A model generated the notes under the pieces. It did not search any database. It was not told the DNA's origin and saw nothing but the letters and a program-made list of their open reading frames with translations. From the NCBI RefSeq assembly GCF_000519085.1, contig NZ_KI912577.1, positions 4,210,035 to 4,274,034 of the forward strand: a DNA stretch of 64,000 nt, in the 5' to 3' direction. Below, piece after piece: positions 1 through 64,000 of the stretch. The stretch's first letter is position 1, and each line of letters starts with the position of its first letter. This DNA comes from Methylobacterium sp. 10. GTDB lineage: Bacteria; Pseudomonadota; Alphaproteobacteria; Rhizobiales; Beijerinckiaceae. Both the position numbers and the translations under genes were made by a program.

Positions 1-929
1 ACGGTTTCGTCGGCATGGTCGACCGCGAGCATTTCGACCCCTGGCTGCGCGACCGCGCGGCCCTGGCCGGAGCCGACCATCGCCCCGGCAGCTTCACCCG
101 CATCGTCCGCGACGATGACGGCGGGGCGGTGGTGCATTACCGCGCCGGCGACGCGGAGTACCGGGTCCGGACGCGCCTCGTCATCGGCGCGGACGGCGCG
201 AGTTCCGTGGTCGGGCGGGCCGAGATTCCCGGCCACGCGGCGATGAAACAGGTCTTCGCCTATCATGAGATCGTTCGGCGGCCGTCGGATGGGAGCGGCG
301 ACGTCGAGGGGACGCGCTGCGACGTCTACTACCAGGGCAAGCTCTCGCCGGATTTCTACGCCTGGGTCTTCCCCCACGGCGACACGATCAGCATCGGCAC
401 CGGCAGCGCCCGCAAGGGCTTTTCCCTGCGTGGGGCGATCCGCTCCCTGCGCGCCTCCACTGGCCTCGATGCCGGGGAGACCCTGCGCCGCGAAGGCGCG
501 CCGCTGCCGCTGAAACCCCTGAGGCGCTGGGACAATGGCCGCGACGTGCTCCTCACCGGCGACGCCGCCGGCATCGTCGCCCCGGCCTCGGGCGAGGGCA
601 TCTACTATGCCATGCTCGGCGGTCGGCTGGCGGCGGAGGCGGCCGACACCTTCCTCGCCACCGGCAAGGCCGCCTCCCTGGCCCTTGCCCGGCGCCGTTT
701 CATGCGCCTGCACGGCCGGGTCTTCCTGATCCTGCGGATGATGCAGTGGGTCTGGTACCGCAACGATGCCCTGCGCGAGCGTTTCGTCTCGATCTGCAAG
801 GACAAGGACGTCCAGCAGCTCACCTGGGATTCCTACATGAACAAGGAGCTGGTCCGGGCAAAGCCCGCCGCCCATGTGCGGATCTTCTTCAAGGATCTGG
901 CGCACCTGTTCCGTTGGGTCTCCCCGTGA
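1..929 (+). CDS. bchP: Geranylgeranyl reductase, BchP type (5' end outside window)
   Basis: The FAD-dependent enzyme reduces the geranylgeranyl tail to phytyl on bacteriochlorophyll (or geranylgeranyl diphosphate). The reading frame is already open at base 3 and reads GFVGMVDREHFDPWL, so the ATG at 15 is internal and roughly 90 N-terminal residues, including the dinucleotide-binding GxGxxG, lie to the left. What is seen is the family block YQGKLSPDFYAWVFPHGD followed by SIGTG, and the second FAD motif LLTGDAAGIVAPASGEGI (about residues 178-195 of the visible part), both typical of BchP/ChlP. The stop overlaps the GTG of tspO, so the two are translationally coupled. A generic archaeal-type geranylgeranyl reductase is the alternative, but the neighbouring tspO (crtK) favours a photosynthesis role. 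Confidence 0.85.
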   Translation, partial: GFVGMVDREHFDPWLRDRAALAGADHRPGSFTRIVRDDDGGAVVHYRAGDAEYRVRTRLVIGADGASSVVGRAEIPGHAAMKQVFAYHEIVRRPSDGSGDVEGTRCDVYYQGKLSPDFYAWVFPHGDTISIGTGSARKGFSLRGAIRSLRASTGLDAGETLRREGAPLPLKPLRRWDNGRDVLLTGDAAGIVAPASGEGIYYAMLGGRLAAEAADTFLATGKAASLALARRRFMRLHGRVFLILRMMQWVWYRNDALRERFVSICKDKDVQQLTWDSYMNKELVRAKPAAHVRIFFKDLAHLFRWVSP

Positions 930-1447
930 TCGCCGGGTTCGAGACCGGCCCGGTGGTGGTCGCGGCGGGGGCGGCCCTCGTCACCGCCCTGGCCGGCGGG
1001 CTCCTGACGACGACCGGCCCTTGGTATCAATCCCTGCGACGTCCGTCCTGGAAGCCGCCGGACTGGGCCTTCGGCCCGGTGTGGACCACGATCTTCACCC
1101 TCACGGCGATCTCCGCCGTGATCGCCTGGCACGCGGATGCCGGAACCTCGGCGCGCGGCGCATTGCTGGCCGCCTACGGCGTCAACCTCGTCCTCAACAT
1201 CGCCTGGAGCGGCATCTTCTTCCGCCTGCGCCGTCCGGACTGGGCCTATCTCGAGGTGATAGCCCTATGGCTCTCCATCGTGGCGCTGATCGCGGTGACG
1301 GCCCAGGTCTCGGGGATCGCGGCGCTCCTGCTCGCGCCCTACCTCGCCTGGGTCAGCGTGGCGACGCTGCTCAACCGGGCGATCGTGCGGCTGAACGGGC
1401 CGTTCGGTGAGGCCCGCCCCGCTCGCAGTATCGGGAGCCGGGCATGA
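926..1447 (+). CDS. tspO: TspO/MBR family tryptophan-rich sensory protein
   Basis: TspO (CrtK) is a five-helix membrane protein that binds porphyrins and, in Rhodobacter, tunes pigment gene expression with oxygen. The protein is about 173 residues, near the usual 160. Visible signatures are WYQSLRRPSWKPPDWAFGPVW in the first loop and WSGIFFRLRRPDWAYLEV later, plus five hydrophobic stretches. I chose GTG at 926 because it overlaps the upstream stop (GTGA) and begins just before the first helix; longer versions would run through the upstream gene. The 3' end overlaps the next gene as ATGA. Position next to bchP matches its known link to the bacteriochlorophyll and carotenoid genes. Confidence 0.88.
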   Translation: MIAGFETGPVVVAAGAALVTALAGGLLTTTGPWYQSLRRPSWKPPDWAFGPVWTTIFTLTAISAVIAWHADAGTSARGALLAAYGVNLVLNIAWSGIFFRLRRPDWAYLEVIALWLSIVALIAVTAQVSGIAALLLAPYLAWVSVATLLNRAIVRLNGPFGEARPARSIGSRA

Positions 1448-1803
1448 TTCCGGATGGGGCGACCATGGCGGCCTTGTTCGCCTCCGGGCGGATCATCGAC
1501 GTGATCCTCGGTCTCGTGGCCCTGGAGGCCGCCGCCCTCGTGGCATGGCGTCTTCATGGTGGAGATCGCCCGCTCCTTCCGCCCCTTTTCTGCAACCTCG
1601 CCTCGGGCGCGGCGCTGATGCTGGCGGTCCGCGCCGCGCTGATCGGCTCGGATTGGACGGTGGTGGCGCTCTGCCTTTTCGCCTCGCTGATGGCGCATCT
1701 AGGGGAGGTCGCGTGGCGCTTGTTCGGGGGGTCGCGTGGCGCATCCGATCCGGCCATGCCCGACCTTCGCCAACCGGGCAGACCGGTCACGAAGCGTGCC
1801 TGA
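1444..1803 (+). CDS. Small hydrophobic membrane protein, unknown function
   Basis: A 119-residue protein with about three hydrophobic segments (roughly residues 15-38, 48-66 and 70-86) and a hydrophilic, basic C-terminus. I do not recognise the family. Its ATG overlaps the tspO stop (ATGA), so it is the third gene of the bchP-tspO unit and is probably co-translated with them, which hints at a membrane or photosynthesis-associated role. Codon use looks like that of the neighbours. The function is unknown; existence as a gene is supported mainly by the overlap and hydrophobicity pattern. Confidence 0.6.
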   Translation: MIPDGATMAALFASGRIIDVILGLVALEAAALVAWRLHGGDRPLLPPLFCNLASGAALMLAVRAALIGSDWTVVALCLFASLMAHLGEVAWRLFGGSRGASDPAMPDLRQPGRPVTKRA

Positions 1804-1849
1804 ACGACAGCTGTCCCATCTTGGGTTTCATGAGTGGAGAACCGGCTTC

Positions 1850-3430
1850 ATGCGTCGCATATCTGCCCTCCTGCTCGGTTCGGCCGGTCTCATCGCCGCC
1901 GCGACCGGTATCTCCTCCCAAGCCTCGGCCCAAGATGCGGAACAGATCAAGCGGGGGGAATACTTGGCGACGGCGGGCGATTGCGTCGCCTGCCATTCCG
2001 CGCCGGGCGGCAAACCGTTCGCGGGGAACTACGTCCTGAACACGCCGATCGGGAAGATCCGCACCCCGAATCTCACACCGGACGACGAGACCGGGCTCGG
2101 CAAATGGACCGCCGACGACTTCTACCGCGCCCTGCACGAGGGCATCGACAACGAGGGCAGCTACCTCTACCCGGCCTTTCCCTTTGCCTGGTACACCAAA
2201 GTCACCCGTGACGATTCCGACGCGATCTTTGCTTATCTGCGCTCCCTCGAACCGGTGAAGGAGCCGCGCAAGCCTTCCGAGATCCCGTTCCCGTTCAATA
2301 TTCGCACTGCGCTCATCACCTGGCGCACCGCGTTCTTCACCGCCGGCGAATTCAAGCCGGATCCGAATGCCAGCGCCGAGGTCAATCGCGGCGGCTACCT
2401 CGTGGAGGGGCTCGGCCATTGCGGCATGTGCCACAACGCCAACAAGATCGTCGGAAACAGCGGACTCGCCGGAAAACTCGGCGGCGGCGTCATCGACGGT
2501 TGGTACGCCCCCAATATCACCCCCGACGACCACACCGGCATCGGCGCCTGGACCGACGATCAAGTGGTCGAATACCTCAAAACCGGCACAGCACCGGGCA
2601 ACCGACCGGGCGTCGCCGCCGGGCCGATGCGCCAGACCATCGAGGAATCCCTCTCCAAGCTGACCGATGCCGACCTGAGGGCGATGGTCGCCTATCTGCG
2701 GACGCAGAAGGCAAAAGAGAGCTATAAAGTCAAGGATATTCAGGCGTTTAACCAGGCCGATGCGCCGGGAGCGGCGACCTATCTCAGCTACTGCTCCTCC
2801 TGCCACAAGCCGGACGGCAAGGGCGTCGAGGGGGCGATCCCGGCGCTCGCCGGCAACACTTCCGTCCAGGCGGAAGGCCCGGAGACGGTGATCCGCGTCA
2901 TCCTCGGCGGGCTCGCCGCCCAGAACGGCTACGCGCCGATGCCGGCGGTGGGGGCGGGCATGACCGATCAGGAGGTCGCCGACGTGACCGATTACATCCG
3001 CAACGCCTGGGGCAACAACGCCCCCGTCATCGCCCAGCGCGGCATCGTCGGCACCGCCCGCGCCGCCACCCAGACCATGCTGGCGGGAACGGCATCCTGC
3101 GCCGTGATCGCACAACCGGACGTGGCCAAAGCCATCGCCGACGCAGGCGCCGCGACGAGCCTGAAGGGGTTGGCGCAGGAGAACTTTATTCCGGTCGTCG
3201 ACGCTCTGCTTCCCAAGGTGAAGGCCGCGGCCGGTGGCGCTAAGGACGATGACATCGTCAACGGACTGACCACAGCGTTCTGCCAAGCCGCCCGCGATGA
3301 CCCGGCCTACGGCAAGCCCGGCTGGCACGCAGTGATCGGAAGCTTTTCCAGCGTCGTCTACAGCCAAATCAGGAACCCTGAGAAGCGAGCCGCACTGCCG
3401 GCCCCCGCCAGCGCCGCGCCGACGCCGTAA
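1850..3430 (+). CDS. Tri-haem cytochrome c (alcohol/gluconate dehydrogenase subunit type)
   Basis: A periplasmic, membrane-anchored type electron carrier that usually accepts electrons from a membrane dehydrogenase and passes them to quinone or oxidase. The start at 1850 gives a clear Sec signal peptide (MRRISALLLGSAGLIAAATG then ASAQDA). Three CxxCH haem sites are present: CVACH at residue 45, CGMCH at 191 and CSSCH at 315. After the third domain, at about residue 405, the protein carries an extra tail of about 110 residues with two cysteines (TASCAV, TAFCQA), not part of the usual tri-haem subunit. No dehydrogenase large subunit is adjacent, so the partner is unknown. The total of 526 residues is longer than the 400-450 usual for the family. 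Confidence 0.82.
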   Translation: MRRISALLLGSAGLIAAATGISSQASAQDAEQIKRGEYLATAGDCVACHSAPGGKPFAGNYVLNTPIGKIRTPNLTPDDETGLGKWTADDFYRALHEGIDNEGSYLYPAFPFAWYTKVTRDDSDAIFAYLRSLEPVKEPRKPSEIPFPFNIRTALITWRTAFFTAGEFKPDPNASAEVNRGGYLVEGLGHCGMCHNANKIVGNSGLAGKLGGGVIDGWYAPNITPDDHTGIGAWTDDQVVEYLKTGTAPGNRPGVAAGPMRQTIEESLSKLTDADLRAMVAYLRTQKAKESYKVKDIQAFNQADAPGAATYLSYCSSCHKPDGKGVEGAIPALAGNTSVQAEGPETVIRVILGGLAAQNGYAPMPAVGAGMTDQEVADVTDYIRNAWGNNAPVIAQRGIVGTARAATQTMLAGTASCAVIAQPDVAKAIADAGAATSLKGLAQENFIPVVDALLPKVKAAAGGAKDDDIVNGLTTAFCQAARDDPAYGKPGWHAVIGSFSSVVYSQIRNPEKRAALPAPASAAPTP

Positions 3431-3747
3431 TTGATACGGGACGACGTTGCCCGCATCGGCCAGGTGGAGACTGCAGGCCTGCCGTCGATAATTTTCATTG
3501 ACACATAAGTTTAAGTCGCCGCAGACGATAATACAAACAGTGATATTGAAATATCAAATAGTGGCTGACAGTTTTATACTTCATTGACTTGGTCGGCGAA
3601 ACACGAGCTATACTAATGTGACCTTTGGGTGACAGCGCCGCTTCGATTGAAGGACGGAGGGAATGGGATCAGGTGCTGGTGCGTCGATGAAGGAGAGCTT
3701 GCTCGAATGCGGCGCTTTCCCTGTCGCGCTCTCGGAAGAGGCACTGG
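3431..3747. other. 317-bp AT-rich intergenic region
   Basis: Bases about 3490-3640 are distinctly AT-richer than the surroundings. They contain a 7-bp inverted repeat (TGATATT-GA-AATATCA, 3541-3556) and a promoter-like pair described separately. A well-placed Shine-Dalgarno (GGACGGAGGG) precedes an ATG at 3663 whose frame runs out of step into the next gene; this may be a leader reading frame or chance. No gene that I can support lies here. Confidence 0.4.
3584..3614 (+). promoter_or_regulatory. Candidate promoter for the transporter gene at 3748
   Basis: TTGACT at 3584-3589 and TATACT at 3609-3614 resemble -35 and -10 boxes with a 19-bp spacer, slightly longer than ideal. They sit in the AT-rich island about 130 bp before the gene. 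This is pattern matching only. Confidence 0.35.
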
Positions 3748-4647
3748 ATGATTTACGGTTTCCGACACGCAACCTCCATGCTCGGTGTCACCCTCTGCGT
3801 CGGCCTCGGCCTCGGCCTGACGACCATCGCCTCCGGGCCGGCCCAGGCCGGTTCGGCGGCGCAGCCTGGGCAGACGGTCGGCCTTCCCGTCGGCGCCCAG
3901 CTTCCCGTCGGCCTCTACTTCGTCAACACGTCGAGCTTCGGCGTCCGCGACACCCGGCCGCTCGATTCCGAATCGAACATCAACCTTCCCACTTTCCTTT
4001 GGGCGACACCGTGGAACCTGCTGGGCGCGCGGCTCAACTTCGCGGCGATCCAGCCGGTCGTGGCCTCGAGCCCGCGCGGCGCGCCCTACCAGAGCGGCAT
4101 CGGCCAGCCCCTGCTCGCCGCCCAGCTTGCCTGGAATCTCGGCAACGATGTAGGGGTGAGCTATCTCTTCGGCGGATACCTGCCAATCGAGACGGGCTTC
4201 CTGACCCAGAACGCGTCACTGAGCCACCGTTTCGCCGCGACCTATAGCGGCAACGGCTTCAACCTGACCGCCAACCTTCTCTATGGGATCTTCGTCGATC
4301 CGGTGACGGCGCAGGGCGTGGTTTATCCCGACTATATCAACCTCGATCTCACTGCGACGAAGAAGTTCGGCAAATGGGAGGTCGGTCCGGTGGCCTTTGC
4401 CTCTACCGATCTGCCCACGCGTTTCCCCGGCTATCAACGCCAGGGCCAGATCGCGGTGGGTGGCCTTGTCGGCTACAATTTCGGGCCGGTGAACGTGCAG
4501 GCCTACGTCACGCGGGACGTGGCCGAGCGCAGTTACGGTGGCCGCGAGACCCGCGGCTGGCTGCGATTGATCCTGCCGATCTACAAGGAGAGCACCAACT
4601 CGGCGGCGCCCTCGATCCCACTGAGCGGGCGGCAATCCCTGCGGTAG
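3748..4647 (+). CDS. Outer-membrane transporter, phenol-degradation MetA-pathway type
   Basis: A 299-residue secreted protein with a signal peptide of about 35 residues (helix CVGLGLGLTTIASG, then AQAG). It is followed by alternating hydrophobic and polar strands ending in aromatic residues, as in outer-membrane beta barrels of the 'putative MetA-pathway of phenol degradation' (SphA-like) family, which are thought to help hydrophobic compounds cross the outer membrane. Segments such as NLDLTATKKFGKWEVGPVAF and VGGLVGYNFGPVNVQAYVTR are typical of that family. A ribosome-binding site (GGAAGAGG) precedes the ATG. No catabolic genes for aromatics are adjacent, so the substrate is unknown. It appears monocistronic. 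Confidence 0.65.
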   Translation: MIYGFRHATSMLGVTLCVGLGLGLTTIASGPAQAGSAAQPGQTVGLPVGAQLPVGLYFVNTSSFGVRDTRPLDSESNINLPTFLWATPWNLLGARLNFAAIQPVVASSPRGAPYQSGIGQPLLAAQLAWNLGNDVGVSYLFGGYLPIETGFLTQNASLSHRFAATYSGNGFNLTANLLYGIFVDPVTAQGVVYPDYINLDLTATKKFGKWEVGPVAFASTDLPTRFPGYQRQGQIAVGGLVGYNFGPVNVQAYVTRDVAERSYGGRETRGWLRLILPIYKESTNSAAPSIPLSGRQSLR

Positions 4648-4837
4648 GGCATCGTCACGAGGGGCGGGAAGATGGAGTGGCTCTCGTCGCCCCGCGCCGC
4701 GGGAAGAGAGGTACCTTCGAGACAGGTCCGGGGGTTACCGTAAACTGCCCATTAATCCGACTCGTCGAAACCTAGCGGTCGTCGGGGCCGCAGCGGCGTC
4801 CGCTGGTCCCCACGCGTGGTTTCAAGGGTAACGGTGT

Positions 4838-5236
4838 ATGCGTAGCGTTCACACGGCGATCGACAACGTGGTTCCCTTCCGGCGTCCCGGCAGACCCCAG
4901 CCCAAGGCTCTGGTCGTCTCGCCCTCCCTTGCCGCGAGACGGGTGGACCAGCGCGCGCTCATGGATGCGGTCTACGCCAGCGGGACGCTCGCGGTCGCGG
5001 CCGGCGACCGCGAGACCAAGCTGATCGCCGCCCGCCTGCAGGTCTACGGCTTTCTCACCGTGGAGGAACTTGGAGAGGACGGGGCATTGCGGCGCCTGCG
5101 TCCGTCCGAGGCCATCCGTGCCCAGGTCGATCGCCCGTGGCGCCTGTCGAAGGCCGCCTACGGCTCGGGCCTGTCCGTCACGGTCCCGGCCGCCGACGAT
5201 TTCCTGTTCGATTCCTCCGCAGGTGTCTCGGCCTGA
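4838..5236 (+). CDS. Conserved-looking hypothetical protein
   Basis: A 132-residue soluble protein with no signal peptide or membrane segment. The N-terminus is basic and disordered-looking (FRRPGRPQPKALVVSP). Residues about 35-90 look helical (DRETKLIAARLQVYGFLTVEE). I do not recognise a domain. It stands alone, 190 bp after the transporter gene and followed by a non-coding stretch with a hairpin. Codon use fits the genome. The Shine-Dalgarno is weak, so the exact start is uncertain; function unknown. Confidence 0.5.
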   Translation: MRSVHTAIDNVVPFRRPGRPQPKALVVSPSLAARRVDQRALMDAVYASGTLAVAAGDRETKLIAARLQVYGFLTVEELGEDGALRRLRPSEAIRAQVDRPWRLSKAAYGSGLSVTVPAADDFLFDSSAGVSA

Positions 5237-5634
5237 TTTCTCACCGCGAAACCGGGGTTCTCACAACCCGCGGAGGCAGGCTCGTCGGCGCGCTCCCGCC
5301 GGGGCCGGAACGACGAGCGGGCCAGCGAGAGCGCTCGCGCTAAATGATCCGATAAAGCATCGTTCTCGATCGGCGATGATCCCCCGTCAGCCTGCCGACC
5401 CTGGCAGGCTGATCCTCCCGGCCCGAGCCGGTGATCGTGGTGGTCTTTACCAAGCTACACCGCGCCTAGGGACACAAACTGGGCTCGCGCTGAGGCGGAT
5501 CTTTCGTTCAAGTTTTTCGAAGGCTCGACCCTGTCGAAGCACCGAGCCAGGGGCATGGATCGATCGGGGGCATGGAGTTGGCGTGAGCCCGGCATCGACG
5601 CGCCGGCATCCCCTCCGGCCAGGGCGGGGCTCTC
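5237..5634. other. 398-bp intergenic region between convergent genes
   Basis: This lies between the ends of a + gene and a - gene. It holds the hairpin at 5387-5412 and otherwise no reading frame, promoter or RNA gene I can support. A tRNA-like string on the minus strand near 5425-5475 was examined and rejected. Confidence 0.4.
5387..5412. terminator. Hairpin, possible bidirectional terminator
   Basis: A perfect 10-bp inverted repeat (TCAGCCTGCC / GGCAGGCTGA) with a 6-nt loop lies between convergent genes. There is no T-run on either side, so intrinsic termination is possible but not certain; it may be an RNA end-protecting structure. Confidence 0.4.
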
Positions 5635-6078
5635 TCAGCGGTCCCGCTTGTCCACCACGGCGCAGCCGGTCATTGGTCCGCGGCTTCCGTTGATCACCGA
5701 GCAGGTGACGAGGGCTGTCGCCGCGTCGGCATGACTGTGACGGGTAACGACTGCCTGCTCGCGGGCGCGGCGCGCGGCAGCCTCGATTAAATCGGCTCCG
5801 ATGCCGGTGGCAATCCGCCCGGCCCGGCCGAACAGACCATAATAGGCATCACCCGGCGTCTCGCCCTTGAACTGTACCCCCACCGCGGAGGGATCGCCGC
5901 AGGCGAGGGTCAGAGTCATACCATCTGTAGCCGACATCTCGGCGAAATCGACGGTGCGGTTGACGAGGGTAGCCTTCGTCCCGGCCACGATGCTGTCGAT
6001 GAGATCACCGCAGGAATCTGCGCGGGCAGACAGGACTGAGAGTGAGAGTACGGTAGCGGTCAGGATGAAGAAATGCAT
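5635..6078 (-). CDS. Small secreted protein, unknown function
   Basis: Starting at the ATG at 6078 gives a clean signal peptide (MHFFILTATVLSLSVLSARA, cleavage before DSCGD) and a mature periplasmic protein of about 127 residues with four cysteines (DSCGD, LACGD, VTCSV, TGCAV), possibly two disulfides. A longer start at 6159 would lack a signal and would place the gene inside the TetR operator region, so it is disfavoured. No domain is recognised. It is divergent from the efflux operon, and the shared 128-bp intergenic region carries the operator palindromes, so it may be co-regulated with efflux. Confidence 0.55.
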   Translation of the reverse strand: MHFFILTATVLSLSVLSARADSCGDLIDSIVAGTKATLVNRTVDFAEMSATDGMTLTLACGDPSAVGVQFKGETPGDAYYGLFGRAGRIATGIGADLIEAAARRAREQAVVTRHSHADAATALVTCSVINGSRGPMTGCAVVDKRDR

Positions 6079-6142
6079 GGCCAGTAAAGTAGGCGCATCG
6101 CCTTTCCTGTCGAGGTGGTCCATCGCACACGCCGCCAGAGCC

Positions 6143-6187
6143 ATTGAACGGTCGTTCATTGACAGATGAATGAACGTTCAATAGACA
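6143..6187 (+). promoter_or_regulatory. Promoter overlapped by TetR-type operator palindromes
   Basis: A consensus -35 TTGACA lies at 6159-6164 with a weak -10 (TAGACA, 6182-6187) after 17 bp. Two palindromes flank and enter it: TGAACG-GT-CGTTCA at 6145-6158 and TGAACGTTCA at 6171-6180. The outer arms ATTGAACG (6143-6150) and CGTTCAAT (6175-6182) also pair. The TGAACG/CGTTCA half-site is a common TetR/AcrR-family operator form. I infer autorepression by the TetR gene at 6482. Confidence 0.65.
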
Positions 6188-6206
6188 TGCGGGATAGGAG
6201 GTCGCG

Positions 6207-6485
6207 ATGGGCGAATTCGGTTGGTATGACGATGTCGATGCGCCGCGCGGCTGGGATGCCGGGCGCGTTCTGAGGTCAGTCCGCTTCGCCTGCCGGCCGT
6301 CCACCTTATTTCCGGGACTGCTGATACTGGCCGGTTGGCTCGCCTTCCTGGGGTGGACCGGTGCGGGCTCCGACGGCTGGCAGGCGCGGGTCTGCGCCGA
6401 TCACGCCGAGCAGTCCAGGTCCTGGCAGGCACGGTCCTGCGGGACGACCCATCTAGACGGCGCGGACGGCAGGTCGGCGTCGTGA
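6207..6485 (+). CDS. Small membrane protein preceding tetR
   Basis: A 92-residue protein with one hydrophobic segment (about residues 34-53, STLFPGLLILAGWLAFLGW), followed by a short tail with two cysteines. A good Shine-Dalgarno (GGATAGGAGG) precedes the ATG. The stop overlaps the GTG of the TetR gene (GTGA), so the two are translationally coupled and both lie behind the operator. I do not recognise the family. It could be an accessory peptide of the efflux system or merely a coupling leader for the repressor. Confidence 0.5.
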   Translation: MGEFGWYDDVDAPRGWDAGRVLRSVRFACRPSTLFPGLLILAGWLAFLGWTGAGSDGWQARVCADHAEQSRSWQARSCGTTHLDGADGRSAS

Positions 6486-7162
6486 GCGTCGGTGCCGCCA
6501 TTGAAGGCAGGTCCGGCCCCTCGGCCCGGCGCCAGGACATCCTCGATGCCGCCGAGACCTGCTTCGTACGGAATGGCTTCCATCGCACGACGATGCAGGA
6601 CCTCGCGCGTCAGGCCGGCATGACGGCTGGCAATATCTATCACTACTTCAAGTCGAAGGAGGCTGTGGTGCTCGGGCTCGCCGAGCGTGAGCGTGGGCAT
6701 GGCATGACCCTCGTCGAGGAGATGGAGCGGGTCGGCGATCGCCGCGGCGCCCTGATGAGCATCCTCGAACGCTACTTCGCCCGGGCGACCCGCGAGAGCG
6801 CGGTCCTACGCGTCGATCTCTGGTCCGAGGCCACCCGCAATCCCGACATCGCCGCCATGATCGATCGGGGGGAGACCGAGGCCCGCCTCTGGTTCGTCGA
6901 GACCCTCTCGTCCCTGGCCACCTCGCGGGCCTGCGATGCTGCTACCCTCTACGACGAGACGCTGAACCCGCTGATGAAGGGCATTCTCGTCAACCTAGCC
7001 CTGCGGCCGGCCTTCGATCCGGCCCCGGCCGTGGCACATCTGTGCGCCTTGATCGAGGCAGGGTTGGCGGGACGGCCGCCGGCGGTCTCGCTCGAATCAG
7101 GATCCGGTACCCTTCCCACCTCTCTCTGTCTTCCATCCCGCCCCGTCCTGGAGAGCAGCTGA
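6482..7162 (+). CDS. TetR/AcrR family transcriptional repressor
   Basis: A 226-residue TetR-type regulator. The N-terminal helix-turn-helix is clear: ARRQDILDAAETCFVRNGF, TTMQDLARQAGMTAGNIYHY, then FKSKE (about residues 12-60). The remaining part is the variable ligand-binding domain. GTG at 6482 is chosen because it overlaps the upstream stop and puts the helix-turn-helix about 12 residues from the N-terminus; longer starts would add a basic tail read through the upstream gene. It overlaps the adaptor gene (TGATG), making one operon with the RND pump, which is the usual target of such repressors. The palindromes at 6143-6182 are its likely operator. Confidence 0.88.
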   Translation: MSVGAAIEGRSGPSARRQDILDAAETCFVRNGFHRTTMQDLARQAGMTAGNIYHYFKSKEAVVLGLAERERGHGMTLVEEMERVGDRRGALMSILERYFARATRESAVLRVDLWSEATRNPDIAAMIDRGETEARLWFVETLSSLATSRACDAATLYDETLNPLMKGILVNLALRPAFDPAPAVAHLCALIEAGLAGRPPAVSLESGSGTLPTSLCLPSRPVLESS

Positions 7163-8394
7163 TGAGTGCCGTCCTCAAGGTCGTCCGTCCCGCGATCCTC
7201 GTCTTCGTCCTCGGCCTGCCGTCGGGGACGTCCTTCGCCGAGGTCGCGCCGGCCCCGGTCAGGTTGGCGCCGGCGGTGAGCACCGTCGAGGCCCGGCGCC
7301 GCGAGATCGTCGAGCAGGTCGTCGTCACTGGAACCCTCGTCCCCCGCGATGAAATCCTGGTGACCCCCGAGATCGAAGGCTATCGGGTCACCGAAGTCCT
7401 GGTCGAAGAGGGGATGCGCGTGGAGAGCGGTCAGGTTCTGGCACGACTCTCGCGCGACCTGATCGACCGCCAGATCGCCCAGCAGAACGCCCTCGTCGCC
7501 AAGGCCGCCGCCGTCGTGCCTCAGGCTCAGAGCAGCATCGAGCAGGCGGAAGCCGCCGAGATGGAGGCGCGCCTCTCCCACGACCGGGCAAAGCAGCTCA
7601 TGCAGAGCGGCAATGGCACGGCGGTGATCATGGAGGGGCGGACCTCCACCCTGCGCCAAGCCGAAGGCAAGCTTGCCTTCGCCCGCAACGGCCTCGTCAT
7701 CGCCAGGGCCGAACTCGCCCAGGCGAAGGCCTTGCGCGACGAACTCGACCTGCGTCTCGCCCGCACCGACATCCGCGCGCCGGAGGCCGGGATCGTCAGC
7801 CGCCGCGTCGCCCGTGTGGGCATGGCCGCCACGTCCTCCGCCGAGCCCCTGTTCCGGCTGATTGCCCGCGGGGAGATCGAGCTAGAAGGCGAGGTCATCG
7901 AAACCAAGCTGCCTCTGCTGCGCGAGGGCACGCCCGCCTCGATGGAGCTCCCCAATGGCGAGCGGGTGCGGGGCAGCGTGCGCGCGGTCTATCCGGAAGT
8001 CGACAAAGCGAGCCGCCTCGGCAAGGTCCGGGTCCGGCTCGACCCCGATCCGCTCCTGCGCATCGGCACTTTCGCCCGCGGCGCTATCGAGATCGCCCGG
8101 ACGCGCGGCGTGACCGTGCCCCAGGCCTCCGTCCTCTACGGCGGGCCGAAGCGCAGCAGCGTCCTCGTGGTGACGGATGGGGTGGTGGAGGCGCGCGAGG
8201 TCCGCGCCGGCCTCTCCGACGATAACGACATCGAGATCCGGGCCGGTCTCGCCGAGGGCGAGGCCGTGGTCGCGCGCGCCGGCAGCTTCCTGCGCGACGG
8301 CGACCGGGTCCGCGCCGTCCCCGTCGCGTTACCGGCACCGGCCATGGTGACCGTTCCCTCACCCAAGGAGACCGCGGAGGCGGGCCAGCCCTAG
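7162..8394 (+). CDS. RND efflux periplasmic adaptor (membrane fusion protein)
   Basis: A 410-residue HlyD/AcrA-family adaptor that links an inner-membrane RND pump to an outer-membrane channel. It has a signal peptide (residues about 1-25, ending SFAEV), a lipoyl/barrel-sandwich half motif GYRVTEVLVEEGMRVESGQV, a long alpha-helical hairpin rich in Ala/Gln/Glu (about residues 95-190), the second lipoyl half (LARTDIRAPEAGIVSRRVAR) and a beta-barrel/MP domain. There is no lipobox cysteine, so it is probably soluble periplasmic. The ATG at 7162 overlaps the repressor stop. No outer-membrane factor is encoded nearby, so the pump likely borrows a TolC-like channel. Confidence 0.88.
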   Translation: MSAVLKVVRPAILVFVLGLPSGTSFAEVAPAPVRLAPAVSTVEARRREIVEQVVVTGTLVPRDEILVTPEIEGYRVTEVLVEEGMRVESGQVLARLSRDLIDRQIAQQNALVAKAAAVVPQAQSSIEQAEAAEMEARLSHDRAKQLMQSGNGTAVIMEGRTSTLRQAEGKLAFARNGLVIARAELAQAKALRDELDLRLARTDIRAPEAGIVSRRVARVGMAATSSAEPLFRLIARGEIELEGEVIETKLPLLREGTPASMELPNGERVRGSVRAVYPEVDKASRLGKVRVRLDPDPLLRIGTFARGAIEIARTRGVTVPQASVLYGGPKRSSVLVVTDGVVEAREVRAGLSDDNDIEIRAGLAEGEAVVARAGSFLRDGDRVRAVPVALPAPAMVTVPSPKETAEAGQP

Positions 8395-8444
8395 GGCTTA
8401 TCCCGCCTTCCTCCCCTTCCGCACCATCAGAACGGGTTGCCGCG

Positions 8445-11400
8445 ATGCGCCTCAACATCTCCGCCTGGGCGATACGCAAGCCGATCGGCCCGCTGGTCCT
8501 GTTCCTCGTCCTGATCGTGCTCGGCCTCGTCAGCTTCCGTGGGCTACCGGTCACGCGGATGCCCAATATCGACGTTCCCATCGTCTCCGTTGCGATCACC
8601 CAGTCGGGGGCGGCGCCCTCCGAGCTGCAGACCCAGGTGACGAAGTGGGTCGAGGACTCGATCGCCGGCGTGCGCGGGGTGAAGCACATCACCTCCGCCA
8701 TCACCGAGGGCTCGTCCGTCACCACGGTGGAGTTCCGCCTCGAGGTGAACACCGACCGCGCCGTCAATGACGTGAAGGACGCGGTTTCCAAGATCCGCAT
8801 CAACCTGCCCCGCACCATCGACGAGCCGGTGATCAGCCGCGTGGAGATCGCCGGCTTGCCGATCCTGATCTACGGTGTGAAGGCGCCGGCTATGACCCCC
8901 GCCGAGCTGTCCTGGCTGGTGGAGGACAAGATCGCCCGCACCCTCCAGGGGGTGAAAGGCGTCGGCGGCGTCGAGCGGGTGGGCGGTGTCGCCCGCGAGA
9001 TGCGGGTGGTGCTTCAGCCAGACCGCCTCCTGGCCCTGGGCATCACCGCTGCGGAGGTCAACCGCCAGCTGCGCCTCACCTCCGCCGACATGGCGGGCGG
9101 GCGCGGCGAGGTCGGCGGGCGCGAGCAGTCGATCCGGACGCTCGCTGCTTCGCGCACCGTGCGCGATCTCAAGGCGACCTCCATCGTCCTCGCCGGCGGC
9201 CGCAAGGTCCGCCTTGACGATCTGGCTCTGGTACAGGACGCGATCGAGGAGCCGCGCACCTTCGCTCGCTTCAACGGCGAGCCGGTGGTGGCCTTCGCGG
9301 TGTCGCGCGGTTCGGGTGCCAGCGACGCCGAGGTGGCGGCGGCCGTCGAGAAGCGGATCGCGGAGTTCCGCCAGACCTATCCCGACCTCGACTTCGAAAC
9401 GATCGATTCCTCGGTCTCGGCCACTATCGGCAGCTACGATTCCGCCATGCACACGCTGATCGAGGGCGCCGTGCTCGCCGTCATCGTGGTGTTCCTGTTC
9501 CTGCGCGACTGGCGCGCCACCCTCATCGCCGCCGTCGCCCTGCCGCTCTCGGTCTTCCCGACCTTCTGGGCCATGGACGCGATGGGTTTCACCCTCAATG
9601 GTATCAGCCTTCTCGCCATCACCCTCGTCACCGGCATTCTGGTGGACGACGCCATCGTCGAGATCGAGAACATCGTCCGCCACATGCGGATGGGGAAATC
9701 CGCCTACCGCGCCGCCCTCGAAGGCGCCGACGAGATCGGGCTCGCCGTCATCGCCATCACCGCGACCCTCATCGCGGTCTTCGCTCCGGTTTCATTCATG
9801 GGCGGCATCGCTGGCCGTTACTTCATGCAGTTCGGGCTCACCATCGCCGTCTCGGTGTTCATGTCCCTGCTGGTGGCGCGGCTGATCACGCCGATGCTCG
9901 CCGCCTACTTCCTGCGCGACCACGGCCACCACGATGAGCGTGAGGGATGGGTGATGCGCGCCTATGGCCGGTTGGTGGGCTGGTCCGTGCGCCACCGGGT
10001 GATCACGCTGATCGTCGGTCTCGCGCTCTTCGCCGCGTCGTTGGCCTCCACCGGCCTGTTGCCTTCGGGCTTCGTGCCGAAGCAGGACAATGCCCGCACC
10101 CTGTTCATGGTTGAACTCGCCCCCGGCGCCCGGCTCCCCGACACGATCGCCGTGGCCGACCGCCTCGTCGCCCGCATCCGCTCCCTGCCGGAAGTCACCT
10201 CGGTCTTCGTCGATGGCGGACGCCAGGTCGGCGGCAAGAAGGAGACGCGGCTCGCCACCCTCATCGTCAACCTCACCCCAAAGAACAGCCGCGCGAAAAA
10301 GCAAGCGACCGTGGAGACCGACATTTCCGCCCTTATCGCCGAGGAGCCCGACATCCGCTCTTGGTTTCTGCGGGATTCCGGCCAGCGCGATCTCGCTCTT
10401 GTGGTCGGCGGCGCCGATGCCGAGGTGGTAGCTGAGGTGGCCGCTCGCCTCCAGCGCGACATGGCGGCGATCCCCCACCTCGTCTCGGTGATGTCCACCG
10501 CTCCCCTCAACCGTACGGAGGTTCGTATACGCCCCAAGGAGGGCTCGGCCGCCGATCTCGGCGTCTCCACCGACACCATCGCCGAGACGGTGCGGGTCGG
10601 CACCATCGGCGACATCGGCCTGAATCTCGCCAAGTTCAACGCCGCCGACCGCCAGATACCGATCCGGGTGCAGTTGCCCGAGAGCGCAAGGGGCGCGGTC
10701 TCGCGCCTGGAGAACCTCAAGGTTCCGGCCAAGAACGGCACCGCCGTGCCGCTCGCCGCCGTGGCCGATATCGAGCTCGACCAGGGCCCTGGCGCCATCG
10801 AGCGCTACGACCGCGTGATCCGCGTGGCGGTGGAGGCCAACATGGAGGGCTCCGACGCTTTGGGCTCCCTCATCGCGCAGGCTCTGGAGACGCCGACCGC
10901 GAAGTCGCTGCCGCCGGGCGTCACAATCCGCCAGACCGGGGACGCCGAGATCATGGGTGAGGTCTTCTCGGGCTTCCTCCTCGCCATGGGCGCCGGGATC
11001 ATGATGGTCTATGCCGTGCTGGTGCTGCTGTTCGGCAACTTCCTGCAGCCGCTCACCATCCTGTTCTCCCTGCCCCTCTCCATCGGCGGGGCGATCCTCG
11101 GTCTCCTCATCCTCAACATGCCGATCTCTATGCCCGTGGTCATCGGCATCCTCATGCTGATGGGGCTGGTGACGAAGAACGCGATCATGCTGGTGGACTT
11201 CGCAGTCGAGGAGATGGCGCGGGGCGTCGACCGGGTCACCGCCATCGTCGATGCCGGCCGCAAGCGGGCGCGCCCCATCGTGATGACCACCATCGCCATG
11301 GCGGCCGGCATGGTCCCCTCGGCACTGGCGCTCGGTGTCGGCGGCGAGTTCCGCGCGCCGATGGCGGTGGCGGTGATCTCCGGCCTCATCGTCTCGACCC

Positions 11401-11537
11401 TGCTGTCCCTGGTCTTCGTACCGGCCGTATTCCTGCTGATCGACAGCCTCGGCAAGTTCATTAGGCGCCTGTTCGGCCGCTTCGTCGGCGCCCGCGACGA
11501 GGCGGTACCCGGCCCCACCCCGAGCGCCGCCCGCTGA
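8445..11537 (+). CDS. RND family multidrug efflux pump
   Basis: A 1030-residue AcrB/MdtB-like proton-driven exporter of the inner membrane, of normal family length. The N-terminus (AWAIRKPIGPLVLFLVLIVLG) and GLPVTRMPNIDVP are typical. The proton-relay pair occurs in TM4 as GILVDDAIVEIENI (Asp at about residues 402-403). The C-terminal half repeats the fold, with LMGLVTKNAIMLVDFAVEE and RARPIVMTTIAMAAGMVP. It sits 50 bp after the adaptor, the last gene of the TetR-controlled operon. The substrate cannot be read from sequence; hydrophobic drugs or biocides are usual. Confidence 0.93.
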   Translation: MRLNISAWAIRKPIGPLVLFLVLIVLGLVSFRGLPVTRMPNIDVPIVSVAITQSGAAPSELQTQVTKWVEDSIAGVRGVKHITSAITEGSSVTTVEFRLEVNTDRAVNDVKDAVSKIRINLPRTIDEPVISRVEIAGLPILIYGVKAPAMTPAELSWLVEDKIARTLQGVKGVGGVERVGGVAREMRVVLQPDRLLALGITAAEVNRQLRLTSADMAGGRGEVGGREQSIRTLAASRTVRDLKATSIVLAGGRKVRLDDLALVQDAIEEPRTFARFNGEPVVAFAVSRGSGASDAEVAAAVEKRIAEFRQTYPDLDFETIDSSVSATIGSYDSAMHTLIEGAVLAVIVVFLFLRDWRATLIAAVALPLSVFPTFWAMDAMGFTLNGISLLAITLVTGILVDDAIVEIENIVRHMRMGKSAYRAALEGADEIGLAVIAITATLIAVFAPVSFMGGIAGRYFMQFGLTIAVSVFMSLLVARLITPMLAAYFLRDHGHHDEREGWVMRAYGRLVGWSVRHRVITLIVGLALFAASLASTGLLPSGFVPKQDNARTLFMVELAPGARLPDTIAVADRLVARIRSLPEVTSVFVDGGRQVGGKKETRLATLIVNLTPKNSRAKKQATVETDISALIAEEPDIRSWFLRDSGQRDLALVVGGADAEVVAEVAARLQRDMAAIPHLVSVMSTAPLNRTEVRIRPKEGSAADLGVSTDTIAETVRVGTIGDIGLNLAKFNAADRQIPIRVQLPESARGAVSRLENLKVPAKNGTAVPLAAVADIELDQGPGAIERYDRVIRVAVEANMEGSDALGSLIAQALETPTAKSLPPGVTIRQTGDAEIMGEVFSGFLLAMGAGIMMVYAVLVLLFGNFLQPLTILFSLPLSIGGAILGLLILNMPISMPVVIGILMLMGLVTKNAIMLVDFAVEEMARGVDRVTAIVDAGRKRARPIVMTTIAMAAGMVPSALALGVGGEFRAPMAVAVISGLIVSTLLSLVFVPAVFLLIDSLGKFIRRLFGRFVGARDEAVPGPTPSAAR

Positions 11538-11794
11538 CGTGGCGGCGGAGCCGGGATCAGGAACTTTCCCCAACCATGCGTCGGGCGAGGTCTCCGGCCT
11601 GCCGATCGCGGGACATTTGGAAGCACATTTCGCACGCCCTCGCCTATAGTCCGGCTTGTCAACACGTCTATCGGCCCGTTGCCGACGCGAGGGCGAAATG
11701 AAGAGCCTCAACCTCAAGCACAGTCGTTGCCGTCATGCGTGTCTCGCCGATTTCGGCGGAGCTCATCATGGGACGATTATGACGAATAGGGTTG

Positions 11795-12079
11795 ATGGTC
11801 ATGGGTTATCACGACACGCGATTTGAGGCGGTTGGGGCCGGCCCCGCATGGGCTTTAGGCGGCGCCATCGCGCCGAGGCACTTTCGCCGCGCCTATGGCA
11901 GGGCGGCGGTGGAGGCTGCCATTGAGAACGGGCTGATGCCCGAGGAGCTGTCCGAAGTGCTGGGCGGCCGCCGCGTTGTCGAGGCCTTCCCGGTCGATGG
12001 CGGCGAGAGCGTCTCCGACTACGCCCATCGCGCGGTGGCCGAGATGATGGTCGCCTATCTCAGCTACGCCCCGGCCTGA
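11795..12079 (+). CDS. Hypothetical small soluble protein
   Basis: About 94 residues with no membrane segment. The region AYGRAAVEAAIENGLMPEEL looks helical. Start candidates are ATG 11795 and ATG 11801; neither has a strong ribosome-binding site. I do not recognise it. It lies between the RND pump and a Tat-exported binding protein, separated from both, and looks monocistronic. It is supported by reading-frame length and GC-rich codon use only. Confidence 0.4.
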   Translation: MVMGYHDTRFEAVGAGPAWALGGAIAPRHFRRAYGRAAVEAAIENGLMPEELSEVLGGRRVVEAFPVDGGESVSDYAHRAVAEMMVAYLSYAPA

Positions 12080-12149
12080 CCCGCCGCCGGGCCTCCCCGA
12101 CCTTCCATTGATCCATGAAGGCGGGCCGCTCGCGGCCCTGGAGACGACC

Positions 12150-13223
12150 ATGACCGACGACCTGCTGTCCCGACGCCGCCTGCTGAGAGCGGGCGCAACC
12201 GTCGCGGCCGCTCTGCCCCTCGGCCTTACCGCGACGGCGGGGCGTGCCTGGGTTCCCGGCCCTGCCGCGCCCTTCGATCCCGGTCCTCTCTGCGCGCCGG
12301 CGGCGGCCACCGAGGCGTGGAGCGGTCCGCTCCGGCCCATCAAGCTCGCCTGGAACGCCAACGCCGTCTGCACGGCCGCCGCCCCCGTTGCCAAGGAGCG
12401 CGGAATTTTCGCCGCTCACGGGCTCGACGTGGAGTTCATCAATTTCGGTGGGTCCACGGAAGCCCTGCTGGAGGCCATCGCCACCGGCAAGGCCGATGCC
12501 GGGATCGGCATGGCCCTGCGCTGGCTGAAGCCTCTCGAACAAGGCTTCGACGTCAAGATCACCGCCGGCCTCCATGGCGGCTGCCTGAGGCTGCTCGGCG
12601 CGAAATCTGCCGGCATCAGCGACATCGCCTCCCTGAAGGGCAAGACCATCGCCATCAGCGACCATGCCAGCCCGGCCAAGAACTTCTTCGCCCTGTTGCT
12701 GTCCGATGCCGGCATCGATCCCGACCGGGAGGTGGAGTGGCGGCAGTACCCGGCCGATCTCCTCAACCTCGCCGTGGAGAAGGGCGAGGCCCAGGCCCTG
12801 GCCGATGCCGACCCGCGTACCTTCATCTGGCTCAGGGACCCGCGCTTCACGGAAGTCGCTACCAATCTGACGGGCATCTTCGCCACGCGCTCCTGCTGCG
12901 TCGTGGCCCTGCGCGGCAGCCTGATCCGCAACGACCGGGCGGTGGCCACCGCCCTCACCCGCGCCATCCTCCAGGGCGGGCACCGCGTCGCCACCGATCC
13001 GCTGGACGCCGCCGGCATCTTCTCGACTTACGGCGGCAAGGGCTCGGTGGAGGATCTGGCGGCGATGCTGCGCAGCCATACCCACGATCACCGACCCGTG
13101 GGCGTCACCCTCAAGCAGGAAATCGCCCTCTACGGCGACGAACTGAAGCGCGTGAACGTGATCCGCCGCTCCACCGACACGGCGAAATTCGCCGACCGGG
13201 TCTATGCCGACGTGCTGAGCTGA
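12150..13223 (+). CDS. ABC importer substrate-binding protein, NitT/TauT (SsuA) type
   Basis: A 357-residue periplasmic binding protein. It begins with a twin-arginine-like signal (SRRRLLRAG, then a hydrophobic stretch ending TATAGRAW), so Tat export is likely. The fold signature is IKLAWNANAVCTAAAPVAKE, GIFAAHGLDVEFINFGGSTE and the domain-boundary motif DIASLKGKTIAISDHASPAK. ATG 12150 replaces an upstream TTG because it begins the Tat signal. It forms an operon with the permease (9-bp gap) and ATPase. The ligand is unknown; the family carries nitrate, sulfonates, taurine and thiamine precursors. Cysteines (TRSCCVVALR) near the pocket are unusual. Confidence 0.82.
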   Translation: MTDDLLSRRRLLRAGATVAAALPLGLTATAGRAWVPGPAAPFDPGPLCAPAAATEAWSGPLRPIKLAWNANAVCTAAAPVAKERGIFAAHGLDVEFINFGGSTEALLEAIATGKADAGIGMALRWLKPLEQGFDVKITAGLHGGCLRLLGAKSAGISDIASLKGKTIAISDHASPAKNFFALLLSDAGIDPDREVEWRQYPADLLNLAVEKGEAQALADADPRTFIWLRDPRFTEVATNLTGIFATRSCCVVALRGSLIRNDRAVATALTRAILQGGHRVATDPLDAAGIFSTYGGKGSVEDLAAMLRSHTHDHRPVGVTLKQEIALYGDELKRVNVIRRSTDTAKFADRVYADVLS

Positions 13224-13232
13224 GGGGCAACT

Positions 13233-14276
13233 ATGTCGAGTTCATTGACGGGGGCGTTCGGCGGCGGCTTCCGCCGGGCGCCCGATGCGAATGCCACGGT
13301 TTCGAACGACTCCGCGTGGCGGACCCGTCTCGCCGCCCTGTGGTGGGTCGGCCTCTTCGCCGGTTCCCTCTGGCTCGCCCTCGCGGGCCTGACCCTCGTT
13401 CTGCCGGAGAACGGTGACTTTCCCTATTCCGCCACGTTCGGCCATGGCTCCGGACTGATCGGGGCCGTCCTCCTCCTGGCGAGCCCCCTCCTCCCGGTCC
13501 TTGGCCGGGTCGGACCCCGCCTGCGCCATTGGGGGCCGTGGATCGTCGCCCTCGCCTTCGCCTTCATTGCCTGGGAGTTGGTGACGGCCAAGCTCGAATG
13601 GCTGCCGATGCCGTTCTTCCCGCCGCCCCAGGCGATCCTCGAAGTCTTCGCCGAGGATTGGCCGAAGCTCGGGGGCAGCATCGTCAATTCGCTGATCCTG
13701 CTGTCGGGCGGCTACCTGATCGGGGCCGCCGTCGGCTTCGTCCTCGGAGTCGCTGTGGGCTGGTCGCGGACGGCCGGCTACTGGGTCCATCCGGTCTTGC
13801 GCTTCGTCGGGCCGCTGCCGGCCACCGCCTGGCTGCCGCTGGCCTTCTTCGTGTTCCCCTCTTCCTGGTCGGCGAGCACGTTCCTCGTGGCTCTGGCCAC
13901 GGGCTTTCCCGTGACGGTGCTGACCTGGTCCGGGATCGCGGCGGCCAACAAATCCTACTACGACGTCGCCCGGACGCTCGGCGCCTCGCAGAGCTTCCTC
14001 ATCCGTAAGGTCGCGATCCCGGCGGCCTTGCCCTACGTCTTCGTCGGCCTGTTCATGGGGCTCGGCGCCTCCTTCGCGGTCCTCGTCGTGGCCGAGATGC
14101 TGGGCGTGAAATCCGGCCTCGGCTGGTATCTGCAATGGGCGCAAGGGTGGGCGGCCTATGCCAACATGTACGCCGCCCTCATCGCTATGGCGCTGATGTG
14201 CTCGACCCTGATCACCCTGCTGTTCCGCCTGCGCGACCGCGTGCTGTCCTGGCAGAAGGGGCTCGTCCAATGGTAG
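13233..14276 (+). CDS. ABC importer permease, NitT/TauT type, with N-terminal extension
   Basis: The inner-membrane permease of the system at 12150-15064, 347 residues. The core (about residues 105-340) has the usual six helices and the coupling-loop sequence DVARTLGASQSFLIRKVAIP that contacts the ATPase. The first ~105 residues add about two extra hydrophobic segments (WWVGLFAGSLWLALAGLTLV and the stretch GLIGAVLLLASPLLPVLG), making it longer than the 250-280 residues usual for SsuC/TauC. The stop overlaps the ATPase start by 7 bp. Confidence 0.86.
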   Translation: MSSSLTGAFGGGFRRAPDANATVSNDSAWRTRLAALWWVGLFAGSLWLALAGLTLVLPENGDFPYSATFGHGSGLIGAVLLLASPLLPVLGRVGPRLRHWGPWIVALAFAFIAWELVTAKLEWLPMPFFPPPQAILEVFAEDWPKLGGSIVNSLILLSGGYLIGAAVGFVLGVAVGWSRTAGYWVHPVLRFVGPLPATAWLPLAFFVFPSSWSASTFLVALATGFPVTVLTWSGIAAANKSYYDVARTLGASQSFLIRKVAIPAALPYVFVGLFMGLGASFAVLVVAEMLGVKSGLGWYLQWAQGWAAYANMYAALIAMALMCSTLITLLFRLRDRVLSWQKGLVQW

Positions 14277-15064
14277 CGGCCACCCTCGAAGCGCCGGCCG
14301 GCGCCTCCGCAAACGACCGGGGCGGGGCCCTCACCATAAGGAGCGTCTCCCACGCCTTCGACATCGGCGGCACGCGCCTGCCCGTCCTCGACGACATCGA
14401 CCTCTCCATCGCGCCGGGCTCCTTCGTCGCCTTGCTCGGTCCGTCGGGCTGCGGGAAGTCGACCCTGCTGCGCCTCGCCGCCGGTCTCGAACCGCCGGAA
14501 TCCGGTACCCTCGCCCTCGACGGGGAGACGATCACCGGGCCCGATCCCGAGCGGCTCCTCGTGTTCCAGGATCCGACGCTCTATCCCTGGCGCACGGTGC
14601 GGGGGAATGTTTCGCTGGGCCTGGAGGCGCGCGGCCTGCTCCGGCGGCATCGCCGCCGGATCGACGAGGCCCTGGACCTCGTCGGGCTCTCCGACTTTGC
14701 CGAGGCCTATCCGCATCAGCTCTCAGGCGGCATGGCCCAGCGCACGGCGCTCGCCCGGGCCCTGGTCAACGACCCGCGCCTGCTGCTCCTCGACGAGCCC
14801 CTGGGCAAGCTCGACGCCCTCACCCGCCTCGCGATGCAGGGCGAACTCGTCCGGCTCTGGCAGGAGAGCCGCTTCACGGCGCTCCTCGTCACCCACGACG
14901 TCGAGGAGGCCCTCATCCTCGCCCAGCGGGTGATCGTGCTGAGCGACCGGCCGGCCCGGATCAGGACCGAGATCGTGGTGGACGCCCCCTATCCCCGCCG
15001 CCGCGACGACCCGAAGCTCCTGAACCTGCGCACCGAAATCCTCGGCATCCTCGGGGAGAAATGA
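14270..15064 (+). CDS. ABC importer ATPase, NitT/TauT type
   Basis: A 264-residue cytoplasmic ATPase with Walker A GPSGCGKST, Q-loop LLVFQDPTLYPW, signature LSGGMAQR, Walker B LLLLDEPLGKLDALT and the switch histidine in LLVTHDVEEAL. ATG 14270 overlaps the permease stop; longer starts would lie inside the permease gene. It energises the importer made with the two preceding genes. It is followed by a 22-bp tandem repeat and no further transporter gene. Confidence 0.92.
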   Translation: MVAATLEAPAGASANDRGGALTIRSVSHAFDIGGTRLPVLDDIDLSIAPGSFVALLGPSGCGKSTLLRLAAGLEPPESGTLALDGETITGPDPERLLVFQDPTLYPWRTVRGNVSLGLEARGLLRRHRRRIDEALDLVGLSDFAEAYPHQLSGGMAQRTALARALVNDPRLLLLDEPLGKLDALTRLAMQGELVRLWQESRFTALLVTHDVEEALILAQRVIVLSDRPARIRTEIVVDAPYPRRRDDPKLLNLRTEILGILGEK

Positions 15065-15108
15065 CCGCCATCCGAGGGGGTAAACCACCGCCATCGGAGG
15101 GGGCAAAC
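15064..15108. repeat. Two tandem copies of a 22-23-bp direct repeat
   Basis: ACCGCCATCCGAGGGGGTAA(ACC) at 15064-15086 is followed directly by a near copy at 15087-15108 differing at two positions (C/G and T/C). The first copy begins on the ATPase stop codon. Function unknown; it could be a duplication scar or protein-binding direct repeat. Confidence 0.6.
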
Positions 15109-15207
15109 ATGCGTCATCCGGCGGATTTACTCTACCGCGGGCGATCCGCATGATTCCCTATGTCCCGCGCTCGTAACCGGCGGGGATTCACGCGGGCGGA
15201 GGGTGGT

Positions 15208-15600
15208 ATGGGCGACAGGTCGAGCACGGGTCGGCGGCGGTTCCCTCCCCTCTTTCTCTCGTCCCTGCTGATAGGGGCCATCCTCCTGCCGGGCGGTGAG
15301 GCCGAGGCGGGGTCCTGCGCTCGCGGCATTGGCCGGATGCAGGCGCGGTTAGACCGCGCCTTGGAGAACCGTGCGGCGGCCGGACCCTTCGCTCCCGAAA
15401 GCGCCCTCGCCACGCGTAGCCGGCAACCGACCCCCGCCACCATCGCGGCGGTCGAGAGCCGGTACGACGGCTGGCCGGCCGGTGGACGCGCCGTCGCCGC
15501 GCTCGCATGGGCACGCCGGGCGGATGCCTCCGGCGATGCCCGCGCCTGCCGGGCCGCGCTTCGCAGAGTGGAGCGGACCATCGCGCGGCCCGGGAACTGA
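15208..15600 (+). CDS. Small secreted protein, unknown function
   Basis: Starting at ATG 15208, which has a good Shine-Dalgarno (GGAGGG), the protein is 130 residues with a basic N-terminus, a signal segment (PPLFLSSLLIGAILLPGGEA, cleavage near EAEAGS) and a mature alpha-helical, Arg/Ala-rich domain containing cysteines (GSCARG, ARACRAA). An ATG at 15160 is possible but lacks a ribosome-binding site. No domain is recognised. It is alone between the importer operon and the Mfd-like gene. Confidence 0.5.
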   Translation: MGDRSSTGRRRFPPLFLSSLLIGAILLPGGEAEAGSCARGIGRMQARLDRALENRAAAGPFAPESALATRSRQPTPATIAAVESRYDGWPAGGRAVAALAWARRADASGDARACRAALRRVERTIARPGN

Positions 15601-15793
15601 CACGGCGTCGATGCGGCCGACCCGGCGGAATGCCCCCTCCGCCCGGCCATGGCTGACGCCCTCGTCCACCCCATCATGCCGCGCTCGGTACAGTCTGCGA
15701 CAAACTGGGGACAGGCCGGGAATCGACGGAGCCGAGTCGCGTCGGCCCACGTTTGCCGACTCCCGACACCAGTGATGGGCAGCGAACTTCCCG

Positions 15794-18700
15794 ATGGCAA
15801 AACGCCGGACCCGGACGTCTCCCGACAGCGCCTCCGAGGAGCCGGTCGCTCCCCTCGTTCCCACCGGCGCCCTGGCCGTGGCGCTTCTCGACCTCGTGGC
15901 CCTGAACAAGCCTCTGATCCACATGGTGCGCGAGACGCACCGGCAGGATGCCATCGCCGCAATCCTCCGTGCCCTGGCCCCGGATCGCAGCGTGGCGATC
16001 TACCCGGAATGGGATTGCCTGCCCTTCGACCGGACCTCGCCGTCGCGCGGCGTCATGGGGCAGCGCACGGGCGTGTTGCGCTGGCTGACGGATGCCGCCG
16101 CCCTGCCCGACATCGTCCTGACGACCGCCCCTGCCCTGATCCAGCGGGTTCCGCCGCCCGGGACCTGGGCGGAGGCGCATCTCGAGATCCATGTCGGCGA
16201 CGTCTTCGATCCGGCTGCGATCACCGCGACGTTGCAGCGCCTGGGCTACATCCTCGATGACCGGGTCGACGAGCCGGGCGAGGTGGCGGTCTGGGGGCGC
16301 ACGGTCGACGTGTTCCCCGCCGCGGCACCGCGCCCCTGCCGGATCGAGCACGAGGGCGGCCGCGTCACCGCCATCCGGTCCTACGATCCGGTGTCCCAGC
16401 GCTCCCTGGCGGAAGCCGCGTGTCTGGTCGTCGATCCGGCTACGGAAATCCTCCTCCCCGAAGGATCGGAGACCCGGCTCCGGCCCTTCACCGGCCAGGA
16501 GCATCAGCTTCCCCGCTTCTATCCCGCCCTGACGACGGTACTCGACTACGTCCCCGATGCCCGCCTCGTGGTGGAGACCGGCGCCGAGGAGCGTGCCGCC
16601 GCCTTCTTCGAACAGATCGCTGAGGGGCAGGACACCGGCGGTCGCAATGACGGCAGTCGTAACGGCGGCAGTGGGAAGGGCGACTTCGGCGAGCTCTACC
16701 TCGATCCCCGCAGCTGGGCCTCGCTTCAGGAGGCGCGCCGCGTCGCCACCGCGACGGCGGAGGAATCCGAGGATCTGGCGATCCCCGCCTTCGTGCGGAA
16801 GGCCCGTCCCAACGCGGCCCTGGCCGAGACCCTGCGCCGGCACCTGGAGGCGGGCGAGCGCATCCTGCTGACGGGGCCGGAGGAACCCCTCGGTCGCCTG
16901 ATCCGCGTCGCCGAACGGTCGCTGGGGCGCAAGGCCCGGCGCGTGGCGGACTGGACCGCGGTGGCCCGCGCCAGGCCCGGCGCGATCCTGGCGCTGGCCG
17001 CGCCCATTGAGGCGGGGTTCAGGGTGCCGGGACAGGGTGTCTGCGTCATCGCCGCCGCCGACCTGTTCGGGAGCCGGGCCGCCGTCGAGGAGGGCGAGCC
17101 CGTCGCGAGCCTTCCCATCGGCGAGGTGGAGCTGCGCGTCGGCGATGTGGCGGTGGATCGCGACAACGGTCTCTGCGTCTTCGAAGGCCTGGAGCGCGTC
17201 GAGACCGGAGAGGATGGCGGCGAGGACGCCCTCCGGCTGCGCTTTGCCGGGAATGCGATCCTGATGGTCCCGGTCTCCCAGGCCGACCGGATCTGGCGCT
17301 ACGGCTCGGAGGTCGAGGCGGTCACCCTCGACAAGCTCGAAGGCGGGTCCTGGGGCCGTCGGCGCCTCGAAGCCGAGGCGTGCATGGCAAAAGCCGCCCG
17401 CATGATGCTCGCCGCCGCCGAGGCGCGCCGGGCGATCGAGGCGCCGGTCCTGTCGCCGCCGCTGCGGGAGATGGAGCGCTTCGCCGCCGGGTTCGGGTTC
17501 AACCTCACCGCCGATCAGGCCAGGGCGGTGAACGGTGTCTTGGGCGATCTCGCTTCGGGGCGGCCGATGGACCGCCTCGTCTGCGGCGATGTCGGCTTCG
17601 GCAAGACCGAGGTGGCCCTGCGCGCCGCCGCCGCGGCGATCTTCGCCGGCCGCCAGGTGGCGGTGGTGGCGCCCACCACCGTTCTGGCCCGCCAGCATGT
17701 GCGGACCTTCACCCGGCGCTTCGCCCGCTTCGGCATCGAGGTCGCCCATCTCTCCCGCCTCGTCTCCCCGGCCGAAGCGAAGCGCGTGAAGGCGGGGCTC
17801 GCCGACGGCAGCATCCGCCTCGTCGTCGGCACCCATTGCCTCACCGCCAAGGGCGTCGCTTTCGCAGATCTCGGCCTCGTGGTCATCGACGAGGAGCAGC
17901 GCTTCGGAGCGAAGATGAAGGAGGCCCTGCGAAAGACGGCGGGAGACGGCCACGTCCTGACGCTTACGGCGACGCCGATCCCCCGGACCCTGCAATCCGC
18001 CCTGGTCGGCCTGCAATCCCTGAGCGTCATCGCGACGCCGCCCGCGGTGCGCCAGCCCATCCGCACGGTGATCGCGCCGTTCGAGGCTGAATCCCTCCGC
18101 GACGCGCTCATGCGCGAGCATCGCCGGGGCGGTCAGAGCTTCGTCGTGTGTCCGCGCATCGAGGATATCGGCCCCATGGCGGAGCGACTGGCCAAGCTCG
18201 TCCCCGGCTTGCACACGATGATCGCCCATGGCGACCTCAAGCCGGCGGAGATGGACGATGTGATGGTGCGCTTCGCCGATGGCGAGGGCGACGTGCTTCT
18301 GGCGACCAGCATCATCGAGAGCGGCCTCGACGTGCCGCGTGCCAACACCATGCTGGTCTGGGACGCCGAGCGCTTCGGCCTGTCCCAGCTGCACCAGCTG
18401 CGGGGCCGGGTCGGGCGTGGCCAGCGCCGGGGCGTCGTTCACCTGCTCCACCAGCCGGAGAAGCCGCTGAGTCCGGCGACGGAAAAGCGCCTTCGCACCC
18501 TGGAGGCCCTGGACCGGCTCGGCGCGGGCTTCGCCATCAGCGCCCGCGACCTCGACCTGCGCGGAGCGGGCGACCTCGTGGGCGAGAACCAGGCCGGCCA
18601 CGTCAAGCTGATCGGGCTCGGACTCTATCAGCACCTCCTGCACCTCGCCTTGCGGGCCGCGAAGGGGGAGGTCGCGGAGGATTGGACGCCCGAGATCCGG

Positions 18701-19120
18701 ATCGGCCTGTCCGGTGGCGTGCCGGCCGATTACGTGCCGGAGCCGGACGTGCGGCTGAGCCTCTACACCCGCCTATTGCGCCTCACGACCCCGGACGAGG
18801 TCGAGGCGCTCCGCCACGAGGTGACCGACCGGTTCGGTCCGCCACCGGAGGCGTTCGAGGCCCTCGTCACCCTGGCCCGCCTCCGGGTCGGGTGCCTCGA
18901 ACTCGGGATCGCGCGGTTGAGCGGCGGCCCGCAGGGGCTGGCGGCGGATTTTCGTGCCAATGCCCCGCCGATCCTGCTGCCGGTCAACGCGCATATCGAG
19001 CGTCGCGACCGCCGCGTGCTGTTGCGCGCCGGCTGCGAGGATCCGGTCGAGCGCGGTTGCCTCGCAGCTCGGTTCCTCGAACGCCTGCGGGAGGCCAGGA
19101 CGCGGCGCCCGGCGGGGTGA
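15794..19120 (+). CDS. Mfd-like transcription-repair coupling helicase (divergent paralogue)
   Basis: A 1108-residue SF2 DNA translocase. The N-terminal third matches the UvrB-homology module of Mfd (about residues 30-250; PGEVAVWGRTVDVFPAAAPR near 160-180). A short CarD-like RNA-polymerase-interaction region follows (GDVAVDRDNGLCVFEGLER, about 450), but it lacks the usual H-x-G-I-G-x-Y pattern. The helicase core is intact: Walker A GDVGFGKTE (about 598), DEEQRFG box (about 699), motif V SGLDVPRAN (about 843) and QLRGRVGRG. The C-terminal TRCF domain is present but short. A Gly/Asn/Ser-rich insert lies at about residues 280-300. Given these differences I take it as an Mfd paralogue rather than the main mfd; partner and role are unproven. 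Confidence 0.78.
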   Translation: MAKRRTRTSPDSASEEPVAPLVPTGALAVALLDLVALNKPLIHMVRETHRQDAIAAILRALAPDRSVAIYPEWDCLPFDRTSPSRGVMGQRTGVLRWLTDAAALPDIVLTTAPALIQRVPPPGTWAEAHLEIHVGDVFDPAAITATLQRLGYILDDRVDEPGEVAVWGRTVDVFPAAAPRPCRIEHEGGRVTAIRSYDPVSQRSLAEAACLVVDPATEILLPEGSETRLRPFTGQEHQLPRFYPALTTVLDYVPDARLVVETGAEERAAAFFEQIAEGQDTGGRNDGSRNGGSGKGDFGELYLDPRSWASLQEARRVATATAEESEDLAIPAFVRKARPNAALAETLRRHLEAGERILLTGPEEPLGRLIRVAERSLGRKARRVADWTAVARARPGAILALAAPIEAGFRVPGQGVCVIAAADLFGSRAAVEEGEPVASLPIGEVELRVGDVAVDRDNGLCVFEGLERVETGEDGGEDALRLRFAGNAILMVPVSQADRIWRYGSEVEAVTLDKLEGGSWGRRRLEAEACMAKAARMMLAAAEARRAIEAPVLSPPLREMERFAAGFGFNLTADQARAVNGVLGDLASGRPMDRLVCGDVGFGKTEVALRAAAAAIFAGRQVAVVAPTTVLARQHVRTFTRRFARFGIEVAHLSRLVSPAEAKRVKAGLADGSIRLVVGTHCLTAKGVAFADLGLVVIDEEQRFGAKMKEALRKTAGDGHVLTLTATPIPRTLQSALVGLQSLSVIATPPAVRQPIRTVIAPFEAESLRDALMREHRRGGQSFVVCPRIEDIGPMAERLAKLVPGLHTMIAHGDLKPAEMDDVMVRFADGEGDVLLATSIIESGLDVPRANTMLVWDAERFGLSQLHQLRGRVGRGQRRGVVHLLHQPEKPLSPATEKRLRTLEALDRLGAGFAISARDLDLRGAGDLVGENQAGHVKLIGLGLYQHLLHLALRAAKGEVAEDWTPEIRIGLSGGVPADYVPEPDVRLSLYTRLLRLTTPDEVEALRHEVTDRFGPPPEAFEALVTLARLRVGCLELGIARLSGGPQGLAADFRANAPPILLPVNAHIERRDRRVLLRAGCEDPVERGCLAARFLERLREARTRRPAG

Positions 19121-19165
19121 GATCGCCGGTCGGGTCTCCACCGGGCGGCGCCGGTTGAGATGGGG

Positions 19166-20518
19166 CTACGGGGTCCGGGCGGATGCGTGGCGGCGGTGAC
19201 GGGGGCGGGCGAGGCCGAGATTCTCGCGCAGGGTGGTGCCCTCGTATTGCGTGCGGAACAGGCCACGCCGCTGCAATTCGGGGATCACCAGGGTGGCGAA
19301 ATCGTCGAGCCCGCCCGGAAGCGTCGGGGGCATGATGTTGAACCCGTCGGCGCCATAAGCCTCGAAACGCTCCTGAAGGGCGTCGGCGATCCGGGCGGGT
19401 GTCCCGATCAGGGTCCAGTGCCCGCGCGCTCCGGCGATGCGCAGGTAGAGGTCGCGGATGGTCAGGCCTTCGCGCCGGGCGATGGTGACGAGGAGGTCCT
19501 GCCGGCTCTTGCCGCCCTCCGTCCCGCTGGCCTCCGGAACGGGGGCATCGTCAGGGTAGCCGGAGAGGTCGAGCCCGGCGAGCTGCTCCAGGAGCGAGCG
19601 GCCGACGACGGGGTGGATCAGCTCCTGCAACGCGCCGTACTTGTCCTCGGCCTCGCCCATCGTGCGGCCGACCACCGGGAAGGCGCCCGGCAGGATCTTG
19701 AGCGCGTCGGGTTCGCGGCCGTGGCGGGCGAGCCGGCCCTTCACGTCGGCATAGAAGGCGGTCGCGTCCTCCAGGGTGGCCTGGGCGGTGAACACGACCT
19801 CGGCGGTGCGCGCCGCCAGGGCCTTGCCGGCCTCCGACGAGCCCGCCTGCACCACCACCGGGTGGCCCTGCGGCGGCCGGGGCACGTTGAGCGGCCCGCG
19901 CACGGAGAAATGCTCGCCCTCGTGCCCGAGCACGTGCAGCTTGGCCGGATCGAAGAAGCGCCCCTCACCGCGGTCGCGGACGAAGGCGTCATCCTCGAAC
20001 GTGTCCCAGAGCCCGGCGACCACGTCCACGAATTCCTCGGCGCGGGCGTAGCGGTTCGCATGGGCGAGGTGGCTGTGGCGGCTGAAATTGTAGGCCTCGC
20101 GCGGGTCCGCCGAGGTCACGAGGTTCCAGCCCGCCCGGCCGCCGCTGAGATGGTCGAGGGAGGCGAACTTGCGCGCCACGTGGAACGGCTCGTTGTAGGT
20201 GGTTGAGGCGGTGGCCACGAGGCCGATGCGCTCCGTCACCGCCGAGAGATGCGAGAGCAGGGTCAGCGGTTCGAACTGCCCGACATAGCGGATCGCCGTG
20301 CGGCTCAGGGCGTCGATGTCGTCGCCGCGGATGCTGACCCCGTCGGCGAGAAAGATCAGGTCGAACTTCGCCGCCTCGGCCACCCTGGCGAGGCGCCGGT
20401 AATGGGCGGGATCGATCCCCGCATCCGCCTGCGACGAGGGATGCCGCCATGCCGCGACGTGGTGCCCGCCCGGATAGAGGAAGGCACCGAGGCGCATCGT
20501 GTCCCGGCGACGTGACAT
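19166..20518 (-). CDS. LLM-class FMN-dependent monooxygenase, NtaA/SnaA/DszA type
   Basis: A 450-residue luciferase-like flavin monooxygenase that uses FMNH2 from a separate reductase to oxygenate substrates such as sulfones, nitrilotriacetate or sulfonates. Signatures include FDLIFLADGVSIRGDD, the block LDHLSGGRAGWNLVTSADPR and HFSVRGPLNVPRPPQGHPVV, with a typical C-terminal region GADGFNIMPPTLPGGLDDF. Length is normal for the family. It follows the DszC-like gene at 20630 on the same strand, with the 12-bp tandem repeat in the 111-bp gap. A DszC-like step followed by a DszA-like step would fit sequential attack on a sulfide or sulfone, but the substrate is inference. Confidence 0.85.
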   Translation of the reverse strand: MSRRRDTMRLGAFLYPGGHHVAAWRHPSSQADAGIDPAHYRRLARVAEAAKFDLIFLADGVSIRGDDIDALSRTAIRYVGQFEPLTLLSHLSAVTERIGLVATASTTYNEPFHVARKFASLDHLSGGRAGWNLVTSADPREAYNFSRHSHLAHANRYARAEEFVDVVAGLWDTFEDDAFVRDRGEGRFFDPAKLHVLGHEGEHFSVRGPLNVPRPPQGHPVVVQAGSSEAGKALAARTAEVVFTAQATLEDATAFYADVKGRLARHGREPDALKILPGAFPVVGRTMGEAEDKYGALQELIHPVVGRSLLEQLAGLDLSGYPDDAPVPEASGTEGGKSRQDLLVTIARREGLTIRDLYLRIAGARGHWTLIGTPARIADALQERFEAYGADGFNIMPPTLPGGLDDFATLVIPELQRRGLFRTQYEGTTLRENLGLARPRHRRHASARTP

Positions 20519-20541
20519 GGGTCTGTCCTTGATCTCTCATT

Positions 20542-20613
20542 CCAGCGGGCCTGCCAGCGGGCCTGCCAGCGGGCCTGCCAGCGGGCCTGCCAGCGGGCTT
20601 GCCAGCGGGCTTG
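20542..20613. repeat. 12-bp tandem repeat, six units
   Basis: The unit CCAGCGGGCCTG occurs four times exactly, then twice as CCAGCGGGCTTG, without gaps (72 bp). It lies between the DszC-like gene and the LLM gene, upstream of the latter's start at 20518. Because the unit is a multiple of three it would read as a 4-residue Ala/Gly/Pro-type repeat in any frame. Copy number may vary between strains. Confidence 0.9.
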
Positions 20614-20629
20614 TTTGGCAGGGGGCGCG

Positions 20630-21847
20630 TCAGGCCGAGCCGACCCGGTATTGGCGCGGCGGGGCGGTGCCGTTCACCGCGAAATCGCCCACCGCCCGGT
20701 CGCGGTAGATCCGGGGATTGTGCGAGGCGATGGTGCGGGCGTTGCGCCAGTGCCGGTCGAGGCCGAGACCGCTTTTCACGGCCGAGGCGCCGAGCGCATC
20801 GAACAGGGTCGTGGTGGCCTCCAGAACGAGGTCGGTGACCACGGTCACCGCCTGGTTCACCTCGATGTCGGCGATAGAAGCAGCATGGTCCGCCGCTTCT
20901 CCCGTGCGATGGATCTCGTAGGTCCGCTGCAGGGACTCCGCCGCCTTGAGGACGATGGCGCCGGCCGCATAGGCCGCGCCGCGCACGCGCCCGACCACTT
21001 GTTGGATCTGGGGATCGTCGCCGGCCCGGCTGCCGTTGCCGTGGCTGTAGACCCGCTTGCGCTCGGCCACGAGCCGCGACACGTCGATGGCGGCCGAACG
21101 GCCGATGCCGGCCAGCGTCGCCAGATGGACGAGCTGGAAGAACCCCATCGCGTAGGGGAAACGCTCCGGATCGGGCTTGATGAGCTCCGGCCCGATGAGG
21201 ACGTCCGTGAAGATCGCCGTGCCGCTGGCGGTGAGCGACTGGCCGAAACCGTCCCAATCGTCGACGATCTCGACGCCCGGCGCCCGCACCGGCACGGCCG
21301 CCACCAGGGACGCGCCCGCCTCGTCCTGGGCCGAGACGTGGATCCAGTCGGCGAAGAGCGAGCCGGTGGTGTAGAATTTCCGGCCGTTGAGCAGCCAGTG
21401 CCCGCCCTGCGGCCGCAGGACCGTATCGAACTGCCCGACCTTGGCCTCGCCGGTCTCGGACACGCCGCTGCCGACGGTCTGGCGATCGCCGATCCGGCCT
21501 GTCCAGCACGCCCGCCATTCCGGCGAGGACGAGCACAGCATGTCCTCTGTGAAGCCGAAATGGGCGCGCAGGGCGTTGGTGACGTTGGGGTCGGCCTGGG
21601 ACAACTCGATCAGCAGGTTGAACAGTTCGGGCAGGCTCGCGCCGTGGCCACCCTCTTCGCGGGCGAGGCGCAGGGTGGTGAAGCCCGCCTCTCTCAGCCA
21701 GCCGATCTCGTCATGGGGCAGCGTGTGCGCGAGATCGCGGGCGATGGCGGTGGCGCGGATGCGCGCGAAGACCGGCCGGAAACCGGCCGCGAGCGCCTCA
21801 TAGCCCGCGCTCGGCCCCGCGCCCCATCCCGCTTCCGTCTGAGACAT
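20630..21847 (-). CDS. Acyl-CoA-dehydrogenase-fold flavin monooxygenase, DszC/SfnB type
   Basis: A 405-residue protein with the acyl-CoA dehydrogenase fold but the sequence style of FMNH2-dependent sulfur monooxygenases (DszC) or SfnB. Evidence includes the N-terminal helical domain, FTTLRLAREEGGHGASLPEL, the mid-domain block GHWLLNGRKFYTTGSLFADW and the C-terminal LDRHWRNARTIASHNPRIYR, which is characteristic of DszC-like enzymes and lacks the catalytic Glu context of true dehydrogenases. It is the first gene of a minus-strand pair with the LLM gene at 19166. It probably oxidises an organosulfur compound with reduced flavin; an acyl-CoA dehydrogenase role is less likely. Confidence 0.8.
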   Translation of the reverse strand: MSQTEAGWGAGPSAGYEALAAGFRPVFARIRATAIARDLAHTLPHDEIGWLREAGFTTLRLAREEGGHGASLPELFNLLIELSQADPNVTNALRAHFGFTEDMLCSSSPEWRACWTGRIGDRQTVGSGVSETGEAKVGQFDTVLRPQGGHWLLNGRKFYTTGSLFADWIHVSAQDEAGASLVAAVPVRAPGVEIVDDWDGFGQSLTASGTAIFTDVLIGPELIKPDPERFPYAMGFFQLVHLATLAGIGRSAAIDVSRLVAERKRVYSHGNGSRAGDDPQIQQVVGRVRGAAYAAGAIVLKAAESLQRTYEIHRTGEAADHAASIADIEVNQAVTVVTDLVLEATTTLFDALGASAVKSGLGLDRHWRNARTIASHNPRIYRDRAVGDFAVNGTAPPRQYRVGSA

Positions 21848-22171
21848 TCCGTCGATCCCGTGCCCGTGATGCCGTGACGCCGAGGGTGGTCGCGCTCGAT
21901 GGCCCCCGGCATCGTGGTCGTCCTGATCGTCAATCCGGGCAGGGCAGACAAGTATAAATTATGGTCAGATGTGCGATTTGGAGATGTTATGCTCTAAGCC
22001 ATCGTAAAATAGACGATGTATGCTTGAAAGGGATGATCGTTGAAAGATCATTCTTGTTGACCGGGTCCGGTCACCGGCTAGGCTCATGCGCATGAATGCC
22101 TCGCGCATCGCGGGAACGAGGCCTCTCTCTCCATCGCACCATACCGTCGCCCCGGATTGCCTGGATCTGCC
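21848..22171. promoter_or_regulatory. Divergent control region between the DszC-like and LLM genes
   Basis: 324 bp, AT-rich in the middle. Inverted repeats are CATCGT-N7-ACGATG (22000-22018), ATGATC-N7-GATCAT (about 22034-22052) and GACCGG-GT-CCGGTC (22059-22072). No gene is seen. Any of these could bind a LysR-type (CysB/Cbl-like) sulfur regulator, but none is encoded nearby, so assignment is open. Confidence 0.45.
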
Positions 22172-23569
22172 ATGAGCGCACGCCGCGAATTGAGGCTGAA
22201 CGCCTTCGAGATGGGAGCGCCGGGCCATACCTGGGCCGGGCTGTGGCGGCATCCGCGCGATACGGCGGCGCGCTACAATACCCTCGATTACTGGGTGTCG
22301 CTGGCCCGCACCGCCGAGCGTGGCCTGTTCGACGGGATCTTCCTCGCCGACGTGGTCGGGGTCTACGACGTCTACGGGGCTTCGCCCGCCACCGCCGTCG
22401 CCCGGGCGGCGCAGGCGCCGAACCTCGATCCGTTCCTGCTGGTGCCGGCGATGGCCCATGCCACGACGCATCTCGGCTTCGGGGTCACGGCGAACCTCAC
22501 CTACGAGCATCCCTACACCTTCACCCGCCGGCTCTCGACCCTCGATCACCTCACCAACGGCCGGATCGGCTGGAACGTGGTCACCGGCTATCTGGAGAGC
22601 GGCGCGCGCGGCATGGGCCTGCCCCAAGCCCGCGAACACGATGCGCGCTACGATGCCGGCGAGGATTTCCTCGAGGCCGCCTACAAGCTCTGGGAGGGAA
22701 GCTGGGAGGACGGCGCGGCCCTGCGCGACCGGGCGGCCGGCCTGTTCACGCAGCCGGGCCGGGTCCACCGCGTCATCCATGACGGGCCGAGCTACCGGGT
22801 CGACGGACAGCATCTCAGCGAGCCGTCGCCGCAGCGGACGCCCGTGCTCTACCAGGCCGGGGCCTCGTCGCGCGGACGTCTCTTCGCCGCCCGCCATGCC
22901 GAGAGCATCTTCCTCAATGGCCAGACCAAGGCCATCGCCGGCAAGGCGGTGCGCGCAACGCGACAGGCGGCCAAGGAGGCGGGCCGGGATCCCTACGACA
23001 TCCGGATGTTCCTCGGGGCCACCGTGATCGTGGCGCCCACCCGCGCCGAGGCGCTCGATCTGCGCGAGGAGTACGCCCAGTATCTCGACGTGGAAGGCCA
23101 GCTCGCCCTCGTCTCCGGCTGGACCGGGATCGACCTGTCCGGGCTCGATGCGCATGAGGGGCTCGCCTACGTCAAGACCAATGCCATGCAGTCGTTGCTC
23201 GAGAACCTGACGCTGCCCGGCGAACGCCCCTTCACCCGCGCCGACTTCGCCGAGTTCGGCCCGCGCGGGGCACGGGCTCCTTTCATCGTCGGATCGCCCT
23301 CCGAGGTGGCCGACGCGCTGCTCTCCTGGGCCGACGAGGCCGATATCGACGGCTTCAATCTCACCCGCGCCGTCGCGCCCGAGACCATCGAGGCCTTCGT
23401 CGACCTCGTCGTGCCCGCGTTGCAGGACCGGGGCGCGTTCAAGACGCGGTATCGCGAGGGCACGCTCCGTCAAAAGCTGTTTCCGGAGGGCGGCGCCCAC
23501 TTGAAGGCGACCCATCCCGGCGCACGCTTGCGCCGGGCCGGCGGCGAGGCCCGCGCCTCCGCCGCCTGA
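22172..23569 (+). CDS. LLM-class FMN-dependent monooxygenase, NtaA/SnaA/DszA type
   Basis: A 465-residue flavin monooxygenase, a second member of the same class as the gene at 19166 but clearly different. The N-terminus LRLNAFEMGAPGHTWAGLWR and the blocks GLFDGIFLADVVGVYDVYG, LDHLTNGRIGWNVVTGYLE and VLYQAGASSRGRLFAARHAE are diagnostic of the NtaA/SnaA/DszA family. ATG 22172 is preferred over an upstream TTG because it starts the conserved N-terminus. It lies 39 bp before a MetQ-like gene, suggesting that import and C-S bond cleavage of one substrate are encoded together. Confidence 0.87.
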   Translation: MSARRELRLNAFEMGAPGHTWAGLWRHPRDTAARYNTLDYWVSLARTAERGLFDGIFLADVVGVYDVYGASPATAVARAAQAPNLDPFLLVPAMAHATTHLGFGVTANLTYEHPYTFTRRLSTLDHLTNGRIGWNVVTGYLESGARGMGLPQAREHDARYDAGEDFLEAAYKLWEGSWEDGAALRDRAAGLFTQPGRVHRVIHDGPSYRVDGQHLSEPSPQRTPVLYQAGASSRGRLFAARHAESIFLNGQTKAIAGKAVRATRQAAKEAGRDPYDIRMFLGATVIVAPTRAEALDLREEYAQYLDVEGQLALVSGWTGIDLSGLDAHEGLAYVKTNAMQSLLENLTLPGERPFTRADFAEFGPRGARAPFIVGSPSEVADALLSWADEADIDGFNLTRAVAPETIEAFVDLVVPALQDRGAFKTRYREGTLRQKLFPEGGAHLKATHPGARLRRAGGEARASAA

Positions 23570-23608
23570 CCGGCACCCTCTTCCCCTCCCCGATCACAGG
23601 TGTCCACG

Positions 23609-24409
23609 ATGCCCCCGCTCCGTACCCGCCGCAGCCTCCTCGGCTTCGCGGCCGCCCTGTTCGCTCTGGGGGCCGGCCCCGCCTTCGCGGAAAAACCCCT
23701 GCGCATCGGCGCGACGCCGGGACCGGTGGGGCAGACCCTGGCCTTCGCCGCCGATCTCGCCCGCAAGCAGGGGCAGAATGTCGAGATCGTCGAGTTCACC
23801 GATTGGGTGACGCCCAACGAGGCCGTGGCCTCGGGCGATATCGACGCCAACCTGTTCCAGCACGTGCCCTACCTCCAGAGCGCCATCCGCTCGCGGGGCT
23901 ACAAGCTGGTGGCCGTGGAGGGCGCGATCGTCCTGCCCGTGGGCCTGTTCTCGAAGACGGTGACCAGCCTCGACAAGGTCCCCGACGGCGCCTCGGTGGC
24001 CATCGCCAACGACCCCGTCAACGCGGCGCGGGGATTGCGCCTGCTGGAGACCGCCAAGCTGCTCACCCTGAAACCGGGCGTCGGCGACGAGGCCTCCGTC
24101 GGAGACATCGTCGCCAATCCGAAGCACCTGCGGATCCTCGAACTCGAAGCGGCGCAACTGCCGCGCGCGATGGACGACGTGACCCTGGCGCAGGTGAGCT
24201 TCACCTACCTGATCGCCGCGGGCGGCGACCCCAAGACCTCCCTCATCACCGACGGGGTCGGGGATCGGCGCTACACGCTGAGCTTCGTCGCCCGCCCGGA
24301 CAACCGCGACGATCCGCGTCTGGCCGCCTTCATCCGCAGCTTCCGCTCGGCGCCGGTGCGGGACTACATCGAGCGGACCTACAAGGGCTTCCTCGAGCCG
24401 GTCTGGTAG
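23609..24409 (+). CDS. metQ: MetQ/NlpA-family substrate-binding protein
   Basis: A 266-residue binding protein for a MetNI-type importer (methionine, its sulfoxide or related sulfur compounds). Family signatures are LRIGATPGPVGQTLAFAAD, the ligand block ASGDIDANLFQHVPYLQSAI and VALANDPVN-like text (VAIANDPVNAARGLRLLETA). The signal peptide has RTRRSLLGF and ends at AFAEKP with no lipobox cysteine, so the mature protein is probably soluble, whereas MetQ is usually a lipoprotein. It sits between the LLM gene and a second MetQ-like gene; metN and metI lie 3.2 kb further on, after two minus-strand genes. Confidence 0.85.
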   Translation: MPPLRTRRSLLGFAAALFALGAGPAFAEKPLRIGATPGPVGQTLAFAADLARKQGQNVEIVEFTDWVTPNEAVASGDIDANLFQHVPYLQSAIRSRGYKLVAVEGAIVLPVGLFSKTVTSLDKVPDGASVAIANDPVNAARGLRLLETAKLLTLKPGVGDEASVGDIVANPKHLRILELEAAQLPRAMDDVTLAQVSFTYLIAAGGDPKTSLITDGVGDRRYTLSFVARPDNRDDPRLAAFIRSFRSAPVRDYIERTYKGFLEPVW

Positions 24410-24532
24410 CGCGGCGTCGGATTTCAGCTTCGGTCCCGACCCGTTGTCGCAGGCGTGAGCCCGCCGTCCGGACGAGCCCCGCACGACGCCCGAATGAGGT
24501 CGCTCAGGCGCACCCGAACAGAGAGACCCTCC

Positions 24533-25351
24533 ATGCCCCTGAACCGTCGCGCCCTGCTGGGCGGCACCCTTCCCCTGCTGGGCGGCACCCTCGCCCTCCT
24601 CACGGCCTCCACGGCCCGGGCCGCGGCACCCCTCAAGGTGGTCGCCTCCTCGGTGCCTCATGCCGAGATCCTGACCTATGTGCAGGACACGCTCGCTCCG
24701 GACCTGCCCCTGCGGATCATCGAGATCAGCGGGGACATCCGCCCCAACCGCCTCGTCATCGACGGCGACGCCGACGCCAACTTCTTCCAGCACGTGCCCT
24801 ATCTGCGCAGCGAGGAGGCCGAGCTCGGCGTCCGCTTCGCCGTGACGGCGCGCGTGCATGTGGAGCCCCTCGGGCTCTATTCGCGCCGCGTCCGCAGCCT
24901 CGCCGACCTGCCGAAGGGGGCGACCGTCGCCCTCTCGAACAACGTCACCAATTTCAGCCGGGGGCTGAAGCTTCTGCAGGAGAACGGCCTCATCCGTCTC
25001 AGGCCCGGCGGCGACGGCACCTTCGCCACGGCCGGTGACATCGCCGAGAACCCGAAATCCCTGAGCTTCGTCGAGGTGGCGCCGCCGCAATTGCCGCGCT
25101 CCCTCGACGACGTCGCCCTCGCGGTCATCAACGGCAACTATGCCCTCGAATCCGGGCTCGATCCGGCCAAGGATGCCCTCGGGCTGGAGCGGGCGGAGGG
25201 TAACCCCTACGCCAACGTGCTGGTGACGACAGAGGCCCTGGCCCAGGATGCGCGCATCCTGACGCTCTCCGCCCTCCTGCAATCGGCGGAGGTCGCCGGC
25301 TTCATCCGCGAGCGCTATCGCGGCGCCGTGATCCCCGTGAGAGGGGCCTGA
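24533..25351 (+). CDS. Second MetQ/NlpA-family substrate-binding protein
   Basis: A 272-residue paralogue of the preceding gene. ATG 24533 starts a twin-arginine-like signal (LNRRALLGGTLPLLGG); upstream in-frame starts lack one. Signatures are LKVVASSVPHAEILTYVQD, DGDADANFFQHVPYLRSEEA and VALSNNVTNFSRGLKLLQ. There is no lipobox. The pair implies that one MetNI core serves two binding proteins with different ligands. The 3' end overlaps the convergent cytochrome gene by 37 bp. A perfect short repeat, GGCACCCT-CCCCTGCTGGGC, occurs within its signal region. Confidence 0.85.
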   Translation: MPLNRRALLGGTLPLLGGTLALLTASTARAAAPLKVVASSVPHAEILTYVQDTLAPDLPLRIIEISGDIRPNRLVIDGDADANFFQHVPYLRSEEAELGVRFAVTARVHVEPLGLYSRRVRSLADLPKGATVALSNNVTNFSRGLKLLQENGLIRLRPGGDGTFATAGDIAENPKSLSFVEVAPPQLPRSLDDVALAVINGNYALESGLDPAKDALGLERAEGNPYANVLVTTEALAQDARILTLSALLQSAEVAGFIRERYRGAVIPVRGA

Positions 25352-25902
25352 CCGGCACGCACCGGCACGTCGGGGCGGCCGTCCGTGGTGAAACCGTCCC
25401 GGTTCGGCATCCGCACCTTCGGCAGCGAGGCGGCATCGAGTTCGGCTCCCTCCGGCAGGATGCCGTTGAGATGCAGCACATAGGCGCTGAGGGCGTAGGT
25501 CTCGTCGGCGCTGAGGGATTGCGGCGCGTCGTAGGGCATGGCGCGGCGGATATAGTCGAACAGGGTGGTGGCATGGGGCCAGAAGCTGCCCACCGTCCGC
25601 ACCGGCTTGCCCGTCGCGAGGCTGCCGAGGCCGCCCGCGAGTCTGTCGGCCGCCGACCCTTCCCCCTGCGCCCCGTGGCAGCCGGCGCAGCGTGCCCCGA
25701 ACAGGGCCTCGCCCTGGCGCACGCTGCCATGGCCGGCGGGCAGGCCCTGCCCGTCGGCCCGCACCTCGATGTCCCAGGGGGCCAGGATCTGAGGGGTCGC
25801 GGGGCGGCCGATCCCGGACAGGGAGACGGGCCCGGACGGGTCCGCCAGGGCGGCGCCCGTCGTCGTCAGGCAGGCGAGTAGGCCGAGGCCGCTAAACCGC
25901 AT
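25315..25902 (-). CDS. Cytochrome c subunit of sulfite dehydrogenase
   Basis: A 195-residue periplasmic mono-haem cytochrome with a signal peptide (LGLLACLTTTGAALADPSG) and one haem site, CAGCH at residues 72-76, with an axial Met likely in RRAMPYDAP. It overlaps the molybdenum subunit by 11 bp and is thus co-translated with it. It would take electrons from the sulfite or sulfane oxidation centre and pass them to a terminal oxidase. It is longer than SorB (about 100 residues) and shorter than di-haem SoxD. Confidence 0.82.
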   Translation of the reverse strand: MRFSGLGLLACLTTTGAALADPSGPVSLSGIGRPATPQILAPWDIEVRADGQGLPAGHGSVRQGEALFGARCAGCHGAQGEGSAADRLAGGLGSLATGKPVRTVGSFWPHATTLFDYIRRAMPYDAPQSLSADETYALSAYVLHLNGILPEGAELDAASLPKVRMPNRDGFTTDGRPDVPVRAGQAPLTGITAPR

Positions 25903-27145
25903 GGCTCACGCCCCCCTCGGCGGCGATGTGCCAGCCGGCGATTCCGTTGTTGTGGTAGAAGGATTGGGTGCCCCGGACCGAGACCAGCGCCGCGCGCGGC
26001 GGCTGGACGTAGCCCGTCTCGTCGGTGGCCCGGCTGAGGAGATGAGCCGGGCCGCCCTCCCATCGCCAGGGGAGCCGGAACCGGGTGAGGCATCTGGGCA
26101 GGATCGGACCCTCCAGACTGGCCGCCTGCCAGCGCGCGCCGCCATCGGTGGAGACCTCGACACCCGCGATGCGGCCGCGCCCCGTCCAGGCGAGGCCGCG
26201 GATCTCGCGGAATCCGGGCGCGCGCAGCTGCTCGCCGCCCGACGGCGTGGTGATGACGGACTTGGCCTCCATCACGAAGGTGAACTGGCGCGCCGACCCG
26301 TCCGGCATCAGGTCGGTGTATTTCGAGGTCTCCTCGCGGGTCTGGAACGGCTGGTCCCCGACCTTGAGCCGGCGCAGCCACTTGATGCTGAGATTGCCCT
26401 CGACCCCCGGCACGAACAGGCGCAGCGGGTAGCCCTGTTCCGGGCGGAGCCGTTCCCCGTTCTGGGCATAGGCCAGGATCGCGCCGTCGCGTGCGAGGTC
26501 GAGGGGGATGCTCCGGGTCATCCCGGCCGCGTCCGCGCCCTCCGCCAGGATCCAGGCGGCGCCGGGCTTCACCCCGACCTCGTCGAGGAGCGTGCTCAAC
26601 TCCACGCCGGTCCATTCGGCACAGGAGAGGAGACCGTGGCTGTCCTGGATGGTCCAGCCCGGCTTGGCCCCGAGCCACGGCGTGTTGCCCGAGCATTCGA
26701 GGAAATGGATGCGCGAGACCGACGGCATCCGCACGAGATCGTCCATGGTGAGGACGAGGGGCCGTTCCACGAGGCCGTGGATCGCCAGCCGGTGGCGCTC
26801 CGGGTCGATGGCCGGCACCCCGGCATGGTGGCGCTCGAAATGCAGCCCATTGGGCGTGATGATGCCGTGCAGGTGCTGGAGCGGCGTGCCGGTGGAGGAG
26901 GCGCCGGGAAAGGCCGGCGGCGTCCGCGATCGGCGGCCCAGATTCTCGTAGGGCGAGGGACGGCCATAGGGGGGAGAGGCCGAGGGCGCTCCGGGCGTAC
27001 GGCTCCATTCGGGGATGGCAAGGGGATCGCCCGTCTCCAGGGCGTGAGCGGCGGTGGCGATCCCGCCCGCCGCGCCGCCGGCCAGCCGAAGGAAGCCGCG
27101 CCGGCTCGAAGACCGGCGCGGTGCGCGCGATGTGTCAGACGGCAT
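25892..27145 (-). CDS. Sulfite/sulfane dehydrogenase molybdenum subunit, SoxC/SorA type
   Basis: A 417-residue molybdopterin enzyme. The N-terminus is a clear Tat signal (SSRRGFLRLAGGAAGG), as expected for a cofactor-loaded periplasmic enzyme. The Mo-ligand cysteine is in HFLECSGNT (Cys151). SoxC-like features are LQHLHGIITPNGLHFERHH, EGNLSIKWLRRLKVGDQPF and the C-terminal dimerisation domain (RGLAWTGRGRIAGVEVSTDG). No soxXYZAB genes are present, so a stand-alone sulfite dehydrogenase role, removing sulfite released by the monooxygenases, is more likely than thiosulfate oxidation. It forms an operon with the cytochrome at 25315. Confidence 0.87.
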   Translation of the reverse strand: MPSDTSRAPRRSSSRRGFLRLAGGAAGGIATAAHALETGDPLAIPEWSRTPGAPSASPPYGRPSPYENLGRRSRTPPAFPGASSTGTPLQHLHGIITPNGLHFERHHAGVPAIDPERHRLAIHGLVERPLVLTMDDLVRMPSVSRIHFLECSGNTPWLGAKPGWTIQDSHGLLSCAEWTGVELSTLLDEVGVKPGAAWILAEGADAAGMTRSIPLDLARDGAILAYAQNGERLRPEQGYPLRLFVPGVEGNLSIKWLRRLKVGDQPFQTREETSKYTDLMPDGSARQFTFVMEAKSVITTPSGGEQLRAPGFREIRGLAWTGRGRIAGVEVSTDGGARWQAASLEGPILPRCLTRFRLPWRWEGGPAHLLSRATDETGYVQPPRAALVSVRGTQSFYHNNGIAGWHIAAEGGVSHAV

Positions 27146-27627
27146 GACAACGGGGTCCGAATGGGCGTTCGGAGGAGAACGCGAAGCGAGATGTCGGGGC
27201 TGATGGCGAAAGAGAAACGTGGCTGCGTCTCTATCTATGACCTACATTGGACCGTATTTAGTCTTCGCAATCAACGGCATGGATTTTTCATTTCTTGCGG
27301 AGACGCGAACAGGTCTTCCCTCGAACCGGGATGCCGAGAGGCGAATTTTCCGGATCGCGTGGTGTCGCTTGGGCGAGACCGAGATTGCCCGCCCGACGCC
27401 GCGCATGCGGCCGGCCCGAATGCCGGGGCGACGTGAATGCCGGTCGACTTGGAGGATTGTTCTCTCGCGGTAGGGCTGCGGGGATCGATCTTGCTTGACG
27501 AACGAAGGATTCGACAGCCGATTTCATTGAATGCGCTAAGTATAGCTCATAGAATTGCACGATAGACGATCATCGTTCCGTTCCACCGCCCGGCGCCTGC
27601 GCGTGCCGGGCGCATGAGGTTTGGCGA
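27146..27627. other. 482-bp divergent intergenic region between sulfite dehydrogenase and metN
   Basis: AT-richer than its surroundings at both ends (about 27220-27300 and 27500-27575). It contains the promoter candidate at 27527-27555 and the inverted repeat ACGAT-C-ATCGT at 27566-27576, which shares the 9-mer ATAGACGAT with the control region near 22010. No SAM riboswitch pattern was recognised and no gene is supported. Confidence 0.4.
27527..27555 (+). promoter_or_regulatory. Candidate metN promoter
   Basis: TTGAAT (27527-27532) and TAGAAT (27550-27555) with a 17-bp spacer resemble a sigma-70 promoter. The predicted leader before the metN GTG at 27628 would be about 65 nt. The ACGATCATCGT palindrome at 27566-27576 would overlap the start of transcription. 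Confidence 0.4.
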
Positions 27628-28749
27628 GTGCCTGGAATTCACATCGACCGCGGCGGCGATGCCGTCCCGCCGCCGGATGCGCTGATCCGTTTCGAGCAGG
27701 TGGCGAAGACCTACTCCACCCGCGACGGCGCCGGCGTCTCGGCGCTGAGCGGGATCGACCTGTCGGTGACGGCCGGTTCGGTGCTGGGGGTGATCGGCCG
27801 CTCGGGCGCGGGGAAATCGAGCCTGATCCGGCTCATCAACGGGCTGGAACGCCCGAGCTCCGGTCGTGTCCTTGTCGGGGATGCGGAGGTCTCGTCCCTC
27901 GACGAGCGCGCGCTGCGCCGGATACGCCGCGGCATCGGCATGATCTTCCAGCATTTCAACCTGCTCTCCTCGCGCACCGCCTTCGGCAACATCGCCCTGC
28001 CCCTGGAGATCGAGGGCCGGGGCAAGGCCGCGATCCGCGCCCGCGTCGAGGAATTGCTGGCCCTGACCGGGTTGGAGGAGCAGCGCGACCGCTATCCCGC
28101 CGAGCTCTCTGGGGGACAGAAGCAGCGGGTCGGCATCGCCCGGGCCCTGGCCACGGGGCCGAGCGTCCTCCTCTCCGACGAGGCCACCTCCGCCCTCGAC
28201 CCCGAGACCACGCGGTCGATCCTGGCGCTCCTGCGCCGCATCAACCGCGACCTCGGCCTCACCATCGTGCTCATCACCCATGAGATGTCGGTGATCCGCG
28301 CCGTGGCGGACCGCGTCGCCGTGCTGGAAGCGGGCCGCATCGTCGAACAGGGCGACGTGTTCGAGGTCTTCACCCGGCCCCAGGCGGAGATGACGTGCAC
28401 GCTCCTCGCCGGGGAGATGGGGCTGACCCTGCCGGCAGCACTCCGCGCCGGGATCGAGACCCGACCGATCGCGGGTGGCCGGGCGGTCCTGCGCATCGCC
28501 TTCCGCGGGCCTCACGCCAACGACCCGATCGTCGCGCGGCTCGCGCGCGAGACCGGCATCGAGGCCAACATCCTGTCCGGCACCGTCGACGAGATCGCCG
28601 GCCAGCCCTTCGGCTCCCTCACGGTGGGCCTGCCCGCTGGGCCGGACGTCGTCGGCCGGGCCCGCGCCTTCCTCGACGCTCACGGCCTCGTTTCCGATCT
28701 TCTCGGCTATCTGCCGGCCCACAGCGCGGAGGATCGCCGTGTCGCCTGA
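27628..28749 (+). CDS. metN: MetN-type ABC importer ATPase
   Basis: A 373-residue ATPase of a methionine-family importer. Walker [10 protein letters not shown] (about residue 58), Q-loop [14 protein letters not shown] (a MetN hallmark), signature LSGGQKQR, Walker [14 protein letters not shown] and H-loop LITHEMSVI are all present. The C-terminal ~100 residues form the ligand-sensing NIL/C2 domain found in MetN ([20 protein letters not shown]). The GTG start at 27628 is the only one that gives a normal N-terminus. metI overlaps its 3' end. It presumably serves the two MetQ-like proteins at 23609 and 24533. Confidence 0.92.
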
Positions 28750-29404
28750 AATGATCCGCCTGCTGCTGCAAGCCACCGGCGACACCCTGTCCATGGTGGC
28801 CGTGGCGGCCATTCTGGGCACGCTGTTCGGCCTTCCGCTGGGCGTCTTCCTGGCGACGAGCCGGCGTGGGGAATTGCTCGCCGCGCCCTGGCTCAACGGC
28901 GTGCTGGGCCTCATCGTCAACGCCACCCGCTCGACTCCCTTCATCATCCTGGTCGTGGCCATCATCCCCTTCACCCGGCTCATCGCCGGCACCTCCATCG
29001 GGATGTGGGCCGCCACGGTGCCGCTGACGGTGGCGGCGACGCCCTTCATCGCCCGCCTCGTGGAGGCGGCGATCCGCGAGGTCGATGCCGGGCTGGTGGA
29101 GGCGGCGCGCGCCTTCGGCGCCGGCCCGCTCACCATCATCCGCAAGGTGCTGATCCCGGAGGCTCTGCCCGGCATCCTCCTCGGCCTGACCCTCGCGGTG
29201 GTGTCGCTGCTCGGCTACTCGGCCATGGTCGGCGCCGTCGGCGGCGGGGGCCTGGGCGATCTCGGCATCCGCTACGGCTACCAGCGCTTCCGGCCCGAGA
29301 TGATGCTGGCCGTCGTCGTCGTGCTGATCGTCCTGGTCCAGGCGGTGCAGACCATCGGCGAGCGTCTGGCCAGCCGGCTCAACCGGCGCATCCGCCGGGC
29401 GTGA
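28739..29404 (+). CDS. metI: MetI-type ABC importer permease
   Basis: An inner-membrane permease of about 221 residues with five helices; family length is about 217. The coupling segment [20 protein letters not shown] and the terminal part [19 protein letters not shown] are typical of MetI. The GTG at 28739 is chosen because GGAGGA lies 5 bp upstream and it overlaps the metN end; ATG 28751 is the alternative. It completes the MetNI core. Confidence 0.9.
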
Positions 29405-29719
29405 TCCCGCCCCGGCAGGTTTCGTGAGGGCACACACCGGTTAACCCACCCGGCATGTCCCGTAAAACGAACGGCGGGCGTGATGAGGTAAATCGATGGT
29501 CTCCGACATTCCATTGCTCGGCTGGAAACATTCTTAGAGTTGCTGTCATGGGATCGATTATGACTACGGATTGACCGTCAGAGAGACGGATCATCTCCCT
29601 TGTTTGTTCTATAAAGAGAACGATTTCATTGACGCCGGGGGCTCCGCCGAGCAGATTCGCAGGACACTTTCTCTTCCCGGCGCCGCGTCCCGCGTCCGAG
29701 TTCGACAGCAGGTTTTCCC
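29405..29719. other. 315-bp intergenic region before a sulfonate-type importer operon
   Basis: It contains the inverted repeat CCGTC-AGAGA-GACGG (29575-29589) and a TATAAA at about 29610, without a convincing -35 box at normal spacing. It is AT-rich from about 29510 to 29630. No gene is supported. Confidence 0.35.
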
Positions 29720-30751
29720 ATGACGACCCGACGCCCTTCCCTCTCGCGCCGGACCGCGGCGGCTCTTCTGGGTGGAGTCGCCCTCACCCTCGCTGGTCTC
29801 GTCCCGGCCGCCGCCAACGAGGGTCAGCTGCGCATCGCCAAGCAATTCGGCGTGGTCTACCTGCTTCTTAACGTCGTCGAGGACCAGAAGCTCATCGAGA
29901 AGCACGGCAAGCAGGCGGGCCTCGACATCAAGGTGGACTACGTCCAGCTCTCCGGTGGTTCGGCCGTCAACGATGCGCTGCTGTCCGGCAACATCGAGAT
30001 CGCCGGTGCCGGCGTCGGCCCGCTCTTCACCCTCTGGGACCGCACCAGGGGACGGCAGAACGTCAAGGGCGTCGCGTCGCTCGGCAACTTCCCCTACTAC
30101 CTCGTGACCAACAATCCCGACGTGAAGACCATCGCCGACTTCACCGAGAAGGACCGCATCGCGGTCCCCGCCGTCGGCGTTTCGGTTCAGTCGCGCATTC
30201 TGCAGCTGGCATCGGCGAAGCTTTGGGGTGACAAGGACTTCGCCAAGCTCGACAAGATCAGTGTCGCGGTCCCGCATCCGGAGGCCGCCGCCGCGATCAT
30301 CAAGGGCGGCACCGAGATCTCCGGCCATTTCGGCAACCCGCCCTTCCAGGAGCAGGAACTCGCCGACAATCCGAAAGCCCGGATCGTGCTCAATTCCTAT
30401 GACGTGCAGGGCGGGCCGGCCTCCTCCACCGTGCTCTACGCCACGGAGAAGTTCTACAAGGACAGCCCGAAGACCTACACGGCCTTCCTCGGTGCCCTCG
30501 ACGACGCCGCGAAGTTCATCACCGCGAATCCGGAGAAGGCGGCCGAGATCTACGTTCGGATCAACGGCAGCAAGATCGACCCGGCCTTCCTGACGACGAT
30601 CATCAAGAACCCCGCCGTATCCTTCAAGGTGACGCCCGAGAACACGCTCGGTCTCGGCACGTTCATGCACCGGGTCGGCGCCATCAAGGCGGACCCGAAG
30701 ACGATCGGCGACTACTTCTTCGATGACCCGCGCATCAGCAACGGCAGCTGA
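29720..30751 (+). CDS. ABC importer substrate-binding protein, NitT/TauT type
   Basis: A 343-residue periplasmic binding protein with a signal peptide (SRRTAAALLGGVALTLAGLV, then AAANEG). Fold signatures are QLRIAKQFGVVYLLLNVVED, NDALLSGNIEIAGAGVGPL and IADFTEKDRIAVPAVGVSVQ. The ligand is not readable; aliphatic sulfonate or a related anion fits the surroundings. It is first in an operon with an ATPase (10-bp gap) and a permease. The C-terminal YFFDDPRISNGS segment overlaps an alternative upstream start of the ATPase. Confidence 0.84.
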   Translation: MTTRRPSLSRRTAAALLGGVALTLAGLVPAAANEGQLRIAKQFGVVYLLLNVVEDQKLIEKHGKQAGLDIKVDYVQLSGGSAVNDALLSGNIEIAGAGVGPLFTLWDRTRGRQNVKGVASLGNFPYYLVTNNPDVKTIADFTEKDRIAVPAVGVSVQSRILQLASAKLWGDKDFAKLDKISVAVPHPEAAAAIIKGGTEISGHFGNPPFQEQELADNPKARIVLNSYDVQGGPASSTVLYATEKFYKDSPKTYTAFLGALDDAAKFITANPEKAAEIYVRINGSKIDPAFLTTIIKNPAVSFKVTPENTLGLGTFMHRVGAIKADPKTIGDYFFDDPRISNGS

Positions 30752-30761
30752 GCGGCGCGCC

Positions 30762-31667
30762 ATGATCTCCACGGCCCCCCGCTCCGAGTTTTCCATCACA
30801 GGGCTTCCCGATCCCCGCGCATGGGGATCGGCGCGGCGTGAGGAGGCGAGCGTCCATGCCCCGGTCGCGGCCGACGCATCGCCGCTGCTGCGGATCAAGG
30901 GCGTGACCCTCGAATACCGCACGCCGGAGCGGGTGGTGCGCGCCACCCATCGCATCGACCTCGATATCCATCAGGGGGATCGGTTCGTCCTGCTCGGGCC
31001 CTCCGGCTGCGGCAAGTCCACCCTGCTCAAGGCGGCGGCCGGTTTCCTCCGCCCCGTGGAGGGGGAGATCACCCTCGGCGGCGTACCGGTTCGCGAGCCC
31101 GGTCCCGACCGCATCGTCGTGTTCCAGGAATTCGACCAGCTGCCGCCCTGGAAGACGGTCGCCCAGAACGTCGCCTTCCCCCTGCGCGCGGCCCGTGCCC
31201 TCGGCCGGCGCGAGGCCGCCGAGCGGGCGCGGCACTACATCGACAAGGTTGGGCTGACCCGCTTTGCCGACAGCTACCCGCACCAGCTCTCGGGAGGCAT
31301 GAAGCAGCGCGTGGCGATCGCCCGGGCGCTGGCGATGCAGCCGAAGGTCCTGATGATGGACGAGCCCTTCGCGGCCCTCGACGCCCTGACCCGGCGCCGG
31401 ATGCAGGAGGAATTGCTGTCCCTCTGGGACGAGGCCCGCTTCACCCTGCTCTTCGTCACCCATTCCATCGAGGAGGCCCTCGTGGTCGGCAACCGGGTGG
31501 CGCTGCTCTCGCCCCATCCGGGCCGCGTGCGGGCCGAGATCAACAGCCATGCCTTCGATCTGACCAGCATCGGAAGCCGCGATTTTCAGGACGCGGTGCA
31601 GCGTCTGCATAGCCGCCTGTTCGAGGCCGCTCCCGAACCCGCAGGATCCACGGGGGGGTCCGCATGA
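30762..31667 (+). CDS. ABC importer ATPase, NitT/TauT type
   Basis: A 301-residue ATPase with Walker A GPSGCGKST, Q-loop IVVFQEFDQLPPW, signature LSGGMKQR, Walker B VLMMDEPFAALDALT and H-loop LFVTHSIEEALVV. The first ~45 residues are an extra, poorly conserved N-terminal tail. ATG 30762 is used because it follows the binding-protein stop. The stop overlaps the permease ATG (ATGA), so all three are one operon. Confidence 0.9.
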   Translation: MISTAPRSEFSITGLPDPRAWGSARREEASVHAPVAADASPLLRIKGVTLEYRTPERVVRATHRIDLDIHQGDRFVLLGPSGCGKSTLLKAAAGFLRPVEGEITLGGVPVREPGPDRIVVFQEFDQLPPWKTVAQNVAFPLRAARALGRREAAERARHYIDKVGLTRFADSYPHQLSGGMKQRVAIARALAMQPKVLMMDEPFAALDALTRRRMQEELLSLWDEARFTLLFVTHSIEEALVVGNRVALLSPHPGRVRAEINSHAFDLTSIGSRDFQDAVQRLHSRLFEAAPEPAGSTGGSA

Positions 31668-32554
31668 GCGAGGCCAGTCTCGCGGGCCGGCCCCTCGTGC
31701 CGCCGATCCGCCCGGAATACGACCACGTGCTCGCCCCCTTCGTGGAAGCCCCGGTGGAACGGGTACTGCCGTTCTCGACCCGGCTCTGGCAGCAGGATTG
31801 GCTGCGCAAGGGCCTGATCATCGTCGCCCTCGTCCTCGTCTGGGAGGGGCTGGCGCGCTGGCAGGACAACGACCTGCTGCTGCCCGGCTTCGGCGCCACG
31901 ATGGCGGCCCTGGTCGAAGGCCTCGTGAACGGCGAGTTGCTGGACCGGGTGCGGATCTCCCTCGTCGTGCTGCTGCAGGGCTATGTCTGCGGTATCGTCC
32001 TGGCCTTCCTGCTGACCACGCTGGCCGTCTCGACCCAGTTCGGCCGCGACCTGCTCTCGACCCTGACGGCGATGTTCAACCCGCTACCGGCGATCGCCCT
32101 GCTGCCGCTGGCCCTGCTCTGGTTCGGCCTCGGTTCCGGCAGCCTGATCTTCGTCCTCATCCATTCGGTGCTGTGGCCGATGGCGCTCAACACCTATGCG
32201 GGCTTTCAGGGCGTGCCCGAAACCTTGCGCATGGCCGGGCGCAACTATGGACTGCGCGGCCCGTCCTACGTGATCCAGATCCTCATCCCCGCCGCGCTGC
32301 CGGCGATCCTGTCCGGCCTCAAGATCGGATGGGCTTTCGCCTGGCGCACGCTGATCGCGGCCGAACTCGTCTTCGGCGCGTCTTCGGGGCGCGGCGGTCT
32401 CGGCTGGTACATCTTCCAGAACCGCAACGAACTCTACACGGACCGCGTCTTCGCCGGTCTCGTCCTCGTCGTCGTCATCGGCCTCGTCATCGAGAACGTG
32501 GTGTTCGCGGCGTTCGAGCGGCTCACCGTGCGGCGCTGGGGCATGGCGCGATAG
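31664..32554 (+). CDS. ABC importer permease, NitT/TauT type
   Basis: A 296-residue inner-membrane permease, third gene of the 29720 operon. After a ~45-residue cytosolic leader it has six hydrophobic segments and the coupling loop MAGRNYGLRGPSYVIQILIP followed by AAELVFGASSGRGGLGWYI. Its 3' end is 34 bp from the convergent SCO gene. Confidence 0.88.
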   Translation: MSEASLAGRPLVPPIRPEYDHVLAPFVEAPVERVLPFSTRLWQQDWLRKGLIIVALVLVWEGLARWQDNDLLLPGFGATMAALVEGLVNGELLDRVRISLVVLLQGYVCGIVLAFLLTTLAVSTQFGRDLLSTLTAMFNPLPAIALLPLALLWFGLGSGSLIFVLIHSVLWPMALNTYAGFQGVPETLRMAGRNYGLRGPSYVIQILIPAALPAILSGLKIGWAFAWRTLIAAELVFGASSGRGGLGWYIFQNRNELYTDRVFAGLVLVVVIGLVIENVVFAAFERLTVRRWGMAR

Positions 32555-32588
32555 TCCCGATCGACGTCGGAGGCTCGACGCGCAACCG

Positions 32589-33203
32589 TCAGGGATGAGC
32601 GAGATGGGGGCGGATGATCGTCAGCATTCGCTCGGCCGAGGTGCCCGGCGGGAAGAAGCCGAGATAGGCCCCCGACCGGTCCATCAGGTAGATGAAGGCC
32701 GAGTGGTCGATCGTCCTGTCTCCGTTCGGCCCCACGCCCCTCTCGAAGAAGACCCGGTAGGCATCGGCGGCCCGGCGGATCGCCCCCGGTTCGCCCGTCA
32801 GGCCGACGAGCCGGGGCGAGAAGTTCGGGACGTATTCGGCGAGATGCGCGACGGTGTCCCGCTCCGGATCGAGGGTGACGAACAGCGGCTGGACCGAATC
32901 GGCCTCCGTGCCAAGCAGGGTGAGCGCGCGGGCGATCTCCATGAGGTCGGTCGGGCAGATGTCGGGGCACGAGGTGTAGCCGAAATAGACGAGGAGGAGC
33001 TTGCCGCGAAAGTCGGCCTCCGTGCGCCCGCGCCCCTGGTGATCGACCAGGGTGAAGGGTCCGCCCACCGGCTCGCGGTTCCACATCAGCACGTCCATCA
33101 GCTCCGCCGCCGAGCGTCGCGCCGGCTCCGCGCCCTTGACCGGCATCATGGGGTGCGAGGCCAGGAGCGACAGGAGCAGCGCCGCGGGTTTGGACCTACG
33201 CAC
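32589..33203 (-). CDS. SCO1/SenC family copper chaperone
   Basis: A 204-residue thioredoxin-fold protein with an N-terminal hydrophobic leader (PAALLLSLLASHPMM). It has the copper-binding pair Cys79 and Cys83 in YTSCPDICPTD and the third ligand His167 in TIDHSAFIY. SCO proteins deliver copper to the CuA site of cytochrome oxidase or act in thiol redox control. Its start overlaps the end of the MBL-fold gene by 8 bp, forming a two-gene minus-strand unit inside the sulfur island; a link to the sulfite dehydrogenase electron route is speculative. Confidence 0.87.
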   Translation of the reverse strand: MRRSKPAALLLSLLASHPMMPVKGAEPARRSAAELMDVLMWNREPVGGPFTLVDHQGRGRTEADFRGKLLLVYFGYTSCPDICPTDLMEIARALTLLGTEADSVQPLFVTLDPERDTVAHLAEYVPNFSPRLVGLTGEPGAIRRAADAYRVFFERGVGPNGDRTIDHSAFIYLMDRSGAYLGFFPPGTSAERMLTIIRPHLAHP

Positions 33204-34314
33204 CGAAGGTGAGACGGCTGCCCGTGGTCGGCACGATCACGTTGGCGGGCATCTGCGCCTGGGCTTCCAGGGCGAAGTTCAGGCCGCTGCAATGCATCGG
33301 GATCACCACGTCGGGGTCGAGCTTCCGGATCTCGGCGACGATCTGGGTAAGATAATCCTTCGGCGCCGGCCCGAGGTGGAAACCGCCGACGATGGCGTGG
33401 ACCTTCTCGACGCCCGAGACGGCCTGCGCCTGCCGCACCGAATTGACGATCCCCACATGGCCGCAGGAGCTGATGACGACGAGACCCTTGCCCTTCACGT
33501 TGAAGCAGGTGGCGTGTTCGTGGACATGCTCGTCGGGGATGATCTGCCCCTGCAGTTCGGCCGGCGAATAATGGGTGGCATCGCAGCCGAGACCGTCCTT
33601 GATCCCGCGTTCCACGAAGGTGTTGGGCAGGATACGCTCGATGGAGGAGCGCTTGATCTGGCCCGTGGTGAAGGCGTGCCCCGCCACCACGGTCGGCGTC
33701 TCGCACAGGACGGTCCTGATCTTCTGCGCCGTCAGTTCGCGCCGGTCGAGCTGACCGAAATCCGTGAACTGCCCCTGCACCTTGCTCGGGCTGACGCGGT
33801 GACAGAAATTGTCCTCGCCACCGGCATAGAGCGTCAGGTCGGCGGGCAGCGAAGCGCGATACTTGTCCAGGAACCCGTTGAGGCCGCCGTAATGGTCGTG
33901 ATGGCCGTGGCTGACGATGAGGGCGTCGATCTTGGACGGGTCGACCTGCAGGATCTCGATGTTGTTCAGGAGCGCGTCGGGGCTGTAGCCGAAATCGAGC
34001 AGGATCGTGCGCTCCTCGTCCGCGCGCCGCGATTCCACGAAGAGCGACAGGCCCCATTGGTTGTGGAGAACCTTGCGGTAGTCGCTGCCGCGCCCGTTGC
34101 CGGGCGGCTGGTGGACGACGCCCTGCACCGTCGCGGGCTTGAGGAACTGGTCGTGAGAGGAATCGATCAGCACGCGCAGGCTGAGCCTGTCCACCGTCGG
34201 CACCTCGATCGCCGCGGCATTCGCGATCTCGATGCAGGAGAACCCCGCGGTCGCGCTCGCGGCGAAGGCCGCTGACGCCCTCAGAAAGCCGCGCCTGTCG
34301 ATCTCTCCGGCCAT
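33196..34314 (-). CDS. Exported MBL-fold metallo-hydrolase
   Basis: A 372-residue protein with a twin-arginine signal (IDRRGFLRASAAFAASATAG). The metallo-beta-lactamase metal motif is VSHGHHDHYGG, with further ligands in ISSCGHVGIVN and IPMHCSGLN. It resembles the dihydropteroate/RFaP-synthase-like MBL subgroup. ATG 34314 is chosen because it begins the Tat leader. It is co-transcribed with SCO. The substrate is unknown; sulfatase or sulfur-dioxygenase-like chemistry would suit the region but is not shown by the motifs. Confidence 0.78.
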   Translation of the reverse strand: MAGEIDRRGFLRASAAFAASATAGFSCIEIANAAAIEVPTVDRLSLRVLIDSSHDQFLKPATVQGVVHQPPGNGRGSDYRKVLHNQWGLSLFVESRRADEERTILLDFGYSPDALLNNIEILQVDPSKIDALIVSHGHHDHYGGLNGFLDKYRASLPADLTLYAGGEDNFCHRVSPSKVQGQFTDFGQLDRRELTAQKIRTVLCETPTVVAGHAFTTGQIKRSSIERILPNTFVERGIKDGLGCDATHYSPAELQGQIIPDEHVHEHATCFNVKGKGLVVISSCGHVGIVNSVRQAQAVSGVEKVHAIVGGFHLGPAPKDYLTQIVAEIRKLDPDVVIPMHCSGLNFALEAQAQMPANVIVPTTGSRLTFGA

Positions 34315-34769
34315 GCCATCCTCCCCGACGCCCTCGCGCCGCATGTCTCACGCTGTCTTCTTTTATAGCCGAGCTCGCCCTGACTGGTATGCTGTATTTC
34401 TAGGGAGGCGAAGGTATTCGTTCTGTATTCGGCGACGTCGCTGGAATTCCATTCTTCGGGATGCCGGTCCCGCTGCATGGTCGGCTCTCGGCCCCCACAG
34501 GGTCTCTGATCGTCACGTGGCCTGCGTATCGGCCGCCCTCAGGTGGGACGGGTCCCCGCTCCCGCCCGTGAAAGGAGAGCCTTGTGCCCCGATGCGGCGC
34601 GGGTCCGGGGCGAATGCAAGGAAAAGCCATGACACAGGCATGAGTCAGAAGAGCGTTCCCACCTTTGCTAGAACAACGGAAGCTCATTCTGTCGCCACCG
34701 GACTATACAAGCGTCTTCACAAGACGAAGCCGGGGTTGTCCGGTCCGTCATCGACGAGGCGGCGGGCCG
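34315..34769. other. 455-bp divergent intergenic region
   Basis: This lies between the MBL-fold gene and the OsmC gene. A near-direct repeat (GGTATTCGTTCTGTATTCG) occurs at about 34410-34430. No convincing promoter pair or gene is seen, although this must hold the promoters for both directions. Confidence 0.35.
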
Positions 34770-35315
34770 ATGGGCGACATAGACTCGTATCTCCACGCGA
34801 AGCGTCGTGCGCTCGATCTCCGGACGACGCGAATTCGCGAAGGCCAGGTCTCCGCATCGTCCCTTGCGGCGCGCGCGACGGTGGAGGGCGGCAGCGGCGT
34901 GCGCCGGATCGGAATCCGCCGGCACGCGATCGTCAGCGATAGCGGTCCCGATCTCGCGGGCTTCGATCTCGGGCCGAGTTCGCCCGAACTGCAACTCGGG
35001 GTCCTCGGGTCGTGCCTCGCGCATACGGTGCTGATCCAGGCCGCTCTGCAGGACGTGCCGACCACGTCCCTGGAGGTGGAGGTCTCCGGCACCTTCGATC
35101 CCCGTGCCGGCGCGGAGGGGTACGAGGACGTCCCCGTCCATCCGCATGACCTCGCCTACGAGGTGCGTCTCGATTCACCGGCCGATCCGGCCCGGATCGC
35201 GGCGCTCCACGCCCGGGTCGAGAAGGCCTGCCCCATCCTCAACCTCTTGCGCCTGCCACAGGGCGTGAGCGGCCGCTTCACCGATGCCGCACCGGTTCGC
35301 CGGGCGGATGCATGA
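34770..35315 (+). CDS. OsmC/Ohr family protein
   Basis: A 181-residue protein of the OsmC-like thiol peroxidase superfamily. The two conserved cysteines are Cys82 in LGVLGSCLAHT and Cys154 in VEKACPILN, with an N-terminal Arg-rich strand as usual. Such proteins reduce hydroperoxides or act on thiol compounds. It lies 18 bp upstream of ssuA on the same strand, so it probably belongs to the ssu operon; a role in coping with oxidants or thiols from sulfonate breakdown is inferred. Confidence 0.8.
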   Translation: MGDIDSYLHAKRRALDLRTTRIREGQVSASSLAARATVEGGSGVRRIGIRRHAIVSDSGPDLAGFDLGPSSPELQLGVLGSCLAHTVLIQAALQDVPTTSLEVEVSGTFDPRAGAEGYEDVPVHPHDLAYEVRLDSPADPARIAALHARVEKACPILNLLRLPQGVSGRFTDAAPVRRADA

Positions 35316-35333
35316 CCTGAGGGAGATCAATCC

Positions 35334-36296
35334 GTGACGATCACCAGACGCCGCGTGCCGAGCCTGCTCTTCGCGCTCGGAGCCAGCCTCGCCGCCCTCA
35401 CCGGCGCCGCCGCCGAGGAGGCGGCGCCGAAGGAGTTCCGGATCGGCTACCAGAAGATCGGTCTCATCGTCATCGCGCGGCAACAGGGGGTGATCGAGAA
35501 GCGCCTGGCCGCGCAGGGGACCAAGGTGCAGTGGGTCGAGTTCCAGGCCGGCCCTCCCCTGCTCGAAGCCCTGAGCGCCGGCAGCATCGATTTCGGCTAT
35601 ACCGGAGACGCGCCGCCGATCTTCTCGCAGGCGGCGGGCGGCAACCTCGTCTATGTCAGCGCCGCGGCGCCCTCCGGCGACGGCGAGGCGATCCTGGTCA
35701 AGGAGGCTTCGCCGATCCGGTCGGTCGCCGACCTGAAGGGCAGGAAGGTCGCGTTCGGTCGCGGCACGAGCGCGCACAACCTCCTCATCGCCGCCCTGGA
35801 GAAGGCCGGCCTGACCTTCGCGGACATCACGCCCGCCTACCTCACGCCTGCGGATGCCGGCTCGGCCTTCGCCAACGACAGCGTCGACGCGTGGTCGATC
35901 TGGGACCCCTATTTCGCCGTGGGGCAGGCGCGGAGCAAGACCAGGGTCCTGGCGACCTCCGGCCAGACCCTCGACGTGTCGGCCTATTTCCTGGCCAACA
36001 GAACCTTCGCCGACAAGCATCCGGACGTCATCGTCCATAGCCTGGCGGGCCTCTCCGAGGCGGCCGCCTGGGCCGACGGGCACCGCGACGAGGTGGCCAA
36101 GGCGCTGAACGCCGTGACGGGTATCCCCTACGAGATCCAGAAGGTCGCGGCGGACCGCACCCAGTTCGGGGTCCGGCCCCTCACCGACGCGATCCTGTCG
36201 GGGCAGCAGGCGACGGCGGACCGCTTCCACCGTCTCGGACTCATCCCCCGCGCCATCCAGGTGCGTGACGCCGTCTGGACCCCGCCGCGCACCTGA
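35334..36296 (+). CDS. ssuA: Aliphatic sulfonate substrate-binding protein SsuA
   Basis: A 320-residue periplasmic binding protein with signal peptide (RRRVPSLLFALGASLAALTG, cleavage after AAA). SsuA signatures are FRIGYQKIGLIVIARQQGVI, VQWVEFQAGPPLLEALSAGS, IDFGYTGDAPPIFSQAAG and VDAWSIWDPYFAVGQ. GTG 35334 follows a GGGAGA ribosome-binding site. It heads ssuA-ssuC-ssuB. The usual monooxygenase partner ssuD is absent here; the LLM enzymes elsewhere in the island may replace it. Confidence 0.92.
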   Translation: MTITRRRVPSLLFALGASLAALTGAAAEEAAPKEFRIGYQKIGLIVIARQQGVIEKRLAAQGTKVQWVEFQAGPPLLEALSAGSIDFGYTGDAPPIFSQAAGGNLVYVSAAAPSGDGEAILVKEASPIRSVADLKGRKVAFGRGTSAHNLLIAALEKAGLTFADITPAYLTPADAGSAFANDSVDAWSIWDPYFAVGQARSKTRVLATSGQTLDVSAYFLANRTFADKHPDVIVHSLAGLSEAAAWADGHRDEVAKALNAVTGIPYEIQKVAADRTQFGVRPLTDAILSGQQATADRFHRLGLIPRAIQVRDAVWTPPRT

Positions 36297-36341
36297 TCCC
36301 GGCCCGCCCCGTCGACCCGCAAGCCCCGGAGCCCCACCATC

Positions 36342-37229
36342 GTGACCACCCTCGACCCCATCGCGAGTCTGTCCCTGCCGGGAGCGGGCGTCCCGCCCCG
36401 GCGGGTGCTGCCCAAGGCCGTTTCCCCCTCCCCCTCGCGCCAAACGGCCCGGTCCGGCTTGGGCCCCTACGGTCTCTTCGTGATCTCGTGGCTCGCCCCC
36501 GTCGCCCTCGTGGCGGTCTGGGAAGTCCTCGCCCGTGCCGGCTGGATCTCGCCGCAGGTGCTTCCGGCGCCGAGCAAGGTCCTGACGACCGCCTGGAAGC
36601 TGACGCTGAACGGGTCGCTGCTCCTCGATCTCGGCACCAGCCTGCTGCGCGCGGCGGTGGGCTTCGCCATCGGCGGCGGCATCGGTTTCGCGCTCGGCAC
36701 CCTGGTCGGGTTCTCCCGTCTCGCGGAGGCGGCCATCGACCGCAGCGTCCAGATGATCCGCGCCATCCCGTTCCTCGCCCTGCTGCCCCTGGTCATCGTG
36801 TGGTTCGGCGTCGGCGAGAGCCAGAAGATCTTCCTCGTCGCGCTGGGGGTCGCCTTTCCGATCTACATCAACACCGTGCTCGGCATCCGGCAGGTGGATC
36901 CGAAGCTCGTCGAACTCGGCCGTGTTCGGAACCTCGGTCCGATCCAGCTGATCCGGCGCATCATCCTGCCCGGCGCCCTGCCCTCGATCCTCACCGGCGT
37001 CCGCTACGCTCTGGCGACGGCTTGGCTGGCCCTGGTGGTGGCCGAGACGATCGGCGCGCAATCCGGCCTGGGTTTCCTCGCGATGGATGCCCGCGAATTC
37101 CTGCGCACCGACGTGATCGTGCTGGCCATCGTGCTCTATGCGCTCATCGGGATCGCCGCCGATTCCATCGCCCGGCACCTGGAGCGCTCGCTCCTCGCCT
37201 GGCACCCGAATTACGGCGACCGCCGATGA
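36342..37229 (+). CDS. ssuC: Aliphatic sulfonate permease SsuC
   Basis: A 295-residue inner-membrane permease. After a proline-rich cytosolic leader it shows the SsuC pattern WLAPVALVAVWEVLARAGWI, IRAIPFLALLPLVIVWFGVG and the terminal block AETIGAQSGLGFLAMDAREF. The start is GTG 36342. The coupling loop reads ELGRVRNLGPIQLIRRIILP. The stop overlaps the ssuB ATG (ATGA). Confidence 0.9.
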   Translation: MTTLDPIASLSLPGAGVPPRRVLPKAVSPSPSRQTARSGLGPYGLFVISWLAPVALVAVWEVLARAGWISPQVLPAPSKVLTTAWKLTLNGSLLLDLGTSLLRAAVGFAIGGGIGFALGTLVGFSRLAEAAIDRSVQMIRAIPFLALLPLVIVWFGVGESQKIFLVALGVAFPIYINTVLGIRQVDPKLVELGRVRNLGPIQLIRRIILPGALPSILTGVRYALATAWLALVVAETIGAQSGLGFLAMDAREFLRTDVIVLAIVLYALIGIAADSIARHLERSLLAWHPNYGDRR

Positions 37230-37960
37230 GCCGCGCGCCTGCCGGGAGCGCTGTCGCCGTGCCCGCCTTCTCGCGTCCCGCCGTCGTCGTCACCGACCTC
37301 ACCCGCGCCTATGGCACGCGCGTCGTCATCGACGGCCTGAACCTCGTCATCGAGCGCGGTGAGTTCGTCGCCCTGCTGGGCGAAAGCGGTTGCGGCAAGA
37401 CGACTTTGCTGCGGGCCCTGGCGGGCCTCGATCCCGTCGATCACGGCCGCATCGACGCGCCGGGAGAGGCCGCCGTCGTCTTCCAGGAGCATCGGCTGCT
37501 GCCGTGGGACAGCCTCTGGCGGAACGTGGCGCTGGGCCTGCCGGACCAGGGGGCTCGGGAGCGCGCCGCCGCCGCGCTCTCCGAGGTCGGGCTCGGGCAC
37601 CGCCTCGACGATTGGCCGCGCAATCTCTCCGGCGGTCAGGCGCAGCGTGTGGCCCTGGCCCGCGCGCTCGTGCAGGAGCCGGAACTGCTGCTGCTCGACG
37701 AGCCTTTCGCGGCGCTCGACGCCCTGACCCGCATCCGCATGCACGGGCTGGTCAAGGAACTCGTGGCCCGCCACCGGCCGGGCGTTCTCCTCGTCACCCA
37801 CGATGTCGACGAGGCCATCTCCCTCGCCGACCGCGTGCTGGTGATGCGGGCGGGGATCATCGCCGCCGAGCATCGGCTCGACGGCTCCGGCGATCGGGCG
37901 GCCCTCCGCCTCCGCCTCCTCGCTGAACTCGGCGTTCACGCCGAATCCGAGCCAGCCTGA
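37226..37960 (+). CDS. ssuB: Aliphatic sulfonate ATPase SsuB
   Basis: A 244-residue ATPase with Walker A GESGCGKTT, Q-loop VVFQEHRLLPWDSLW, signature LSGGQAQR, Walker B LLLLDEPFAALDALT and H-loop LLVTHDVDEAISL. The short Q-loop region and APGEAAVVFQEHRLLPW are typical of SsuB. ATG 37226 overlaps the ssuC stop. Confidence 0.92.
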   Translation: MSRAPAGSAVAVPAFSRPAVVVTDLTRAYGTRVVIDGLNLVIERGEFVALLGESGCGKTTLLRALAGLDPVDHGRIDAPGEAAVVFQEHRLLPWDSLWRNVALGLPDQGARERAAAALSEVGLGHRLDDWPRNLSGGQAQRVALARALVQEPELLLLDEPFAALDALTRIRMHGLVKELVARHRPGVLLVTHDVDEAISLADRVLVMRAGIIAAEHRLDGSGDRAALRLRLLAELGVHAESEPA

Positions 37961-37994
37961 ACTCTCCCTCGTAGTCGATCGGCCAGAGACTCCC

Positions 37995-39008
37995 ATGACG
38001 ACCTCATTCCGCTCCCCGTCCTCCGGCCCCTCCCGCCGCCGTTTCCTCGAGACGTCCCTCATCGGTGCAGGTGCCCTCGCCGGTGGTCTCGCGGGCCATT
38101 CGGCCGCTGCCGCCACCGGCCGCGCGACCGACACGCTGCGCCTGACCTGGGGCTATACCGGCCTCACCTTCATCGCCAAGGAGCGCGGCGAACTGGTGAA
38201 GACCCTCGCCAAGGACGGGATCAAGGTGGAATGGGTCGGCCCGTTCCCCAACCACGCGCCGACCCTTCAGGCGGTCACCGGCGGCACCGCCGATTTCAGC
38301 TTCGGCGGCAGCACGACGCCGGCGCTCGCCGCCATCTCCGCCGGCTCGCCGCTGGTCTTCACCCAGTTCCTCATCTACAGCCCGCGCACCACCGCCATCA
38401 TCGCCAAGGACGGGTCCGGCATCGACAAGGTGGAGGATCTGGTCGGGAAGTCGGTGGCCGTGAACCGGTCGGGTCTCGGCGAGTTCCTGGTGGTGGCGGC
38501 GCTGGAGAAGCACGGCATCGACCGGTCCAAGGTCAAGTTCGTCTATCTCAACCCGCCGGATGCCGCCCCGGCCCTCGCCGCCGGCAAGGTCGATGCGTGG
38601 TCGATGTGGAGCCCCGGCGTGGACATCGCCCGCTTCGACTACAAGGCCCACGACATCTTTCTCGAAGAGCGCGACCTGCCCTTCCAGATCGATTTCACCT
38701 CCTACCTGACACGCCGGGATTTCGTCGCGAAGAACCCCGATCTCGTCCGGGCCTTCCATGCGGCTCTGAAGAACGACGCCGACTGGGCGTCCGCGAACAC
38801 GGAAGAGGCCGAGCGCCTCACACAGGCCAAGGCAGGCTACAGCGACCGGGTGCGCGACCACTTCATCGGCCTGCGCAAGCAATACAAGCTCTACGCGACG
38901 GACGACCGGGCCTTCCTGTCGGAGTTCCAGAAGGCGGCCGAGTGGCTGGTCACGCGCAAGGTCCTGCCCGAGCCGGTGACCGTCACCGATCACCTCGTCC
39001 GGGTCTGA
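37995..39008 (+). CDS. Second sulfonate-type binding protein (SsuA/TauA family)
   Basis: A 337-residue binding protein with a Tat signal (PSRRRFLETSLIGAGALAGG). Signatures are LRLTWGYTGLTFIAKERGEL, IKVEWVGPFPNHAPTLQAVT, ADFSFGGSTTPALAAISAG and VDAWSMWSPGVDIARFDYK. It lies 34 bp after ssuB, so the ssu transporter appears to have two binding proteins with different ligands, as with the doubled MetQ. It is followed by the strong hairpin at 39101. Confidence 0.86.
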   Translation: MTTSFRSPSSGPSRRRFLETSLIGAGALAGGLAGHSAAAATGRATDTLRLTWGYTGLTFIAKERGELVKTLAKDGIKVEWVGPFPNHAPTLQAVTGGTADFSFGGSTTPALAAISAGSPLVFTQFLIYSPRTTAIIAKDGSGIDKVEDLVGKSVAVNRSGLGEFLVVAALEKHGIDRSKVKFVYLNPPDAAPALAAGKVDAWSMWSPGVDIARFDYKAHDIFLEERDLPFQIDFTSYLTRRDFVAKNPDLVRAFHAALKNDADWASANTEEAERLTQAKAGYSDRVRDHFIGLRKQYKLYATDDRAFLSEFQKAAEWLVTRKVLPEPVTVTDHLVRV

Positions 39009-39100
39009 CGCGATGTCCGTCTGAATTCTTCAGGATCGATGCCGCGCGAACGTGCCCGCCGTGGATCGGGCTACGATACTCACATATCTGGCGGGCAGCA

Positions 39101-39133
39101 CGGGTCCCCTCTCCTTCCAGGAGAGGGGACCCG
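39101..39133. terminator. Strong bidirectional hairpin terminator
   Basis: A perfect 15-bp inverted repeat (left arm 39101-39115, CGGGTCCCCTCTCCT; right arm 39119-39133) with a 3-nt loop separates the + strand ssu operon from the convergent importer operon. There is no T-run, so it may act mainly as an RNA-stabilising or factor-assisted terminator. Confidence 0.7.
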
Positions 39134-39216
39134 TCGCGCCTCAGGTCGAACCCTCTCAGATAAAGCGCACAGCCGTCGAGCAGATGTGTGAATCGAGTAG
39201 GTGGATCGGGGGCGGT

Positions 39217-40095
39217 TCAGACTATGCCCGTGGGAACGCCGATCGGCGTGAGGCGCGGCAGGGGCAGGCTGTTCCGGTCGGAATGCAGCAGCGTCAGGCA
39301 GTGATGCCTGAGTTTCGTGAAACGCTCATCGGCGATCAGTTCGCGCTGGCGCGGCCGCGCGAAGTCGATGGTGAGATCGTCGAGGATGCGCCCCGGCCGT
39401 GGCGTCATCACCAGGATGCGGTCGGCGAGGAAGATCGCCTCGTCGATGTCGTGGGTGACGAAGACGATCGTCGTGCGATGCTGGCTCCAGACCTTGAGGA
39501 GCAGTTCCTGCATCGTCATGCGGGTCTGGGCGTCCAGCGCGCCGAAGGGCTCGTCCATCAGGAGGACGCGGGGGCGGGTGATGAGCGCGCGGGCGATCTC
39601 GACGCGCTGCTGCATGCCCCCTGAGAGTTCCGCCGGATAACGGTCCTCGAAACCGGCGAGCCCGACCTCGGCGATGAAATCGCGGGCCCGGTCCAGGCGT
39701 GCGCGTTTCGGGACGCCCTTCATCTTGAGGCCGAAGGCGACGTTGTCGATGACGCTGCACCAGGGGAACAGCGTATGCTGCTGGAAGACGATGCCGCGGT
39801 CGGGATGAGGGCCGGTGATGGCCGCCCCGTCGAGGCTGACGCGACCGCGATGCAGGGTGAGATGCCCGGCGACGGCACCGAGCAGGGTCGACTTCCCGCA
39901 GCCCGAGGGACCGAGGAGACAGACGAACTGCTCGGGCGCGATGTCGAGGTCGATGTTCTCGACCACATCGAAGGCGGCGGCCCCCCGGCCGAGGCGGATG
40001 ACGCCGCCCTCCATGGCGACATGGCCGCCCGACGAGGCCGTCGGCGCAATGCGCGAGGGCGGCACCCGTGTCTCCAGTGGGATCGCCCCGGTCAT
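39217..40095 (-). CDS. ABC importer ATPase, TauB/SsuB type
   Basis: A 292-residue ATPase with Walker A GPSGCGKST, Q-loop IVFQQHTLFPWCSV, signature LSGGMQQR, Walker B VLLMDEPFGALDAQT and H-loop FVTHDIDEAIFL. The start at 40095 overlaps the permease stop by 4 bp; upstream extensions read through the permease in another frame. It is the third gene of the minus-strand operon 42397-39217. Confidence 0.9.
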   Translation of the reverse strand: MTGAIPLETRVPPSRIAPTASSGGHVAMEGGVIRLGRGAAAFDVVENIDLDIAPEQFVCLLGPSGCGKSTLLGAVAGHLTLHRGRVSLDGAAITGPHPDRGIVFQQHTLFPWCSVIDNVAFGLKMKGVPKRARLDRARDFIAEVGLAGFEDRYPAELSGGMQQRVEIARALITRPRVLLMDEPFGALDAQTRMTMQELLLKVWSQHRTTIVFVTHDIDEAIFLADRILVMTPRPGRILDDLTIDFARPRQRELIADERFTKLRHHCLTLLHSDRNSLPLPRLTPIGVPTGIV

Positions 40096-40949
40096 CGTTG
40101 CGCCCCCGCACTGACCCAGGGCGTCATCCGCGCACCGGCCTGTCGCACCAGCAGGCTGGACCCCATCCCGAGCAGACCGATCAGCAGCATGCCGACGACG
40201 ATGTCGTCGTAGTTCTGCAGCGTATAGGATTCCCATGTGAAGTAACCGATCCCGTACTGGCCCGAGATCATCTCCGCCGTCACGAGGCAGAACCATGCGG
40301 TTCCCATGCCGATGGCGGCCCCCGTGACGATGCTCGGCGTGGCACCCGGCAGGATCACCTCGCGCAGGATCGCGGCCTTGCCGGCGCCGAGGCTGCGGGC
40401 GGACGCGACGAGGCGCGGGTTGACGGTCTCGACGCCGTGAATGGTGTTGAGGAGGATGGGGAACAGCGCGCCCGTGAAGGTGATGAACGCCATCGACAGC
40501 TCGGATGAGGGAAACATCAGGATCGCCAGGGGAATCCAGGCGACGGCGGGTATCGGGCGCAGCACCTCGAGGGGTGCCAGGAGGAGGTCGCTCGCCAGAC
40601 GGGAGCGGCCGATGGCGAGGCCGAGGCCGATCCCGGCGGTGAGTGCCGCCAGGAAGCCGAGGAGGACCCGTGTCAGGCTGGCGGCCAGATGCGGCCAGAG
40701 CGTCGGCGATCGGACGAGGGCGAGGGCCGCGCGCGCGGCCTCGGCCGGGCTCGGCACGTTGCGGAAGCTGATGAAGCCGAGATCGACCTTGCCGCTCGCG
40801 GCGAGATGCCAGAGGGCGAGGCTCGCCAGGAGGGACGTGGCCCGCAGGGCGATGCGCCGCCCGGGAAGGAGGCGCAGGGCCGCGAGCCGGGCCGGACCGC
40901 CTGCCCGCGCGGCCACCGGCGCGAGGGATGCCGCCGCGGAGGCGCTCAT
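40092..40949 (-). CDS. ABC importer permease, TauC/SsuC type
   Basis: A 285-residue inner-membrane permease with a variable N-terminus and six hydrophobic segments. Coupling region: VASARSLGAGKAAILREVIL, with the terminal block AEMISGQYGIGYFTWESYTL. It overlaps both neighbours by 4 bp. It belongs with the binding protein that carries a NosL-like tail. Confidence 0.88.
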   Translation of the reverse strand: MSASAAASLAPVAARAGGPARLAALRLLPGRRIALRATSLLASLALWHLAASGKVDLGFISFRNVPSPAEAARAALALVRSPTLWPHLAASLTRVLLGFLAALTAGIGLGLAIGRSRLASDLLLAPLEVLRPIPAVAWIPLAILMFPSSELSMAFITFTGALFPILLNTIHGVETVNPRLVASARSLGAGKAAILREVILPGATPSIVTGAAIGMGTAWFCLVTAEMISGQYGIGYFTWESYTLQNYDDIVVGMLLIGLLGMGSSLLVRQAGARMTPWVSAGAQR

Positions 40950-42397
40950 CGGGCGCTCAACCGGGCGCCGCCGCTGCGGGCGGCCGCGAAGTCGATGACC
41001 TCGCCGCCCTGGCGCGCGGCATGGGCTTCCGCGTCGCCCTTGAGTAGGAAGGCGTCGAGGTGCTTGTCCGCGTCGCGCACGAACCAGGCCTGGGTCGCCA
41101 GGAGCTTGATCCCCGATTGCCGGTCCTGGGCATAGAAGGCGCGGGCCTCGCGCCCCTCGCGGGTCAGGGTGGCCAGACCGGCGAAGGCCGCCTCCGGCGA
41201 GGCGTAGTGCCGGACCTTGGGCTCGCCCCGGACCCAGATCTGGGCGACGCGGGTCGGGTCGGTGATCGACAGCCCGGTCCCGGCATCGTCGGCCACTAGG
41301 GGCGCCTGCGCGTAGTCCTTGAGGCGGACCTCGTAGTCCAGGCCGGCCTGGGCCGAGGCGGCACGGATGAAGCGGTCATCGACGAACCGGTCGAGATCGA
41401 TGTCGGAATCGGCTTTCTTCAGGAGCTTCAGGGTCTCGAAGGAGGTCTTCACCGCCTGACGGTATTCCGGCTTCCAGGTCACGTCCCGGGTCTGGAGGCC
41501 GAGGGGGCCGTGGAACAGATAGGCGACTTCGGCCTCGATCCCGGTGATCGTCTCGATCAGCTCCGCATATGTCTCGGGCTCGGCGGCGACGAGACGGTCC
41601 GCCTCGATGCCGGCGCGGAGATAGGCCGTGACGATCTCCGGGTATTTCTCCGCGTAATCCGCATCGGCGAGGGCGCCGTGGAAGGTCGGGGCACCGGCCT
41701 GCGAGCCGTCGTAGATCTTGCGGGCGAAGCCGCGCCAGGGGAACAGCTCGGCGAAGGGCACGAAGTCGGCATGGGCATCGATCTTGTTGGCGAGCAGCGC
41801 CGAGCCGGCGACTTCGGGTGCCTGGGTGATGATCGTGACGTCCCGCGCCGGATCCCACCCTTGCGCTTGCACGGCGCGGAGCAGGAGCCCGTGCGCCGTG
41901 GAGGCGAAGGGCACGGAGATGGTCTTGCCCTTCAGGTCGGCGAGGGACTGGACGGCGGATTCCTTGGGCACCACGATGCCGTTGCCGCTGCCCTTCACGC
42001 TGCCCGACAGCACGCTGACGAACAGGCTCCGGCGCCCGGCCTTGGCGAAGGCATAGCCGTTGAGGGAGCCGGGAAAGTCGGCCATGGCCCCGAGATCGAG
42101 CTTGCCCGCGACCATCTCGTTGGTCAGCGGCGCACCGCTGGTGAAGTTGCGCCATTCGATCGCGTAGGTCGCATCCTTGTACTTGCCGTCACGGGGCAGG
42201 AACTTCTCGAGAAGCTTCAGCTCGCGGATCAGCAGGCCGCCGGTGGCGCAGTTGATCGTGGTGTCCTGGGTGCCCACCGCGATGCGGATCGTCTCCGCCC
42301 GCACCGCACTGCCGGCCGTGACGGTGAGAAGAAGCGCCGTCACCGCAAGGGCGAGGGTTCGGGCAAGGGGGCGGGCAAGCGGGCTGGACTGGATCAC
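40946..42397 (-). CDS. ABC importer substrate-binding protein fused to a NosL-like domain
   Basis: A 483-residue protein. Residues about 1-36 are a signal peptide (RTLALAVTALLLTVTAG, cleavage after VRA). Residues about 38-360 are a NitT/TauT-type binding fold (IRIAVGTQDTTINCATGGLL, VAGKLDLGAMADFPGSLNGY, LADLKGKTISVPFASTAHGL). Residues about 375-475 match the NosL pattern: TGLSITDPTRVAQIWVRGEP, HYASPEAAFAGL, AWFVRD and GDAEAHAARQGGEVIDF. NosL proteins are Cu(I)-binding accessory factors with an N-terminal CGM; here the equivalent text is TGL, so the metal ligands seem lost. GTG 42397 follows a GGAG; ATG 42484 is an alternative. It heads the importer operon, opposite a Crp/Fnr gene. The domain assignment is by eye. 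Confidence 0.78.
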   Translation of the reverse strand: MIQSSPLARPLARTLALAVTALLLTVTAGSAVRAETIRIAVGTQDTTINCATGGLLIRELKLLEKFLPRDGKYKDATYAIEWRNFTSGAPLTNEMVAGKLDLGAMADFPGSLNGYAFAKAGRRSLFVSVLSGSVKGSGNGIVVPKESAVQSLADLKGKTISVPFASTAHGLLLRAVQAQGWDPARDVTIITQAPEVAGSALLANKIDAHADFVPFAELFPWRGFARKIYDGSQAGAPTFHGALADADYAEKYPEIVTAYLRAGIEADRLVAAEPETYAELIETITGIEAEVAYLFHGPLGLQTRDVTWKPEYRQAVKTSFETLKLLKKADSDIDLDRFVDDRFIRAASAQAGLDYEVRLKDYAQAPLVADDAGTGLSITDPTRVAQIWVRGEPKVRHYASPEAAFAGLATLTREGREARAFYAQDRQSGIKLLATQAWFVRDADKHLDAFLLKGDAEAHAARQGGEVIDFAAARSGGARLSAR

Positions 42398-42741
42398 GCG
42401 ACGGTCTCCATCGGACGGAACGGTCGCCACGATGCGGCGCCGGGGGCGGCTTCCGGTCGGCGTCTCGAGGCTTTGGCGACGCACCCATTAAGCGGCGGCC
42501 GGCCGCATCGCGGCGAGCAATTAATTTCATCCCGGCTGGATGTAGTGTGGAGTAACAAAGCTTTTCCGGCGTGACGGAAACAATATCTCTTTCCACATCA
42601 AGAATGAGGAGTTTCTGTTGTTGCGGAACCTTTCTTTGGAATTGCTCCAGGCGAAGACGGGGCGATAATCGCGGTGCGGCGTAATCCAATGCGTCGCGGC
42701 CGATTCCCCGTCGTATCGATCGTTCGAGAGCGGTTCCCATC
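42398..42741. promoter_or_regulatory. Divergent control region with inverted repeat TTTCCG-N6-CGGAAA
   Basis: 344 bp between the binding-protein operon and the Crp/Fnr gene. The 6+6-bp inverted repeat at 42563-42580 lies in its AT-rich centre and is a candidate operator for the adjacent Crp/Fnr regulator, although it does not match the classical CRP or FNR consensus. No gene is supported. Confidence 0.45.
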
Positions 42742-43506
42742 ATGTCTTCGGCGGCTCTCGTACAGTCCGAAACCCGCAGGCCAGCCCCACTGATCGCCAG
42801 CGCGCTCTTCCTCAGCGAGACCGTCGACGGTCTCGATGACGGCGCGGGCTTCCTCGACGGCTTGTCCGCGAGCGAGATCGCCCGTGTCCGGGCGGCGGGG
42901 CGTTCGCTGACCCTCGCCCCCGGCGACAGCGTGTTCACGCAAGGAGCCCCCCATGCCGGCATCTTCCTCATCGAGGAGGGGCGGGTCCGGATCTTCTATT
43001 CCGGCCCGTCCGGGCGGCAGGTAACCCTCGCCTATTGGACGCCGGGGCATTTCATCGGCGGACCGAGCATCTATGGCGGCGGCTCCCACCAATGGTCCGG
43101 CATTGCCATCGAACCGGTGCGCGTCACCGTGCTGTCGAGCGCGACCCTGCGCAGCCTGATCCGCCAGATGCCCGACTTCGCCCTCTGCCTGATCGCGGCG
43201 CTGGAGGCCAAGGGGCGCTGCTACACGGCGATGGCGCAGATGCTCGGCACCCGCTCGGTGATCGAGCGACTGGCGCAACTCCTGCTCAATCTCGGCGATC
43301 TGTACGGGACAAGCGAGGGCGGCACGGTGGTGATCCACCGCCGCATCACCCATGACGAGATCGCCGCACTGGTCGGCTCCACCCGGCAATGGGTGACGAT
43401 GATGCTCAAGCGCTTCCAGCAGGATGGGATCGTGGCGGTCGACAAGGCGCATATCCGCCTGCTGCGGCCGGGCCGGCTGCAGGAGATCGTGCTGACCGAG
43501 GGCTGA
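42742..43506 (+). CDS. Crp/Fnr family transcriptional regulator
   Basis: A 254-residue regulator with a cyclic-nucleotide-type sensory beta-roll (about residues 40-155; GDSVFTQGAPHAGIFLIEEG and VRIFYSGPSGRQVTLAYWTP), a dimer helix and a C-terminal winged helix-turn-helix (ITHDEIAALVGSTRQWVTMM, about 205-226). There is no N-terminal FNR cysteine cluster, so it does not look like an oxygen-sensing iron-sulfur protein. It is divergent from the importer at 42397 and is its likely regulator. The effector is unknown. Confidence 0.85.
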   Translation: MSSAALVQSETRRPAPLIASALFLSETVDGLDDGAGFLDGLSASEIARVRAAGRSLTLAPGDSVFTQGAPHAGIFLIEEGRVRIFYSGPSGRQVTLAYWTPGHFIGGPSIYGGGSHQWSGIAIEPVRVTVLSSATLRSLIRQMPDFALCLIAALEAKGRCYTAMAQMLGTRSVIERLAQLLLNLGDLYGTSEGGTVVIHRRITHDEIAALVGSTRQWVTMMLKRFQQDGIVAVDKAHIRLLRPGRLQEIVLTEG

Positions 43507-43640
43507 CGCTGCGGCCCGGAGGGGACGATGCGTTCGCTAGGCGGGTGCGCATTGGCAAGCCAATGCTTCACCTCGCTTGGACCTTAGAAGTGTCGCAGGT
43601 TTCGGTAAGCGGAACCGGCGCCCGCTTCTGCTGAACCTGC

Positions 43641-45071
43641 TCAGACCCGTCCGGCTCCGTCCTTCATGGCCGCTGCCGCCGCGGCCAGTCCCCAGCGGAC
43701 CATGTCCTCGGCTTCCGCGGCGGTTCCCGCCTCGGCGTAGCAACGCAGCTCGGGCGCATTGCCGGACGCACGGAAGTGGATCGTTCGTCCCCCGTCGAGT
43801 TCGACCCTGGCACCGTCCTGTTCATCCACGGCCTGCGGCGTGCCGAGCGGGCGGAAGAAGACCGCGCGGAACGGCTCCTGGCCGAGCTGGCGCAGCAGCG
43901 CGCCGCTCCGCTCCGCGGGCGTTTCGGGCAGGCGGTCGCTGGCGGTCTCGCCGACATTCAGGGAGACGACGAGTTCGGCGAGCGTCATGCCGGCGTCCCG
44001 TGCCGCCGCCAGGGTCGCCACGATCGGGAGGATCGCATCGCGCGTGGGCAAGGCCGAGAGGATCTTGTCGCCGACGGCAATGTCCGAACCGAGGAGGAAT
44101 CCGCCATTGGCCTCGAAACCGACGACGGTCGTGGCTCCGTCGCTCTCCGCTCGGCCCATCCCGGCAATGACGAATGGCGAGCCGACCCTGGTGCGCAGGA
44201 CGCGCCGGAAACCGCCCGCATGCTCGATGGCCGAACCCGCCGTGACGGGAACGACGACCGTGTCGACGCCGAGATAGCGGGCGGTGATCAGCCCGAGCAC
44301 ATCCCCCCGGACGATCCGACCGGCGGCGTCCGCGAGCAGCGGCCGGTCCGCGTCGCCATCGGTCGTCACCAGGGCGTCGAAGCCGCCCGATGCCATCGCG
44401 TCGCGGATGAACGCGATATCTTCGGGACGGTGGGCTTCCGTGTCGATCGGCACGAAACTGTCGGAGCGGCCGATGGCCACGATATCGGCCCCGAGGGCGG
44501 CCAGCACGTCGGCGAGGAGATCGCGCGCCACGGAACTCTGCTGATAGACCGCGATCCTCTGGCCGGCCAGGATGGTGGACGGGAAGGCATCGGTGTAGCG
44601 CTGGCGGTAGCGGTCGATCGCCCCCGGTTCCTGCGTGGCGGCATCGGCGGGCGGCATGTCGCCGACCCGAGAGATGTCGCCGAGGGCGGCGAGGATCGCG
44701 ACCTCGTCGGTCTTCGTGATCTCGCCATCGGGCCGATAGAATTTCAGGCCGTTGCGATCCGAGGGAATGTGGCTGCCGGTGACCATGACGGCGCAGGCCC
44801 CGCGCCGGATGCCTTCGAGCGCGAGGGCCGGTGTCGGCAAGGCGCCGCAATCGAACACGGTGAAGCCGGCCGCCGCCGCGGCGGCGGCCACCGTCGCTGC
44901 GATCCCCTCGCTGCTGTCGCGCAGGTCCCGCCCGATCACGACGTCGCGGCTGCCGCCGGTCGTCGCGGCGATCGAACGGAAGAACGCGCTGGCATAGGCG
45001 TAGCTCGGCCAACCCACGAGATCGGTCACCAATCCGCGCAGGCCACTGGTCCCGAATTTCAGACTGCTCAT
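43641..45071 (-). CDS. Phosphohexomutase (phosphomannomutase/phosphoglucosamine mutase family)
   Basis: A 476-residue alpha-D-phosphohexomutase interconverting hexose 1- and 6-phosphates. ATG 45071 gives the expected N-terminus MSSLKFGTSGLRGLVTD. The active-site serine is Ser100 in MVTGSHIPSDRNGLKF (variant of the usual TASHNP), the metal loop is DGDADR (238-243), the sugar-binding loop is FEANGG (319-324) and the phosphate-binding loop is RASGNAPELRCYAE. All four are in order. The TGSHIP/EANGG variants match a subgroup related to Pseudomonas-type and rhizobial phosphomannomutases. It stands alone. Confidence 0.86.
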   Translation of the reverse strand: MSSLKFGTSGLRGLVTDLVGWPSYAYASAFFRSIAATTGGSRDVVIGRDLRDSSEGIAATVAAAAAAAGFTVFDCGALPTPALALEGIRRGACAVMVTGSHIPSDRNGLKFYRPDGEITKTDEVAILAALGDISRVGDMPPADAATQEPGAIDRYRQRYTDAFPSTILAGQRIAVYQQSSVARDLLADVLAALGADIVAIGRSDSFVPIDTEAHRPEDIAFIRDAMASGGFDALVTTDGDADRPLLADAAGRIVRGDVLGLITARYLGVDTVVVPVTAGSAIEHAGGFRRVLRTRVGSPFVIAGMGRAESDGATTVVGFEANGGFLLGSDIAVGDKILSALPTRDAILPIVATLAAARDAGMTLAELVVSLNVGETASDRLPETPAERSGALLRQLGQEPFRAVFFRPLGTPQAVDEQDGARVELDGGRTIHFRASGNAPELRCYAEAGTAAEAEDMVRWGLAAAAAAMKDGAGRV

Positions 45072-45310
45072 GAGCTTTCCACTTGCGATGGGCGCGACGG
45101 CACGCCGAGCGGTGAGACAAGCTCCGCTTTTAGGTGGAGTGTGCCGCCGCCTCAATCGGTCCCGGGACGATCATTCCACCGGGTTCAAGCGCGGGCTCGG
45201 ACCGCCCTGCGACGATCGGGTGTGCAAAGAGCCTCCCCAAATTCCCGGTCGCCACCGGCTCCCGCTCTCAGCGCGACGTCAGGTGGTTCGGCGGCGGGGT
45301 GGACGCCGCT

Positions 45311-45883
45311 TCACGCAATCGCGGTGATGCGGTGCAGGAGCGACATCAGATCGGATTGGCGGCGTGTCTGGGTCTTCGAGAAGATCGACGCCAGATGTGT
45401 CCGCACAGTCCACAACGTGATGCGCTTGTCGGATGCGATTTCCGCGAGTGTCTTTCCGAAGCAAATCTGCTTGGCGATGCTGGACTCGGTCTGCGTGAGG
45501 CCGAACATCTTCTGCATGACTTCGCTGCTGGGGTCCGGGTTCTCGTTCAGATCGACAATCGTCACGAGCGTTTGGCCGTAAGCATCCGTCTCATCGCCGG
45601 CGGGCATGGCGTGAATCGCCAGAGGGCGCTTTCCGTGGCGCGGCACCATGATCCACGACTCGGACTTGTGCCGAAACCGTGTTCCACCCGCTTCGAGAAC
45701 GTTCTTGAAGCCAGCCCTCAGGTCCACGGATTTCGGCGTTTCGTCGTCGTTGAATTCCTGGATGGCCCGGATGGCCGCCTGGTTGGATTCCACTACGTCC
45801 CCGTCGGAATCGAGAAGCAGCGCGCCACAGCCCATGCGATCCAAAACGCCGAAGAAACGGCTGTTGATCGACACGATGTGCAC
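45311..45883 (-). CDS. LuxR-type helix-turn-helix regulator with PAS-like N-terminus
   Basis: About 190 residues. The C-terminal ~60 residues form a LuxR/NarL helix-turn-helix (FGLTQTESSIAKQICFGKTL, then SDKRITLWTVRTHLASIFSK). The N-terminus (SRFFGVLDRMGCGALLLDSD, then GDVVESNQAA) resembles a PAS sensor. The start is uncertain: GTG 45883 and GTG 45874 follow a GGGG, while an upstream ATG at 45985 has no ribosome-binding site and reads through a hairpin. GC content is lower than its neighbours and the upstream region is AT-rich, so recent acquisition is possible. Confidence 0.75.
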   Translation of the reverse strand: MHIVSINSRFFGVLDRMGCGALLLDSDGDVVESNQAAIRAIQEFNDDETPKSVDLRAGFKNVLEAGGTRFRHKSESWIMVPRHGKRPLAIHAMPAGDETDAYGQTLVTIVDLNENPDPSSEVMQKMFGLTQTESSIAKQICFGKTLAEIASDKRITLWTVRTHLASIFSKTQTRRQSDLMSLLHRITAIA

Positions 45884-46463
45884 CCCAATACTATTTTGTT
45901 CATTGTTGTTGTGTCCGAAGAACTGCCAATTCTTCGGCCCTACGGGGCAAGGCCGGACTGGCCTGTCCCGAGAGCGAGAGGGCATGAAACGCGACGTGAA
46001 ATCTCCAAGGTCCGCATCCCCTCATCCAACTACTGAAGTAGAAATCACGACAGCTCGCCAAAAACTTTCAGAGCCGTGAACTCATGCAACCATGCCTTAC
46101 AACGATCGTTTCCACAACGGAACGAGCATATCCATGATTCTCACTCTTTCCGCTGGTTGCTCGTCCAGATTACGGGGCGGGCCGATATTTTTCGTTCGCC
46201 TTGATAACTGATTGACCGACGTAGGAAATTTTAGATTTTCAGCAGATTTGGGATCAGTACTCTATCCCTGCTCAAGAGATAATTCCGGTTTGTCATCACT
46301 CATATGAGGGAGGCGGGCGGGATTTTATTTGCGGGTCGCTTCCTCGAACGCGCGATGTGAAGCGCTTCCCCGTCTGCTGGCCTCGAGTTGCATTTTTTGA
46401 GGTTGCGATCTGTGATCACCCGCTCCCTTTGGCGTGACGATTCCGTCGGTCGAGCGCGCACGC
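45884..46463. other. 580-bp AT-rich intergenic region upstream of the LuxR-type gene
   Basis: No supportable gene. It contains an 8-bp inverted repeat (CCGAAGAA-N7-TTCTTCGG, 45915-45937) about 30 nt before the LuxR-type start on the minus strand, which could be a leader hairpin or operator. Bases 46130-46320 are notably AT-rich compared with the rest of the window. Confidence 0.5.
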
Positions 46464-47432
46464 TCATCCCGCGTGATGCAACCCCTCCGGTGCGAGGGTG
46501 CGGAGGCAGGGAAGGGACGGTGACGGCATCCCGACCTGAAGCGAGGGATCGGTGCGGAACAGCCGCTTGAGGAATCCCGTGACCGCCTGGATGCGAGGGG
46601 AGAAGCGCAGGTCAGTATGGACGTTGAGCCAGAGATCGCGGCTGGTCGATGCGGTCTCACGGAGCACGGGGACGAGGTCGTCGCGCCCGTTCACGGCGAA
46701 ACTCGGCAGAAGCACGAGGCCGAGACCGCCCGCGGCGGCATTCTTCTGTGCGATCATGCTGTTGGAATGGAACACGATGTGACGGTCGAGCACGACGTCG
46801 TCTAGCCAGCGGACGCAATCCACCTGGATGAGATCGCTGATGTAGGAGACGAAGGCGTGATGGCGCAGATCGTCGACGCTCCGTGGCATGCCGGCCCGGG
46901 CGAGGTAGGCAGGGGCGCCGTAGAGGCCGAGCCGGAAGCGCCCCACCTGTTCTGAGACCAGCCCCTGGCCCGGCGGTTTGAAGAAGCTCAGGAAGAGGTC
47001 GGCCTCGCGCCGGTTGACATAGACGGTCTGGGACGAGGTGACGAGTTCCACCGCGAGATCCGGGTGGGTCTCACGCAAGCGCACGAAGCGCTCGGCGAGG
47101 TAGAGCGAGGCGATGCCCTCCATCGTCGCGAGCCGCACCCGCCCGCTGGCCTGCGCTGCCGAGGGAGAAACCTCCTCGCCCATGGCGATGACCGCACTCT
47201 CGACCCGCTCGGCATGCCCGAGGAGGCGCTGGCCCGGTTCACTCAGGCGAAGGCCTGACGGCACGCGCTCGAAGAGCGCGATGCCCAGCGCACTCTCCAG
47301 ATGGGCGAGGCGGCGGCTCACCGTTGATTGATCGATCTTCAGGCGCTTGGCCGCCCCGGCGAGGCTGCCGCCCCTGGCGGCGTTGAGGAAGACCTTCAGG
47401 TCGTCCCAGTCGAGCAGATCGAGCGCAGCCAT
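46464..47432 (-). CDS. LysR family transcriptional regulator
   Basis: A 322-residue LysR regulator. The N-terminal helix-turn-helix is LKVFLNAARGGSLAGAAKRL followed by KIDQSTVSRRLAHLESALG (residues about 12-52), and the effector-binding domain follows (ADLFLSFFKPPGQGLVSEQV; AAGGLGLVLLPSFAVNG). ATG 47432 is chosen because it starts just before the helix-turn-helix. It is divergent from the nitrilase gene, with a perfect palindrome between them, so it likely controls the nitrilase-liv operon. Confidence 0.9.
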   Translation of the reverse strand: MAALDLLDWDDLKVFLNAARGGSLAGAAKRLKIDQSTVSRRLAHLESALGIALFERVPSGLRLSEPGQRLLGHAERVESAVIAMGEEVSPSAAQASGRVRLATMEGIASLYLAERFVRLRETHPDLAVELVTSSQTVYVNRREADLFLSFFKPPGQGLVSEQVGRFRLGLYGAPAYLARAGMPRSVDDLRHHAFVSYISDLIQVDCVRWLDDVVLDRHIVFHSNSMIAQKNAAAGGLGLVLLPSFAVNGRDDLVPVLRETASTSRDLWLNVHTDLRFSPRIQAVTGFLKRLFRTDPSLQVGMPSPSLPCLRTLAPEGLHHAG

Positions 47433-47499
47433 GGGGATCGTGTGGCAAGACTCGCGCCAAGCTCGGCCATTTGGTCGCCGCCCCCGGCGAGCCCCTTCC

Positions 47500-47513
47500 G
47501 CAAGGCGCCTTGC
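47500..47513. promoter_or_regulatory. Perfect 14-bp palindrome, candidate LysR operator
   Basis: GCAAGGCGCCTTGC lies in the 143-bp gap between the LysR gene and the nitrilase gene, about 65 bp before each start, which is the usual place for a LysR recognition site. Confidence 0.55.
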
Positions 47514-47575
47514 AGATTTGCCCACTTCGCGCCGGCCGGACGGCGGCTAGGCTGGTTCACGAAAGGGTTAAGTCC

Positions 47576-48598
47576 ATGCTTCCACGCTTCAAGGCCGCGG
47601 CGATCCACGCCGCCCCCGTCTTCCTCGACGCCGCCGCCACCACCGACAAGGCGGTCTCGTTGATCCACGAGGCGGCGCGGGCGGGGGCGGGCCTCGTCGC
47701 CTTCCCGGAGACCTTCATCCCGGCCTTTCCGGTCTGGGCGGCGCTCTCGGCTCCCATCGACAACCACGACCTCTTCGCCCTCATGGTCGAGCAATCAATC
47801 CTGGTCGATGGACCGGAGATCGGGCGCATCCGTCAGGCGGCGCAGAAGGCGGGCATCGTCGTGTCCCTGGGTATCAGCGAGCGCTCGCCCGTGAGTGTCG
47901 GCTGCCTGTGGAACGCCAACCTCATCATCGGCGCGGATGGCGCGATCCTGAACCATCATCGCAAGCTGATGCCGACCTATTACGAGAAGCTCATCTGGGC
48001 CCCGGGCGACGGCGCCGGGCTCAGGGTGGTGGAGACCGGGATCGGGCGCATCGGCCAGCTCATCTGCGGCGAGAACACCAACCCGCTGGCGCGCTATGCC
48101 CTGATGGCGCAGGGCGAGCAGTTCCACATCTCGTCCTGGCCCCCGGTCTGGCCGACGCGGCGACCGAAGGGGGGCGGCAATTACGACAACCTGGCGGCCA
48201 ACCGCCTGCGGGCCAGCGCCCATTGCTTCGAGGCCAAGTGCTTCGGCCTCGTGACGGCGGGCATGCTGGACGACAAGGCCTACGACTTCCTCGCGTCCCG
48301 CGATCCCGGAGCCGCCGCCGTGCTCGACGCAACACCGCGCGCCGCCTCGTTCTTCGTCGATCCCACCGGGACGCAGATCGGCGAGGCGCTGCAGGACGAG
48401 GGGATCCTCTATGCGGAGATCGACCTCAATGCCTGCGTAGAGCCCAAGCAGTTCCACGACGTGGTCGGCTACTACAACCGCTTCGATGTGTTCGACCTCG
48501 GCGTGAATCGTCAGCGGCTCGTCCCCGCCCGGTTCCGCGACGGCCCGGAGCTTGCTGCCGCGTCCGAGCCCCCGGCCCCGCCAGCGAACGGCGTGTAA
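47576..48598 (+). CDS. Aliphatic-type nitrilase
   Basis: A 340-residue carbon-nitrogen hydrolase converting nitriles to carboxylic acids and ammonia. The catalytic triad is visible: Glu45 in VAFPETFIPAFP, Lys130 in ILNHHRKLMPTYYEKLIW and Cys164 in GQLICGENTNPLARY. The CGEN context and overall length are those of true nitrilases rather than amidases. ATG 47576 gives the conserved start; longer frames run into the promoter region. It is first in an operon with a Liv-type importer, suggesting that imported nitriles or amides are used as a nitrogen source. Confidence 0.9.
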   Translation: MLPRFKAAAIHAAPVFLDAAATTDKAVSLIHEAARAGAGLVAFPETFIPAFPVWAALSAPIDNHDLFALMVEQSILVDGPEIGRIRQAAQKAGIVVSLGISERSPVSVGCLWNANLIIGADGAILNHHRKLMPTYYEKLIWAPGDGAGLRVVETGIGRIGQLICGENTNPLARYALMAQGEQFHISSWPPVWPTRRPKGGGNYDNLAANRLRASAHCFEAKCFGLVTAGMLDDKAYDFLASRDPGAAAVLDATPRAASFFVDPTGTQIGEALQDEGILYAEIDLNACVEPKQFHDVVGYYNRFDVFDLGVNRQRLVPARFRDGPELAAASEPPAPPANGV

Positions 48599-48690
48599 GC
48601 GACCGAACCCGCGGAAGTCCGCTCCTCTTCCTTTCGTCCGATCCTCCGCGTCGAACCTTTCGCCTCAACGACCCAGAATGGAGATGTGCC

Positions 48691-50004
48691 ATGACCATCG
48701 ATCGTCGCAAGCTCATCCTCGGAGGTGCCGCCGGACTGATGCTGCCGGATCTTCGCGCAGCCTTCGCCCAGAGTCCGGCCCAGATCGGAACGTTTCCCGG
48801 GGGCGTCGGCGCGGATTCGGTCTTCGTCGGCCTCAACATGCCGCTCACCGGCGTCTTTTCCGGCGATGGAAACGACCTGAAGCTCGGCTATGAACTCGCG
48901 ATCGCGCAGATCAACGCGGGCGGCGAGATCCCCGCCGCCTGGGGGCTCAAGGGGAAGGGCGTCCTCGGCCGTCAGATCCGCCACAAGATCGCCGATACGG
49001 AGGGCAAGCCCAACGTGGCGGTCCAGGCCGCGACGCAGTTCATCCAGCGCGACAAGGCCATCATGTTCCAGGGCTCCGTGAGCAGCGCCGAGGCCATCGC
49101 CCTTGAGGAGCTCGCGAGTCGCGACAAGGTCCTCTACATGGTGGGCATCGCCGGCTCGAACGACGTCACCGGGAAGAACTGCCAGCGCTACGGCTTCCGC
49201 TCGCAGCAGAACGCCTACATGGCCGCCAAGGCCCTCGCCCCCGTCGTCGCCAAGGCGCTCGGCAAGAAGCTCAAGGCCGCCTTCCTCGTCCCCGACTACA
49301 CCTACGGCCAGACGGTCTACGATTCCTTCGCCAAGTTCTCGAAGGAGCAGGGCTGGACGCAGGTCCTGAAGGAGACGGTCCCCCTGGGGACGGCCGATTA
49401 CAGCTCGGCGCTCCTCAACATCGCCAACAGCGGCGCCGACGTCTTCGTCAACATCTGCTTCGGCTCGGATGCCGTGGCCTCCACGAAGCAGGCCGAGCAG
49501 TTCGGTGTCCTGTCCAGCATGAAGCTCGTGGTGCCGAACCTGTCCTCGTTCCAGGACAAGGAGGTCGGCCCGGAACTGATGCAGGGCGTCTACGGCTCCT
49601 GCGACTTCTGGTGGACGCTGGAGGACCTCTTCCCCCTCGCCAAGACGTTCGTGGACGCCTTCCTCGCCCGAAACGCCTATCGCCCGCGCTGGGGCGCCCA
49701 CATCGCCTACATGCAGACCTATCTCTGGGCGCTCTCGGTGGAGAGGGCGGGTGGTTTCAACCCGGTCGACATCATCAAGGTGATGGAGGGCTCGAAGGCC
49801 CAGCCCTACGAGACCACGATCGGTCGCGTCTATTTCCGCGCCGAGGACCACCAGATGGTCCGCCCGATCCCGATCCTGCGCGGCAAGGCGCCCTCGGCCA
49901 TGAAGGGGCCGGAGGATTTCTACGAGGTCGTCGACCTCGTGGACGGCGAGACCGTGATGAACCCGCCCGACCTGTTCGGGTGCAAGCTCGGCCCCTACAG
50001 CTGA
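48691..50004 (+). CDS. Branched-chain amino-acid/amide-type ABC substrate-binding protein
   Basis: A 437-residue type I periplasmic binding protein (LivK/AmiC/UrtA class) with a Tat-like signal (DRRKLILGGAAGLMLPDLRA). Signatures are VGLNMPLTGVFSGDGNDLKL, AIAQINAGGEIPAAWGL and KLKAAFLVPDYTYGQTVYDS. ATG 48691 follows GGAG. It precedes the permease and fused permease-ATPase genes. Linked to nitrilase, its ligand is probably a nitrile, amide or related small molecule rather than leucine. Confidence 0.87.
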   Translation: MTIDRRKLILGGAAGLMLPDLRAAFAQSPAQIGTFPGGVGADSVFVGLNMPLTGVFSGDGNDLKLGYELAIAQINAGGEIPAAWGLKGKGVLGRQIRHKIADTEGKPNVAVQAATQFIQRDKAIMFQGSVSSAEAIALEELASRDKVLYMVGIAGSNDVTGKNCQRYGFRSQQNAYMAAKALAPVVAKALGKKLKAAFLVPDYTYGQTVYDSFAKFSKEQGWTQVLKETVPLGTADYSSALLNIANSGADVFVNICFGSDAVASTKQAEQFGVLSSMKLVVPNLSSFQDKEVGPELMQGVYGSCDFWWTLEDLFPLAKTFVDAFLARNAYRPRWGAHIAYMQTYLWALSVERAGGFNPVDIIKVMEGSKAQPYETTIGRVYFRAEDHQMVRPIPILRGKAPSAMKGPEDFYEVVDLVDGETVMNPPDLFGCKLGPYS

Positions 50005-50015
50005 GGCGCACCATC

Positions 50016-50891
50016 ATGCCCAGCACCGCCGTTCTCCTCTCCCAGGCCTTCAACGGCCTCGCCCTCGGCAGCCTCCTGGCTCTCGTCTCCAGCGGGCTCA
50101 CCATCATTCTCGGGACGCTCGGCGTCCTGAACTTCGCCCATGGCGCGCTGTTCGCCGTGGGCGCCTACACGGCCTTCGTGATGATGCAGGCCACGCACTC
50201 CTTCGTGCTCGCCATGCTCGGCGGCTGCGCCATCATGCTCATCATCGGTTTCACGATGGAGCGGCTCGTGATCCGCCACTTCTATGCCCGGCCGGACGAG
50301 GACCAGATCCTCGTCACCTACGGGATCGGCATCGTCCTGGTGGAGGGGTTGCGGGCCGGTTTCGGCGGCAACAGCCAGCGCGTTCCGGTGCCCTCCTGGG
50401 GCACCGGCGCGACGAAGCTCGGGTTCATGGTCTACCCGACCTATCGCCTGCAGCTCATCGGCATCGTCGCGGCGCTCCTCGTGGGTCTCTACCTCGTGCT
50501 CTACCGGACCTCGGTCGGCCTCGTGGTGCGGGCCGGCATCGAGAATGCCGGCATGGTCGGCATCCTCGGCATCGACGTGCGGCGGACCTTCCTGCTCGTG
50601 TTCGCGGTCGGCATCGTCGCCGTCGGGCTCGCCGGCATGCTCTACGCCCCCGTGGTGGCGGTGACGCCCGACATGGGCGCGAGCTTCATGGTCCAGTCCT
50701 TCGTGGTCATCGTGCTCGGCGGCCTCGGATCCTTTCCCGGCGCCATCGTCGGCGGTCTCATCGCGGGCGAGATCATCAGCCTCACCAGCGCCTTCGATTC
50801 CGCCTACTCGGAAGTCATGCTCTACGGTCTGATGGCCCTCGTCCTCGTGGCGCGGCCGCAGGGCCTGTTCGGCACGGAGGGACGCGTCTGA
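50016..50891 (+). CDS. livH: Liv-type permease (LivH)
   Basis: A 291-residue inner-membrane permease with about eight hydrophobic segments. LivH features are SSGLTIILGTLGVLNFAHGA, the coupling segment RAGIENAGMVGILGIDVRR, and FVVIVLGGLGSFPGAIVGGL near the end. The start is ATG 50016, 11 bp after the binding-protein stop. The stop overlaps the next ATG by 1 bp. Confidence 0.9.
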   Translation: MPSTAVLLSQAFNGLALGSLLALVSSGLTIILGTLGVLNFAHGALFAVGAYTAFVMMQATHSFVLAMLGGCAIMLIIGFTMERLVIRHFYARPDEDQILVTYGIGIVLVEGLRAGFGGNSQRVPVPSWGTGATKLGFMVYPTYRLQLIGIVAALLVGLYLVLYRTSVGLVVRAGIENAGMVGILGIDVRRTFLLVFAVGIVAVGLAGMLYAPVVAVTPDMGASFMVQSFVVIVLGGLGSFPGAIVGGLIAGEIISLTSAFDSAYSEVMLYGLMALVLVARPQGLFGTEGRV

Positions 50892-52807
50892 TGACACGCG
50901 GCCCCCTCCGGGCGTTGTTGCCCGAGCTCGCTCTCTTCGTGGTTCTCCTCGCCGCCCCCTTTCTCCTGCCCCCGCTCGGCTTCTCCCACGACCTGCTGTC
51001 GCGGGCGCTGAACTGGGCCCTGTTCGGCCTCGGCTTCGACATCCTCTTCGGGCTCGCCGGTCTGCTCTCCTTCGGGCAGGCGGCCTTCTACGGGGCCGGG
51101 GGGTTCGTCGCCGCCTACCTGCTGGTCTCGGGGACGATCCAGAGCGTCTGGCTCGCGTTCCTCATCGGCACGCTGGCCGCCGGCCTGTTCGGCATCGCCG
51201 TCGGCTGGCTCGCCGTGCGGCGGATCGGCATCTACTTCGCCATGATCACCCTGGCCTTCGGCCAGATGGCCTACTTCATCCAGAACTCGTCGCTGTCGGA
51301 TTACACGGGCGGCGAGAACGGTATCGCCGGGGTGCCCGTGCCGGTGATCGGCTTCGGCGACGGCGCCATCCGGGTTACGGCGGGCCTGCCGATGTATGCG
51401 CTTCTCGCCGCGACCTTCTTCCTCGGCTTCGTGCTGGCCCGGCGCATCGTGCGGTCGCCGGTGGGCCTGATCCTGAAGGCCATCAAGGAGAACACGCCCC
51501 GCGTGGCCATGCTCGGACACGACGTCCCCGCCTACAAGCTCGCGGCCTTCACCATCGCGGCGCTGTATGCGGGCCTCGCCGGAGCGATGCTCGGCTCCTT
51601 CCAGAGCTACATGCCGCCGGACGCCTTCGCACTCGAGACGTCGGGCCAGCTCGTGGTGCAGACGATCGTCGGCGGGGTCGGCACCCTCGTCGGCCCCCTG
51701 GTGGGGGCGGCGCTCTGGCTGTGGCTGCGCGACAACCTTCAGCTCATCCCCGGCCTGGGTCCGCTTTGGAAGCTCATTCTCGGAATCGCCTTCATCGGTC
51801 TCGTGATGGGCCTGCGCCGCGGCATCTGCGGCGAGATCCTGCACCGCTGGGAGCGTCGTCGCGACGCGGCGCACCTGCGCGCCGCCGAGGCCCGCACCGA
51901 GGCGATCGAGGCGACGACCGGCGCCCTCACCCCCGAAATCCCGGCCGAGGTCGCGCTCCCCATGCCCCGGCCGGCCATCGACGGCCGCGCGTCGGACGCG
52001 GAGATCGCCTTGGAGGCTCAGGATCTCGCCCGGCATTACGGAGGCCTGAAGGCCGTGGACGGGGTCAGCTTCCGGGTCCGGCGAGGATCGATCCATGCGG
52101 TGATCGGCCCGAACGGTGCCGGTAAGAGCACTCTCTTCAAGATGCTCTCCGACGAGGTGAGTCCGAGCGCCGGCTCGGTCCTGCTGTTCGGTGAGCGGCT
52201 CACGGGGGCGGGGGTGACCCGTGCCACCCAGCTCGGCGTCGCCAAGAGCAACCAGCTCAACCAGCTCTTCCTCAACCTGACGGTGCGGGAGAACCTGCGG
52301 GTGGCCGCCCTCGCGCGCGCGCGCGGCAGGTTCCGCCTCGATCTCCTCGCCCCCTCGGTCGGTCGGGCGGAGGTGGAGGAGCAGGTGGAGACCATGCTGG
52401 CCATCCTCGATCTCGGCCTGCGGGCGGAGACTCGCGCCAGCATCCTGGCCTACGGCGAGAAGCGTCGCCTCGAGATCGGGATGGCGCTGGCGACCAGCCC
52501 CAATGTCCTCCTCCTCGACGAACCGCTCGCCGGGATGAGTCCTTCCGAGCGGGTCGCGACCTGCGCATTGATCCGGCGGATCGGACGGTCCTGCACGATC
52601 CTCATCGTCGAACACGATCTCGATGCCGTCTTCGACCTCGCCGAGCAGGTGACCGTCCTGAGCGACGGGCACCTGCTCGCGGATGGACCGGCCGAGGACG
52701 TGCGCCGCGATCCCGCCGTGCGGAAAGCCTATCTGGGCACGGGTCCGGACGAGGACGAGACCGGCGAGCCCACTCGCATACGGGGAGCCATGGATGAGCC
52801 TGCTTGA
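50891..52807 (+). CDS. Fused Liv-type permease and ATPase (LivM-LivG)
   Basis: A 638-residue fusion. Residues about 1-320 are a LivM permease (FGLGFDILFGLAGLLSFGQA; TLAFGQMAYFIQNSSLSDYT; IKENTPRVAMLGHDV). A linker of about 55 residues, rich in Glu, Ala and Pro, follows. From about residue 375 comes a LivG ATPase with Walker A GPNGAGKST (about 406), signature-equivalent ILAYGEKRRLEIG, Walker B VLLLDEPLAGMS and H-loop IVEHDLDAVF. Separate livM and livG genes are the norm; here one reading frame covers both with no stop. It overlaps livF by 14 bp. Confidence 0.9.
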   Translation: MTRGPLRALLPELALFVVLLAAPFLLPPLGFSHDLLSRALNWALFGLGFDILFGLAGLLSFGQAAFYGAGGFVAAYLLVSGTIQSVWLAFLIGTLAAGLFGIAVGWLAVRRIGIYFAMITLAFGQMAYFIQNSSLSDYTGGENGIAGVPVPVIGFGDGAIRVTAGLPMYALLAATFFLGFVLARRIVRSPVGLILKAIKENTPRVAMLGHDVPAYKLAAFTIAALYAGLAGAMLGSFQSYMPPDAFALETSGQLVVQTIVGGVGTLVGPLVGAALWLWLRDNLQLIPGLGPLWKLILGIAFIGLVMGLRRGICGEILHRWERRRDAAHLRAAEARTEAIEATTGALTPEIPAEVALPMPRPAIDGRASDAEIALEAQDLARHYGGLKAVDGVSFRVRRGSIHAVIGPNGAGKSTLFKMLSDEVSPSAGSVLLFGERLTGAGVTRATQLGVAKSNQLNQLFLNLTVRENLRVAALARARGRFRLDLLAPSVGRAEVEEQVETMLAILDLGLRAETRASILAYGEKRRLEIGMALATSPNVLLLDEPLAGMSPSERVATCALIRRIGRSCTILIVEHDLDAVFDLAEQVTVLSDGHLLADGPAEDVRRDPAVRKAYLGTGPDEDETGEPTRIRGAMDEPA

Positions 52808-53498
52808 GGTCGAGACCATCAATACGCTCTACGGGGATTCGCACGTCCTGTTCGACGTGTCGCTCCGGGTCGAGGAGAACGAGGTCGTGGCGCTGCTCGG
52901 CCGAAACGGCGCGGGCAAGACGACCACGCTCCGGACGCTGATGGGCGCCCTGTCTCCCCGCAGCGGGACCATCCGCCTCGACGGCAAGCCGATCCACGGC
53001 TTGCGGCCCGAGAAGATCGCCCGCGTGGGGATGCAGCTCGTTCCGGAGGAGCGCGCCATCTTCGGCACCCTCACGGTGGAGGAGAACCTGCGCGTCGCCC
53101 GCCTGACCGCGCAGAAGCCATGGTCCCTCGACCGGATCTGGGAGGTTTTTCCGCGATTGAAGGAACGCCGCACCTCACGGGGGCGGACCTTGTCCGGCGG
53201 TGAGCAGCAGATGCTGTCGATCGCCCGTGCCCTGATCCGCGATCCCCGGATCATCCTCCTCGACGAGCCGTTCGAGGGCCTGGCACCCCTCATCGTCCAG
53301 GACCTGATCGCCCTCACGCGCCGCCTCGCGCAGGAAGGCCGGACGATCGTCGTGGTGGAACAGAACGTGGCGGCGGTGCTGAGCTTCGCCCAGCGGGTCT
53401 ACGGCTTCAACAACGGCCACGTCGTCTACGAGGGGCAGGCCGCCGATCTCCGCGCCGATGCCGCGCCGATGCGGGCCTTCATGGGGCTCGCCGCATAG
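52794..53498 (+). CDS. livF: Liv-type ATPase (LivF)
   Basis: A 234-residue ATPase with Walker A GRNGAGKTT, the LivF hallmark QLVPEERAIFGTLTVEENL, signature LSGGEQQM, Walker B IILLDEPFEGLAP and H-loop VVEQNVAAVLSF. ATG 52794 overlaps the fused gene end. It completes the importer of the nitrilase operon. Confidence 0.92.
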   Translation: MSLLEVETINTLYGDSHVLFDVSLRVEENEVVALLGRNGAGKTTTLRTLMGALSPRSGTIRLDGKPIHGLRPEKIARVGMQLVPEERAIFGTLTVEENLRVARLTAQKPWSLDRIWEVFPRLKERRTSRGRTLSGGEQQMLSIARALIRDPRIILLDEPFEGLAPLIVQDLIALTRRLAQEGRTIVVVEQNVAAVLSFAQRVYGFNNGHVVYEGQAADLRADAAPMRAFMGLAA

Positions 53499-53737
53499 AG
53501 CGCCTGTCCCGGATTGCGGCCTACGCGTCGGACGACGCGGCATCCGCCTGCACCCGTGACCCGACACGCCGCCGCTCGGGTGGAGAGCACGATGAATCGC
53601 CTCGACAGGGGCTTTGCGCCCTGAGATAAGCCTCCCGCGATCGCTGGATGACGAGGCATTTAAGTCTTTGTCACCGCTCCGCATTTTCCGAGAAGCGGTT
53701 CCGAATCCGGGGCCGGCTCTGTAGGGAGAGACGAACA

Positions 53738-54739
53738 TTGGCGAATGATGAAGAGGCTCTTGCCGAGCGGACGTTCCTAACCTTCCTCAGGAATGGCGAG
53801 CGGGACGCCTTCCTCCAGCTGGAAGCCGAGTTGCTGGGCCAGTCCGTCGAGAAATGGGGAGCCCTCGTGTCGGCCTATCGCTCCCTGCTCACCCTCGACG
53901 ACATTGCGGCGGAGGCCGGGCTCGATGAGCGGTTTCGTCCGAAGATCTGGTGGATGCGCAGTCCGTTCCCCGGGAATTTCGGCGATATCCTGACACCTTA
54001 TGTGCTCTGGCATTCCTTCGGCGTCATGCCCCGCTGGTACAATTCGAAACAGGCGGACGGTCTCTGCATCGGCAGCATCGCCAAGTTCGCCCGTCCCGGC
54101 ATGTATCTGTGGGGAACCGGCATGCCCCGCAGCACCGATGACATCTGCCCGACCGCGATCTATTCGGCGGTTCGCGGGCCGCTGTCGCGCGACGCCGTTC
54201 TGGCCGCCGGCGGGCAATGCCCCGAAATCTACGGCGACGCGGCCATCCTGCTCCCCGAACTCTATGCGCCCGTAGTGGAGAAAACCCACAAGGTCGGCAT
54301 CATCGCGCATGTCCTGCAGGAAGCGCGGATCCGCAAGGCCGTCGAGGCGGTGGGCGCCGACCACGTCAAGGTCATCTCGCTCCTCGCCGTGTCGTTCGAG
54401 GATATCGAGCGGGTGATCCGCGAGATCCTCTCCTGCGACGAGATCGTCACCACCTCGCTGCACGGCCTCATCGTGGCGCATGCCTATGGTGTCCCTGCCC
54501 AATCGGCGCGGCTGTCGGAGGGCGAGAAAGAGGCGAAGGATTCCTTCAAGATGCGGGACTACAAGCGATCCGTTGGCCTCTCCGACGAAGCCCTCGAGCT
54601 TCCCCGCAGTTTCGGCGACCTGGCCTGGCTCGAGCGCCGGGCCTGCGTGCTCCCGCCCTCGCCCCTCGACACGAAGCCCCTGCGGGCCGCCTTCCCATTC
54701 CCGGTCCGGTTTCCGGAACCGCCGGCCACACGGGCGTAG
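53738..54739 (+). CDS. Polysaccharide pyruvyl transferase family protein
   Basis: A 333-residue protein with the pyruvyltransferase-type GT-B fold. FPGNFGDILTPYVLWHSFGV, MYLWGTGMPRSTDD and the hallmark SLHGLIVAHAYGVPAQ are seen; these enzymes add pyruvate ketals to extracellular or cell-wall sugars. The start is TTG 53738, well placed 7 bp after GGGAGAG; no in-frame ATG is nearer than the upstream 53648, which has no ribosome-binding site. It is monocistronic and ends at a strong terminator. The first ~60 residues are an extra helical segment. Confidence 0.78.
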   Translation: MANDEEALAERTFLTFLRNGERDAFLQLEAELLGQSVEKWGALVSAYRSLLTLDDIAAEAGLDERFRPKIWWMRSPFPGNFGDILTPYVLWHSFGVMPRWYNSKQADGLCIGSIAKFARPGMYLWGTGMPRSTDDICPTAIYSAVRGPLSRDAVLAAGGQCPEIYGDAAILLPELYAPVVEKTHKVGIIAHVLQEARIRKAVEAVGADHVKVISLLAVSFEDIERVIREILSCDEIVTTSLHGLIVAHAYGVPAQSARLSEGEKEAKDSFKMRDYKRSVGLSDEALELPRSFGDLAWLERRACVLPPSPLDTKPLRAAFPFPVRFPEPPATRA

Positions 54740-54769
54740 GGCACACGCGAAAGATCGGGCCCGTCAGGC

Positions 54770-54805
54770 AAAGGGCTCCCGATGCGGTTGCATCGGGAGC
54801 CCTTT
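54770..54805. terminator. Strong intrinsic terminator, bidirectional
   Basis: A perfect 16-bp inverted repeat (AAAGGGCTCCCGATGC and its complement, 54770-54785 and 54790-54805) with a GGTT loop; the arms end in AAA and TTT, giving a short U-tract on either strand. It lies between the convergent pyruvyltransferase and CoA-transferase genes. Confidence 0.85.
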
Positions 54806-54919
54806 CGTTGCCGATCGTCGGTTTCGGGCCGCGGCGATTGAGAGGGCCTCAGACAACGCCCGGCCGCCACCGGTTCTCGTTCTGGGCACGGCGGCGGGCG
54901 GGAGTTGTGAGAGAGACAC

Positions 54920-55579
54920 TCAGTTCAGCGCCACGGTGAAGGCGCCCTGGGTCTTCGAGCGGATCTCTTCCTCGGTCACGCCATCGGCGAGTTCGACCAG
55001 GACCATGCCGCCATCGCCCTTCTTGTCGATGGTGAAGACGCCCAGATCCGTGATCACCATGTCGACCACGGCGGTGCCGGTCAGCGGCAGGTCACAGGCT
55101 GTGAGGAGCTTGGGCGCCTCGGACCCGTCCTTGCCCTTGGCGGTGTGCTCCATCACCACCACCACCTTCTTCACGCCGGCGACGAGGTCCATGGCGCCGC
55201 CCATGCCCTTCACCATCTTGCCGGGGATCATCCAATTGGCGAGGTCGCCGTTCTCCGCCACCTGCATGGCACCGAGGATCGACAGGTTGATGTGCCCGCC
55301 CCTGACCATGCCGAAGGAATCGGAGGACGAGAAATAGCTCGTGGTCGCCAATTCGGTGATCGTCTGCTTGCCGGCATTGATGAGGTCGGGGTCTTCCTCA
55401 CCCTCGAACGGAAACGGCCCCATCCCGAGCATGCCGTTCTCGGATTGCAGCTGAACCGACATGCCCTCGGGAATGTAGTTCGAAACCAGGGTCGGAATGC
55501 CGATGCCGAGGTTCACGTAGTAGCCGTCGCGCAGCTCCTTGGCGGCGCGCGCAGCCATCTGTTCGCGGGTCCAGGCCAT
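54920..55579 (-). CDS. scoB: 3-oxoacid CoA-transferase subunit B
   Basis: A 219-residue beta subunit of a succinyl-CoA:3-ketoacid (or acetoacetate) CoA-transferase. The catalytic glutamate is Glu47 in [38 protein letters not shown] at the N-terminus and [11 protein letters not shown]-like text ([20 protein letters not shown]) near the end match the family. A GGGAG ribosome-binding site precedes ATG 55579. It follows subunit A by 20 bp on the same strand. Acetoacetate activation or polyhydroxybutyrate turnover is the likely role. Confidence 0.92.
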
Positions 55580-55599
55580 GGTGGTGTCTCCCTAGGATG

Positions 55600-56328
55600 T
55601 CAGACGGCGGCGGAGGAGGCGGCGGTCTCGCCACGCTTGCGCGTGGTGCGCTGCTCGATCCTCTTCTCGCGGATCGCCACGTGGATGATGCGCTTGACGA
55701 AGATGCCCGGCGTATGGATCGCGTCTCCGTCGATCTCGCCGGGCTGGACCAGATGCTCCACCTGGGCGACCGTCACCCTGGCGGCGGTGGCCATCATCGG
55801 ATTGAAGTTGCGGGCGGTCTTCCGGTAGACGAGATTGCCTTCGGTATCGCCCTTCCAGGCATGGACGATGGCGAGATCCGCGAACAGGCCCCGCTCCATC
55901 ACGTAATCCTCGCCGTCGAACTCGCGCACCTCCTTGCCCTCGGCGATGAGGGTGCCGACGCCGGTCTTGGTGAAGAAGGCGGGGATGCCCGCCCCGCCCG
56001 CGCGGATGCGCTCGGCGAGCGTGCCTTGCGGGTTGAACTCTATGGCGAGTTCGCCGCCGAGATACTGGCGGGCGAATTCCTTGTTCTCACCCACATAGGA
56101 CGAGATCATCTTTCCGATCTGGCGGGTCTGCAGCAGCTTGCCGAGGCCGACATTGTCGATGCCGGCATTGTTGGAGATGACGGTGAGATCCTTGACCCCC
56201 GACGCCTGGATCGCGTCGATCAGCTCGTCGGGGATGCCGCAAAGGCCGAAGCCGCCGGCCATGATCGTCATGCCGTCCTTGAGCAAGCCGGCAACCGCCT
56301 GCGTGGCGTCGGAATATACCTTCTTCAT
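55600..56328 (-). CDS. scoA: 3-oxoacid CoA-transferase subunit A
   Basis: A 242-residue alpha subunit. The CoA-transferase family signature is MAGGFGLCGIPDELIDAI (about residues 23-40). LTVISNNAGIDNVGLGKLL and EFNPQGTLAERIRAGGAGI are also typical. An excellent ribosome-binding site (GGAGGAAGG) precedes the ATG. It is the promoter-proximal gene of the pair. The last ~15 residues (KRGETAASSAAV) form a non-conserved tail. Confidence 0.92.
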   Translation of the reverse strand: MKKVYSDATQAVAGLLKDGMTIMAGGFGLCGIPDELIDAIQASGVKDLTVISNNAGIDNVGLGKLLQTRQIGKMISSYVGENKEFARQYLGGELAIEFNPQGTLAERIRAGGAGIPAFFTKTGVGTLIAEGKEVREFDGEDYVMERGLFADLAIVHAWKGDTEGNLVYRKTARNFNPMMATAARVTVAQVEHLVQPGEIDGDAIHTPGIFVKRIIHVAIREKRIEQRTTRKRGETAASSAAV

Positions 56329-56757
56329 CTCAAGCCTTCCTCCCGAAATCCGGTCCCTGGCGCCGTTTCGGGCCGCCCTGCGAAACGCGAGCCAATCCAG
56401 CCTCCCCGGCCCGGCTCGCGCGGGGCTTGAGACCTACCGGGGAGGGCCGCGTCCGTCCGTCCTGTCTCTGCGCCAGGACATGGCGTTTCGGCAAGATCCT
56501 GCGGGAGAACATCGTGATGGAAAGGATAAGGGTGGCGAGACCTGTAGCAGAATGAGCCGTCTGGGGGAGATGGCGGCCGCGAGGACGGGAGCCCGCTTCC
56601 GAATGCTCCACTGTGGAGAAATGATGCATGGCAGACAAACCCCGTCCGGCTCGCTATGGAATGGAACGGGGGGCAGGTTCTTGAAGATCGACCGCAGCGG
56701 CTAGGCGAGGCCGTGCGCGGGACCGCGCGTCGCGGTTTTGCTCCGATAGGGAGAGAT
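56329..56757. other. 429-bp divergent intergenic region
   Basis: Between scoA and the AsmA-family gene. It holds the scoA ribosome-binding site at one end and AGGGAGAG for the AsmA-family gene at the other. I see no clear promoter pair, operator or small gene. Confidence 0.35.
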
Positions 56758-58689
56758 ATGCCGCTCCGCCGCCTTCTGCCGGCCGTCTGTCTCGGCAGCC
56801 TCGTCCTCGCCCTGATCGCTGCCTGCCTGCCCTGGTCCGTGGCCTCCGCGCGCCTGATACGGGGCGTCGGCAAGTCGCTGGCGACCGGTTACGGAATCGC
56901 GATGACGGCCGAGGGGCCGGCGGGCATCGCCCTGCTTCCCATTCCCCGGCTGGATTTCGAGGGCGTCCGGCTCAACGCCGGGACGGTGGACGGGCCGCTT
57001 CTCGCCGAGGGCGGATCGCTCACTCTCAAGCTCGGAATCCGCGCCCTCATTGCCGGCCGCATCGAGATCGATACCCTCTCCCTCGAACGCACCACGATCA
57101 CTCTCCCCGCCGATGACGGGGATCGGCGCTGGGTCGAGCCGTTCCGTCGCCTGAAGGCGCGCCTGACCGAGGGCGGTGCGTCGCGTCCCCGTCGCATCAG
57201 CCTCACGGATGCGATTCTGGTGGGGCGCGATCCCCGCGACGGCAGTGCTCAGACCGCCAGCGACGTCGATCTGGTTCTCGCCTGGCCGTTCTGGAGTTCG
57301 CAGACCAACGTCGCGGGAAGCTTCGTCTGGAACGAGACTCCCACCCGGTTCTCGCTGTCCGGGGTTCGCCTGGACGAGCTGTTCTCGGGCCGCGAATCCC
57401 CGTTCTCGGCCAGCGCGACCTGGCCCGCGGGCCAGATGACGGCGGAGGGAAGCGGCAGCCTCGCCGATGGGGTGTCGCTTCGCGGCCAGGGCAGCCTGCA
57501 GACCCGCTCCCTGCGCGAGACCTTAGCCTGGGCGGGGACCGACATCGCCCTGTCGCCCTTCCTCGACACGCTCGCCATCGACGGGACCTTCGAGAGTTCG
57601 GGCCGCAACCTGCTTCTGCCCTCCATGCGTCTGCGGCTCGGCGACAACAGCCTCGAAGGTGCCGGTTCGATCAGCTTCGGCGAGGGGCGCCCGGCCCTGC
57701 AGGCGACCCTGGCGGCGGAGAGCCTCAACCTCGCCCCCGTTCTGGCCACGCTGGTCCGGGTCTTCGGCTCGGACGACACGTTGAACGCCAACGGCTGGAG
57801 CCGGCAGAGTCTGGCCCTGCGGCCCTTCACCGGAGGCGACCTCGACCTGCGCCTCTCGGCGGGCAGTGCCCGCCTCGGCCCGGTGGTGATGGAGGATCTC
57901 GCATCGAGCCTCCTGGTGCGCGAAGGCAGCGTGGAGGGCTCCCTCGTCCGCGCCATGGTGAGGGGCGGTCTTGTCAAGGGACGGTTCGGCCTCACCACCT
58001 CGGCCACCGATCGCGGCGAGACGGAATTGCGTGCGCAGGGGGCTTTCGACCAGCTCGATGTCGGCGCCCTCCTGGTCGATGTCGGACAGGAGGGCTGGAT
58101 CCTGGGCAACGCCCAGGGACAGTTCACCTTGGAGGGCTCGGGCCGCACCGCCGCCGGGCTGATCGCTCACCTCAACGGCCGCTCGTCCCTGGCCATGGAA
58201 AACGGCACCCTCGCCGGGCTCGACCTCGCCGACGTGGTCCACCGCAACGGCGTTGCCGCCGATGGCGCCCTGGTCCGCCGGAATGGCCGTACGCCCTTCG
58301 AGCGCGCGGGGGTGATCCTTCGCTTCGTCGACGGGATCGGCGACATCACTGACGGAATGCTGAAGACGACGTCGTTGTCCGCGTCCCTGCACGGAACCCT
58401 GTCGCTGCCGGAGCGGACCCTCGCCGCCAGGGCCGAGCTGATACCGCGCGCATCCGCCGACACCGTCCTGCGGCCGGTCGCGCCCCAGAGCCTGCCGCCG
58501 GCCGTGGCGCAGGGGCCGCTCTTCGATATCGATGGCCCTTGGGACGCCGTCGCCGTTCGCCTCATCCCGCGCGAGGGCGGTTCCGATCTCGATTCCCGGG
58601 GCGGCTCGATCCTCGCTCCCGATGCCATGCGGGGGCCGCGGACGGGGGCGCTCGACCTGCCCACACGGGTGCGGGCCTACGTGCCCTGA
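56758..58689 (+). CDS. AsmA family envelope protein
   Basis: A 643-residue protein with an N-terminal membrane anchor (LPAVCLGSLVLALIAACLPW) and a long periplasmic beta-rich region. AsmA features are LLPIPRLDFEGVRLNAGTVD and the C-terminal block GQFTLEGSGRTAAGLIAHLN with GRSSLAMENGTLAGLDLADV. Such proteins act in lipid transport or outer-membrane assembly between the two membranes. ATG 56758 has a strong ribosome-binding site; longer starts lack an anchor at the N-terminus. The stop overlaps the convergent permease gene by 13 bp. Confidence 0.85.
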   Translation: MPLRRLLPAVCLGSLVLALIAACLPWSVASARLIRGVGKSLATGYGIAMTAEGPAGIALLPIPRLDFEGVRLNAGTVDGPLLAEGGSLTLKLGIRALIAGRIEIDTLSLERTTITLPADDGDRRWVEPFRRLKARLTEGGASRPRRISLTDAILVGRDPRDGSAQTASDVDLVLAWPFWSSQTNVAGSFVWNETPTRFSLSGVRLDELFSGRESPFSASATWPAGQMTAEGSGSLADGVSLRGQGSLQTRSLRETLAWAGTDIALSPFLDTLAIDGTFESSGRNLLLPSMRLRLGDNSLEGAGSISFGEGRPALQATLAAESLNLAPVLATLVRVFGSDDTLNANGWSRQSLALRPFTGGDLDLRLSAGSARLGPVVMEDLASSLLVREGSVEGSLVRAMVRGGLVKGRFGLTTSATDRGETELRAQGAFDQLDVGALLVDVGQEGWILGNAQGQFTLEGSGRTAAGLIAHLNGRSSLAMENGTLAGLDLADVVHRNGVAADGALVRRNGRTPFERAGVILRFVDGIGDITDGMLKTTSLSASLHGTLSLPERTLAARAELIPRASADTVLRPVAPQSLPPAVAQGPLFDIDGPWDAVAVRLIPREGGSDLDSRGGSILAPDAMRGPRTGALDLPTRVRAYVP

Positions 58690-59462
58690 ACCCCGGCGGA
58701 GGGGCGGCCTGCGAGGAACGACGCCGTCAGCACGACGAGGGTGACGCCGCCGACCAGAAGCGTCGAAGCGGCGTTGATTTCCGGGTTCACCCCGAGACGG
58801 ACCTGGCTGTAGAGCCGCATCGGCAGCGTCGTCGCCCCCGGTCCCGAGACGAAGCTCGCGATGACGAGGTCGTCGAGGGAGAGGGTGAAGGCGAGGAGGA
58901 ACGCCGCTGCCAGGGACGGTGCGATCAGCGGCAGGGTAACCGTGGCGAAGACGCGGAGCGGTCCCGCCCCCAGATCCGCCGCCGCCTCCTCCAGCGAGCG
59001 GTCGAGCCCCTTCAAGCGGGCGCCCACCACCACGGCGACGAAGCCGAGGCCGAGGGTGGCGTGGGCGATGATCAGGGTCGCGAGGCCGCGGTCGAGGCCG
59101 AGCCCGACGAAGAGCAGCAGCAGCGAAAGGCCGGTGATCACCTCCGGCATCACCATCGGCGCGTAGACGAGGCCGGTGAAGGCGCCCCGTCCGCCGAAGC
59201 GGCCGCTGCGGTTCAGGGCCAGGGCCGCCAGCGTGCCGAGGATCGTCGCCACCAGGGCGGCGAGCGACGCCACTTTCAGGGAGACCAGGGCGGCGGCGAT
59301 GAGCGGGCCGTCGTTGAGGAGTACCCCGTACCAGCGTGTGGAGAACCCGCCCCAGACCGTGACGAGGGACGAGGCATTGAACGAGAAGACGACGAGGACG
59401 GCGATCGGTGCGTAGAGGAAGGCGAGTCCGAGCCCGAGGCTGAGGCGGTTGAGCGGACTCAT
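58677..59462 (-). CDS. Spermidine/putrescine-type ABC permease (PotC/PotI class)
   Basis: A 261-residue inner-membrane permease with six hydrophobic segments. The N-terminus LGLAFLYAPIAVLVVFSFNA, the coupling loop EEAAADLGAGPLRVFATVTL and LAFTLSLDDLVIASFVSGPG are characteristic of PotC/PotI. It overlaps the preceding permease gene by 4 bp and is the last gene of the minus-strand operon 62120-58677. Confidence 0.88.
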   Translation of the reverse strand: MSPLNRLSLGLGLAFLYAPIAVLVVFSFNASSLVTVWGGFSTRWYGVLLNDGPLIAAALVSLKVASLAALVATILGTLAALALNRSGRFGGRGAFTGLVYAPMVMPEVITGLSLLLLFVGLGLDRGLATLIIAHATLGLGFVAVVVGARLKGLDRSLEEAAADLGAGPLRVFATVTLPLIAPSLAAAFLLAFTLSLDDLVIASFVSGPGATTLPMRLYSQVRLGVNPEINAASTLLVGGVTLVVLTASFLAGRPSAGVQGT

Positions 59463-60346
59463 CGGCCGACCTCCCCGCGCTGGCGCTCGGCATCGCGGAA
59501 CAGCACGATCGGTCCGACGATGAGGACGAGGAGCAGCACCGCCACCGCCGAGGCGAGCGGCCAGTCGCGGTTGGAGAAGAACTCGCTCCACAGGACGCGG
59601 CCGAGCATCAGCGTGTCGGAGCCGCCGAGGAGATCCGGGATGATGAACTCGCCCACCATCGGAATGAAGCACAGGAGCGCGCCCGCGACGATGCCGGGCC
59701 GTGCCAGCGGCAGTGTCACGGTCCAGAACGCCCGCGCCGGTGAGGCGCCGAGATCGGCGGCGGCCTCCGTCAGGGTCGGGTCGAGGCGGGAAAGCACCGC
59801 GTAGAGCGGCAGCACCATGAAGGGCAGATAGGCATAGGTCAGGCCGATCATCACCGCGGCCGGCGTGTTCAGGATGTCGAGGGGGCGGGCGATGAGCCCG
59901 GTCCAGATGAGGCCGGCATTGAGCAGGCCTTCGGGCTTCAGGATCGCGATCCAGGCATAGATGCGGATGAGGAAGCTCGTCCAGAACGGCACGATCACGA
60001 GGGCCACGAAGAGCGGCTGGAGTCGGGCCGGCGAGCGGGCCAGCGCATGGGCGACGGGTGTGCCGAGGATCACCAGGATCGCCGTCGCTGTGGCCGCATA
60101 AAGCAGGGAGGACAGGGCTGCGTCGCGATACAGGCTGTCGCCGGCCAGGGTCTCGAAATTGGCGAAGTCCAGGGCTTCGAGGAACGCGCCCCATCCGTCG
60201 ATCCCGGCGCTCCAGTCGAGCACCGGCAGGTAGGGCGGCTGTGCCGTTGCCGGCGAGGACAGGCTGATCTTGAGGGTGATGAGGCAGGGCAGCAGCACGA
60301 AGGCGGCGAGCCACAGATACGGCGCAACCGGGAGGAACCGCTTCAT
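59459..60346 (-). CDS. Spermidine/putrescine-type ABC permease (PotB/PotH class)
   Basis: A 295-residue permease. Features are VAPYLWLAAFVLLPCLITLK, IVPFWTSFLIRIYAWIAILK, the coupling loop EAAADLGASPARAFWTVTLP and VGEFIIPDLLGGSDTLMLGR, all PotB/PotH hallmarks. ATG 60346 overlaps the ATPase stop (TGATG); GTG 60349 is an equal alternative. Confidence 0.88.
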   Translation of the reverse strand: MKRFLPVAPYLWLAAFVLLPCLITLKISLSSPATAQPPYLPVLDWSAGIDGWGAFLEALDFANFETLAGDSLYRDAALSSLLYAATATAILVILGTPVAHALARSPARLQPLFVALVIVPFWTSFLIRIYAWIAILKPEGLLNAGLIWTGLIARPLDILNTPAAVMIGLTYAYLPFMVLPLYAVLSRLDPTLTEAAADLGASPARAFWTVTLPLARPGIVAGALLCFIPMVGEFIIPDLLGGSDTLMLGRVLWSEFFSNRDWPLASAVAVLLLVLIVGPIVLFRDAERQRGEVGR

Positions 60347-61431
60347 CACGCCGCCATGACCGTCGCGGCGTCGGGGGCGAAGGACAGGCGCACCGGGGCG
60401 CCACTGGCGAGCCCGGCTCCGGCGGGCAGGGTCGCGCGGATCGTGCTGCCGTCCACCATGCGGATCTGGAGGCGGATGCGGTCGCCGAGATAGGTCGAGG
60501 CCTCGACTTGCCCGTCGAGGGCATTGCGACCTTCGGCGGCCTTCGGATCGACGGGTGAAGCTCCTACGCGTTCGGGGCGCAGGGCGATCAGCGCGGGAGC
60601 GCCGGCGGCCGGGGCTCCCTCCCCGAGGGCGAGGACCGGACCGAGGGCGGTCTCGACCCGTACCAGCGCCCCGTCACTGTCCCGGACCGTCCCCGGAATG
60701 AGGTTCACGTCGCCGAGGAGGCCGGCGACGAAGCGGTTCACCGGCCGTTCGTAGAGCGTCTCGGATCGGCCGATCTGGACGAGACGGCCCTTGTCCATCA
60801 CGCCGATCCGGTCCGCGAGCGCCATGGCCTCCGAGGGGTCGTGGGTGACGATGATGAAGGCGGTGCCGAGGCGGCGCTGGATCGCGCGCAGCTCGCCCTG
60901 GGTCTCCTCGCGAAGACCCCGGTCGAGGGCGCCGAGGGGCTCGTCGAGGAGGAGGACCTTCGGTTCCCGCGCCAGGGCGCGTGCGAGGGCGACGCGCTGG
61001 CGCTGGCCTCCGGACAGGGTCTCGGGACGCCGGTTCCCGAAATCCTCCAGCCGCACCAGGCGCAGCAACTCGTCCACGCGGGCGGAGGCGGCCGCGCGAC
61101 CGAGGCCGTTCAGCCCGTAGGCGATGTTGCGCGCGACGCTGAGATGGGGAAACAGCGCGTAGGACTGGAACATCATGTTCACCGGCCGCCTGTGCGGGGC
61201 GAGGCCGGTGAGATCCGTCCCGTCGAGGTGGATCGTTCCGCCCGTGGGCGCGTCGAACCCGGCGATGAGGCGAAGCAGGGTGCTCTTGCCGCAACCGGAG
61301 GGGCCGAGCAGGCAGAGAATTTCGCCGGCTGGCATGTCGAGCGAGAGATCCGCCACCGCGTCATGGGTACCGAACGTCTTCGTCAACCGTTGGAGGGTGA
61401 GGAACGGAGCCACGGCGTTCCGCGCCGTCAA
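60346..61431 (-). CDS. Spermidine/putrescine-type ABC ATPase (PotA/PotG class)
   Basis: A 361-residue ATPase with Walker A GPSGCGKST, Q-loop NMMFQSYALFPHLSVARNIA, signature LSGGQRQR, Walker B VLLLDEPLGALDRGLREET and H-loop IIVTHDPSEAMAL. A C-terminal TOBE domain (GVMDKGRLVQIGRSETLYER; LIALRPERVG) is typical of PotA. TTG 61431 overlaps the upstream Crp/Fnr stop as TTGA; a GTG at 61413 is the alternative. It is part of the operon that starts with that regulator. Confidence 0.87.
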   Translation of the reverse strand: MTARNAVAPFLTLQRLTKTFGTHDAVADLSLDMPAGEILCLLGPSGCGKSTLLRLIAGFDAPTGGTIHLDGTDLTGLAPHRRPVNMMFQSYALFPHLSVARNIAYGLNGLGRAAASARVDELLRLVRLEDFGNRRPETLSGGQRQRVALARALAREPKVLLLDEPLGALDRGLREETQGELRAIQRRLGTAFIIVTHDPSEAMALADRIGVMDKGRLVQIGRSETLYERPVNRFVAGLLGDVNLIPGTVRDSDGALVRVETALGPVLALGEGAPAAGAPALIALRPERVGASPVDPKAAEGRNALDGQVEASTYLGDRIRLQIRMVDGSTIRATLPAGAGLASGAPVRLSFAPDAATVMAA

Positions 61432-62120
61432 TTGTCCTCGCGCAAGGCTTCGGCCACCCGCGCCTCCAGCAGATCGGGCCGGCGGATGACGAGGGCGCCC
61501 CGGGTCCGGTCGATCAGACCATCGGCCGCCATCACGGTGAACTCGCGGGTCACCTGCTCGCGCCGGCAACCGATGCGGGCGGCCAGCACGTGGTGATAGG
61601 GCGGCGGTGTCACCACCCGTTCGCCATCGCCGCCCGCGCGAGGCACCGACAGGCGCAGCAGCTCGGCATAGAGGCGGTGGCGCAGGTCGAGGAGCGCGTG
61701 TTCCATCAGCCGCGTGTTGAGTTCGCGCACGCGTTTGGCCAGCAGCCGGAACAGACGGTCGGCGATGGCCTCGGAGGCGAAGATCATCTGCCGGAAGGTC
61801 GGGGCCGGGACGACACAGACCTCGCCGCGGGTCAGGGCGGTGACGTTGGCCGAGCGGCCGATCCCGTCGAGCGCCGCGAGCTCGCCGAAGAACGCGCCGC
61901 CCCGCATCTCGCCCAGGATGACTTCCTTGCCGGATTGCGAGCGGTTGAGGATGCGGACCTCGCCCGAGGCGAGGAAATACACATCGGTGGAGATGTCGTC
62001 GTAATCGACCAGGACTTCGTTCTCGTCGAACCGACGCCAATGACAGCGGGTCTCGTAGGCAGACAGCTCGATTCCCGGCTCCTTGAAGAAGGGGATTGTC
62101 GCCAGCCGTCCTGCAGTCAC
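61428..62120 (-). CDS. Crp/Fnr family transcriptional regulator
   Basis: A 230-residue regulator with a cyclic-nucleotide-type domain (VYFLASGEVRILNRSQSGKE; LGEMRGGAFFGELAALDGIG) and a C-terminal helix-turn-helix (YHHVLAARIGCRREQVTREF, residues about 175-195). The GELAALDG text is the canonical nucleotide-binding phosphate cassette region, so cAMP or a similar ligand is plausible. GTG 62120 follows AGGAGA. It heads the potABC-like operon, overlapping it, so it may regulate its own transporter. Confidence 0.86.
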   Translation of the reverse strand: MTAGRLATIPFFKEPGIELSAYETRCHWRRFDENEVLVDYDDISTDVYFLASGEVRILNRSQSGKEVILGEMRGGAFFGELAALDGIGRSANVTALTRGEVCVVPAPTFRQMIFASEAIADRLFRLLAKRVRELNTRLMEHALLDLRHRLYAELLRLSVPRAGGDGERVVTPPPYHHVLAARIGCRREQVTREFTVMAADGLIDRTRGALVIRRPDLLEARVAEALREDN

Positions 62121-62376
62121 GGGTATCGTCTCCTAAAGCGGGTGATCGTTAAGCTGCCGGTCCCGTGGGTCAACCCATTCCGACAAACCATCCCTACCAA
62201 AAGTCGAGCCGCCAGATTTTCGGCTCCGGTGCGGCATTGCGATCGTGTGAGAAAGACGTTGCTCATCGCGCGTAGTTTACCCGCCTCTGCGATTGATCCG
62301 GGTTACGCTGGGCGTACGCCGAGAATGAACCGCCTGTCTTAAGACAATCCCGGTTGATCGCGCCGGGAGCCGGGAA

Positions 62377-63369
62377 GTGTTGGTAGAGCCAGCGTCATCG
62401 AGAGACGTCACAGGCGCGACCCTTCCGTCAGAGCCATCGAGGATCGAACCGGGATTGCTCTCCCCGCCATCGATCCAGGCTGCGCGCGAGGTGGCGCTGC
62501 CGAGTTCGCGCCGCCGGCAGGCGACCCTGTCGGCGAGCTTCCGTCTGACGGGCTACGGCCTGCATACCGGGCGCAGCGTCGCAGTCACCGTCGCGCCCGC
62601 CCACGACGACCATGGTATCGTGTTCCGACGCACCCTCGGCCGTGGCCGTATGGTGGATGTGCCGGCCCTCTGGACCTTTCGCGAGACGCAGCCGCTCTGC
62701 ACCGCCCTGCGCTCGCCCCAAGGCCCCCTGGTCCGGACCGTGGAGCATCTTCTGGCCGCGCTCTACGCCCATGGTATCGACAACGCGCTCATCTCCCTCG
62801 ACGCGGAGGAATTGCCGATCTTCAATGGAGGCGCCCTGCCCTGGTGCGAGGGCCTTCGCGCGAGCGGCCGGACCGAGAGCGGCGCGCCGCTGCGCAGCAT
62901 CCGGGTGCTGCGGTCGGTCGAAGTCCGTCAGGACCACCGGACATTGAGGATCGAGCCGGCGGACGCGCTCCACCTCTCCGGTCGCCTCGAACTCTCCCAT
63001 TTCGCCCCCATGCACTGGTCCGGCACGATCACCCCGAAGGTGTTCACCGAGCAACTGGCTCCCTCGCGCAGCTTCGGGCGTGCCAAATGGGCGATTCCGG
63101 CCAAGATCTACGGTACGCTCATGGGCAAGCCGCTGCTGCGGGGGGCGAACCTGTCCTCGACCGCCTGCATCGTGGGCGGCCGCATCCTCGGCGGGATGAC
63201 GGTGCCGGACGAGCCGGCGCGCCATCGCATGCTGGATCTGATCGGCGATCTGGCGCTGGCGGGAGTCCCGATCCTTGGCCGGATCGAGGCCGCGCATACG
63301 GGGCACGAACTGAACCACGCCCTGGTCGCGGCGCTGATGAACGATCCCGCCGCCTGGGAACTGGCCTGA
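62377..63369 (+). CDS. LpxC-like deacetylase (divergent paralogue)
   Basis: A 330-residue homologue of UDP-3-O-acyl-N-acetylglucosamine deacetylase, which commits lipid A synthesis. A ~50-residue non-conserved N-terminus precedes LSASFRLTGYGLHTGR. Zinc ligands His124 (TVEHLLAAL), His283 and Asp287 (ARHRMLDLIGD) and the catalytic Glu123, Asp291 and His310 (TGHELNHAL) are kept. The PIMDG aspartate is Asn150 (PIFNGG), the active-site Thr is Ser232 (SRSFG), and the Lys after the second zinc His is Arg284. No other lipid A or cell-division genes are nearby. GTG 62377 follows GGGAG. It is probably a paralogue; substrate not certain. Confidence 0.8.
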   Translation: MLVEPASSRDVTGATLPSEPSRIEPGLLSPPSIQAAREVALPSSRRRQATLSASFRLTGYGLHTGRSVAVTVAPAHDDHGIVFRRTLGRGRMVDVPALWTFRETQPLCTALRSPQGPLVRTVEHLLAALYAHGIDNALISLDAEELPIFNGGALPWCEGLRASGRTESGAPLRSIRVLRSVEVRQDHRTLRIEPADALHLSGRLELSHFAPMHWSGTITPKVFTEQLAPSRSFGRAKWAIPAKIYGTLMGKPLLRGANLSSTACIVGGRILGGMTVPDEPARHRMLDLIGDLALAGVPILGRIEAAHTGHELNHALVAALMNDPAAWELA

Positions 63370-63390
63370 TGCAGACCCAGCCGGGGTGTT

Positions 63391-64000
63391 TCAGCCGATT
63401 CCCGCCAAAGCGAGCACGATGGCCAGGACGAGAGGGAGCGCCACCCCTGCGATTACGGTCTGGGTCGCCGTGATCCCTGCCATCAGCGGTGCGTCCCCGC
63501 CGAGCTGGCGTGACATGATGTAGGACGACGACGCGGTCGGCAAAGTCTGGAACAGCAGGGCCGTCACCGCAGCCGGACCCTTGAGTCCCAAGGCGAGGCA
63601 GGCCAGCACGGTGGCGGCCGGCATGAGCCCGAACTTGATCAAGGACGCCACGGCGACCGGCCGGATCCAGCTTCGCGCTGCCCCGAAATCGAGGGCGGCG
63701 CCGACGCAGAGCAGGCCCAGTGGAAGGGACGCCTGCCCCAGGGCCCGCAACATCGGTTCGAGTCCCGGTGGCAGGCCGAGCCCCGAGGCCTGGAGCGCGA
63801 TGCCGCCGAGGCTGCCGACGACGAGGGGATTGAGGGCGATCTGACGCGCGAGGCCGAGGGCCGAGGGCCTCCCCGCCGTGCCGAAACGGGCGAAGACCAG
63901 CACGCAAAGGACGTTGACCGTCGGCACGATGGCGGCGTTCGCCACCGCCGCCAGTGCGACGCCCTGGGCGCCGTAGAGACCCGCCGCCGCCGAGACCCCC
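63391..64000 (-). CDS. AEC-family membrane transporter (5' end outside window)
   Basis: The C-terminal ~200 residues of an auxin-efflux-carrier-type permease (YfdV/MleP class). The frame is open to the right edge, so the start lies outside; the GTG at 63945 is internal. Visible features are NAAIVPTVNVLCVLVFARFG, ASLPLGLLCVGAALDFGAAR and FQTLPTASSSYIMSRQLGGD, the last being typical of the family. About five hydrophobic segments are present. The substrate is unknown. It converges on the LpxC-like gene with a 21-bp gap. Confidence 0.85.
   Translation of the reverse strand, partial: GVSAAAGLYGAQGVALAAVANAAIVPTVNVLCVLVFARFGTAGRPSALGLARQIALNPLVVGSLGGIALQASGLGLPPGLEPMLRALGQASLPLGLLCVGAALDFGAARSWIRPVAVASLIKFGLMPAATVLACLALGLKGPAAVTALLFQTLPTASSSYIMSRQLGGDAPLMAGITATQTVIAGVALPLVLAIVLALAGIG

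Follow-up and report, generated by a model that had tools for sequence, protein, structure and literature searches.

The window, a stretch of 64,000 nt from Methylobacterium sp. 10, encodes a paralogue of canonical Mfd, here termed the second type, and sequence comparison indicates that the change common to the whole second type is in the putative UvrA-docking surface of its UvrB-like domain, D2. Canonical Mfd releases stalled RNA polymerase (RNAP) from damaged DNA and recruits repair. In our preferred reading, to which we assign a probability of roughly 45% on the basis of alignments and structural models, the second type engages stalled RNAP and clears it but does not pass the site on to UvrA. 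Its RNAP-interaction domain (RID) would engage the β1 domain of RNAP, and the intact RecG-like motor would push RNAP from the upstream DNA, so that the stalled polymerase would be dislodged or rescued. UvrA would be recruited poorly or not at all because the D2 docking surface is remodelled, with the loss of F185 and D187 (E. coli numbering). The second type would then clear roadblocks independently of excision repair, the canonical Mfd alongside doing the coupling. We infer RNAP binding, RNAP displacement, the lack of UvrA recruitment, and any cellular use of the second type from sequences and models.

Gene structure and relationship to canonical Mfd

The second-type gene occupies positions 15794–19120 (+) as a single, intact open reading frame with an ATG start, encoding 1108 aa, and all features described below lie on the same (+) strand. 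The order of its domains (UvrB-like module, RID, SF2 motor, and D7) is that of Mfd/TRCF, and PF17757, PF02559, PF00270, PF00271, and PF03461 all scored above their cut-offs. The Mfd/TRCF equivalog TIGR00580 matched the protein at 739.5–742.2 bits, below the cut-off of 800 and thus short of membership by score, whereas a canonical mfd found elsewhere in the same genome, adjoining recG, scored 988.7 bits, which bears out the paralogy proposed in the initial annotation.

In a full-length tree of both Mfd types, from which 20 of the 112 rows were left out, the window protein grouped with the other second-type proteins on one side of a branch, apart from canonical Mfd. In a RecG-rooted tree of the motor, the second type fell outside all canonical Mfds of the Pseudomonadota and RecG formed its own clade; the AU test rejected neither a second-type clade (p-AU 0.497) nor a single clade of the second type and the alphaproteobacterial canonical proteins (p-AU 0.411). 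The second type required two changes in the motor tree and was separated by a single branch in just 24% of 200 bootstrap trees, a low value apparently due to a loose Azospirillum row (L125). The second type is a distinct, patchy alphaproteobacterial group.

In its checked residues the translocase is intact, as had been annotated. Translocase domain 1 (DEAD, PF00270; residues 572–734, 17507–17995) contains K604 (Walker) and E700, translocase domain 2 (Helicase_C, PF00271; residues 767–875) spans 18092–18418, and R923 and Q933 lie downstream of it; these are the unchanged equivalents of the E. coli ATPase and TRG residues K634, E730, R953, and Q963, and the checked motor residues were intact in all 55 second-type proteins. 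A Gly/Asn-rich insert was also correctly noted, at residues 279–297 (16628–16684; mostly pLDDT <50), but it is missing from the 94%-identical copy of genome G008 and variable in the other copies examined, and is a variable linker.

The window neighbours of the gene, encoding transporters, Bac_luciferase, and acyl-CoA dehydrogenase, recurred beside it in L072–L075 of 41 named loci, and only an ABC ATPase (46–49% identity), 7 to 10 kb off, was common to L077, L099, L106, and L110. In a set of 15 Methylobacterium loci, six shared a DUF2252 gene and four (L077, L080, L081, and L106) a frame reaching up to 585 aa; other clusters reached at most three loci each, mfd and its shadow frames aside. Clusters of three to six loci among 40 loci were, by eye, ABC ATPase-like, SDR-like, LysR-like, DUF2252, or mfd shadow frames, and look like common families. 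In these comparisons of 41, 15, and 40 loci, many with cut flanks, no neighbour gene recurring across lineages pointed to an operon partner. LexA control was rejected as well, since none of the elements GTTC-N7-GTTC, GAAC-N7-GAAC, and GAAC-N7-GTTC occurred within ≤300 bases before the estimated start at 112 second-type loci, a set that includes repeated genomes, fragments, and short flanks and thus holds a smaller number of independent promoters. Within the window, GTTC-N(6–8)-GTTC was observed five times versus 3.84 expected, with none near the second-type gene.

The UvrB-like domain and its putative UvrA-docking surface

D2 (UvrB_inter, PF17757; residues 130–218, 16181–16447) scored 53.9 bits. 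The full-length model, of middling confidence with a poor motor (mean pLDDT 64.9), was used for D2 only; it matched 3fpn_B (UvrA–UvrB interaction domains) over 90 columns with a TM of 0.89 by target length, and we infer that the matching region of the model is D2. The structure-model alignment retained 16 of 20 rows; L082 was lost to a stop in the stretch, and L087, L093, and L099 were left out.

The exposed F185 is part of a putative UvrA-docking surface on D2. Phenylalanine occupied this position in 55 of 56 canonical Mfds (37/37 alphaproteobacterial and 18/19 other; the 20 non-alphaproteobacterial sequences include E. coli twice, as L044 and as the fragment L043 with a gap at 185), versus none of the 97 second-type proteins having a residue at that site (0/36 outside Methylobacterium). 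Similarly, D187 was present in 53/56 canonical and 2/97 second-type proteins. The groups in these and the following residue counts were assigned by score, not by tree, and 61 of the 98 second-type sequences came from Methylobacterium, many of them mutually close. The window protein carries W167 (16292–16294), R183, and E187 at the places of E. coli R165, R181, and F185, and thus only one of the three; R183, E187, and G189 (D187 in E. coli) lie in a putative former UvrA-docking stretch (residues 183–189, 16340–16360). The UvrB of the same genome has R, R, and L-F-G-D at the R165, R181, and F185–D187 places. The UvrB-like module, described earlier as conserved, has therefore lost F185 and D187 almost throughout the second type; the initial annotation was right on paralogy and wrong on which module lost a landmark, the universal change being in D2.

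Some features of D2 count against the preferred reading, namely the retention of R181 in 96/96 and R165 in 70/96 second-type proteins, and a hydrophobic residue (I) at position 185 in two of them, L050 and L125. The middling confidence of both structure models also weighs against it. In overall divergence, the RID shows no better preservation than D2, because similar shares of the canonical-conserved columns were kept at ≥90% in the second type (5/18 in D2 and 5/21 in the RID, within domain boundaries that we take to be correct).

An unlikely reading, which we place first among the alternatives, is that D2 has been re-aimed at another protein, such as a repair, recombination, or replication factor, linking stalled RNAP with some other pathway. 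D2 persists as a domain, as seen in the PF17757 and 3fpn_B matches, with conserved residues specific to the second type (D at E. coli positions 153 in 49/55 and 157 in 54/55, and A at 174 in 50/55), indicating that it is under constraint and not decaying. However, position 185 varies among the second-type proteins (D, A, E, S, Q, R, I, T, or G), and no lineage-crossing neighbour gene names a partner.

Next, and also unlikely, the second type could be a redundant back-up TRCF performing ordinary transcription-coupled repair, with R165 and R181 sufficing for UvrA binding. Because these two mostly retained residues are named as critical for UvrA binding in PMC7385628, we gave this possibility more weight and the preferred reading less. 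The canonical domain order agrees with it, as does D7 (TRCF, PF03461; residues 975–1057, 18716–18964), in which the residues facing D2, E. coli E1045, D1048, and R1049, were kept in 54, 47, and 54 of 55 second-type proteins, respectively (E1009, D1012, and R1013 in the window protein). Nevertheless, F185, nearly invariant in canonical Mfds and present in the UvrB of the same genome, is absent throughout, D187 is almost always lost, the window protein falls below the mfd equivalog cut-off, and R165 is W in its lineage.

The RNAP-interaction domain

The RID (CarD_TRCF_RID, PF02559; residues 447–503, 17132–17302) scored 40.6–46.2 bits, above the gathering cut-off of 23. According to PMC5910403, an L499R mutant is deficient in RNAP β binding. 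The equivalent residue in the window protein, V469, is within the I/L/V/M set of the canonical alphaproteobacterial Mfds, a set to which 97 of the 98 second-type proteins conform at this position, with A in the remaining one. The RID model, of middling confidence (mean pLDDT 63.4), matched the CarD–RNAP β1 complex 4xax_B (Z 8.2, rmsd 1.8, 57 residues), E. coli Mfd 2eyq_B (Z 8.1), and 6yhz (Z 8.0); the unrelated Tudor, BAH, and PWWP folds came next at Z 5.8 to 6.9, and values below 8 may represent a common arrangement. The RID alignment comprised 12 rows, 11 of 22 loci not having been found by the anchors. The modelled domain thus has the fold of CarD and Mfd RIDs and retains a hydrophobic residue at the L499 position, from which RNAP binding is predicted.

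The initial annotation regarded the RNAP contact as degenerate and suggested movement on DNA independently of RNAP or with another partner. The H-x-x-H-G-x-G stretch is indeed altered in the window protein, where residues 450–468 read GDVAVDRDNGLCVFEGLER with D455, N458, and C461, and this is typical of the genus, D replacing H485 in 59/61 and C replacing G491 in 61/61 Methylobacterium second-type copies. Outside Methylobacterium, however, H485 was kept in 37/37 second-type proteins, and H485, H488, and G489 together in 26/37, so the contact is not degenerate across the second type as a whole. R492 was replaced in 94/98 proteins (V, L, I, or A in 92/98), and S/T530 had become W in 97/98, a hallmark of the second type seen as W501 of the window RID; both changes, like the Methylobacterium losses of H485 and G491, count against the preferred reading. 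That the RNAP contact has been lost, leaving an RNAP-independent DNA translocase, seems quite improbable: the Methylobacterium-specific changes leave it some room and the replacement of R492 favours it, but the PF02559 score, the hydrophobic L499 position, the resemblance of the model to CarD and Mfd RIDs, and the retention of H485 outside the genus argue against it. Another partner is possible on the UvrA side.

Distribution, selection and comparison with known systems

The second-type gene was present in 36 of the 39 genomes of the genus examined, and canonical mfd in 26 of 27 second-type carriers outside it; in the remaining one, G067 (93% complete, with the second-type piece at a contig end), no canonical mfd was found at E 1e−100, a case that counts against the preferred reading. 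The second type also occurs on plasmids, from a search that returned 110 records, nine of which were opened; others there, e.g., from Escherichia, may be other helicases. When the N-terminal 499 residues served as query at E 1e−45, 3 of 387 genomes were identified and the known carrier G185 was missed, and the first look of the genome surveys scored only three to five candidates per genome. In one survey, 5 of 16 matching genomes (G444, G623, G952, G962, and G524; 390–402 bits) were not counted, the canonical range extending up to 396 bits. For G471, the second match (418.9 bits, 1176 aa) probably represents the canonical Mfd of that genome.

The dN/dS of the second type was 0.098 and 0.220 in two comparisons, and it is under purifying selection. 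A decaying duplicate without function, to which values 1.9 to 2.6 times those of the canonical copy and frames that are split or carry stops in some genomes might point, is very improbable given these low ratios, the intact checked motor residues, and the retention in nearly all examined genomes of the genus.

It is thus possible, as proposed earlier, that the second type works apart from the classical pathway. More broadly, we consider it tenable, at somewhat below even odds, that mobile alphaproteobacterial Mfd-like translocases clear RNAP without excision repair or hand the site to another partner via a re-aimed D2. If true, the two halves of transcription-coupled repair would have been separated in nature. 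Mfd is usually seen as one protein for both RNAP removal and UvrA recruitment, and a paralogue with a changed UvrA face and a kept RNAP contact would allow both activities to be separated in vivo, beside canonical Mfd. Alphaproteobacterial records annotate the second type as “DEAD/DEAH box helicase,” “helicase-related protein,” or “mfd_2,” and such generic names can hide a distinct family.

Canonical Mfd/TRCF (E. coli Mfd, PDB 2eyq and 6x26) has the same domain order and identical checked motor residues. In contrast, the second type lacks F185, D187, and the residues at E. coli D1b positions F227, R228, F235, and Y245, has W at 530, A at 643, and P at 785, and is separate in the tree. RecG shares the translocase module, with 40% identity between residues 520–937 of the window protein and the RecG of the same genome, but RecG models scored far below their cut-offs (TIGR00643, 381.3 versus 659.4 bits; the best, NF008168, 389.6 versus 718) and RecG is a clade of its own; to our knowledge, it has neither the UvrB-like module nor the RID. 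The RNAP-binding domains of CarD/CdnL and the UvrD Tudor resemble the RID model (4xax_B and 6yhz, respectively), whereas CarD/CdnL is a separate transcription factor and the UvrD Tudor a helicase tail, the second-type RID sitting inside an Mfd. The proposed functional model is the E. coli Mfd mutant D2AAA (R165A R181A F185A), in which the UvrA-docking surface is changed and the motor and RID are in place. In PMC3025350, this mutant displaced stalled RNAP at approximately the wild-type rate with little strand bias of repair, in vitro behaviour that a translocase not recruiting UvrA would mirror. Unlike this engineered triple mutant, for which that study reports raised ATPase activity, the natural second type retains R181, the D7 face, and in most cases R165, which the window protein lacks.

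A second-type mfd in addition to the canonical gene

The second-type mfd (15794–19120, + strand) is an intact open frame of 1108 aa, whose product has the Mfd domain order UvrB_inter, CarD_TRCF_RID, DEAD, Helicase_C, and TRCF, all above the Pfam cut-offs, and an mfd equivalog score of 742.2 bits, below the cut-off of 800. The same genome also encodes a canonical Mfd, which is 1199 aa long and scores 988.7 bits on this equivalog, and the gene for which adjoins recG; the initial annotation had proposed that the second-type protein is a paralogue of Mfd, and the presence of this canonical gene bears that out. Methylobacterium bullatum is a near relative of the source genome, and its strain LMG 24788 has a 95% identical copy.

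When homologues from genomes and plasmids were each scored against the window protein, the canonical Mfd of the same genome, and E. coli Mfd, the scores fell into two separate groups, second-type and canonical. In a full-length tree of 92 of the 112 proteins, made by a quick method without bootstrap and with two long end branches flagged, the 45 second-type rows were split off by one branch (SH-aLRT 100), the 31 canonical alphaproteobacterial rows by a second (SH-aLRT 99), and the 16 other rows by a third (SH-aLRT 100). A motor-only tree with RecG placed the second type outside canonical Mfd, but only tentatively as an old clade of its own: just 24% of the 200 bootstrap trees set it apart by a single branch. 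The second-type gene is constrained but freer than the canonical copy, with dN/dS of 0.098 and 0.220 against genomes G008 and G035, versus 0.037 and 0.117 for canonical mfd in the same comparisons.

Spread and gene surroundings

The second-type mfd was present in 36 of the 39 Methylobacterium genomes examined (35/37 in a first set, plus G165, which has it, and G391, which does not). The two genomes without it in the first set were G014 (94% complete) and G033, and the gene was partial or split in G015, G019, G026, and G036. Each of the two Mfd genes of G026 shows up in two pieces, from an assembly error or a real break. Second-type copies occurred in 15/114 genomes in the rest of the family, in 12/238 in other families of the order, and in 5/387 of a class-wide sample at E 1e−122, two of these five being Methylobacterium. 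In a phylum-wide sample of 299, all 16 matching genomes lay within the class, although the scores of five of these are also attained by canonical proteins. Nine of 110 plasmid records were examined, from Sphingomonas (two), Sphingobium, Rhizobium (two), Sinorhizobium, Mesorhizobium, Paracoccus, and Azospirillum; all nine copies, annotated as “DEAD/DEAH box helicase”, “helicase-related protein”, or mfd_2, scored as second type and fell with it in the 92-protein tree.

The Methylobacterium copies grouped with copies from other families (genomes G354 and G040, support 83) and not with those of G135 and G161, whose canonical Mfds lay near the Methylobacterium canonical ones in the 92-protein tree. 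This intermixing of families suggests horizontal transfer of the second-type gene.

Gene neighbours of the window copy showed no conservation past the nearest relatives, and the sequence upstream of second-type mfd loci had none of the LexA-like box forms that were looked for. A DUF2252 gene (PF10009) adjoins the second-type mfd, on either side, in 6 of 15 Methylobacterium loci (L077, L090, L092, L096, L106, and L109; in L090 at 11417–12907, 432.1 bits). Such a gene also lies near the second-type mfd in locus L222, and none stands beside the window copy. In four of the 15 loci (L077, L080, L081, and L106), a frame of up to 585 aa recurs 1.8 to 4.1 kb ahead of the second-type gene.

Putative surfaces for UvrA and RNA polymerase

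Residues, numbered as in E. coli Mfd, were counted over unique sequences: 98 second-type (61 from Methylobacterium), 37 canonical alphaproteobacterial, and 20 other canonical. Among conserved columns, those retained at ≥90% in the second type numbered 5/18 in D2, the UvrB-like domain, and 5/21 in the RNAP-interaction domain (RID), so that by sequence both surfaces are diverged; the motor domains retained 55/81 and 52/86. In the motor, position 643 is A and position 785 is P (55/55 each), two second-type hallmarks that canonical Mfd does not share.

Passages of PMC3025350 name R165, R181, and F185 as potential UvrA-interacting residues, F185 being exposed and the two arginines buried against the C-terminal domain, D7. 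F185 was F in none of the 97 second-type proteins with a residue there, 36 of them outside Methylobacterium (D 32, A 24, E 23, S 8, Q 3, R 2, I 2, T 2, G 1), and in 37/37 canonical alphaproteobacterial and 18/19 other canonical Mfds; D187 was retained in 2/97 second-type versus 53/56 canonical proteins. The UvrB of the same genome has R, R, and L-F-G-D at the R165, R181, and F185–D187 places, and thus, as read from sequence, both normal UvrA partners in the cell, canonical Mfd and UvrB, retain this motif. The window protein has W167, R183, and E187 at the R165, R181, and F185 positions, in agreement with a pairwise alignment. Part of PMC7385628 describes R165 and R181 as critical for UvrA binding, and these are mostly retained in the second type (R181 in 96/96; position 165 R 70, W 15, H 9, Q 2), which counts against a strong reading of the F185 loss. 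The auto-inhibitory D2:D7 clamp probably persists, since the D7 residues facing D2 are retained (E1045 54/55, D1048 47/55, R1049 54/55). The second-type copies of one lineage, f35 (L119, L120, and L142–L145), lie on a long branch of the 92-protein tree and have R in place of D1048, which may loosen the clamp.

On the RNAP side, part of PMC5910403 describes a change of L499 to R that leaves E. coli Mfd deficient in RNAP beta binding. At this position the second type has V 51, I 41, L 4, M 1, A 1, and canonical alphaproteobacterial Mfd has I 25, L 6, V 5, M 1. In the proteins compared, the F185 landmark of the putative UvrA surface is gone group-wide, and the sole position known to count for RNAP, 499, has not been lost. 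The window RID model (pLDDT 63.4) matched two Mfd proteins, from M. smegmatis with Z 8.4 and from E. coli with Z 8.1, and also CarD in complex with RNAP beta1 (4xax_B; Z 8.2, rmsd 1.8). Several changes count against a conserved RNAP side: R492 is replaced in 94/98 second-type proteins; S/T530 is W in 97/98 (window residue 501, 17294–17296), a hallmark unlike canonical Mfd; and among the Methylobacterium copies H485 is D in 59/61 and G491 is C in 61/61, changes that the other 37 do not have.

Likely mechanism and comparison with mutant Mfd

A search of open-licence PMC papers found none on a second mfd, which is no proof of absence. From the observed architecture, residues, conservation, and modelled folds, we infer RNAP binding and displacement, an absence of UvrA recruitment, and a cell role for the second-type Mfd. 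In the likeliest mechanism, to which we give a probability slightly under one half (about 0.45), it would engage RNAP and remove it without handing over to UvrA. As passages of PMC3025350 report, E. coli Mfd with R165, R181, and F185 all changed to alanine displaces RNAP about as fast as the wild type, and it has raised ATPase and gives little strand bias in repair.
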